DNA of 32,526 nucleotides from Prevotella sp. (GTDB taxonomy: Bacteria; Bacteroidota; Bacteroidia; Bacteroidales; Bacteroidaceae), in the NCBI GenBank assembly GCA_017458225.1, contig JAFTFX010000033.1:1-32526 (forward strand), given 5' to 3'. The notes beneath the pieces were generated by a model. The model was not told the origin of the DNA and ran no database searches. It saw only the letters and a program-made list of their open reading frames with translations. Shown here piece after piece: positions 1-32,526 of the stretch (position 1 is the stretch's first letter; each line of letters begins with the position of its first letter). The translations under genes and the position numbers were made by a program.

Positions 1-198
1 ATCTGTCTCAGAACGACTATCCAGTATTCTCAAGAATTAAACGGTTTGTTTCTTATACCCAACATATCATAAAATATGTCGCTTCTTGTACTACTTCTGT
101 CTATGGAAATCTTTCAAAGAACTCTTTCTTTAAGTCGCCTCACCCGTTTTTTGAGCGAAAGCGGATGCAAAGGTAAGCATTTTAAGGACACCACCAAA
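1..198 (-). promoter_or_regulatory. Probable rRNA-operon promoter and leader, reading off the left edge
   Basis: On the minus strand TTTG (198-195) is followed after exactly 19 bases by TACCTTTG (175-168), a full match to the Bacteroidetes promoter consensus. About 45 bases downstream lies GTTCTTTGA (122-114), which resembles the boxA antitermination element seen ahead of 16S rRNA in this phylum. No open frame of note follows and the leader contains a small hairpin (62-79). I infer that a 16S rRNA gene starts beyond the left edge; the rRNA itself is not in the window. A strong promoter for another stable RNA is the alternative. Confidence 0.55.
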
Positions 199-288
199 AC
201 TTTTTGAAAATAATTTGACACAAAATACAAAAAAAACAGATATTTTTGTGTCCCATTACTAATTACACCTTATTATATATATTAAGAA

Positions 289-320
289 AGCTCCTGTCAT
301 CCAGAAAGAAGACAGGAGCT
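289..320 (-). terminator. Intrinsic terminator after the Bax-inhibitor-1 gene
   Basis: AGCTCCTGTC (289-298) and GACAGGAGCT (311-320) form a perfect 10-bp stem with a 12-base loop. On the minus strand it lies 24 bases beyond the stop codon of the membrane-protein gene and is followed by a modest T-rich stretch (TTCTTAAT). The AT-rich stretch 200-288 to its left holds no gene that I can see. Confidence 0.75.
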
Positions 321-343
321 GTTATTACTGCGTCAAGCAAAAA

Positions 344-1066
344 TCAATCTCTGCTATTGCCAAAGAGTCTCAACAAATACAAGAAGAGATTGATAAAGTC
401 GAGGTAGAGCGTCAGTGCGCCCATCAATGCAATTTTCTGCATGCTCTCGCTTGCATCGGGTGCCTGCAGAAGCATATTCTTGATGTTCTGTGAGTCATAG
501 GCTGTCAGACCAACAAAAATAATTACGCCGAAGCAAGAAATTCCAATCTCTAACAGGGAGCTATCCAAGAAGATGTTGACGACGAGGGCTATAATCAGCC
601 CGAGCAAAGCCATGAAGAACAATCGTCCCCATGAAGTAAGATCTTTTTTGGTGACATAGCCATAGAACGCCATCGTGCCGAACGTTGCGGCAGAGACAAA
701 GAACGTCTGAGCAATAGACCCTGTGCTGTATGTCAGGAAGATGCTGGACAGAGATGCTCCCATCAACACCGAATAGAGTACAAACACCAATGTGGCAGCA
801 GTCAATGACAATTTCTGTATGCCTGCTGAAAGCACGAAGACCAATGCCAACGGAGCGAGAGCGACAACCCAGAAAACGATCTTATTTCCATAGATCAAAG
901 TCAAAAGGCTCTCGGATGTTGCCACATAAAAAGCCGTAAACCCAGTTATAACCAATGCAAGACTCATCCAGAGATAGACCTTGCGCATCAACACAGGAAA
1001 TGCCAGCGAACTTTCCAATTGCTGTTCGCGTGACAATGTGCCATAATTAAGTTCTTCGTAATCCAT
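344..1066 (-). CDS. Bax inhibitor-1/YccA family membrane protein
   Basis: A 240-residue integral membrane protein of the Bax inhibitor-1 (UPF0005/YccA) family, which in bacteria includes proteins linked to membrane protease control and ion leak; the role here is not known. About seven hydrophobic segments follow a short polar N-terminus (roughly residues 1-25). The family-typical block near the C-terminus, G-L-T-A-Y-D-S-Q, is present and carries the conserved Asp. Length matches the family (about 220-245). It is a single-gene unit: a TATCTTTG box lies about 40 bases upstream and a perfect hairpin terminator follows. The start is the first ATG of the frame and gives the normal family N-terminus. 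Confidence 0.9.
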   Translation of the reverse strand: MDYEELNYGTLSREQQLESSLAFPVLMRKVYLWMSLALVITGFTAFYVATSESLLTLIYGNKIVFWVVALAPLALVFVLSAGIQKLSLTAATLVFVLYSVLMGASLSSIFLTYSTGSIAQTFFVSAATFGTMAFYGYVTKKDLTSWGRLFFMALLGLIIALVVNIFLDSSLLEIGISCFGVIIFVGLTAYDSQNIKNMLLQAPDASESMQKIALMGALTLYLDFINLFLYLLRLFGNSRD

Positions 1067-1106
1067 AAAATCAAATTATATCTTTATTCATAAACAAAAA
1101 TCGGAA

Positions 1107-1114
1107 CAAAGATA
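1107..1114 (-). promoter_or_regulatory. Probable -7 box for the Bax-inhibitor-1 gene
   Basis: Minus-strand TATCTTTG at 1114-1107 matches TAnnTTTG. It predicts a transcription start near 1102 and a leader of about 35 bases. No good TTTG element lies at the usual distance upstream, so this is a partial match. Confidence 0.5.
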
Positions 1115-1179
1115 CGCAGAAAAAACTATTGGAAGAAATATAGAGACAATTTTTAAGCTAAAAAACGTAAACAGCCTCA

Positions 1180-1395
1180 CTATTTTTTCTGTGGAAACAC
1201 TTCTTTAGACAAATCAGCAAAGAAATCGTAATCCAAGATGACGCATAATTGCTTCAACAGATTCACATTGATATCCGTACGTTTAAAGATGTCATATACG
1301 TTTGTGCGCTCGCAAGGAATCTGTTCAGCCAACCATTTGGCCGAATGATGCTGTGCAAAGAGCACCGCTTTAATCTTTTCTCCTATTCTTTCCAT
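1180..1395 (-). CDS. Small XRE-type helix-turn-helix protein
   Basis: A 71-residue protein with the fold signature of small Cro/C1-type DNA-binding proteins common in Bacteroidetes: an N-terminal helix, the stretch W-L-A-E-Q-I-P-C-E-R-T-N-V-Y as helix-turn-helix (about residues 22-36), then L-L-K-Q-L-C-V-I-L-D as a supporting helix. The predicted start at 1395 is preferred over an ATG at 1416, because 1416 lies inside the promoter -7 box. No partner toxin or restriction gene adjoins it, so its target is unknown. A 21-bp tandem array lies about 160 bases upstream of the start; it could hold binding sites, but that is inference. Confidence 0.75.
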   Translation of the reverse strand: MERIGEKIKAVLFAQHHSAKWLAEQIPCERTNVYDIFKRTDINVNLLKQLCVILDYDFFADLSKEVFPQKK

Positions 1396-1413
1396 TTTTG
1401 ACAAAAATTTTTG

Positions 1414-1445
1414 CAAAAGTACTATTTTTCATTCGAGTTTCCAAA
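1414..1445 (-). promoter_or_regulatory. Promoter of the small HTH gene
   Basis: TTTG (1445-1442), a 20-base spacer, then TACTTTTG (1421-1414): a full Bacteroidetes-type promoter on the minus strand. The expected transcription start is near 1409, leaving about 14 bases of leader before the ATG at 1395. Confidence 0.75.
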
Positions 1446-1553
1446 CGGCCATTTTGCCCAAAATGAACAATGCGACTTTTTCTCCGACGAGAAGTCATTT
1501 TTCGTGAATAAAAAGGATAAAAAATTTTTACATTGTTCCTATGAGACGGAAAA

Positions 1554-1636
1554 CAATTTATGCATAAATCCAAGCAATTTATGCATAAATCCGGGCAATT
1601 TTCGCATAAATTGGAGCAATTATCGCAATAATTCAG
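1554..1636. repeat. 21-bp tandem array, four units, palindromic core
   Basis: Units start at 1554, 1575, 1596 and 1617, all opening CAATT. Units 1 and 2 share an 18-base identical start that contains the palindrome TTTATGCATAAA; units 3 and 4 are degenerate (TTCGCATAAA, ATCGCAATAA). The last unit overlaps the 3' end of the SGNH gene (stop at 1620-1622). The period, close to two helical turns, would put each palindrome on the same face of the DNA. Confidence 0.85.
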
Positions 1637-2528
1637 AAAGGTCTGCATGCAACAACGAAGAGAATTTCCTGGCACCACGGTCTGAAAGATGGTCGGGATC
1701 GAAGAAATCTTCGTCAACAAACCGCTGATCGGCAGAATAATCGAGCACGGAAGCTCCGTAACGCAAACGGATACGTTGATAGAGTTGCTGCAAATACTGG
1801 CGCTGCGGCAGGCTCACCCTTCTGTTGTATTCTGCACACACAGGCGTAGCGAGCAGGACCAACCGCAAAGCATGCTGCTGACACCAAGCTGCCACTTCTT
1901 CCACATCACGGGCATTGCGGTCAGCATCACCCCAAGAACGCACCTGATGAAGAGTTACGTAAAGGGGATTAAGAGCTTCAGGATCACGACGCTCCAAAGT
2001 ATAGTTCTTTCCCCATCCAAGGCTATCGCAATCCATCCCTTCACCTTTGAAATGCTTGGTCAACTTGGCCTTTACACTGATCATGCTCGACAATTCGAAC
2101 TCGTAGCGTGAAAGACGAGAATGGCGGTCGTAGCCCATATATAACTGATAATAGGTGGCCCTGCCTGGCTCGTCGGCTTCCATAGGAGGGTCAAAGAGGT
2201 TTGAGTTGTCGACCACCATCACAACGGTTTTCAGACGAGGACAAAGAGAGGCATACCGTTTCAACAAGAACAAGTCTTGTCCTGTTCGCTGCGAGACATT
2301 ACTCAGGTTGAAAACACTATCGCCTATTTCCGAAGGAACCAGATCGTAATAGCCATGCGAATTGCCCAGCAACAACGTCTGGACATGACCACCATTCGCA
2401 TGCATCCACTGCTCCTTATACCTGTAGGTGTTGGGCAAATGACGCACAAAAAGTTCCGTCGCCACCAACACCAGCAGGAAGGGCAAGAGGAAAAGCAAGG
2501 CTTTGCATACGAACTTCTTCATGGGCAT
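1620..2528 (-). CDS. SGNH-hydrolase-like membrane-anchored protein, partner of the MBOAT acyltransferase
   Basis: A 302-residue protein with an N-terminal membrane anchor (about residues 8-26) and an extracytoplasmic SGNH/GDSL-like domain. Motifs: G-N-S-H-G at 55-59, carrying the candidate catalytic Ser57, and D-P-D-H at 277-280, the Asp/His pair of the family near the C-terminus. In AlgJ/AlgX, PatB and DltD-type systems such proteins transfer acyl groups handed over by an MBOAT protein onto an exported glycan. The MBOAT gene immediately upstream overlaps this start in TGATG, so translation is probably coupled. A second ATG two codons in (2522) is equally possible. The target glycan is unknown. 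Confidence 0.75.
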   Translation of the reverse strand: MPMKKFVCKALLFLLPFLLVLVATELFVRHLPNTYRYKEQWMHANGGHVQTLLLGNSHGYYDLVPSEIGDSVFNLSNVSQRTGQDLFLLKRYASLCPRLKTVVMVVDNSNLFDPPMEADEPGRATYYQLYMGYDRHSRLSRYEFELSSMISVKAKLTKHFKGEGMDCDSLGWGKNYTLERRDPEALNPLYVTLHQVRSWGDADRNARDVEEVAAWCQQHALRLVLLATPVCAEYNRRVSLPQRQYLQQLYQRIRLRYGASVLDYSADQRFVDEDFFDPDHLSDRGARKFSSLLHADLSELLR

Positions 2529-3904
2529 CAGAATTGGAAATAAATAAAAGTCTGTTCCTCACCGCGTCCAAAGAATGTCAAGAACAAAACAACATAGTAG
2601 ACAGTCCAACGAACTGCCGGATAGCGTCCGATTGCAGTTCCTTCTAACTGCAACGGACAGAGCCTGTCGCGCTGAACATACTCTACAGCGACAAGCAGCA
2701 GGCAATAGAGCAATGCCACCTTCCCATGTTGCAGAGAACCGAAATTGAGTTCGGCTATGGCCTGCCAGAGTGAAGCGAAATAGCCAATGGCCTCGTGCAT
2801 ACATGACGAACGGAAGAAGACCCACCCTATGACCGCCAACAGGAAAGTGAGCACGACAGAGCGGATGGGAATGTATCGCCACAGAATGAGCAGACAGCCA
2901 TTGTAGAGTCCCCACACGACAAACGTCCAATTGGCCCCATGCCACAAGCCGCTCAGCAAAAAGACCAAAAGGGTGTTGCGAATCCATTTCGGCATACCTT
3001 CACGACTGCCTCCCAAGGGTATGTAAAGATAGTCACGGAACCACGTCATCAGCGAGATGTGCCATCTGCGCCAGAACTCAGGCATTGAAGAAGCGAAATA
3101 GGGCAAGCGGAAGTTCTCCATCAGCCGAATGCCAAAAAGACGGGCAGTGCCGATGGCAATATCTGAATAGCCAGAGAAATCGCCGTAGATCTGGAAGGTG
3201 AACAACACCATTCCGCCCAACAGCGTCAATGCGTTGGCATGAGCATAATCGGCCCATATCAGGTTGACTGCCACCGCACAGTTGTCGGCAATCACCATCT
3301 TCTTAAAGAAGCCCCACAGCATGAGACGCAAGCCATCGACCGCCTCGTCATACTGAAAATGGCGCTGACTCTGCATCTGAGGCAACAGATTAGTTGCCCT
3401 CTCGATAGGGCCTGCCACCAACTGCGGAAAGAAAGCGATGTAGGTGAAGAAAGCAATAATGTTGCGAGTTGCAGGTATTTTGCTACGGTAGACATCGATG
3501 GTATAACTGAGCGACTGAAAAGTATAGAAGCTGATGCCTACCGGTAAGATGACGTTCAAGGTTGGAGCATCAAGTTGTATGCCTACCTGTTGCAGGAGCG
3601 CGCTGAAGTTATCGATGAAGAACCCATAGTATTTAAAGATTGCCAAAATGCCAATGTTCAAGCCGATATTCACTGCTGCCACCAACCGTTTCCTTTCGGT
3701 CTTTTCAATGAGCAGACCACTGGCATAACTCGACAAGGAGGTTATGAAAATGAGGATCAGAAAACGCCAATCCCACCATCCGTAGAACACATAGCTGGCC
3801 GACAGCAAGAAGAGATTCTGCCAGGCAAGATGCCGCCGAAGGAGCCAGTAGACAATAAAGACGACTGGCAGGAAAACGAGGAAGGCGACAGAGACGAACG
3901 ACAT
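2528..3904 (-). CDS. MBOAT family O-acyltransferase (AlgI/DltB-like)
   Basis: A 458-residue polytopic membrane protein of the MBOAT family. It shows the AlgI-type signatures: P-V-G-I-S-F-Y-T-F-Q near 121-130, W-R-R-W-H around 278-282, and W-H-G-A-N-W at 321-326 with the invariant active-site His322. Length is normal for AlgI-like proteins (about 460-520). The family moves acyl groups, usually acetyl, across the inner membrane for O-acylation of alginate, peptidoglycan, teichoic acid or other surface glycans. The gene lies 2 bases after the aminotransferase gene and overlaps the SGNH gene by one base. The position at the end of a deoxyamino-sugar operon suggests modification of that sugar polymer (inference). 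Confidence 0.88.
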   Translation of the reverse strand: MSFVSVAFLVFLPVVFIVYWLLRRHLAWQNLFLLSASYVFYGWWDWRFLILIFITSLSSYASGLLIEKTERKRLVAAVNIGLNIGILAIFKYYGFFIDNFSALLQQVGIQLDAPTLNVILPVGISFYTFQSLSYTIDVYRSKIPATRNIIAFFTYIAFFPQLVAGPIERATNLLPQMQSQRHFQYDEAVDGLRLMLWGFFKKMVIADNCAVAVNLIWADYAHANALTLLGGMVLFTFQIYGDFSGYSDIAIGTARLFGIRLMENFRLPYFASSMPEFWRRWHISLMTWFRDYLYIPLGGSREGMPKWIRNTLLVFLLSGLWHGANWTFVVWGLYNGCLLILWRYIPIRSVVLTFLLAVIGWVFFRSSCMHEAIGYFASLWQAIAELNFGSLQHGKVALLYCLLLVAVEYVQRDRLCPLQLEGTAIGRYPAVRWTVYYVVLFLTFFGRGEEQTFIYFQF

Positions 3905-3906
3905 GA

Positions 3907-5067
3907 TCAGTGGAATTTATTCATCAGTTCAACGACCCGTTCCACTTCTGCCTGCGTCATCGCCTGATGGCAAGGCAGGCTGAGTTCCTCAGCATGAATA
4001 CGCTCCGTGACAGGCAGCGAAAGGGCGTTCATCTCACGATAGCAAGCCTGTTTGTGGGGAGGTATGGGATAGTGGATAGCCGTTGCCACACCCTCCGCCT
4101 TCAAATAGTCTTGCAATCTGTCGCGATGAGGGCACAAGACGGGGAAAATATGATATACACTGCCCGTTTTCGTTGGCAGTTGAATCAGCGGATTAGAGAT
4201 ATTGTCAATATAGTGGTTGGCTATCTCCTGCCGACGGGCATTGTCAGCATCGAGATACTTCAGTTTCACGCTGAGAACAGCAGCTTGCAGCTCATCGAGT
4301 CGTGAATTGAGTCCTACGTGGTCGAAGACATATTTCTGGGAAGAGCCGTAGTTTGCCATGCTGCGGATGGTCTCGGCCAGCCGATCATCGTCAGTGGTCA
4401 CAGCGCCGGCATCGCCCAACGCGCCAAGGTTCTTGCCTGGATAGAAACTATGGGCGGCGGCATTGCCAAGAGAACCGGTCCTTCGCAGAGACCGAGGCAC
4501 TGCCTCGGTATACGGGACAGGGGGCGGACAGGCACAGTCACGAGCCTGAGCGTTACCCTTAAACACGCAGCCGTGAGCCTGAGCGTTGTCCTCGAGAAGG
4601 AGGAGGTTGTGCTTCTGACAGAGAGCGACGATGAGAGGGGTGTAGGCGCAACGACCATAGAGATGGACCATCATGATGGCACGAGTGCGAGGGGTGATGG
4701 CCTGCTCTATCAGTGAATCGTCAATCAGGAAAGTGTCGAGACGGGGTTCTACGAGCACAGGAGTCAGACGATTCTCGGTGATGGAAAGGATGCTGGCAAT
4801 AAAGGTGTTAGCCGGTACAATGATCTCATCACCTTCGTGAAGGATGCCCAAAACCTTGTAGGCACGCAAAATGAGCGTGAGTGCCTCCAAGCCGTTGGCC
4901 ACGCCAATACAATGGCGAGTGCCAATGTAGTGAGCATATTCCTTCTCGAAGCGGTCAGTAGCCTCCCCACGCAGATACCATCCGCCATCGGCCACTTGGC
5001 GGAGAGCCTCATGGATTTCCGCGGCGTGCATGGCCGTGATGCGCTTCAGTGGAAGATAGTCAATCAT
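3907..5067 (-). CDS. DegT/DnrJ/EryC1 PLP-dependent sugar aminotransferase (FdtB/QdtB-like)
   Basis: A 386-residue sugar aminotransferase of aspartate-aminotransferase fold. The PLP lysine is Lys212 in S-F-Y-P-G-K-N-L-G, and Glu159-Asp160 (L-L-E-D-N-A-Q-A-H-G) supply the cofactor-nitrogen contact. Next to an FdtA/QdtA-type ketoisomerase it should aminate C3 of dTDP-3-keto-6-deoxyhexose using glutamate. I chose the ATG at 5067, which overlaps the upstream stop as ATGA, over one three codons earlier (5076). Odd feature: residues about 172-194 (rich in Cys and Pro) interrupt the normally short loop between Y/F-K-G and R-T-G-S-L-G. The insert starts with a copy of the preceding N-A-Q-A segment. 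Confidence 0.88.
   Translation of the reverse strand: MIDYLPLKRITAMHAAEIHEALRQVADGGWYLRGEATDRFEKEYAHYIGTRHCIGVANGLEALTLILRAYKVLGILHEGDEIIVPANTFIASILSITENRLTPVLVEPRLDTFLIDDSLIEQAITPRTRAIMMVHLYGRCAYTPLIVALCQKHNLLLLEDNAQAHGCVFKGNAQARDCACPPPVPYTEAVPRSLRRTGSLGNAAAHSFYPGKNLGALGDAGAVTTDDDRLAETIRSMANYGSSQKYVFDHVGLNSRLDELQAAVLSVKLKYLDADNARRQEIANHYIDNISNPLIQLPTKTGSVYHIFPVLCPHRDRLQDYLKAEGVATAIHYPIPPHKQACYREMNALSLPVTERIHAEELSLPCHQAMTQAEVERVVELMNKFH
4491..4587. repeat. In-frame duplication plus palindrome inside the aminotransferase gene
   Basis: GAGCCTGAGCGTT occurs at 4542-4554 and again at 4575-4587, an offset of 33 bases (11 codons). At 4491-4509 lies a palindrome with 9-base perfect arms: ACCGAGGCA, one base, TGCCTCGGT. 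Both fall within the extra loop of the encoded protein, and the reading frame is kept. Confidence 0.85.
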
Positions 5068-5999
5068 AGCGTCCATTCATAGGTATCGTAACAGATGGCG
5101 CGTCCGCCAAAGCCTTCTTTCTGGAAAATGAGATTCTCATTCAGAATATCACTATGAGCCTCGGTAGATTTGCCGAAATCCATATACAGATGATTCGGGA
5201 AAGAGCGCAGTAGATGGCCAATGACGGCATCGACTATGCCCAGCCGTTTGCCTTCTGGCGTTGATGCGATGTACTGTGTATGAACAACCTGGGGAGTGAC
5301 ATAAACAACAGACCCACCCAACAGCTCTTGGTTTTGGTAGGCTCCCAACAACAGAATATTATCTGGAAAGCGTTTTTTTAGCAGAAGGATCTCATCAAAA
5401 GAATGAACAGGTCTGACCTGATGATTGACCCACAGGTTTTTCTCCAATATCGGCCAGAAAGCGTCGAAGTCGTTGGTGAACCTTACCTCCACGCCCTTGT
5501 CAGAAGCAATGCGAAGGCCCTGTCTGCGCCCATTTCTCCACTTCAGTTGTTTTGCAAAAACGATGGTCGACGACACATCGCGCTCCAGAAGATGATAGCG
5601 GCACGTGAGATGCATGGCATAGAGGGGTTCCTCAGCCGGAACAAGATGATAGATGCAAGGAATCGCCTTGTAGACGACCCGCTGGATATGGTGTTCGCGC
5701 AGATATTGATTCAGAAGCATGAATATTTCTATTACATGGACGGTAGTCACATTCATGCCCATGACCAATCCACCATAAGTAAGGCCCTGATGAGTATAGA
5801 GCGTGTGCTCCTTCTCATTGGCAGGTAAGATGGCATAAAGATGCTGCCCACGGTAGAAAAGCAGCGAATGATCGCTGAACCTGTCGGAGTGATAGTCCAT
5901 GTAGCCGCGATCGAAAAGAAACGTTCCGTTTTTCGACTGCGCCACGAACCTATTCCATTCGCCAGCCTTATCTGGCGTGTATCTCCTTATTTCGAACAT
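5064..5999 (-). CDS. GNAT/FemAB-like acyltransferase, likely acylates the amino sugar
   Basis: A 311-residue protein resembling GNAT-fold acyltransferases of the FemAB-like type (two GNAT-like halves). Support: a region around 225-260 with the pattern L-L-G-G-S-V-V-Y followed by H-T-Q-Y-I-A-S-T and G-I-V-D-A-V-I-G, typical of the substrate-side core of this group, and the closing segment D-F-G-K-S-T. Lying between the ketoisomerase and aminotransferase genes, with 13-base and ATGA overlaps, it most simply N-acylates the 3-amino group of the dTDP sugar, a role played by left-handed-helix or GNAT enzymes (FdtC, QdtC) elsewhere. Not certain: FemAB-like proteins can also use aminoacyl-tRNA. No signal peptide, so cytoplasmic. 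Confidence 0.65.
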   Translation of the reverse strand: MFEIRRYTPDKAGEWNRFVAQSKNGTFLFDRGYMDYHSDRFSDHSLLFYRGQHLYAILPANEKEHTLYTHQGLTYGGLVMGMNVTTVHVIEIFMLLNQYLREHHIQRVVYKAIPCIYHLVPAEEPLYAMHLTCRYHLLERDVSSTIVFAKQLKWRNGRRQGLRIASDKGVEVRFTNDFDAFWPILEKNLWVNHQVRPVHSFDEILLLKKRFPDNILLLGAYQNQELLGGSVVYVTPQVVHTQYIASTPEGKRLGIVDAVIGHLLRSFPNHLYMDFGKSTEAHSDILNENLIFQKEGFGGRAICYDTYEWTL

Positions 6000-6391
6000 C
6001 CTACATAGTTTAAGAATTCGTCGTAGTCGTATATGTAGTCCTCTTCCTCAAAATGCTCGGATGCGAGCACCAAGCAGACAGCACCCGACGAGAAATCATC
6101 GAGCGTACGCCAAGTGTTGGTTTCAATCAGAAGGCCCTGCCAAGGGTGGTTCAACAGAACGGTCTCACGCTCCCGTCCGTTGTCGAGCGTCACCGTGAAG
6201 GATCCGCTCAAGGCTATCACCAACTGTTGAAGCCGCTTGTGTGCATGCCCTCCCCTACTCTCGCCTGCCGGCACGTCATACACCCAATAGGCACGCTTGA
6301 TATCGAAAGGGACCTTGTCGAATCCTTCAGCAACAGTAAGGTTGCCGCGAGGATCCATGATTTTAGGAAGATCAATGAGTGTTATCTTCAT
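5987..6391 (-). CDS. dTDP-4-oxo-6-deoxyglucose 3,4-ketoisomerase (FdtA/QdtA-type cupin)
   Basis: A 134-residue single-domain cupin of the WxcM/FdtA/QdtA family, which converts dTDP-4-keto-6-deoxyglucose to a 3-keto isomer before amination. Visible signature: D-P-R-G-N-L-T at 13-19 and R-G-G-H-A-H-K with His49 and His51, the paired histidines of the FdtA active site. Length is typical (about 135-140). Whether the product is the galacto (FdtA) or gluco (QdtA) form cannot be read by eye, so I give no symbol. The start overlaps purT by ATGA (6388-6391), and the 3' end overlaps the acyltransferase start by 13 bases, so expression is probably coupled. Confidence 0.88.
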
Positions 6392-7578
6392 TTCTTCATG
6401 TATGGATCAGTGCCCAAAACGGTGGCTGCCAAGCGCTTGGCTTTATCGCGCAACGGCGTGGTATCGTCGGTCGGCTCGCCGTAGCAGAGCACAACGCCCA
6501 TGCGACGACCGAAATGAGCCTCGGGCTTGCCGAAAATGCGAACGCGAGTGCGGTCTTCAAGAAGGGCCTCGGAGAGATTGTATTCCAGCGGAGAAGCGCT
6601 GGGCGCGGAGGCTGGCGCAAGGATAACGGCGGAGGCACCTGCATGTTCCAAATGAATGCCTGCGATGGGGAGGCCCATCACAGCACGGAAATGGAGTTCG
6701 AACTCGCTGAGGTTGGTGGTATGGCCGAGCGTGACCATACCTGTGTCGTGAGGACGTGGTGACAGCTCGGAGAAAATGACCTCGCCTTGCTTCGTCAGGA
6801 AGAACTCCACACCCCAGATGCCATAGCCCGTCAGGGCGCGAGTCACTTTGTCGGCCATCGTCTGTGCCTGTTTCAAGGCCTCATCACTAATCTTATAAGG
6901 TTGCCACGACTCGCGATAGTCACCACCTTTCTGCACGTGCCCGATGGGCGGACAGAACAGTGTGGGCCAGCCATGCTGCTGAGTTACCGTGAGGAGTGTG
7001 AACTCTGAATCGAAGTCAATGAATTCTTCGATGATAACCTCCTTCACGTCGCCACGCGAGCCTTCCATTGCTTCACGGAAGGCCTGCTCCAGCTCATCAT
7101 CGTTGTGGACATAGCTCTGACCGTGACCAGACGAAGACATCAGCGGCTTCACCACGCAAGGGAAGCCAATCTCGTCGGCAGCATGTTTGAACTCGTCAAA
7201 CGTCTTGGCATAAAAATACTTGGCCGTGCGGAGGCCCAGTTCCTTGGAAGCCAAGTCGCGAATGGCGCGGCGGTTCATTGTGTAGTTGACGGCACGGGCC
7301 GAGGGAACGACCTGTATGCCCTCTTCTTCGAACTTAAAGAGGCGCTCGGTGCGGATAGCCTCAATCTCAGGGACGATAATGTCGGGCTGATGCTTACGAA
7401 CAACCGCTTCAAGAGCATCGCCATCCAGCATAGAAAAGACTTCGCGCTCATCGGCCACCTGCATGGCAGGAGCATTATCATAGCGGTCGCAAGCGATGAC
7501 ATACTGGCCGGCACGTTTGGCGGCAATCACAAACTCTTTGCCCAGTTCGCCTGAGCCTAACAGAAGAATCTTTTTCAT
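6388..7578 (-). CDS. purT: Formate-dependent phosphoribosylglycinamide formyltransferase (GAR transformylase 2)
   Basis: A 396-residue ATP-grasp enzyme that makes formyl-GAR from GAR, formate and ATP in purine synthesis. It opens with the family N-terminus [14 protein letters not shown], has the ATP-grasp lid S-S-S-G-H-G-Q-S and the metal-site segment [13 protein letters not shown]. Length fits PurT (about 390-400). I set the start at 7578, where ATG overlaps the upstream stop as ATGA; an in-frame ATG 18 codons earlier lies inside the upstream gene and would add an atypical extension. Its place in a glycan operon is unusual, and the tight overlaps suggest it is simply carried in the transcript. 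Confidence 0.93.
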
Positions 7579-7862
7579 TGTTTTTCTTTTATTAGCTGCC
7601 ACTCTGGGGTGACGGCGAGTTTTCGTATACATTTATCAATGGTTGCCAGCGTCTGTTCCACCTGTTCCTTACGCTTAGCGGCTATCTCGCCGAGTGAGAG
7701 GCGCGGTTCGTCAAACAGCCCGTAGTAGCTGACGATGGCCTGCTCGTCCTGCGGGTCGAGGAGTGCCAACAGGTGTTCCATCTGGTGTTCCTGCTCATGA
7801 GTGGCACCTTCGTAAGCCATCATAACCAGATATTTGTGAAGAGAATTACTTAGTTCGTCCAT
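7575..7862 (-). CDS. Small protein resembling sigma-70 region 4
   Basis: A 95-residue cytoplasmic protein. Residues about 35-85 follow the sigma-70 region 4 pattern: [16 protein letters not shown], then L-S-L-G-E-I-A in the first HTH helix and V-E-Q-T-L-A-T-I in the second, ending I-R-K-L-A. Regions 1 to 3 are absent, so it is not a complete sigma factor. It could be an anti-sigma-like or coactivator HTH protein, or simply a DNA-binding adaptor. It overlaps purT as ATGA and follows rmlB after an 82-base gap containing a repeat array. The resemblance is by eye and the function is unknown. Confidence 0.6.
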
Positions 7863-7893
7863 TCAACTACATCATTTGCATAAAGAGAGAACG

Positions 7894-7944
7894 TCAAACG
7901 CTCACAGCAAATACATCAAACACTCACAGCAAATGCATCAAATG
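7894..7944. repeat. 22-bp tandem repeat, about 2.5 units
   Basis: Two near-identical 22-base units begin TCAAAC at 7894 and 7916 and share CTCACAGCAAAT; a partial third (TCAAATGC) starts at 7938 and runs into the 3' end of rmlB. The array fills most of the short gap between rmlB and the sigma-4-like gene. No inverted symmetry is obvious. Confidence 0.8.
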
Positions 7945-9078
7945 CTATCTGTTTTGATACATGTTGTCGTAATACTTCTGGTAATCGCCAGAGGTGACGT
8001 TGTCAAGCCACTCCTGATTGTCGAGATACCAGCGCACGGTTTTCTCAATACCTTCCTCGAACTGCAGAGACGGTTCCCAACCAAGTTCACGCTGCAATTT
8101 CGACGAGTCGATGGCATAGCGCAGGTCGTGGCCGGCGCGGTCGGTTACGAAGGTGATGAGGTCGAGATCTTCACCCTCCTTACGCCCCAGCAGACGGTCA
8201 ACGGTCTTGATGACCACCTTGATGATATCAATATTCTTCCACTCGTTGAAGCCACCGATATTATATGTATCGGCAATCTTGCCCTCATGGAAAATGAGGT
8301 CGATGGCACGTGCATGATCCTCCACGAAAAGCCAGTCGCGCACGTTCTCGCCCTTGCCATAGACAGGCAACGGCTTGCGATGACGGATGTTATTAATAAA
8401 AAGAGGTATCAGTTTTTCAGGGAACTGATAGGGGCCGTAGTTGTTCGAGCAGTTAGTGACCACGACAGGCATGCCGTAGGTGTCGTGGAAAGCACGCACA
8501 AAATGGTCGCTCGAAGCCTTCGAGGCGCTGTAGGGCGAGTGGGGATTATACTTCGTGGTCTCCAGGAAGAACTTGTCGCCGTAGGCCAAATGATGCTCAG
8601 CCGACGATGCCGTCGTCGTGAACGGGGGCTCAATGCCCTCAGGATGCGTCAGTTCCAACGCACCATACACCTCATCGGTAGAGATGTGATAGAAACGTTT
8701 GCCCTCATACTTCTCGGGCAACGACTCCCAATAGAGCTTGGCGGCCTGCAGCAGCGAGAGCGTGCCCATCACATTGGTACGAGCAAACGTGAAAGGATCC
8801 TTGATAGAGCGATCCACATGGCTCTCGGCAGCCAGATGGATGATGCCGTCGACCTTCTTGTCCTGCATCAGTTTATAGAAAGCATCGAAGTCGCAGATGT
8901 CCATCTTCACAAACTCATAGTTGGGCTTGTTCTCCACGTCCTTCAGGTTAGCCAGATTGCCTGCATAGGTCAGCTTGTCCAGATTGATGATGTGATACTC
9001 AGGATACTTGTTCACAAAAAGGCGAACCACATGGCTTCCAATAAAGCCTGCGCCACCAGTAATGACGATTGTCTTCAT
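7945..9078 (-). CDS. rmlB: dTDP-glucose 4,6-dehydratase
   Basis: A 377-residue extended short-chain dehydrogenase that turns dTDP-glucose into dTDP-4-keto-6-deoxyglucose, the substrate of the ketoisomerase two genes downstream. It has the NAD-binding G-G-A-G-F-I-G at 8-14, the catalytic triplet Thr134-Asp135-Glu136 in S-T-D-E-V-Y-G, and Tyr183-xxx-Lys187 in Y-S-A-S-K. Length is slightly above the usual 340-360, as in other Bacteroidales. The start overlaps the upstream phosphoesterase stop as ATGA (9075-9078). rmlA, rmlC and rmlD are not in the window, so dTDP-glucose must come from an rmlA elsewhere. Confidence 0.95.
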   Translation of the reverse strand: MKTIVITGGAGFIGSHVVRLFVNKYPEYHIINLDKLTYAGNLANLKDVENKPNYEFVKMDICDFDAFYKLMQDKKVDGIIHLAAESHVDRSIKDPFTFARTNVMGTLSLLQAAKLYWESLPEKYEGKRFYHISTDEVYGALELTHPEGIEPPFTTTASSAEHHLAYGDKFFLETTKYNPHSPYSASKASSDHFVRAFHDTYGMPVVVTNCSNNYGPYQFPEKLIPLFINNIRHRKPLPVYGKGENVRDWLFVEDHARAIDLIFHEGKIADTYNIGGFNEWKNIDIIKVVIKTVDRLLGRKEGEDLDLITFVTDRAGHDLRYAIDSSKLQRELGWEPSLQFEEGIEKTVRWYLDNQEWLDNVTSGDYQKYYDNMYQNR

Positions 9079-9584
9079 ATCTCTTTAAATTTATTGTTTC
9101 CTAATGTTATAACTTCACAATCAGTGAATTTATTGCCTTCGATGGTCAATCTTATTAAAGTTCGCTCTTTATGCCACCCCTGCATGCCTGCAGCACCAGG
9201 ATTGATATGGAGCAGATTGAGGGTCTTGTCGTACTTTATTTTCAGAATATGGGAATGCCCGGCTACAAACAGCTGAGGGGGCGAAGAATAAAGCAATCCG
9301 CGCACCGACGGATCGTAGTTGCCAGGATAGCCGCCGATGTGTTTGATGAGCACGTCGACATCCTCGCACCTGAAGCGGTTCAGCTCGCGATACATCAGTC
9401 GGAGGTCGCCCCCGTCGCAGTTGCCACAGACGGCACGAAAGGGTCGAAACTCTGTCAACCGCTCAGCCACTTCAACAGAGCCGATGTCGCCTGCATGCCA
9501 AATCTCATCGCAGGGCTCGAAATAATGCAGATATTTGTCGTCCCAATAGGAATGGGTGTCACTGATGATACCTATCTTCTTCAT
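9075..9584 (-). CDS. Calcineurin-like metallophosphoesterase, YfcE/MJ0936 family
   Basis: A 169-residue cytoplasmic phosphoesterase with the two-metal site: Asp9-x-His11 (I-S-D-T-H), Asp33 (H-A-G-D-I), Asn55 (C-G-N-C-D), His82 and His110-x-His112 (G-H-S-H). Members hydrolyse small phosphodiesters in vitro; the natural substrate is usually unknown. It sits 12 bases after the kinase-like gene and overlaps rmlB by 4 bases, so it is co-transcribed with them, but no specific link with sugar synthesis follows. Confidence 0.9.
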   Translation of the reverse strand: MKKIGIISDTHSYWDDKYLHYFEPCDEIWHAGDIGSVEVAERLTEFRPFRAVCGNCDGGDLRLMYRELNRFRCEDVDVLIKHIGGYPGNYDPSVRGLLYSSPPQLFVAGHSHILKIKYDKTLNLLHINPGAAGMQGWHKERTLIRLTIEGNKFTDCEVITLGNNKFKEI

Positions 9585-9596
9585 GAGTTGAAAGTT

Positions 9597-10220
9597 TTAA
9601 AGGCCAAACCGCTTTCTGACGAAATCGGCAATGATGCGCTCTGTCTCCTGCAAGCCCAGCAGCGAAGCATCGATGCACAAGTCATAGCTGGCAGCATATC
9701 CCCACTGCTTGCCTGTATAATAGTGGTAGTATTCGGCACGATTCCGCTCTTTCTGTTCAATAATTTTCTGAGCCTGGCCGACAGAGATGCCTTTTTTCTC
9801 TGCAACTTTACGGGCACGGAAGTCGAGCGAAGCCGTGATGAAGACGTTCACCACATTTGAAAAATCGCGCAGCACATAGTCGGCACAACGTCCCAAAAAG
9901 ACGCACGAGCCTTCCTCGGCAGCCTTTCGGATAGCATCACTCTGGAATTTGAACAGGCTTTCCTGCGAGAAATTGCTCTGATAGAAATTGGTGGTGCCTA
10001 CCCCATTTCCGTATGGCAGATGCAAGAATGAGCGAAGAAAGCCCTTCCGCTCGTCGTTGCGTTTGAAAAATTCCTCTGAAAAACCACTCTCCTTAGCTGC
10101 CAGATTCAGCAGTTCGCGATCGTAGTAGTTCGCACCAAACTCTTCAGCCAGCATGCGACCAATCTCCTGTCCGCCGGCCCCCAACTGACGACCAATGTTA
10201 ATAATTATCTTTTTGCCCAT
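9597..10220 (-). CDS. Cytidylate-kinase-like protein
   Basis: A 207-residue protein of the cytidylate-kinase-like family (PF13189 type). The N-terminal loop G-R-Q-L-G-A-G-G-Q-E-I (about 10-20) is the family's modified P-loop, which lacks the standard G-K-S/T ending; F-L-G-R-C-A-D-Y-V-L (about 109-118) is also typical. True Cmk proteins differ, so substrate and even activity are uncertain. The first 23 bases overlap the end of the MATE transporter gene. Confidence 0.8.
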   Translation of the reverse strand: MGKKIIINIGRQLGAGGQEIGRMLAEEFGANYYDRELLNLAAKESGFSEEFFKRNDERKGFLRSFLHLPYGNGVGTTNFYQSNFSQESLFKFQSDAIRKAAEEGSCVFLGRCADYVLRDFSNVVNVFITASLDFRARKVAEKKGISVGQAQKIIEQKERNRAEYYHYYTGKQWGYAASYDLCIDASLLGLQETERIIADFVRKRFGL

Positions 10221-11565
10221 AAGACTTGAATTTTTTCAGATACCACAACAACAGCGGAATGGTGACAAGAAATGCCAGAAAATCGCTGGCCGGCATAGAG
10301 AACCACACGCCGTCAAGCCCCCACCACAAAGGAAACAGAAACGCCATCGGCAACAGCAGAATGAGCTGGCGCGAGAGCGACAGAAAAATGCTGACCTTCA
10401 CCTTGCCTATACACTGGAAGAAGTTGGTGATGACGGCCTGCGAGGCCACCACTGGGAACACCAGCATATCAATGCGCAAGCCACGGGCAGACATCTCCAC
10501 AAGCGTCGGATCGGCTGTAAAAATACGGGCTATCTGGCGCGGGAACAGCATGGAGAGAGTCCATCCCAAAAGCAGAATCATCGTGGCAACGGTAATTGCG
10601 AGCCACAGACAACGCAACATACGACTGAAATTCTGTGCACCATAATTATAGCCGACAATGGGTTGCATACCTTGCGTGATGCCGATGACGAACATAAAGA
10701 ATACCATCACCATTGAGTTGGCTATCGAATAGGCACCCACAGCCATATCGCCGCCATAACGCACGAACTGATTGTTCATCGCTATGACAATCACACACGA
10801 TGTGGCATTCATCAAAAACGGCGAAATACCGATACTGATGATGTTGCGCACCAAGTCGGCCTTCAGCTTATAGATGCCTCGCTTCAAGTGGAGCAACTCA
10901 CGTTTGTCGCTGAACACCCACATCTGCCAGCAGAGTGCCAGCGTCTGCGACGTGATGGTGGCCAGCGCGGCTCCACGGATGCCCCAGCGGAACCACCACA
11001 CGAAAGCGACGACCAGCACCATATTGCAGCCCACCGTGAACAGGGTGGCATACATGGCATGTCGCGGCTTGCCTGCAGCACGCAGCACGGCGTTCATGCC
11101 GAAATACATGTGGGTGATCATGTTTCCAGCCAGGATGACCTGCATAAACTCACGAGCATAAGGCAGCGTGGCATCGCTGGCTCCGAAGAAACGAAGTATA
11201 GGATCCAGGAAAAACAAACAGACGACCATAAACAGGAAGCCGACAATCAGATTGAGCGTCACGGTATTGCCCAGCAGATGCTCAGCCGTCTGATAGTCGC
11301 GCTGCCCCAGCTTCACACTGATGCAAGTCGATGCACCCACGCCGACAGCTGCGCCAAAAGCTCCTGAAAGGTTCATAAAGGGGAAAGTGATGCCCAAGCC
11401 GGCAATAGCCGTCGGCCCCACCACCTGTCCGATGACCGAACGGTCAATGATATTGTAAAGGCTGGAGGCCACCATCGCCACCATTGCGGGCAGTGCGTAT
11501 TGCAAAAGCAATGCGCCTACAGGTTTTGTGCCAAGTTCAAGGGCTGCTTGCTTATTATCATTCAT
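10198..11565 (-). CDS. MATE family efflux transporter
   Basis: A 455-residue transporter with about 12 membrane segments in two homologous halves, of the MATE family that exports cationic drugs or metabolites using a Na+ or H+ gradient. The N-terminal signature P-V-G-A-L-L-L-Q-Y-A-L-P-A-M is followed by Y-N-I-I-D-R-S-V-I-G, and the second half has A-Y-S-I-A-N-S-M and G-I-T-Q-G-M-Q-P-I-V-G-Y-N-Y-G-A. The frame also contains an ATG 20 codons upstream, but that lies above the apparent -7 box and adds an unusual basic stretch, so I chose 11565. First gene of the long minus-strand series. Confidence 0.9.
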   Translation of the reverse strand: MNDNKQAALELGTKPVGALLLQYALPAMVAMVASSLYNIIDRSVIGQVVGPTAIAGLGITFPFMNLSGAFGAAVGVGASTCISVKLGQRDYQTAEHLLGNTVTLNLIVGFLFMVVCLFFLDPILRFFGASDATLPYAREFMQVILAGNMITHMYFGMNAVLRAAGKPRHAMYATLFTVGCNMVLVVAFVWWFRWGIRGAALATITSQTLALCWQMWVFSDKRELLHLKRGIYKLKADLVRNIISIGISPFLMNATSCVIVIAMNNQFVRYGGDMAVGAYSIANSMVMVFFMFVIGITQGMQPIVGYNYGAQNFSRMLRCLWLAITVATMILLLGWTLSMLFPRQIARIFTADPTLVEMSARGLRIDMLVFPVVASQAVITNFFQCIGKVKVSIFLSLSRQLILLLPMAFLFPLWWGLDGVWFSMPASDFLAFLVTIPLLLWYLKKFKSYGQKDNY

Positions 11566-11574
11566 AATCAGGCG

Positions 11575-11582
11575 CAAAGTTA
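11575..11582 (-). promoter_or_regulatory. Probable -7 box for the MATE-led operon
   Basis: Minus-strand TAACTTTG (11582-11575) matches TAnnTTTG. The expected start of transcription is about 5 bases before the ATG at 11565, so the transcript would be nearly leaderless. The upstream TTTG element is weak. Confidence 0.5.
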
Positions 11583-11609
11583 CATTTTTTTTCGGACTTT
11601 TCCACCTAA

Positions 11610-11643
11610 TTTGCCGCAATTTCATATTATTTTCGTAATTTTG
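11610..11643 (+). promoter_or_regulatory. Promoter of thrA
   Basis: TTTG (11610-11613), a 22-base spacer, then TAATTTTG (11636-11643). The spacing is slightly long but both boxes match. The leader of about 58 bases contains a short CCCC/GGGG hairpin (about 11660-11680). I see no leader peptide rich in Thr or Ile codons, so no sign of classical attenuation. Confidence 0.6.
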
Positions 11644-11705
11644 CCGCTTGTAAAGTCATCGCCCCGTCCGTTAAGGGGTTATACAACAACAAAAAGAACA
11701 TCAAA

Positions 11706-14189
11706 ATGAAAGTAATGAAATTCGGCGGAACATCCGTAGGTTCCGTAGAAAGCATCCTGAGCCTGAAGAAGATTGTAGAGGCCGAAAAGGATTCTGTCAT
11801 CGTCGTTGTGAGTGCACTGGGAGGCATCACCGACAAACTGATTGCAACCTCCCAATTAGCACTCAATGGTGATGAAATCTGGAAAGACGAGTTTGACGCA
11901 ATGCAAAGTCGCCATCACGAAATGGTCAACACCGTCATCACCGACACAGCAAAACGAACTACACTGCTTGCCACGCTCGACGAATTGTTTGAGCAGTTGC
12001 GCTCTATATATTATGGTGTATTCCTTATCCACGATCTAAGTCCCAAGACGCAGGCAGCCATCGTCAGCTATGGCGAACGGCTCAGTTCACACATCGTGGC
12101 CACTCTCATTGAGGGCGGCCGCCGCTTCAACAGTCGTGACTTTATCAAGACCGTTCGCAAACAAGGCAAGAACGTGCTCGACACCGAACTGACGGCAAAG
12201 CTGGTGAAGGAGGCCTTCGGTTCTGTATGCGGCGACTCGATGGCAACCAACAGAATTGTTCCTGTTGTTCCCGGCTTCATCAGCCGCGACCGCGATACAG
12301 GCGAGACCACCAACCTCGGCCGTGGCGGCTCCGACTACACCGCAGCCATCATTGCTGCTGCCCTTGATGCCGACGTGCTTGAAATATGGACCGACGTGGA
12401 TGGCTTCATGACAGCCGATCCGCGCGTCATCAAGACCGCCTATACCATCAACGAGCTCTCATACGTAGAAGCTATGGAGCTGTGCAATTTCGGTGCCAAG
12501 GTGGTCTATCCACCAACCATCTATCCCGTCTGCGTGAAGAATATCCCCATCAAGGTGAAGAATACCTTCAACCCTGAGCATCCAGGCACACTCATCAAGC
12601 AGAAGATTGAGAACGACCGAAAACCCATCAAGGGTATCTCCAGCATCAAGGGCACCACGCTCATCACGGTGACAGGTCTCTCGATGGTGGGTGTCATCGG
12701 TGTTAACCGCCGCATCTTCTCTACATTGGCCGAAAACGGCATATCAGTATTCATGGTCAGCCAGGCCTCTTCTGAGAACTCCACCTCTATCGGTGTGCGT
12801 GACGAGGATGCCGACCGTGCCGTCGAGGTGCTCAACATGGAGTTCTCCAAGGAGATTGTCACAGGCGCTATGTTCCCCATGCATGCTGAGAGCGGACTTG
12901 CCACCATTGCTATCGTGGGCGAGAACATGAAGCACACACCTGGCATTGCCGGCAAGCTGTTCGGCACACTGGGCCGTAGCGGCATCTCGGTCATAGCCTG
13001 CGCACAGGGAGCTTCCGAGACGAACATCTCGTTTGTTGTCGACGCGAAATTTCTGCGAAAGGCACTCAACGTGCTCCACGATTCGTTCTTCCTGTCGGAA
13101 TATAAGGTGCTCAACCTCTTTATCTGCGGCATTGGCACCGTGGGCGGCAACCTTATTGAACAGATCAACTCCCAATACAAGCAACTCAAGGAAACACGCC
13201 AGCTGAAACTGAAAGTGGTGGGCATCGCCTCGTCAAAGAAAGCCATCTTCAACCGCGACGGTATTGACTTGCGCACCTACAAGACGCTGATGGAACAAGC
13301 CGAGCCCAGCAATATCGTGCGGCTGAAAGAGGAAATCATCGGCATGAACATCTTCAACTCGGTGTTCGTCGACTGCACCGCCTCGGCCGATGTGGCTGCC
13401 CTCTATCAGGACTTCCTCGACCACAACATCTCCGTTGTCACAGCCAACAAGATTGCTGCATCAGGCCCCTATGCCGACTATCACAAACTGAAAAAGACTG
13501 CTCTCCAGCGTGGCATCAAGTTCCTCTTTGAGACCAACGTAGGAGCTGGCTTGCCCATCATCGGCACCATCAATGACCTGCTGAACTCTGGCGACAAGAT
13601 TCTGCGTATTGAGGCCGTACTCTCAGGTACGCTCAACTACATCTTCAATACTCTTTCCAGTTCAGTTCCTTTCTCTGAGACCGTCCGTCTGGCCAAGGAG
13701 AAAGGCTATGCCGAACCTGATCCACGCATCGACCTGTGTGGCAAGGATGTCATCCGCAAGCTCGTCATACTCACTCGTGAGGCTGGCTATAAAGTGGAAC
13801 AAGAGGATGTTGAAAAGCATCTGTTCATGCCCGACAGTTTCTTTGAGGGCTCACTGGATGAATTCTGGAAGAACCTGCCTCAGCTTGATGCCGACTTCGA
13901 GGCTCGCCGCAAGGTGCTCGAAGCCGAAGGTAAACGCTGGCGCTTCGTTGCCAAGATGGAGAAAGACAACGACGAGCAGGCCACAGGTATGGGATTCAAG
14001 ACCTCTGTCTCGCTCGAAGCCGTCGACCAGCACCACCCCTTCTATGGACTTGAGGGGTCAAACAATATTGTTTTGCTCACCACTGAACGCTATAAGGAAT
14101 ACCCCATGCTGATTCAGGGATATGGTGCAGGTGCTTCTGTCACTGCTGCCGGCGTGTTTGCCAATATCATGTCAATTGCCAATATTTAA
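11706..14189 (+). CDS. thrA: Bifunctional aspartate kinase / homoserine dehydrogenase
   Basis: An 827-residue fusion catalysing the first and third steps from aspartate to threonine and methionine. The kinase starts at K-F-G-G-T-S-V-G-S (5-13), followed by tandem ACT-type regulatory domains (about 310-460, with V-G-V-I-G-V and I-S-V-F-M-V-S-Q) and then the dehydrogenase Rossmann motif G-I-G-T-V-G-G-N near 477-484. T-A-N-K-I-A and G-T-L-N-Y-I-F-N belong to the dehydrogenase catalytic part. Length equals E. coli ThrA (820). The stop is separated from the next start by only 3 bases, so the two genes form an operon. Threonine feedback through the ACT domains is expected from the family. Confidence 0.97.
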   Translation: MKVMKFGGTSVGSVESILSLKKIVEAEKDSVIVVVSALGGITDKLIATSQLALNGDEIWKDEFDAMQSRHHEMVNTVITDTAKRTTLLATLDELFEQLRSIYYGVFLIHDLSPKTQAAIVSYGERLSSHIVATLIEGGRRFNSRDFIKTVRKQGKNVLDTELTAKLVKEAFGSVCGDSMATNRIVPVVPGFISRDRDTGETTNLGRGGSDYTAAIIAAALDADVLEIWTDVDGFMTADPRVIKTAYTINELSYVEAMELCNFGAKVVYPPTIYPVCVKNIPIKVKNTFNPEHPGTLIKQKIENDRKPIKGISSIKGTTLITVTGLSMVGVIGVNRRIFSTLAENGISVFMVSQASSENSTSIGVRDEDADRAVEVLNMEFSKEIVTGAMFPMHAESGLATIAIVGENMKHTPGIAGKLFGTLGRSGISVIACAQGASETNISFVVDAKFLRKALNVLHDSFFLSEYKVLNLFICGIGTVGGNLIEQINSQYKQLKETRQLKLKVVGIASSKKAIFNRDGIDLRTYKTLMEQAEPSNIVRLKEEIIGMNIFNSVFVDCTASADVAALYQDFLDHNISVVTANKIAASGPYADYHKLKKTALQRGIKFLFETNVGAGLPIIGTINDLLNSGDKILRIEAVLSGTLNYIFNTLSSSVPFSETVRLAKEKGYAEPDPRIDLCGKDVIRKLVILTREAGYKVEQEDVEKHLFMPDSFFEGSLDEFWKNLPQLDADFEARRKVLEAEGKRWRFVAKMEKDNDEQATGMGFKTSVSLEAVDQHHPFYGLEGSNNIVLLTTERYKEYPMLIQGYGAGASVTAAGVFANIMSIANI

Positions 14190-14192
14190 GCT

Positions 14193-15440
14193 ATGAAGCA
14201 CATTATCATTCTCGGCGACGGCATGGCCGACCACGCTGTTGAGCGTCTCGGAGGCAAGACCCTCCTCGAATATGCCGATAAGCCCATGATGGACATGCTG
14301 GCCCATAACGGTCGTACAGGCCGTCTTATCACTGTTCCGGAAGGATTTCCTCCCGGCTCAGAAGTAGCCAACACCGCCATTCTCGGCTATGACCTGAACA
14401 AAGTCTACGAAGGCCGCGGACCGTTGGAGGCTGCCAGCATCGGCTACGACATGCAGCCCGACGACTTCGCCATCCGCTGCAATATCATCACCCTCGCAGA
14501 CGGTAAGATTGTCACCCACAATGGCGGTAACCTGCAAACTGAGGATGCCCGTGTGCTCATCGACTACCTCAACGAAACACTTGCCGCCCCCATCAACCGC
14601 ACACAGGGCTGCAACCGTGTGAAGTTCATCTGCGGCATCCAGTACCGCCATCTGCTTGTCATCAAAGGCGGCAATAAGCACATAGTCTGCAATCCTCCAC
14701 ACGACCATCCTAACGAAGAATGGAGGCCGCTGCTGGTGAAAGCCGAAGAAGGCTATGAAAAGGAAGCACAAGAAACAGCCAGTTTAATCAATGATTTGAT
14801 TCTGAAATCACAAGAGCTGTTGGCCCGTCACCCATACAATCTGGCCAAGGCTGCCAGGGGCGAGCGCCAAGCAAACAGCATCTGGCCTTGGAGTGGCGGT
14901 TATCGTCCGTCGATGCAGACACTGATGGATCAATATCCTCAGATCAAGACGGGAGCCGTCATCTCAGCCGTCGACCTCATTCAAGGCATTGGCCGCTATG
15001 CGGGTCTTCGTATCATCAAGGTGCCTGGTGCAACAGGTCTTGCCGACACCAACTATGAGGGCAAGGCGCAGGCAGCCATCGAGGCTTTGCAGAAGGATGA
15101 TTTCGTCTTCGTTCACGTAGAAGCCACCGACGAAGCTGGCCACGACGGCGATCTCGACCTGAAGTTGCGTGCCATCAACTATCTTGATCAGCGACTCATC
15201 AAGCCTATCTTCGAAGCTACCGAGAAGATGAATGAGCCCGTCTGTATCGCCGTACTGCCCGACCACCCCACTCCGGTTGAGCTCCGCATCCACGTCAACG
15301 AGCCAGTCCCTTTCCTTATATATTATAAAGGTATAGAGCCCGATGCAGTCCAGCGCTATGATGAGATTTCCTGTGTCAGCGGCAGCTACGGCCTATTGCG
15401 CCTGCAGGAATTCATGCAAGCATTCATGGATATTGAATGA
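14193..15440 (+). CDS. apgM: Cofactor-independent phosphoglycerate-mutase-like protein, proposed homoserine kinase
   Basis: A 415-residue alkaline-phosphatase-superfamily protein of the archaeal-type phosphoglycerate mutase group. Motifs: I-I-L-G-D-G-M-A-D (metal site, residues 4-12), G-S-E-V-A-N-T-A-I-L-G-Y-D around 54-66, V-E-A-T-D-E-A-G-H-D-G and P-D-H-P-T-P near 350, all metal-ligand regions. In Bacteroidetes and some other bacteria this group is found in thr operons without a classical ThrB and has been proposed to be the homoserine kinase. The 3-base gap from thrA supports that reading here. Whether it acts on homoserine, phosphoglycerate or both cannot be told from sequence. Confidence 0.85.
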   Translation: MKHIIILGDGMADHAVERLGGKTLLEYADKPMMDMLAHNGRTGRLITVPEGFPPGSEVANTAILGYDLNKVYEGRGPLEAASIGYDMQPDDFAIRCNIITLADGKIVTHNGGNLQTEDARVLIDYLNETLAAPINRTQGCNRVKFICGIQYRHLLVIKGGNKHIVCNPPHDHPNEEWRPLLVKAEEGYEKEAQETASLINDLILKSQELLARHPYNLAKAARGERQANSIWPWSGGYRPSMQTLMDQYPQIKTGAVISAVDLIQGIGRYAGLRIIKVPGATGLADTNYEGKAQAAIEALQKDDFVFVHVEATDEAGHDGDLDLKLRAINYLDQRLIKPIFEATEKMNEPVCIAVLPDHPTPVELRIHVNEPVPFLIYYKGIEPDAVQRYDEISCVSGSYGLLRLQEFMQAFMDIE

Positions 15441-15460
15441 TGCCCCAACAACTGCACAAC

Positions 15461-15498
15461 AAAAAATCCCGCTTGAGTCCGAAGACTTTCGCGGGATT
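15461..15498 (-). terminator. Intrinsic terminator after tRNA-Phe
   Basis: AATCCCGC (15465-15472) pairs perfectly with GCGGGATT (15491-15498), with an inner AGTC/GACT stem on a CGAA loop. On the minus strand the stem is followed by TTTTTT, so it ends the tRNA transcript 18 bases beyond the mature 3' end. Confidence 0.8.
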
Positions 15499-15515
15499 CA
15501 TAATGAAAGGAGGAG

Positions 15516-15588
15516 TGGTACCTCCAGGAATCGAACCGGGGACACACGGATTTTCAGTCCGATGCTCTACCAACTGAGCTAAGGCACC
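15516..15588 (-). tRNA. tRNA-Phe (anticodon GAA)
   Basis: 73 bases fold as a standard cloverleaf: acceptor GGTGCCT/AGGTACC, D arm GCTC/GAGC, anticodon loop CTGAAAA with anticodon GAA, five-base variable loop and T loop TTCGATT. CCA is not encoded. Two stem mismatches are visible: T27 opposite T43 at the top of the anticodon stem and C51 opposite T63 in the T stem. It has its own promoter and terminator, which argues that it is expressed. Confidence 0.97.
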
Positions 15589-15619
15589 AAGAAAAGGCAT
15601 GTCCTTTCATTTGTGGGTG

Positions 15620-15650
15620 CAAAGGTACGAAGAAAAAAATAATCGGCAAA
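15620..15650 (-). promoter_or_regulatory. Promoter of tRNA-Phe
   Basis: TTTG (15650-15647), a 19-base spacer and TACCTTTG (15627-15620) on the minus strand: a full consensus match, the same as at the putative rRNA promoter at the left edge. The TTTG box lies inside the stem of the thiL terminator. Confidence 0.8.
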
Positions 15651-15667
15651 GTGAATTGCCGATTATT
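15638..15667. terminator. Bidirectional terminator after thiL
   Basis: AATAATCGGCAA (15638-15649) and TTGCCGATTATT (15656-15667) form a perfect 12-bp stem with a 6-base loop. T-runs follow on both strands (TTTTTC on the minus side beyond 15638, TTTCTT on the plus side). It ends thiL transcription 26 bases after the stop. Confidence 0.85.
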
Positions 15668-15692
15668 TTTCTTAATAAACTATAAAAGTCTG

Positions 15693-16793
15693 CTATTTCA
15701 GCGGATTCCAGCCTTGTGCCTTCAGTTCAAACTCTTGATTGTCACGTGTAACGAGCACTTGTCCGAACTTCTGGTCGGTGACGTGGCCTATCAGGTGCAC
15801 GTCGTCGAGTTCCTTCACCTTTTCAAGGTCTCCGATTGGCACAGTGAAGAGCAGTTCATAGTCTTCGCCGCCATTCAAAGCACAGGTGGTGACGTTCATG
15901 TTCATCTCCTCAGCCATCACGGCAGTCTGATAGTCGATGGGCAGTTCTTTCTCAAAGACACGGCACCCCACCCCACTCTGTTTGCAGATATGCATCAGTT
16001 CCGACGACAACCCGTCGCTGATGTCCATCATCGCCGTAGGACGGATGCCTGCCTCGCGCAACTTTCTCACAATGTCGCCACGTGCTTCAGTTTGCAACTG
16101 GCGCTGCAACAGATACTCCTTACCAGAGAAGTCGGGCTGAGCAAGGCTTGAAATTTGTGATTTAAGATTTATGATTTTATCCTGGTCGCCTTCTTTCTGG
16201 GCTGCAGCAATCTTTTTCTGCAAATCATCGACCTGACTATAGTAGACACTCTTCTCGCGTTCCAACAGCTGCAAGCCCATATAGGCGGCACCAAGATCGC
16301 CCGACACACAGATAAGATCGGTATCCTTGGCCCCGTTGCGATAGACGATGTCTTCCTTGCGAGCCTCGCCGATGCAGGTGATCGAGATAGCCAGTCCTGT
16401 ATAGGAAGAGGTGGTGTCGCCACCCACAATGTCAACTCCCCATTTCTCGCAGGCAAGCCGCAGACCTTCGTAAAACAGTTCTACGTCCTCTACGCTGAAG
16501 CGCTTCGAGAGTGCCAGCGATACGGTGATCTGGCGTGGCGTGCCATTCATGGCAAAGATGTCACTGATGTTCACCATCGCCGACTTGTAGCCCAAATGCT
16601 TCAGGTCGATATAGGTCAGGTCGAAGTGTACACCCTCCATCAGCATGTCGGTCGTCACGAGCACCTCGCTGTCAGGATAGCTGAGTACGGCACAGTCGTC
16701 GCCTACACCGTACTTCGTTGATTCATTATTTTTCTTGAGGTCTTTGGTCAGGCGGTCAATCAGTCCGAACTCTCCAAGTTTTGCTATTTCCAT
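15693..16793 (-). CDS. thiL: Thiamine-monophosphate kinase
   Basis: A 366-residue kinase of the AIR-synthetase/PurM-like superfamily that phosphorylates thiamine monophosphate to thiamine diphosphate. Signatures: V-G-D-D-C-A at 30-35, T-T-D-M-L-M-E-G-V-H-F (47-57), D-I-V-G-G-D-T-T (121-128), D-I-S-D-G-L-S-S-E and G-G-E-D-Y-E-L. Length is about 30 residues above the usual 320-345. The excess is at about 184-220, a charged stretch rich in Gln and Lys between L-E-R-E-K and F-S-G-K-E-Y, part of it encoded by a 7-base microrepeat. It is flanked by its own -7 box and a strong terminator. Confidence 0.94.
   Translation of the reverse strand: MEIAKLGEFGLIDRLTKDLKKNNESTKYGVGDDCAVLSYPDSEVLVTTDMLMEGVHFDLTYIDLKHLGYKSAMVNISDIFAMNGTPRQITVSLALSKRFSVEDVELFYEGLRLACEKWGVDIVGGDTTSSYTGLAISITCIGEARKEDIVYRNGAKDTDLICVSGDLGAAYMGLQLLEREKSVYYSQVDDLQKKIAAAQKEGDQDKIINLKSQISSLAQPDFSGKEYLLQRQLQTEARGDIVRKLREAGIRPTAMMDISDGLSSELMHICKQSGVGCRVFEKELPIDYQTAVMAEEMNMNVTTCALNGGEDYELLFTVPIGDLEKVKELDDVHLIGHVTDQKFGQVLVTRDNQEFELKAQGWNPLK
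16151..16181. repeat. 7-bp microrepeat inside thiL
   Basis: On the coding strand the bases read as about four 7-base units close to TAAATCA (AAAATCA, TAAATCT, TAAATCA, CAAATTT). The unit is not a multiple of three, yet the overall frame is preserved. The encoded residues (I-I-N-L-K-S-Q-I-S) lie in the extra loop. Confidence 0.7.
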
Positions 16794-16824
16794 ATATGGT
16801 TGTATTGTCTATTGTTTTCGACTG

Positions 16825-16832
16825 CAAAGTTA
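16825..16832 (-). promoter_or_regulatory. Probable -7 box for thiL
   Basis: Minus-strand TAACTTTG (16832-16825), giving an expected leader of about 27 bases before the thiL ATG. No clear upstream TTTG. It implies that thiL here has its own transcript. Confidence 0.45.
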
Positions 16833-16891
16833 AAAAAGTATTCTGAGAAATAGAAAGAAAAGGAAGAAAAAAGCTCTCCAACCAGAATGCG

Positions 16892-18208
16892 TTACATGTC
16901 CTCCAACGACAATGAACCTATGTGGACTGAGAGCTTTCGCAATTCGGGTGTCTGGTTTAGCACGTTCGCCACCTTCTCGCGGAACTCTTCTTCACAGTAC
17001 CTGTAACCCTGTTTCTTCAGCTCGTATATCCAGGCTTCCTTGGCTATCGGGTCGACGACAATTAGGTCAATTTCGTTGTCCCCTCGCCTGTCCCACCATT
17101 TCCCGACGATATATCGGCCTTGTTCCTGGAACTTCTGGACGAACCAGCGCTCCATCATGAAGCCCGACACGCTACTGTAGTCTCTCTTGATAATGTCGCC
17201 AAGCGCTTTCAAGGCTTTGTTCTCCACCAGTGCCTGATACTTGTAGAAAAACCTGAACCAGAATGTCAGGAAGCAGTCGCTTAGCGCATACCTTACCTTC
17301 TTGCTGTTTTCCTTGGCATAGAGCGGTAGCGACTTGTTAATTATCTTGTAGTAGTCCTCCAGCTTCACCAGATAGGGGCCAATGTTGCTGTTGCCCAACT
17401 CGTTCTCAATCTCGCCACGGGTTTTCAGCCCACTGGCTATGCAGGTCAGGATGGAGAAATAGGTCACATAGTCGGTGCCGAACTCTTCGATAAGAATGTT
17501 CCTGCCCTCATTGATGAAGGGGGAGTTCTCTTCGGTCAGTGCCGCCAGCATCTCGTCACGGTGCGTGTGGCCCTTGTCGAGCAACAGCGACACATACCAA
17601 GGCACACCACCAGTAATACTGTAGAGTGCCAACAGATCTTCCGAGGTGTATTCGGGATTGAAGTCGGCCAGGATCTGCTTCAGCACATCTGTTGTGAACG
17701 GCTGCAGGGTCATCTTCTCGTGCGCACGTCCAAAGAGCGGTTCCTCGTAGTCCTCGAATATCTTCTTCATCAGCGTGAATACCGAACCGCTGATAATCAG
17801 GTTCAGTCGGCTCTTGCTTTTGTGCAAGTCCCAGTCGCGCTGAATGTCGCTGAAGATGGTTGTATTTACCTTTAGGAAGTTTTGAAACTCATCGATGACT
17901 AGCGTGAACGGTCGGCTTTCAGACAGCTGCATAACAAACTTGAACACCTCGGAGAAAGTGTTTGGCGTACCAAGTATCGGGACGTTCAGTTTTTCCCGTA
18001 TCTCGCGTACATAGTCCTGACACAACAGCGCTTCCGCTTTCTTGCCGACGAAGAAATACAGCACCGTTTCGTCACCGCATCTGATGGAAAGCTCCGTCTT
18101 GCCGATACGCCTCCGTCCCATCAGCACCGTCATCCGTGCCTCGCGCTTGCTTTGCCGGAGCACGTTTTGGAGTGTCTGCAACTCACTCTCCCTGTCATAG
18201 AACTTCAT
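16892..18208 (-). CDS. ATPase with C-terminal DUF234-type nuclease-like domain
   Basis: A 438-residue STAND/AAA-like ATPase (ATPase_2, archaeal-ATPase type) with a C-terminal DUF234-like domain. Walker A is G-R-R-R-I-G-K-T (31-38) and Walker B F-T-L-V-I-D-E-F (101-108). A winged-helix region follows at about 250-330. The C-terminus has Asp381 in N-E-I-D-L-I and Glu396-x-Lys398 in Y-E-L-K-K, the D...ExK arrangement of PD-(D/E)XK enzymes. The family is abundant in Bacteroidetes and archaea with no settled function; no signal peptide. Stand-alone gene with a full-consensus promoter and an inverted repeat in its leader. It sits between thiL and punA. Confidence 0.85.
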   Translation of the reverse strand: MKFYDRESELQTLQNVLRQSKREARMTVLMGRRRIGKTELSIRCGDETVLYFFVGKKAEALLCQDYVREIREKLNVPILGTPNTFSEVFKFVMQLSESRPFTLVIDEFQNFLKVNTTIFSDIQRDWDLHKSKSRLNLIISGSVFTLMKKIFEDYEEPLFGRAHEKMTLQPFTTDVLKQILADFNPEYTSEDLLALYSITGGVPWYVSLLLDKGHTHRDEMLAALTEENSPFINEGRNILIEEFGTDYVTYFSILTCIASGLKTRGEIENELGNSNIGPYLVKLEDYYKIINKSLPLYAKENSKKVRYALSDCFLTFWFRFFYKYQALVENKALKALGDIIKRDYSSVSGFMMERWFVQKFQEQGRYIVGKWWDRRGDNEIDLIVVDPIAKEAWIYELKKQGYRYCEEEFREKVANVLNQTPELRKLSVHIGSLSLEDM

Positions 18209-18222
18209 AGACCAAATAAATA

Positions 18223-18251
18223 GTAATCCTTATTACCGTAGTGGAGATTAC
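18223..18251. promoter_or_regulatory. Inverted repeat in the leader of the ATPase gene
   Basis: GTAATC (18223-18228) and GATTAC (18246-18251) are exact inverted copies separated by 17 bases. They lie between the -7 box and the ATG, where an operator or an RNA hairpin could act. Six-base arms can occur by chance. Confidence 0.35.
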
Positions 18252-18256
18252 TTTTG

Positions 18257-18287
18257 CAAAGATACAAATAATATCCATTCAAACAAA
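18257..18287 (-). promoter_or_regulatory. Promoter of the ATPase gene
   Basis: TTTG (18287-18284), a 19-base spacer and TATCTTTG (18264-18257) on the minus strand: a full consensus match. Leader of about 45 bases. Confidence 0.75.
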
Positions 18288-18333
18288 CGAAATCGAGGAA
18301 AAAAGAAAGAAAAAGACGTTTTTCAGTAAAAAT

Positions 18334-18525
18334 ATTGGATGTTCCAGCAATTTTGATTACTTTTGCACTGTGCCTTTTGACCTCAACAGAAAAAGGTATG
18401 AGGCACAAATATCATTATTTGCTCATTCGCACCTCGAATTACCACCTCAGCAAGTGAAGGGCAATATCAATCATCAAGAGGCTTGCGCCATAAAGCGCAG
18501 GCTTCCCATAGATGATTGAAGGTAA
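18334..18525 (+). ncRNA. Candidate structured RNA with its own promoter
   Basis: ATTG (18334-18337), a 20-base spacer and TACTTTTG (18358-18365) form a plus-strand promoter predicting a start near 18370. From there come a hairpin GTGCCT/AGGCAC (18370-18375 with 18401-18406, inner ACCT/AGGT) and a longer one near 18472-18523: outer CAATCATC/GATGATTG, inner GCTTGCGC/GCGCAGGC with one G-U pair. No convincing reading frame explains the segment. No clear T-run marks the 3' end. It could be a trans-acting RNA or a 6S-like RNA, but I do not recognise a known family. Confidence 0.35.
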
Positions 18526-18683
18526 GTTCCAAACCTGACGTGCGTATGGTGAATGTCTACGTATTCTTTTATGCCCTAAAAGTTAGTGTGGATTTCACCA
18601 CGAGGACACGAAACATTAACCAAAACAATGAGCAAGATGAGATTAAAAGCATTACTGACATTAACTACATTCAACGAGTTTTT

Positions 18684-18759
18684 GCTTGTAAGCAAAAGGT
18701 CTTCTGCTTGTAAGCGAATGGTCTTCTGCTTGTAAGTGAATGGTCGTTTGCTTGTAAGC
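18684..18759. repeat. 22-bp tandem array, four units with palindromic core
   Basis: The core GCTTGTAAGC (one copy ends GT) recurs at 18684, 18706, 18728 and 18750, exactly 22 bases apart. The outer two copies extend to the palindrome TTTGCTTGTAAGCAAA. Linkers (GGTCTTC, GGTCG) are similar but not identical. It lies between the candidate RNA and the punA terminator. Other content of the gap 18526-18850: a small hairpin ATTTG/CAAAT with CCGC/GCGG at 18780-18804, and no gene. Confidence 0.9.
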
Positions 18760-18842
18760 AAAAGCTGCAAAGGCTCAGGATTTGCACCGCAATATGCGGC
18801 AAATAGTACTGTCAAAGAACATGTTTTGTACCGCAAAATCCA

Positions 18843-18882
18843 TAAAAAAACGGACGGCAACGCCCAAGGGGGCGAGCCGTCC
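18843..18882 (-). terminator. Intrinsic terminator of the sppA-lpxK-punA unit
   Basis: GGACGG (18852-18857) pairs with CCGTCC (18877-18882), with an inner GCCC/GGGC stem. On the minus strand the stem is followed by GTTTTTTTA. It begins 20 bases after the punA stop. Confidence 0.85.
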
Positions 18883-18902
18883 ATAAATGTTTCGTAAACA
18901 GG

Positions 18903-19793
18903 TTACGCCTTGCTCTTCCACTCTTCTGTGGGGTGATTCTCGTTGACCTTTTTGTTGGCAGTATTGCTCTCCAACAGCTCGGAGCGCACAATCATTTCGC
19001 GCATCAGTTCGGTCATGATGGGCTGAGCCTTATTGGCAGCCTCCTGCACCTCCTCATGGCTAACCTCAACAGGAATATCGAAGCCGCCAAGGTCGGTCAC
19101 TATGCTTACACCGAAGACGCGGATGCCGCAGTGATGGGCTACGATGACCTCGGGCACAGTGGACATGCCAACGGTGTCACCCCCCAGTGTGCGATACATG
19201 CGATACTCAGCAGGAGTCTCAAACGTGGGTCCCTGCACGCCCATATAGACACCATACTGCAGGCGGATGTTCTTCTCGCGGGCTATCTGACTGGCCAGAC
19301 GGATGAGCTGGGTGTCGTAGGTCTCGTGCATATCGGGGAAACGAGGACCTGTGGGGAAGTTCTTGCCGCGCAAGGGATGCTCGGGGAAGAAATTGATATG
19401 GTCGGTAATCACCATCAGGTCGCCAATCTTGAAGCCAGGGTTCATGCCACCGGCAGCATTCGAGACGAAAAGTGTCTTGATGCCCAACTCGTACATCACG
19501 CGAACGGGGAAGGTAACCTCCTTCATGGAGTAGCCCTCGTAGTAGTGGAAACGGCCCTGCATAGCCATAATGTCTACGCCGCCCAGCTTTCCGAAGATAA
19601 GCTTGCCGCTATGGCCCTCAACGGTAGATACAGGGAAGTTAGGAATTTCTGAGTAGGGGAACTCAAGCGTGTCAGTTATTTCTGAAGCTAATTGTCCGAG
19701 GCCTGTCCCCAGAACGATGGCTGTTTTCGGACTTGTGGTCATCCTTTCTTTTAACCAGGATGCTGTTTCTTGAATTTTTTCGTACATAGCCAA
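18903..19793 (-). CDS. punA: Purine nucleoside phosphorylase (trimeric type)
   Basis: A 296-residue enzyme that splits inosine and guanosine with phosphate to the free base and ribose-1-phosphate. Signatures: V-L-G-T-G-L-G-Q-L (27-35) for phosphate binding, S-N-A-A-G-G-M-N (about 112-119), I-T-D-H-I-N-F, F-E-T-P-A-E-Y, and M-S-T-V-P-E-V-I-V-A for base recognition. The last 25 residues are polar and lie beyond the usual 270-275. The start overlaps the end of lpxK by 122 bases. The N-terminus M-Y-E-K-I-Q-E-T-A matches relatives, so the start (19793, or 19787 with the second ATG) is well supported. Confidence 0.93.
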   Translation of the reverse strand: MAMYEKIQETASWLKERMTTSPKTAIVLGTGLGQLASEITDTLEFPYSEIPNFPVSTVEGHSGKLIFGKLGGVDIMAMQGRFHYYEGYSMKEVTFPVRVMYELGIKTLFVSNAAGGMNPGFKIGDLMVITDHINFFPEHPLRGKNFPTGPRFPDMHETYDTQLIRLASQIAREKNIRLQYGVYMGVQGPTFETPAEYRMYRTLGGDTVGMSTVPEVIVAHHCGIRVFGVSIVTDLGGFDIPVEVSHEEVQEAANKAQPIMTELMREMIVRSELLESNTANKKVNENHPTEEWKSKA

Positions 19794-20838
19794 TAATGTT
19801 TTCGTTAAATATTTCCTGTTGTTCCAACATGAACTTTATTCTCACAGGCAGAGAGTATATACTTTTTTTGACTTCATCGCTGAACCCTTTGCAACTCACA
19901 ATTCTGGCCGCATCTTTTTCTGTAGTGATGATACACTTCGGAGATGGCAGGGCAGCAAAGGTGTCGTTGATATGCTGAATGTCTTTTTCCTTGAACTGAT
20001 GGTGATCGGAGAAAGACAGCGGATACAGATGCTGCGTATAGGGCGACAAGTCTTCCATCAGCTGTTGCGGCGAAGCAATACCTGTCAGCAACAGTACGTT
20101 TTCTTCTGGATGCAGATCGGTCAGAGGACGCTCCACCTTATTATATATATGGTGCAGATTCTCGTACTCGAGTGTCGTAAAGAACAAATGCTGATAGGGA
20201 TAGAGATTCATTGCCTTAGTGATTACGCGGAACTCCATAGGCTTCAAGTCTCTCGGGCACTTCGTCACAATCACAATGTCAGCACGGTCTTTCCCTCCTA
20301 ACGGCTCGCGCAGCCGGCCAGCCGGCAGCAGTTGGTCGTAGATAATCAGTCGATGATAGTCGACCAGCAGGATGCTGACACCCGGCTTTACATAGCGATG
20401 CTGGAAGGCATCGTCAAGCAAAATGACATCCAGATTCTTGTTTTGCTCCGTCAGCATCGTAATGCCGTGCACTCGATCTTTGTCTACCGCAATAGTGATG
20501 CCATCGAATTTCGTCTTCATCTGGAAAGGCTCGTCTCCGATTTCACTGGCCGTGGTCTGTTCGTCAGCTACCAGGAAGCCCTTCGTATGGCGCTTATAGC
20601 CCCGACTGAGCACAGCCACATTCACCTGGTCTTTCAACAACCTGATGAGATACTCCACATGAGGGGTCTTCCCTGTGCCTCCTACCGTAATATTTCCTAC
20701 CGAGATAACGGGTGTATGGAAGGCATGGCTTTTCAGAATTCCCACGTCAAAGAGGAAATTTCTGAACCTCACCCCACAACCATACAGCCAACTGAAGGGC
20801 AACAGCCATTTGTTAATTCTGATGAAATCGCCTTCCAT
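19672..20838 (-). CDS. lpxK: Tetraacyldisaccharide 4'-kinase
   Basis: A 388-residue lipid A kinase that phosphorylates the 4' position of the tetraacyldisaccharide precursor at the inner membrane. The P-loop is G-G-T-G-K-T at 53-58 within S-V-G-N-I-T-V-G-G, preceded by a hydrophobic N-terminal segment (about 10-30) that docks to the membrane; L-L-D-D-A-F-Q-H-R (about 140-148) is the conserved active-site block. It shows a Gram-negative envelope with lipid A. The last roughly 40 codons lie inside punA in another frame, ending in a very polar, basic tail. It starts 41 bases after sppA. Confidence 0.93.
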   Translation of the reverse strand: MEGDFIRINKWLLPFSWLYGCGVRFRNFLFDVGILKSHAFHTPVISVGNITVGGTGKTPHVEYLIRLLKDQVNVAVLSRGYKRHTKGFLVADEQTTASEIGDEPFQMKTKFDGITIAVDKDRVHGITMLTEQNKNLDVILLDDAFQHRYVKPGVSILLVDYHRLIIYDQLLPAGRLREPLGGKDRADIVIVTKCPRDLKPMEFRVITKAMNLYPYQHLFFTTLEYENLHHIYNKVERPLTDLHPEENVLLLTGIASPQQLMEDLSPYTQHLYPLSFSDHHQFKEKDIQHINDTFAALPSPKCIITTEKDAARIVSCKGFSDEVKKSIYSLPVRIKFMLEQQEIFNENIIGYVRKNSRNSILVKRKDDHKSENSHRSGDRPRTISFRNN

Positions 20839-20879
20839 CCCTTTATTGCATTAAAACGTTCACGAGCAATACCGTCCGA

Positions 20880-22670
20880 TTACTTCACAGCCACGCTGTA
20901 TGGCAGGCGTGCCTGCAGACGGTTGCGCTGTTGATCGAGGCGCATCTGCATAACGGGCTCATACAGATCGCCCAGCAGGGCATGGAGCTCACCGTCAAGA
21001 TAAGTACCCTTGTTCTTGTCATCATCCAGGAACGAGTCCATCCAGTCTTTCTTTCCAGGATGTACGCCCGTATGATATTCGTCAACCTTTGCCAGTTCAG
21101 CAGCTTTCTTCACTGCATCGTCGAGCGAGCCAAGGCTGTCAACCAAATGGATGGGCAGTGCATCGGTAGCCAGCCACACACGTCCTTGAGCAACCTCATG
21201 AACTTCGTCGCGTGTCATACCGCGGCCCTTCCCCACGATACCGAGGAATGTCTCGTAGCCACGATCCACATAGGTCTGCATGAAGGCAATCTCCTGACTG
21301 TTCTCCTTGGCCAGCACCAGGTTGTTCTCATAATCGGTGTATTTATTGGTTGTCACACCGTCGAAAGTGACACCCAGCTTGTCAGTAACCAAACCGCTGA
21401 GGTTCGGAATCAGTCCGAAGATGCCGATAGAACCAGTAATCGTAGTGGGCTCAGCCATGATATAGTTGGCACCCGAGCTAATCATATAGCCGCCCGATGC
21501 AGCCACGCCGCCCATCGACACAACAACCGGTTTCTTGGCCTTCAGGTTCTCAACGGCACGCCATATCTGCTCAGAAGCCACTGCGCTGCCACCGCCTGAG
21601 TTCACACGAATCACCACAGCCTTCACATCGTCATCATCAGCCAGTTTGTTCAGGTCGTCCACTGTGGTGCTACCCACGATGGCATGACCACTGGCGAATG
21701 CGCTCAGGGGTTGATCAATAATCTCACCATAGGCATAATAGATAGCGATTTCGTCGCCCTTGTCCTTCTTCTTGGCTTTCACATTCAGCATGTCAGAGAA
21801 AAGCAGCTGGTTAATGTCATCGTCGTCGTCGAGTTCCAGTTTGGCCTTGATGACATTCTTGATCTCGTCGGGATACATCAGGCCGTCAATCAGGCGTGCC
21901 TGCAGATAGTCATCGGGATTGGCAAACACCATGATACTGTCGTTGGCCAACTGGTCGAGCTTCTCCACCGTGGTCTTTCGACTGTCAGCCATGTCCTTTA
22001 GCATGTGCTGCCAAATGCCCTGCAGATAGGCCAGACGCTGTTCACGGTCCTCGTCGCTCATGCCCTTACGGGTCTGGCGCTCCACATAGCTCTTATATTT
22101 ACCTACACGAACAGGCTGGTACTTAATGCCCAGTTTCTCGTAGAGACCAGCCATATACTCGTTCTTGCCACCCAGACCTTTAAAGTCTATCATGCCCGTC
22201 TTGTTCAAGAAGATGCTGTCGGCCACCGAAGCCACATAGTAGCTGGTCTGCAAGTACTGGTCGGCATAGGCAATGATCCACTTGCCACTCTCTTTGAAAT
22301 CCAGCAGTGCATCGCGAATCTGCTGAGCCGAGGCTGGCGAGTCGAATGCCATCACGCCACCCTCCAGATAGATGCCCTTCACATCGTCATTGTCTTTTGC
22401 CTTCCGTATGCAGGCAATGATGTCGTCAAGGCCCATCTCTTCCATATCGGTCTGCCCCAGCAGCGACGAGAAGGGGTTGCTCTCTTCTGAACGCTCATTG
22501 ACCACGCCATTCATTTTCAGTACGAACACCGAATTGTCCTCTACCTTCGTCGAAGCAGAATCACTGGCAATCACGCCGACAATTGAAATCATAAACAAGA
22601 TGCCTGAGATGACAGACAGCAACACGATACCACAGATGGTGGCAAGTGTGAATTTAAAAAAATCTTTCAT
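20880..22670 (-). CDS. sppA: Signal peptide peptidase SppA, 67-kDa type
   Basis: A 596-residue membrane-anchored serine protease that degrades leftover signal peptides. An N-terminal transmembrane segment (about 8-34) leads into two tandem ClpP-like domains. The catalytic dyad is visible: Lys193 in V-G-K-Y-K-S-Y-V-E of the first domain and Ser392 in V-A-A-S-G-G-Y of the second, matching E. coli Lys209 and Ser409. Length is in the normal range for the long form (about 590-620). It is the first gene of an operon with lpxK and punA. Confidence 0.96.
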   Translation of the reverse strand: MKDFFKFTLATICGIVLLSVISGILFMISIVGVIASDSASTKVEDNSVFVLKMNGVVNERSEESNPFSSLLGQTDMEEMGLDDIIACIRKAKDNDDVKGIYLEGGVMAFDSPASAQQIRDALLDFKESGKWIIAYADQYLQTSYYVASVADSIFLNKTGMIDFKGLGGKNEYMAGLYEKLGIKYQPVRVGKYKSYVERQTRKGMSDEDREQRLAYLQGIWQHMLKDMADSRKTTVEKLDQLANDSIMVFANPDDYLQARLIDGLMYPDEIKNVIKAKLELDDDDDINQLLFSDMLNVKAKKKDKGDEIAIYYAYGEIIDQPLSAFASGHAIVGSTTVDDLNKLADDDDVKAVVIRVNSGGGSAVASEQIWRAVENLKAKKPVVVSMGGVAASGGYMISSGANYIMAEPTTITGSIGIFGLIPNLSGLVTDKLGVTFDGVTTNKYTDYENNLVLAKENSQEIAFMQTYVDRGYETFLGIVGKGRGMTRDEVHEVAQGRVWLATDALPIHLVDSLGSLDDAVKKAAELAKVDEYHTGVHPGKKDWMDSFLDDDKNKGTYLDGELHALLGDLYEPVMQMRLDQQRNRLQARLPYSVAVK

Positions 22671-22733
22671 TGTATAAAGCTTAATACATTTTATGTTAGT
22701 GTCCTATTTACACGTTGTTTCTCACAACTGCTG

Positions 22734-22741
22734 CAAAGATA
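22734..22741 (-). promoter_or_regulatory. Probable -7 box of the sppA operon
   Basis: Minus-strand TATCTTTG (22741-22734). The element 21 bases upstream is TTCG, a partial match to TTTG. The predicted leader is about 60 bases. Confidence 0.5.
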
Positions 22742-22810
22742 CACATTATTTTTGATTAAGCGCGAAAAAACAGGTAAGAATTTGTCATTGAAGGCCAGAA
22801 AAGGCAATAT

Positions 22811-22949
22811 TAGAAAGAAAATGAGTCGAACTTCCCAGCCCGACTCAATCCTTTTACCATAAAATTACTAACTAAAACTATTTCACTTAAACTATTACAA
22901 AATGTGCTTATATATTAAACTAAGTAGTTGTTTTTCGATTGCAAAAGTA
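22811..22949 (-). ncRNA. Candidate small transcript with promoter and terminator
   Basis: Minus-strand TACTTTTG (22949-22942) is followed about 95 bases later by a terminator-like hairpin, TGAGTCG/CGACTCA (22822-22847), and then TTTTCTTTCT. A TTGG element lies 21 bases upstream of the -7 box. The only frame inside is a 16-codon one beginning at 22863, whose own 3' half is the hairpin. So this looks like a short RNA or a minimal leader, expressed upstream of and in the same direction as sppA. The rest of the 22671-23137 gap holds only AT-rich sequence and the promoters listed. Confidence 0.35.
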
Positions 22950-23096
22950 GTAAGTTCTGCCAAAACAGGCCCAATAATTCCGTACAATTAGTTGTATTTT
23001 TGTACAAAAACCGTCATCATGGGATTATTTTACAACTTTTGGTAACTTTTCGCCGATGTTTTTGATAGTTTTCAGCACAGTTTCAATAGTTTTTTA

Positions 23097-23104
23097 TATC
23101 TTTG
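23097..23104 (+). promoter_or_regulatory. Probable -7 box of the GH28 gene
   Basis: TATCTTTG (23097-23104), 33 bases before the ATG. The upstream element is poor, which would fit dependence on an activator or on an alternative sigma factor (inference). Confidence 0.5.
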
Positions 23105-23137
23105 TGCCCAGAAAACTAATCTAAAAGTAACGAAACA

Positions 23138-24478
23138 ATGAAGAATCTGCTGTTTTTCTGCCTCGCTCTGGTAATGACCTGCAGCACGGCTACGGGAAAG
23201 AAAAAAGAAGTAAAACTGGACTTATGGCCCAACGGCGAGCCCATCGCCGAATGGTTCCGCGACACCACAAAAGTGGATGTAAGCACGCTGGGCAAGCGCT
23301 ATGTGTTGACCGACTATGGCGTGCGCCAGGGCACCAACGAAATTCAGACGAAAGCCATCCAGGCCGTCATCGACCGTGCTGCCAAACAGGGCGGCGGTGT
23401 CATCGTGGTGCCAAAGGGCACGTTCTTCAGCGGCTCGCTGTTCTTCAAGCAGGGCACACATCTTTATATTGAAGAAGGTGGTGTGCTGAAAGGTTCGGAG
23501 CGCATTCGCGACTTCGAGATTCGCGAGACACGCATCGAGGGACAAACCTGTAAGTACTTCACCGCACTGGTCAATGCCGACAGCATCAACGGCTTCACCA
23601 TTGCCGGTAAAGGCACTATCGACGGCAACGGCACGGCATACTGGGAAGAGTTCTGGATTCGCCGCCAATGGAACCGCCAGTGCACCAACAAGGATGCCCA
23701 GCGGCCCCGTTTGACTTATATTTCCAACTCGCAGAACGTCACCATTCAGGATGTGCGCCTCATCAACTCGCCTTTCTGGACCAACCACATCTATCGTTGC
23801 GACCATGTGCGCTATCTCGACCTCTACATTTATTCGTCGACGGTCGACATCAAGGGGCCCTCAACCGATGCCATCGACATTGACGTATGCCACGACGTGC
23901 TGGTGCGTGGATGCTATATGAACGTGAACGACGATGCCGTGGTGCTCAAGGGCGGTAAGGGAACCTTTGCCGACCAGGCCCCTGAGAACGGCCCCTGCTA
24001 TAACATTTTGGTGGAGAACTGCCACTACGGCACCACGCACGGCTGCATGACACTAGGTTCTGAGTCGGTGCACGACTGGAACGTCATCATGCGCAACTGC
24101 CAGGCCGACAACACCAACAACGTGCTCTGGCTGAAGATGCGCCCCGACACGCCCCAGCATTATGAATATGTACGAGTGGAGAACTTCACCGGCAAATGCC
24201 GCAACTTCCTGCTCATCAAGGGCTGGACACAGTTCTACGAGAAACAAGACCGCCCCGACATGCCTCTGTCGCAATGCAACAATGTGGCATTCAAAAACAT
24301 TCGGATGGACTGTGGCGTGTTCTTCAACGTCGAGGGTAGCGACAAATTCCGCCTGAACGACTTCTCGTTCGAGGATATTGACAGCAAGGATCACGGCAAG
24401 ACCAAGGCATTTTCCAAGCGTCCCATAGAGAACCTGACGCTTAAGAATGTGGTCATCAATGGTGAGAAAATCGAATAA
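23138..24478 (+). CDS. Secreted glycoside hydrolase family 28 (polygalacturonase-like)
   Basis: A 446-residue exported enzyme. The signal peptide is about residues 1-20 (L-L-F-F-C-L-A-L-V-M-T-C). The body is a right-handed beta-helix of GH28 type: S-T-D-A-I-D-I-D with Asp244 and Asp247, N-D-D with Asp265-Asp266, and T-H-G with His301 in the place of the usual G-H-G. The canonical N-T-D-G reads S-T-D-A, as in many Bacteroidetes members acting on rhamnogalacturonan or other decorated pectins. The substrate is probably a galacturonan-type chain. It is followed by a GH2 gene in the same direction, but that gene has its own -7 box. No SusC/SusD pair is in the window. Confidence 0.88.
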   Translation: MKNLLFFCLALVMTCSTATGKKKEVKLDLWPNGEPIAEWFRDTTKVDVSTLGKRYVLTDYGVRQGTNEIQTKAIQAVIDRAAKQGGGVIVVPKGTFFSGSLFFKQGTHLYIEEGGVLKGSERIRDFEIRETRIEGQTCKYFTALVNADSINGFTIAGKGTIDGNGTAYWEEFWIRRQWNRQCTNKDAQRPRLTYISNSQNVTIQDVRLINSPFWTNHIYRCDHVRYLDLYIYSSTVDIKGPSTDAIDIDVCHDVLVRGCYMNVNDDAVVLKGGKGTFADQAPENGPCYNILVENCHYGTTHGCMTLGSESVHDWNVIMRNCQADNTNNVLWLKMRPDTPQHYEYVRVENFTGKCRNFLLIKGWTQFYEKQDRPDMPLSQCNNVAFKNIRMDCGVFFNVEGSDKFRLNDFSFEDIDSKDHGKTKAFSKRPIENLTLKNVVINGEKIE

Positions 24479-24537
24479 GCGCGTACGATAATACAGGAAA
24501 ACGGACAATCCACAGAGTCTGTTCCCCTGTGTTTTCG

Positions 24538-24545
24538 TAATTTTG
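24538..24545 (+). promoter_or_regulatory. Probable -7 box of the GH2 gene
   Basis: TAATTTTG (24538-24545), 28 bases before the ATG, the same octamer as at thrA. No good TTTG at the standard distance. It could be a second start within a GH28-GH2 transcript. Confidence 0.45.
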
Positions 24546-24573
24546 CACCAATAAACATTCTACTATCTAAAAT

Positions 24574-27500
24574 ATGATGAAGAAAATCTATTTTTCACTG
24601 GTCATGCTGGCAGTCGCCTTGTCGGCATCAGCTACTGAGAGGAAAAAACTGAACTTCAACGCTGACTGGCTGCTGCAAGTGGGCGATGTGGCCGAGGCTT
24701 CGACTCCAGCATTCGACGACAGCTGCTGGCAACGGGTCACGCTGCCCTATGCCTTCAATGGCGACGAAGCATTCAAGAAAGACATTGTCGATCTGACTGA
24801 CACCATCTGCTGGTATCGCAAAACGTTCGAGCTCACGGCTGCCGACGTGGCCGGCAAGGTGTTTATCGAGTTCGAGGGTGCTCGTCAGGGTGCCGACGTG
24901 TGGGTGAACGGACAGAAGGTGGGCTTCAGCGACAATGGCGTGATGGCCTTCGGCTTCGACCTTACACCTTTTGTCAAGGCTGGCAAGAACGTGATAGCCG
25001 TGCGCTGCGACAACTCGTGGACCTACCGCGACCGTACGCTGAACAGCCGCTACCAGTGGAACGACAAGAACTTCAATGCCAACTACGGCGGACTGCCCAA
25101 AAATGTATTCCTGCATCTTACCGACCGTCTCTATCAGACGCTGCCGCTCTATAGCAATCTGGGCACCACAGGAACTTATATCTACGCTTCCGACTTCGAC
25201 GTGGCGGCCCACAAGGCTACGTTGCATGCCGAATCGCAGGTGCGCAATGAGGATACCAAAGAGCGCAGTTTCACTTTCTTCGCCAAGGTGCTCGATGCCG
25301 AGGGCCGCGAAGTGGCCCATCTTGACGGTCAGCGTGTCACGCTCAAGCCGGGCGAGACTCGCACTGTTTCAGTGCAGAAGACGGTCGAAGGTCTGCACTT
25401 CTGGTCATGGGGCTATGGCTATCTCTACACCGTTAAGACACTGCTCAAGGCTGATGACGGATCGAAAACCGACGATGTTGTCACCCGTACTGGCTTCCGC
25501 AAGACTGAGTTCCGTGACGGCCGCTTCTATCTGAACGACCGCGTGCTCATGGTGCACGGCTACGCCCAGCGCACCAGTAATGAGTGGCCTGGCGTGGGCA
25601 TCTCGATTCCTGCATGGCTGAGCGACTACTCGAACGACCTGGCCGTGAAGAGTGGCGGCAACCTTGTTCGCTGGATGCACGTATGTCCCTGGAAGCAAGA
25701 CATCGAGTCGTGCGACCGTGTGGGCCTCATCCAAGCCATGCCGGCCGGCGATGCCGAGAAGGATGTCGACGGTGCCCGTTGGCAGCAGCGCACACAACTG
25801 ATGCGCGATGCCATTATATATAATAGGAACAATCCCTCCATCATTTTCTATGAGTGCGGCAACTTCCGTATCTCCAAGGAGCACATGGAGGAGATGAAAC
25901 TAATTCGCGACCAGTACGACCCCTGTGGCGGCCGTGCCATCGGCAGCCGCGAAATGCTCGACCGCCCTGAAGCTGAATACGGCGGTGAGATGCTCTACAT
26001 CAACAAGTCGGGCACCAAGCCCATGTGGTCGATGGAATACTATCGCGACGAGGGTCTGCGCAAATACTGGGACGAATACAGCTATCCTTATCATAAGGAA
26101 GGCGACGGCCCACTCTATCGCGGAGCACCGGCCCTCGACTACAACCACAATATGGACGCACTGGCCTGCGGCATGGTGGAGCGCTGGAACGAGTACTGGC
26201 TGGAGCGCCCCGGCACGGGCAAGCGTGTCAGTTCAGGTGGTGTAAAGATTGTATTCAGCGACACTAACACCCATCACCGTGGCGAGTCGAACTATCGCAC
26301 CAGCGGCGTGGTCGATGCCATGCGCATTCCGAAGGATGCCTTCTATGCCCATCAGGTGATGTGGGACGGCTGGGTGTCGCCCGAGAACGACCGTACCTAC
26401 ATCATCGGCCATTGGAACTATGAGAAAGATGTGGTGAAGCCCATCTATGTAGTCTCAACTGGCGACGAGGTGGAACTGTTCGTCAACGGCAAGTCGGTGG
26501 GCAAGGGCGAACGCTCTTACCAGTGGCTGTTCACTTTCAAGAACGTGAAGTTCGAGGCCGGCAAGATTGAGGCCGTCAGCTATACGGAAGGTAAAGAAAC
26601 CTCACGCTACGCTATCGAGACAGCAGGTAAGCCCTATCAACTGAAGCTCACGGCCATTGAGAACCCACAGGGCTTCAAGGCCGATGGTGCCGACATGGCC
26701 CTCGTGCAGGTTGAAGTGCTCGACAAGCAGGGCCGTCGCTGTCCACTCGACAACAGCATGATTCATTTCGGCATGTATGGCGAAGGCCGTTGGATAGGTG
26801 GCATTGCTACACGCGACAATTCGAAATTCTCGTTCGACAAGCCCAAAGACACGAATACTAAGGGCGAGAAAGCCCTGCTCGACTCTTCCAACAAGAAGAA
26901 CGTGAGCGACAACTACGTGGGTGCTATGTCGCTGCCCGTGGAGTGTGGCGTGAACCGCATCTTGGTGCGCAGCACTACCAATCCTGGCGACATCGAACTC
27001 TCTGTGACGGCCGAGGGTCTGCGCCCTGCCTATCTCACGCTGAAGACGCAGCAGGCTCCTGCTGCCGACGTACTGCCTTCGCTGACGTTGAAGCCCGTCC
27101 TCGACCGAGGCGAAACACCTTTCACTCCTTCTTATAAGGATAGTTTCGTAAGCGTTGACATTGTCAACGCCAAGACCGCTGTCAGCTCAGAAAGCCTGAA
27201 GAACAGCTACGACGACAACGAGCAGACAGAATGGAAGAGCGACGGCGAACGTGAGCATGCCTGGGTGACCTATCAGCTCGCTCGCAAGGCTGCCATCAGC
27301 GAGATCACGCTGAAACTGACGGGCTGGCGACAGAAGTGCTATCCTCTCGAGGTCTATGCCGGCAAGAAGAAGGTGTGGGAGGGCATCACCCCAGCCTCGC
27401 TGGGCTATGTCCACATCAGCATCGACCAGCCCGTGGCCGCCAAGGAACTCACCATCAAGATGGTGGCGCCGGCACAGGACAGCAAGAAGTTCGGCTTGGT

Positions 27501-27606
27501 GAAAGAGCTGGCTGGCGGTGTGGCCAACGAAATGGACCGCATGAAGTCGGCCAAGGGCAAGACCGAGCTCCGCATTGTGGAGGTCGACTTGCTGGAAAAA
27601 CGTTAA
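24574..27606 (+). CDS. Secreted glycoside hydrolase family 2 protein with C-terminal discoidin-like domain
   Basis: A 1010-residue exported protein. Order: signal peptide (1-20), N-terminal jelly-roll sugar-binding domain (about 25-190, with W-Y-R-K-T-F and D-V-W-V-N-G), immunoglobulin-like domain (about 195-310), TIM barrel (about 315-590), two Ig-like domains including a DUF4982-type one (about 605-850), and an F5/8 C/discoidin-like domain (about 870-1010). The nucleophile candidate is Glu488 in W-S-M-E-Y. The acid/base position is unusual: where GH2 enzymes have G-N-E, this has G-N-F (429-431), with Glu427 just before. It may be a beta-galactosidase-like enzyme with shifted catalysis. The neighbouring GH28 suggests a pectin side-chain role. 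Confidence 0.85.
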   Translation: MMKKIYFSLVMLAVALSASATERKKLNFNADWLLQVGDVAEASTPAFDDSCWQRVTLPYAFNGDEAFKKDIVDLTDTICWYRKTFELTAADVAGKVFIEFEGARQGADVWVNGQKVGFSDNGVMAFGFDLTPFVKAGKNVIAVRCDNSWTYRDRTLNSRYQWNDKNFNANYGGLPKNVFLHLTDRLYQTLPLYSNLGTTGTYIYASDFDVAAHKATLHAESQVRNEDTKERSFTFFAKVLDAEGREVAHLDGQRVTLKPGETRTVSVQKTVEGLHFWSWGYGYLYTVKTLLKADDGSKTDDVVTRTGFRKTEFRDGRFYLNDRVLMVHGYAQRTSNEWPGVGISIPAWLSDYSNDLAVKSGGNLVRWMHVCPWKQDIESCDRVGLIQAMPAGDAEKDVDGARWQQRTQLMRDAIIYNRNNPSIIFYECGNFRISKEHMEEMKLIRDQYDPCGGRAIGSREMLDRPEAEYGGEMLYINKSGTKPMWSMEYYRDEGLRKYWDEYSYPYHKEGDGPLYRGAPALDYNHNMDALACGMVERWNEYWLERPGTGKRVSSGGVKIVFSDTNTHHRGESNYRTSGVVDAMRIPKDAFYAHQVMWDGWVSPENDRTYIIGHWNYEKDVVKPIYVVSTGDEVELFVNGKSVGKGERSYQWLFTFKNVKFEAGKIEAVSYTEGKETSRYAIETAGKPYQLKLTAIENPQGFKADGADMALVQVEVLDKQGRRCPLDNSMIHFGMYGEGRWIGGIATRDNSKFSFDKPKDTNTKGEKALLDSSNKKNVSDNYVGAMSLPVECGVNRILVRSTTNPGDIELSVTAEGLRPAYLTLKTQQAPAADVLPSLTLKPVLDRGETPFTPSYKDSFVSVDIVNAKTAVSSESLKNSYDDNEQTEWKSDGEREHAWVTYQLARKAAISEITLKLTGWRQKCYPLEVYAGKKKVWEGITPASLGYVHISIDQPVAAKELTIKMVAPAQDSKKFGLVKELAGGVANEMDRMKSAKGKTELRIVEVDLLEKR

Positions 27607-27619
27607 TAATCGAGCATAT

Positions 27620-27660
27620 AAAAAGAGGGTGCGTCAAAAATTTTGGCACGCCCTCTTTTT
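27620..27660. terminator. Bidirectional terminator between GH2 and thrC
   Basis: AAAAAGAGGG (27620-27629) pairs with CCCTCTTTTT (27651-27660), with an inner TGC/GCA stem across a two-base bulge. A/T runs on both sides allow termination of both convergent genes. The last base overlaps the thrC stop codon. Confidence 0.85.
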
Positions 27661-29042
27661 TATTGTTGCATCAGATAATTTTTGAAGTCCTCAAAGTCTT
27701 TTGTCATCGGCACGCTCTGCTTCTCGCCCTTCATGAAAGCCTGCAGGCGCTCGGGAATCTCTACGTCGATGCCCAAGATTTCGTCTACTTTCTCCTTGAA
27801 CTTGGCAGGATGGGCCGTCTCGCAGAAGATGCCTATCTCGCCAGGTTGCAACTGTTCCTCCAAGGCACGATAGCCACAGGCACCGTGAGGATCCAGAATA
27901 TAGCCAGTCTCCTGGTAACACTTCCGCATGGTCTCCTTGATTTGCTCATCAGAGTAGGTGGCACCGCTGATCAGGCTTGTGATGCGCTGGTGCGTCTCTT
28001 CAGGAGTCAGCCGGCCGTTCTCCGAGTAGAGGTTGATGATGCGAGCGAAGTTCGAGGGGTCGCCCACATCCATTGCATTCGCCAGTGTCTGCTTCGAGGC
28101 TTTCGGCTCGTAGCAGCCCGTCTGCAGGTAGTTGTAGAAGATGTCGTTGGCATTGTTAGCTGCAATGAACCGCTTCACGGGCAGTCCCATCTGGTGGCCG
28201 AACAGTGCTGCACAGATATTGCCGAAGTTGCCTGAGGGTACGCACATTACAATTTGGCTGTTGGCTATTGGCTGCTGGCCATTAGCTATAAGTGACTGCA
28301 GTTGTGCCACCGCATTAAAATAATAGAATGCCTGCGGCAAGAAACGGGCCACGTTAATCGAGTTAGCCGAGGTCAGTTTCATGTGGCGGTTCAGTTCCTC
28401 GTCCATGAAGGCGCTCTTCACCAACCGCTGACAGTCGTCGAACACACCGTCCACCTCAATGGCCGTAATGTTCTGCCCCAGCGTGGTGAACTGGCACTCC
28501 TGAATGGGGCTCACCTTGCCCTTCGGGTAGAGCACATACACATGGATGCCCTCCACGCCCAGAAAGCCGTTAGCCACCGCCGAGCCCGTATCGCCCGAAG
28601 TAGCCACCAGCACATTAATTAGATTATTCTGACTATTCTGATTACTCTGACTGTTCTGATTACTCCGAGTACTCTGAGTGAAATATCTCAGCAGTCTTGC
28701 CATGAACCTAGCACCAACATCCTTGAAGGCCAGTGTGGGTCCGTGGAACAGCTCCAAAGTATAAATATTGTCCTTGATTTTCCGGATGGGGCAGTCGAAC
28801 GACAGCGTGTCGTAGACCAGGTCCTGCAAAGCATCGCCATCCACGTCCTCGCCGAAGAATGCATTGGCCACGTTGTAGGCAATGTCCTGAAATTTCATGC
28901 CGGGCATATCGTCAAAGAACGCTTTCGGCAGTTTGTTGATACGTTCGGGCATGTAGAGCCCACGGTCCTCGGCCAGTCCCTTCACCACCGCCTTTTGCAG
29001 GTCGGCCTGGGGTGCCTTTCCGTTCGTGCTGTAGTATTGCAT
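27660..29042 (-). CDS. thrC: Threonine synthase
   Basis: A 460-residue PLP enzyme converting O-phosphohomoserine to threonine. Visible: F-H-G-P-T-L-A-F-K-D-V-G with the PLP lysine, A-T-S-G-D-T-G-S-A (the phosphate loop), and P-S-G-N-F-G-N. I use the ATG at 29042, which gives the normal M-Q-Y-Y-S-T start; another ATG at 29072 lies within the promoter. Two in-frame inserts distinguish it from relatives: a Gln/Asn/Ser run made of six 9-base repeats just before A-T-S-G-D-T-G, and A-N-G-Q-Q-P-I-A-N-S-Q just before P-S-G-N-F-G. It completes the pathway of thrA and the proposed homoserine kinase, about 12 kb away. Confidence 0.95.
   Translation of the reverse strand: MQYYSTNGKAPQADLQKAVVKGLAEDRGLYMPERINKLPKAFFDDMPGMKFQDIAYNVANAFFGEDVDGDALQDLVYDTLSFDCPIRKIKDNIYTLELFHGPTLAFKDVGARFMARLLRYFTQSTRSNQNSQSNQNSQNNLINVLVATSGDTGSAVANGFLGVEGIHVYVLYPKGKVSPIQECQFTTLGQNITAIEVDGVFDDCQRLVKSAFMDEELNRHMKLTSANSINVARFLPQAFYYFNAVAQLQSLIANGQQPIANSQIVMCVPSGNFGNICAALFGHQMGLPVKRFIAANNANDIFYNYLQTGCYEPKASKQTLANAMDVGDPSNFARIINLYSENGRLTPEETHQRITSLISGATYSDEQIKETMRKCYQETGYILDPHGACGYRALEEQLQPGEIGIFCETAHPAKFKEKVDEILGIDVEIPERLQAFMKGEKQSVPMTKDFEDFKNYLMQQ
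28255..28288. repeat. GGCTAT/GGCTG microrepeat inside thrC
   Basis: The segment alternates GGCTGTT, GGCTATT, GGCTGCT and GGCCATTAGCTAT, and the coding strand reads as A-N-G-Q-Q-P-I-A-N-S-Q. Slipped copies of a 7-base motif are visible on the plus strand. Confidence 0.65.
28623..28676. repeat. 9-bp tandem repeat inside thrC, six units
   Basis: On the coding strand six units close to CAGAGTAAT run from 28676 to 28623, encoding Q-S-T, R-S-N, Q-N-S, Q-S-N, Q-N-S and Q-N-N. Copies 4 to 6 (CAGAGTAAT, CAGAATAGT, CAGAATAAT) differ by one or two bases. Confidence 0.9.
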
Positions 29043-29069
29043 ATCGGATTGATTGATAATTTTCGAGCG

Positions 29070-29101
29070 CAAAGTTACAAATAAGCGCCTAAAATGCCAA
29101 A
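29070..29101 (-). promoter_or_regulatory. Promoter of thrC
   Basis: TTTG (29101-29098), a 20-base spacer and TAACTTTG (29077-29070) on the minus strand. Transcription should start near 29065, which excludes the upstream ATG at 29072 as the thrC start. Confidence 0.75.
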
Positions 29102-29117
29102 TAAAATACTATTTTTC

Positions 29118-29148
29118 CTTGCAGTATCAGAATTATTATGTATATTTG
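29118..29148 (+). promoter_or_regulatory. Promoter of the glutamine synthetase gene
   Basis: CTTG (29118-29121), a 19-base spacer and TATATTTG (29141-29148). Leader of about 34 bases. It is divergent from and close to the thrC promoter. Confidence 0.65.
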
Positions 29149-29186
29149 CTGCATATTTCAAACCTTTTCACAGCATTATCTGACCT

Positions 29187-30722
29187 ATGAACAACAACCT
29201 GTCCTTTTCGAACCCGTCTTCGACTTCAGCGCTCAGCCTGACGAAGAACCCCGTAGTGGCCTATCTGCAGAAGCCTGCCGCTGAACTGACCAAGGCCGAC
29301 ATCGTCCGCTATGTCTGCGAGAACGACATCCAGATGATCAACTTCATGTACCCTGGCGGTGACGGAAAACTGAAGACGCTCAACTTCGTCATCAACGATC
29401 TGGACTATCTGGAGACTATACTCACCTGTGGCGAGCGTGTCGACGGCAGCAGTCTCTTCTCTTTCATACAGGCCGGCTCCAGCGACCTCTATGTGCTGCC
29501 CCGTTTCCGCACCGCCTTCCTCGACCCTTTTGCCGAGATTCCCACACTCACCATGCTCTGCTCATTTTTCGACAAGGACGGACAGCCGCTGGCCAGTGCT
29601 CCCGAGCAGACACTTCGCAAAGCTTCTGAGGCGTTCACCCGTGTGACGGGCATGCAGTTCGAAGCCATGGGCGAACTGGAGTACTACGTCATCGCGCCCA
29701 ATGAGGAAGTCTTTCCTGCTGTCGACCAGCACGGCTATCACGAGTCGGCACCCTATGCCAAGACCAATGCCTTCCGCACAAAGTGCATGAAATACATTGC
29801 ACAGACAGGCGGTCGAATCAAATACGGACACTCCGAAGTGGGCAATTTCACCCTTGACGGTCTTACCTACGAACAGAACGAGATAGAGTTTCTGCCCGTA
29901 CCCGTGGAGCAAGCCGCCGACCAGTTGATGCTGGCCAAGTGGGTCATCCGCAACCTAGCTTACGAGGAGGGCTACGACGTGACCTTCGCCCCAAAGATCA
30001 CCACGGGCAAGGCAGGCTCTGGCCTGCATATCCACATGCGGATGACCAAGGACGGGCAGAACCAGATGCTTTCCGGTGGAGTGCTCTCCGACGCTGCCCG
30101 TCGCATGATTGCCGGCATGATGCAGTTGGCACCAGCCATCACTGCCTTCGGCAATAAAAATCCCACCAGCTATTTCCGTCTCGTTCCTCATCAGGAGGCA
30201 CCCACGAACGTTTGCTGGGGCGACCGTAACCGCTCCGTGCTGGTTCGCGTACCGCTGGGATGGGCCGCCGGTGTAGACATGTCGGCCGTGGCCAATCCCA
30301 TGAAGAACCGCGAAGAAAGGGACATGAGCGGCAAGCAGACCGTAGAGATGCGCTCACCCGACGGCTCTGCCGACCTCTATCAGCTGCTGGCCGGTCTCTG
30401 CGTTGCCTGTCGTCACGGCTTCGAGATGCCCGATGCCCTCGCCATTGCCGAGCGCACCTACGTTAACGTGAACATCCACGATGCTCAGCACGCCGACCGT
30501 TTGGCACAGCTCGCCCAGTTGCCCGATTCCTGCATGGCCTCAGCCAACTGTCTGCAACTGCAGCGCAAGGTGTTCGAGCAGTACGATGTCTTCTCCCCTA
30601 CCATGATCGATGGCATCATCACCCAGCTCCGCTCCTTCGACGATGCCACCCTCCGCAAACAGATAGAGAACCGTCCCGACGAAATTCTGCAACTGGTCAA
30701 CCAGTACTTCCACTGTGGGTAG
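29187..30722 (+). CDS. glnA: Glutamine synthetase (type I-like)
   Basis: A 511-residue ATP-dependent glutamine synthetase fold protein. Metal-site glutamates: Glu163 and Glu165 (G-E-L-E-Y) and E-Q-N-E-I-E-F at 229-235. G-S-G-L-H-I-H-M (277-284) carries the ammonia/ATP-site His, N-R-S-V-L-V-R-V-P supplies substrate arginines, and M-R-S-P-D-G-S-A-D is the R-x-P-D/S-type loop near the C-terminal part. The N-terminal 25 residues are low-complexity (Ser, Asn). I do not see the canonical N-L-Y adenylylation tyrosine motif, so regulation by adenylylation is doubtful. Length and motifs exclude the large GSIII type. Confidence 0.9.
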   Translation: MNNNLSFSNPSSTSALSLTKNPVVAYLQKPAAELTKADIVRYVCENDIQMINFMYPGGDGKLKTLNFVINDLDYLETILTCGERVDGSSLFSFIQAGSSDLYVLPRFRTAFLDPFAEIPTLTMLCSFFDKDGQPLASAPEQTLRKASEAFTRVTGMQFEAMGELEYYVIAPNEEVFPAVDQHGYHESAPYAKTNAFRTKCMKYIAQTGGRIKYGHSEVGNFTLDGLTYEQNEIEFLPVPVEQAADQLMLAKWVIRNLAYEEGYDVTFAPKITTGKAGSGLHIHMRMTKDGQNQMLSGGVLSDAARRMIAGMMQLAPAITAFGNKNPTSYFRLVPHQEAPTNVCWGDRNRSVLVRVPLGWAAGVDMSAVANPMKNREERDMSGKQTVEMRSPDGSADLYQLLAGLCVACRHGFEMPDALAIAERTYVNVNIHDAQHADRLAQLAQLPDSCMASANCLQLQRKVFEQYDVFSPTMIDGIITQLRSFDDATLRKQIENRPDEILQLVNQYFHCG

Positions 30723-30739
30723 GGCCCAACCTTTTTACA

Positions 30740-31057
30740 ATGACACATAAGGTGATTATCATGAAGCGGTTGCCGCTGGGAGAGAAGTTCCTGGCCATCA
30801 CGCTGTGTGGGCTGATTTTTTCAGTGCGTCCGTTGAGCCGGCGAGAGCTGAACCACGAGCTGATCCATGTGGCTCAGCAGCGCGAACTGCTCTATCTGCC
30901 TTTCTTCATCTGGTACGTTCTGGAGTGGCTGGTGCTGCTCTGCAAGTATCGTGACAGCGAAAAGGCCTACCTGAACATTCGCTTCGAACAGGAGGCCTAC
31001 CGACATGATGCAGACCTCAGCTACCTGTCGCACCGCAAGCACTACAGATACCGATAG
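30740..31057 (+). CDS. Small membrane-associated HExxH protein, function unknown
   Basis: A 105-residue protein of a type widespread in Bacteroidetes without assigned function. It holds H-E-L-I-H at 39-43, a classic zinc-protease HExxH, then a hydrophobic segment (about 51-68), then F-E-Q-E-A-Y (82-87), whose Glu85 could be the third metal ligand as in gluzincins. It begins 17 bases after the glutamine synthetase stop and probably shares its transcript. A second ATG seven codons in (30761) also fits. It may be a real minimal peptidase or only a metal-binding membrane protein; no substrate can be named. Confidence 0.75.
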   Translation: MTHKVIIMKRLPLGEKFLAITLCGLIFSVRPLSRRELNHELIHVAQQRELLYLPFFIWYVLEWLVLLCKYRDSEKAYLNIRFEQEAYRHDADLSYLSHRKHYRYR

Positions 31058-31122
31058 CACGATGACGGATGAGGGTAAACGGCCATGCAATAACCGTTCC
31101 GTGATATGGTGATATAGCAACA

Positions 31123-32403
31123 ATGACACATGAGACTATAGACAAAAGAGAGAAGCCATGGAGGCCGGTCGACCCCTTGCGGCACCATCGCGAAAAGGGA
31201 TGGGACTATCGAGGCCGTGCCATCTATCACTTCACGCTACCTGTGGAGGGGCGCTATCCGCTGTTTGGCACGCTCGAGGGCGAGCATGCTGAAACGGCTT
31301 ATGTCAGGCTCAACGCTTTTGGACAGCGTGTGTGCCGGATGCTCAGCGAACTTGCGCAATTCTACAAGGGAAAAGGGTATGCCCTGAAAGTGCTGGCACA
31401 GATGGTGATGCCCGACCATGTGCATCTGGTCATACAGGTGCTGGAACCGCTTCCGCAGAGCATTGGGGCTGTGGTGCGGGGATTCAAGAGTGGTTGCACT
31501 AAGGTTTACAAGGAGGAGTTCTATCACAGCGGCGAGAACGCCGCTGAAATGCACGGAGGGACGCAGACACCCACTGAAGCGAACGGAGGGGCGCACCCCA
31601 CTGAAGCGAACGGAGGGACGCAGACACCCACTGAAACGAACGGAGGAGAACAGACACTCGCTGGAGTGCACGGAGGGGCGCAGACACTTGCTGAAACGAA
31701 CGGGAACGTCCCCGTGCAATTTGTCCGCATTTTTGCGGGCAGGGGCAGTATCTGGCAACAAGACAAGGCCTATTATCACGAGCGCATCCTTCATGCACCG
31801 GGCCAGTTGCGCAGAATGATTGATTACGTGAAGGATAATCCACGCCGCCTTTGGCTCAAAAGGCAGAACCCAGACCTGTTTCGCATGCATAGAGCAACGG
31901 TGCTCTGTGGATTGCCGTTCACCTCTTTGGGCAACCATTTCCTGCTGCAATGGCCTGACCGTCAGTTGGTGGAGATGTCACGGAGTGCAGACAGCACGAC
32001 TATCGAAAAACGGCTGAAAGAAGTGCTGGCAGCAGCACATCAAGGTGCAGTGACCTATACGGCGGCCATCAGCAATGGCGAGCGCCTTATTGCCAGAACC
32101 GTCCGCGAACAGGGTTTCCCCCTGGTAGTGATGTTGGCAGACGGCTTTCCTGCCGATGGGTCTCCGCATGAGCGGTATTACAAACCCGGTGGGGTCTACT
32201 TCGAAGCCTGCTCAAAAGGGCACCTGCTCTTGCTGGAGCCCAAGGAGAGTGCATACGAAGCCCCTGCGATTGTAACGGCTGTGGAGGAGGCACTACGCCG
32301 GAAGGCTGAAGCCAAGCACTACGCCTATACTGCAGTGCCCCACATATCGAAGCGCTACCGCTTTGTGGCTCTGAACGAGATTGCACGTAAACTTTCAAGA
32401 TAG
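31123..32403 (+). CDS. REP-associated-type Y1 transposase (RAYT) with extra C-terminal domain
   Basis: A 426-residue protein. Residues about 30-245 form a Y1/HUH transposase of the IS200-like RAYT group: His99-Val-His101 in M-P-D-H-V-H-L-V, a Trp-Gln pair (211-212, G-S-I-W-Q-Q), and Tyr235 in D-Y-V-K-D-N-P as candidate nucleophile. RAYTs are usually 150-230 residues and act on palindromic REP DNA. Here about 180 further residues follow; I-S-N-G-E-R-L-I-A and Y-K-P-G-G-V-Y-F with L-L-L-L-E-P look like a Rossmann/SLOG (DprA-like) fold, but that is inference. Residues 144-192 are a 10-residue repeat block. A 20-bp inverted repeat lies just downstream. Confidence 0.85.
   Translation: MTHETIDKREKPWRPVDPLRHHREKGWDYRGRAIYHFTLPVEGRYPLFGTLEGEHAETAYVRLNAFGQRVCRMLSELAQFYKGKGYALKVLAQMVMPDHVHLVIQVLEPLPQSIGAVVRGFKSGCTKVYKEEFYHSGENAAEMHGGTQTPTEANGGAHPTEANGGTQTPTETNGGEQTLAGVHGGAQTLAETNGNVPVQFVRIFAGRGSIWQQDKAYYHERILHAPGQLRRMIDYVKDNPRRLWLKRQNPDLFRMHRATVLCGLPFTSLGNHFLLQWPDRQLVEMSRSADSTTIEKRLKEVLAAAHQGAVTYTAAISNGERLIARTVREQGFPLVVMLADGFPADGSPHERYYKPGGVYFEACSKGHLLLLEPKESAYEAPAIVTAVEEALRRKAEAKHYAYTAVPHISKRYRFVALNEIARKLSR
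31552..31698. repeat. 30-bp tandem repeat inside the transposase, five units
   Basis: Units at 31552, 31582 (27 bases), 31609, 31639 and 31669 each open with (A/C)ACGGAGG and continue with a CAGACAC-like core. They encode H/N-G-G-x-Q-T-x-x-E/G-x repeats placed between the HVH motif and the catalytic Tyr. All units are multiples of three, so the frame survives copy-number change. Confidence 0.92.
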
Positions 32404-32435
32404 AAGTGCAATTTCTTGGGAGCATAAATAGACTC

Positions 32436-32500
32436 CCTCTCCGCAGGACTCAGACGTTCTCGGAGCGTAGCGACGAGGTTGTCTGAGTCCTGCGGAGAGG
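32436..32500. repeat. 20-bp perfect inverted repeat downstream of the transposase
   Basis: CCTCTCCGCAGGACTCAGAC (32436-32455) is repeated exactly in inverse at 32481-32500, around a 25-base loop with an inner CTCG/CGAG pair (32459-32462 and 32474-32477). It starts 33 bases after the transposase stop. No T-run follows on either strand, so it is more like a REP-type target element than a terminator. Confidence 0.85.
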
Positions 32501-32526
32501 AAAAATCAATCAGCAATGCAAATAAA

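Follow-up and report, generated by a model that had tools for sequence, protein, structure and literature searches.

A RAYT-type transposase joined to a DprA-like domain, and the hairpins within its gene, in Prevotella and near kin

The locus

Near the end of the window, by which we mean the whole stretch of DNA analyzed (32,526 nucleotides of contig JAFTFX010000033.1, Prevotella sp. assembly GCA_017458225.1), lies an uninterrupted forward-strand open reading frame of 426 amino acids. Its product has the two parts of a HUH-Y1 endonuclease core on either side of a variable linker and, beyond the core, an extension that resembles DprA. The features of the locus are as follows.

31123..32403, + strand: RAYT-SLOG fusion gene, 426 aa; an insertion sequence supplies the last four codons and the stop
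31210..31503, + strand: HUH part of the Y1 endonuclease core, residues 30-127, with HVH at 99-101; placed by the Pfam Y1_Tnp match and the conservation of H99 and H101
31527..31546, + strand: in-ORF DNA hairpin 1, CAGCGGCGAGAACGCCGCTG; 8-bp stem, 4-nt loop
31553..31703, + strand: 30-bp tandem array of about 5 copies, coding for the variable linker
31722..31741, + strand: in-ORF DNA hairpin 2, TGTCCGCATTTTTGCGGGCA; one T.G wobble in the window copy
31783..31872, + strand: second part of the Y1 core, residues 221-250, with Tyr235 and the N-P motif; placed by conservation in homologues
31888..32388, + strand: DprA-like SLOG-type C-terminal domain, residues 256-422; placed by profile matches and conservation
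32388..32526, + strand: end of an IS30-type insertion sequence, with a long palindrome of its own (32436-32500); the contig ends inside it

As seen from the 3' ends of homologues, the IS30-type element replaced the last codons of the gene from position 32388 onward. The repeat beginning there occurs at nine places in the same genome, seven of them identical over 101 to 102 bases and two at 99% and 96%, and its relatives adjoin transposase frames that are IS30-type by eye. Each of the eight copies opened lies no more than two bases from a contig end, and the repeat probably broke the assembly at this point. The palindrome at the window's end was considered as a REP sequence and rejected; the dispersed repeat belongs to the IS30-type element. 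Short tandem arrays also occur elsewhere in the window, at 18683-18764 (22-bp units) and 1554-1621 (21-bp units).

The nuclease core and its homologues

Homologues were compared as a set of 92 full-length proteins of at least 300 aa, 83 of them distinct, from which frames running off a contig and 14 frames shorter than 300 aa were left out; conservation figures come from 19 positions tested across the 83. A HUH motif and a single downstream catalytic tyrosine follow one another in the order expected of a RAYT or HUH-Y1 transposase. H99 and H101 are each present in 83/83 and Y235 in 82/83, which bears out the RAYT core that a first-pass annotation of this DNA had recognized from HVH at 99-101 and Tyr235; beyond the tyrosine, N239 is found in 83/83 and P240 in 54/83. 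Pfam Y1_Tnp matched residues 84-138 of the window protein at E 6e-5, barely above the cut-off, and scored under it for the proteins of L002 and L025, while the best NCBIfam match of the window protein was REP_Tyr_transpos (E 1.4e-8; 34.7 bits, where the curated cut-off is 80). The linker between the HUH and Tyr parts, at about residues 135-200 of the window protein, is encoded by the 30-bp tandem array lying between the two DNA hairpins and ranges among homologues from almost none to about 110 residues.

The homologues fall into types by their HUH domains. Thirty-one genes have more than 60% HUH identity to P0001 and form the P0001 type; a second type of 30 genes, mostly of about 340 aa, carries D-H-H-H and in the majority of cases has no linker; the remaining 22 belong to neither, although some of them are near one type.

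The genome of the window (2.24 Mb, 75% complete) encodes two more members, on contigs C43 (352 aa) and C11 (386 aa). Among 60 genomes searched (this one, 35 congeners, and 24 others of the order), the family was matched in 21: the window's own, 18 congeners, and two from other families, of which one (L025, genome G053) is a full fusion by alignment and the other (L024) aligned over the HUH part alone. When GTDB contigs were scanned for the C-terminal part, this yielded 83 confirmed loci, of which 80 were kept, mostly, to judge by titles, in Prevotella or Bacteroidales MAGs from ruminants; a close relative (L039) is carried by the named type strain Xylanibacter brevis ATCC 19188. The best explanation of these observations is that the fusion constitutes a RAYT system of one gene, found in rumen Prevotella/Xylanibacter and their near kin.

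The C-terminal extension is conserved

The window's family runs about 170 residues beyond the core, and ordinary RAYTs are without these residues. An ordinary Bacteroidia RAYT of 184 aa (L175) stops just past the Tyr-x3-N-P helix. With a HUH profile, RAYTs were found in 89 of 295 genomes of the class, the window's own counted, and the 136 class-level frames outside that genome have a median length of 209.5 aa; five of the 136 reach at least 330 aa, of which the one opened, L187, resembled a read-through. The extra length that the first-pass annotation had pointed out therefore stands in a survey of the class, as some 170 conserved residues against that median.

Conservation in the 83 homologues begins at about residue 251 and continues onward, with G270, E320, K354, P355, C363, and G366 invariant (83/83) and N271 and R287 each in 82/83. 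Median pairwise dN/dS was 0.073 in the HUH domain (354 pairs) and 0.116 in the SLOG domain (138 pairs), the pairs being non-independent. Such figures bear on the idea that the extension is a functionless passenger: one decayed half of a former SLOG gene, fused to the RAYT and kept solely for folding or stability. That idea would suit a domain without the last strands of its fold and without the Arg of DprA motif 2, but the low dN/dS, the six tested positions at 83/83, the presence of the domain in the P0001 type, in the 340-aa type, and in the mixed 22 (including L025 of another family), and its exchange between HUH types, described below, speak against it, and we consider it very improbable.

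Relationship of the extension to DprA

The first-pass annotation had likened the extension, by eye, to DprA/SLOG folds. A profile of 23 diverse family members (A3), compared by hhalign with 18 DprAs of relatives, aligned collinearly over 80 columns (probability 27.5%, one-to-one E 6.5e-4), the IS-x-GE block falling on the DprA SG-x-AYG-x-D segment, the YKP block on the IYP segment, and the AC..G.LL block on the G-x-L-x-TE strand. An earlier profile made mostly of close relatives had matched a different DprA region; the collinear alignment came with the diverse one. Searched singly against Pfam, the 23 members gave weak matches to 16 families, among them DprA (E 0.06) and YspA/SLOG (0.064), with three unrelated families scoring ahead of DprA (PEX6_vert_N, 0.0017; Glyco_trans_1_2, 0.014; CbiG_C, 0.034). 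The window protein as a single sequence found no SLOG match in Pfam (PEX6_vert_N, at E 9e-4, was under its cut-off) and no match in the PDB, where profile A3 and the L143 protein likewise found no SLOG match.

The decisive link to DprA runs through stand-alone relatives. Profile A3 matched 6 of 395 genomes of the class: the window's own, four whose stand-alone frames measure 153-196 aa (E 4.2e-12, 1.5e-11, 6.5e-10, and 3.5e-7), and one with a fragment containing stops. The top Pfam family for all four stand-alones is PF02481 DprA (E 3.1e-6, 5.4e-6, 5.3e-6, and 2.6e-5), with scores of 24.0-27.0 bits that all lie below the gathering score of 29.6, and three of the four match NCBIfam dprA far below its cut-off. 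The fused domain aligned with the stand-alones at 98.8% probability (E 1.2e-16). The four stand-alones by themselves reached 13.2% against DprA, and a joint profile of fused and stand-alone sequences scored 34.6 against the 18 DprAs (probability 35.7%), compared with a maximum of 24.3 in 100 column shuffles. A profile of the stand-alones matched 24 of 395 genomes of the phylum, the window's own included, where it recovered two of the three fusions and missed that of the window; it also matched further stand-alone frames beyond L143-L146, some of them partial, as well as longer DprA-like proteins and, at E 5e-6, the protein of L228, which we read as a full DprA.

Because profile matches lead from the fused domain to the stand-alones and from these to DprA, and because the alignment is collinear, the extension is supported as a DprA-like SLOG domain with a putative Rossmann fold. 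The likeness first noted by eye thus finds support in profiles, significant by way of the stand-alones and modest when the fused domain is compared with DprA directly. Those modest direct scores would also be expected if the extension had some other Rossmann-like or alpha/beta fold and matched DprA through convergent short motifs; since the two-step chain is significant at each step, collinear, and better than 100 shuffles, we regard this as extremely improbable.

Departures from DprA

The ssDNA motifs of DprA have been given as G-S/T/A-R and F/L/Y-x-x-R-N/D (PMC9769556), and Arg52, Lys137, and Arg143 are described as important in the Helicobacter pylori protein (PMC4489622). In the region of the first motif, the homologues have S286 in 75/83 and R287 in 82/83, and the Gly position is Cys, Met, or another residue in the rows shown; in that of the second, F414 is found in 68/83 and N418 in 82/83, and Leu replaces the Arg, a residue reportedly important for binding ssDNA, in 81/83. 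The fused domains finish at or soon after the x-N helix, where the last strands of DprA begin, so that they do not make up the full Rossmann domain, with strands after the R-N helix, that characterizes DprA proper; the stand-alones and DprA both extend past this helix. Given its early end and the Leu at the motif 2 Arg, the fused domain, as read from its sequence, is DprA-like but not a DprA. A separate DprA is encoded in the same genome.

Judged by the residues of Streptococcus pneumoniae DprA, the half of the fold that contacts DNA would presumably be kept and the half for dimerization and RecA would be lost. We give close to even weight to the SLOG domain binding ssDNA. With that other half missing, it might also be unable to pass DNA to RecA or to dimerize like DprA, a suggestion we make tentatively. 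A coupling of the fusion to ssDNA handling, as the first-pass annotation had imagined, is plausible; the nucleotide sensing that it named as the other possibility gained no direct support.

Stand-alone relatives and their neighbors

The surroundings of the unfused relatives are varied. At L143 (1372-3284) genes for DarT and a macrodomain protein, recognized by Pfam, precede a stand-alone DprA-like gene, and L209 appears by eye to be arranged likewise; it is possible that the stand-alone gene is a third component of DarTG operons. The L143 protein had no matches among phage and plasmid records. At L221 (1102-3400) the gene of a DprA-like protein, matched by the stand-alone profile, adjoins what by eye is a RecQ-like fragment, an arrangement resembling that of PsyrTA. 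At L208 (1465-3004) about 570 bp separate a stand-alone DprA-like gene from an ordinary RAYT frame with an amino-acid repeat in its linker, and a fusion could arise from such an arrangement; in genome G281 an ordinary RAYT and a stand-alone DprA-like gene are on separate contigs (C86 and C91). In PADLOC, one A3 member matched PsyrA (E 0.007) and another REase_II (0.008), and a DprA query found the PDB entry "DprA-like antitoxin protein ShosA."

The main rival to an ssDNA-holding role draws on these neighbors. In this view the SLOG domain serves regulation or the binding of a partner, like that of DprA-like antitoxins, and would sense a nucleotide or hold a toxin or host factor and so switch the nuclease. 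The stand-alones near DarT and macrodomain genes, the DprA-like protein beside the RecQ-like fragment, the PsyrA match and the ShosA entry, and the altered ssDNA motif 2 all favor it. However, no toxin is joined to the RAYT, none was recognized by eye near the window gene and the two paralogues of its genome, and the S-R motif and the basic YKP block are retained. We judge this regulatory role rather unlikely.

Hairpins within the gene

Hairpins are a regular feature of the linker. Among the 51 homologues with a linker of at least 25 aa, 46 have a perfect stem of at least 7 bp there and 42 one of at least 8 bp, counts in which kinship between rows is uncorrected. Synonymous-codon resampling expects 3.3 linkers with a stem of at least 7 bp, and the downstream remainder of the same genes contains any such stem in 7/51.

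Pairing was followed in the P0001 type, over every distinct row from those of its 31 genes in which the site exists. Hairpin 1 is at its site in 30 of the 31 genes (21 distinct rows), with 96.4% of cells paired and changes on both sides of the stem at 6 of 8 pairs, a number reached in 0 of 500 shuffles and compared with a maximum of 2 pairs in slid controls. For hairpin 2 (23 distinct rows), 88.6% of cells are paired and both-sided changes occur at 3 of 8 pairs; these fill 7 cells against 1.9 in shuffles (0/500 as high), but the pair count was reached by 30 of 500 shuffles, one slid control also gave 3 pairs, and the stem is broken in several rows, in part of the clade. The case for compensatory changes is thus strong at hairpin 1 and less so at hairpin 2.

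Hairpin 1 is a single site in its own genome at up to 3 mismatches, and the linker array was found nowhere else in that genome except for one 24-base match (E 0.19). By eye, linker repeats frequently begin anew at the right arm of hairpin 1, followed by its 3' neighbor, as in L071 and L006. Eight loci have copies of linker hairpins outside the linker, and in the P0001 type such flank copies are rare, occurring at three loci: 452 nt after the gene in L063, 2107 nt before it in L092, and 2150 and 36 nt before it in L109. These extra hairpins perhaps lie partly in remnants of further RAYT genes.

Hairpins beside the gene

In the 340-aa type the hairpin is GCGGATNNAATCCGC, followed nine bases on by ACGGGAC. 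The stem alone, at no more than one mismatch, lies within -25 to +40 of the stop codon in 23/30 genes and within 600 bases upstream in 14/29, with 13 having it on both sides, and farther away it was seen once in 131,559 bp; the stem is itself palindromic, so that stem-only matches carry no orientation. The tagged hairpin is on the gene's strand for all matches in 25 listed loci, where some entries represent the same region; in L078 and L094 the upstream hairpin differs and its tag is reversed. Of 60 whole genomes, 4 contain the tagged motif, with 8 sites in total that all adjoin a gene of this type (two of them on apparent duplicate contigs), against 0 for a reversed-pattern control; genome G023 has a gene of the type and no tagged motif. 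Beside 340-aa genes at L046 (4565-4714), L049, and L052, a GCGGAT hairpin forms local arrays of 4 to 8 per locus at no more than one mismatch.

The paralogue on C43 has TTGCGTTGTCAACGCAA upstream, in the linker (with one mismatch), and downstream, and nowhere else in its genome at one mismatch. Because the tagged motif, TTGCGTTGTCAACGCAA, and hairpin 1 are all confined to the gene, the hairpins are private to it rather than dispersed REPs in the whole genomes searched, where near-exact copies were sought and genome-wide dispersal of the REP kind was not found.

We judge that the HUH domain probably cuts the hairpins of its own gene, although the rarity of flank copies in the P0001 type weighs against these as the substrate. 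The hairpins might instead work at the level of mRNA, where they would slow translation or be bound by the protein in autoregulation, since they lie within the transcript and hairpin 1 shows compensatory change. Yet the 340-aa type, which lacks the linker, has its hairpin outside the reading frame, often on both sides and at a fixed spacing to ACGGGAC, and the in-frame hairpins of subclass 2.4 RAYT genes are described as REP sequences (PMC6006769); a role in mRNA therefore seems improbable.

A search for recent transposition showed none, identical copies within a genome being duplicate contigs. For two pairs of species, the similarity breaks off directly upstream of the gene, a break that rearrangement might account for as well. 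Between L078 and L094, from two species, similarity of the loci ends just outside the gene on both sides.

Exchange of the SLOG module between HUH types

Mean identity between the two types is 39.9% in the HUH domain and 69.2% in the SLOG domain, whereas within types the HUH domains are 83-86% identical and the SLOG domains 73-74%. In the HUH tree a branch with SH-aLRT 100 separates each type from the rest. The SLOG tree requires at least 6 changes for each type, 2 of them forced by starred branches; two genes of the 340-aa type (L034 and L040) group with the window's own group, and constraining that type together costs 84 log-likelihood units (p-AU 6.7e-7, from quick trees with long branches). 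Because of this conflict between the trees, and of 40% identity in one domain against 69% in the other, we conclude that the SLOG module was exchanged between genes with different HUH domains. The type of hairpin seems to go with the type of HUH domain.

Interpretation and comparison with known systems

Our analysis leans toward a model in which a HUH nuclease works on its own hairpins while a DprA-like module holds ssDNA. The HUH-Tyr domain would act on hairpins carried by its own gene, in the coding sequence or in the flanks, and the C-terminal domain would hold ssDNA beside the nicking domain, so that the fusion would tether the enzyme to ssDNA during replication or DNA uptake. More speculatively, and with a good deal less confidence, these genes could be modular ssDNA systems made of a fast-specializing HUH domain with a private hairpin, an exchangeable truncated DprA-like effector, and a self-diversifying linker. 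The effector would then connect the nuclease with the ssDNA metabolism of the host or with a response of the toxin-antitoxin kind, and hairpin cutting would diversify the linker, a proposal equally conjectural.

Genes of the superfamily occur in more than 25% of the species analyzed in PMC6006769; a DprA-like domain that is conserved and exchangeable directs attention to ssDNA metabolism or a SLOG-type response. Private hairpins and the exchange of one domain between HUH types suggest separate evolution of hairpin recognition and of the other function. For experiment, the fusion offers as handles specific residues (R287, E320, and K354), the hairpins, and the type strain X. brevis ATCC 19188. 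RAYTs, in-gene REPs, and DprA are all known, and our searches of open-licence literature turned up no description of a RAYT that carries a DprA/SLOG domain; nor did they yield anything on DprA-like proteins with DarTG or on PsyrTA with DprA.

The nearest described relatives are the RAYT or TnpA-REP proteins of subclass 2.4 (RAYT group 4; PMC6006769), which share the HUH-Y1 core with N-P after the Tyr and the W-Q seen in the window protein, and count Bacteroidetes among their hosts. They too have a variable insert with short repeats and in-frame hairpins, described as REPs, between HUH and Tyr, so that in-gene hairpins as such were already known; their frequency here and the compensatory changes are new additions. 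The subclass differs in its HUH motif (N-H-[IFV]-H, against D-H-V-H here) and in its REPs, which bear GT[AG]G feet, whereas the present hairpins have other neighbors and were seen nowhere but at the gene across the whole genomes searched. No domain follows the core in that subclass as the text of PMC6006769 presents it, in which the words DprA and Rossmann do not appear; in the window's family about 170 conserved residues do.

IS200/IS605 elements have in common with the fusion a HUH-Y1 enzyme, and the 340-aa type is often flanked by an identical tagged hairpin in one orientation; the fusion differs in its extra domain and in that no evidence of mobility was seen. With DprA (PF02481, TIGR00732) the extension shares the S-R after the first strand, the SG-x loop, the xYP segment, the G-LL strand, and the x-N helix, but it ends after that helix, has Leu for the Arg of motif 2, and is joined to a transposase. 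The closest counterparts by profile are the stand-alone proteins L143-L146, which have the same GN..LL start, C-S-R, and G-x-LL-x-x-P, and which differ in being unfused and in retaining both the sequence beyond the helix and the R-N of motif 2.
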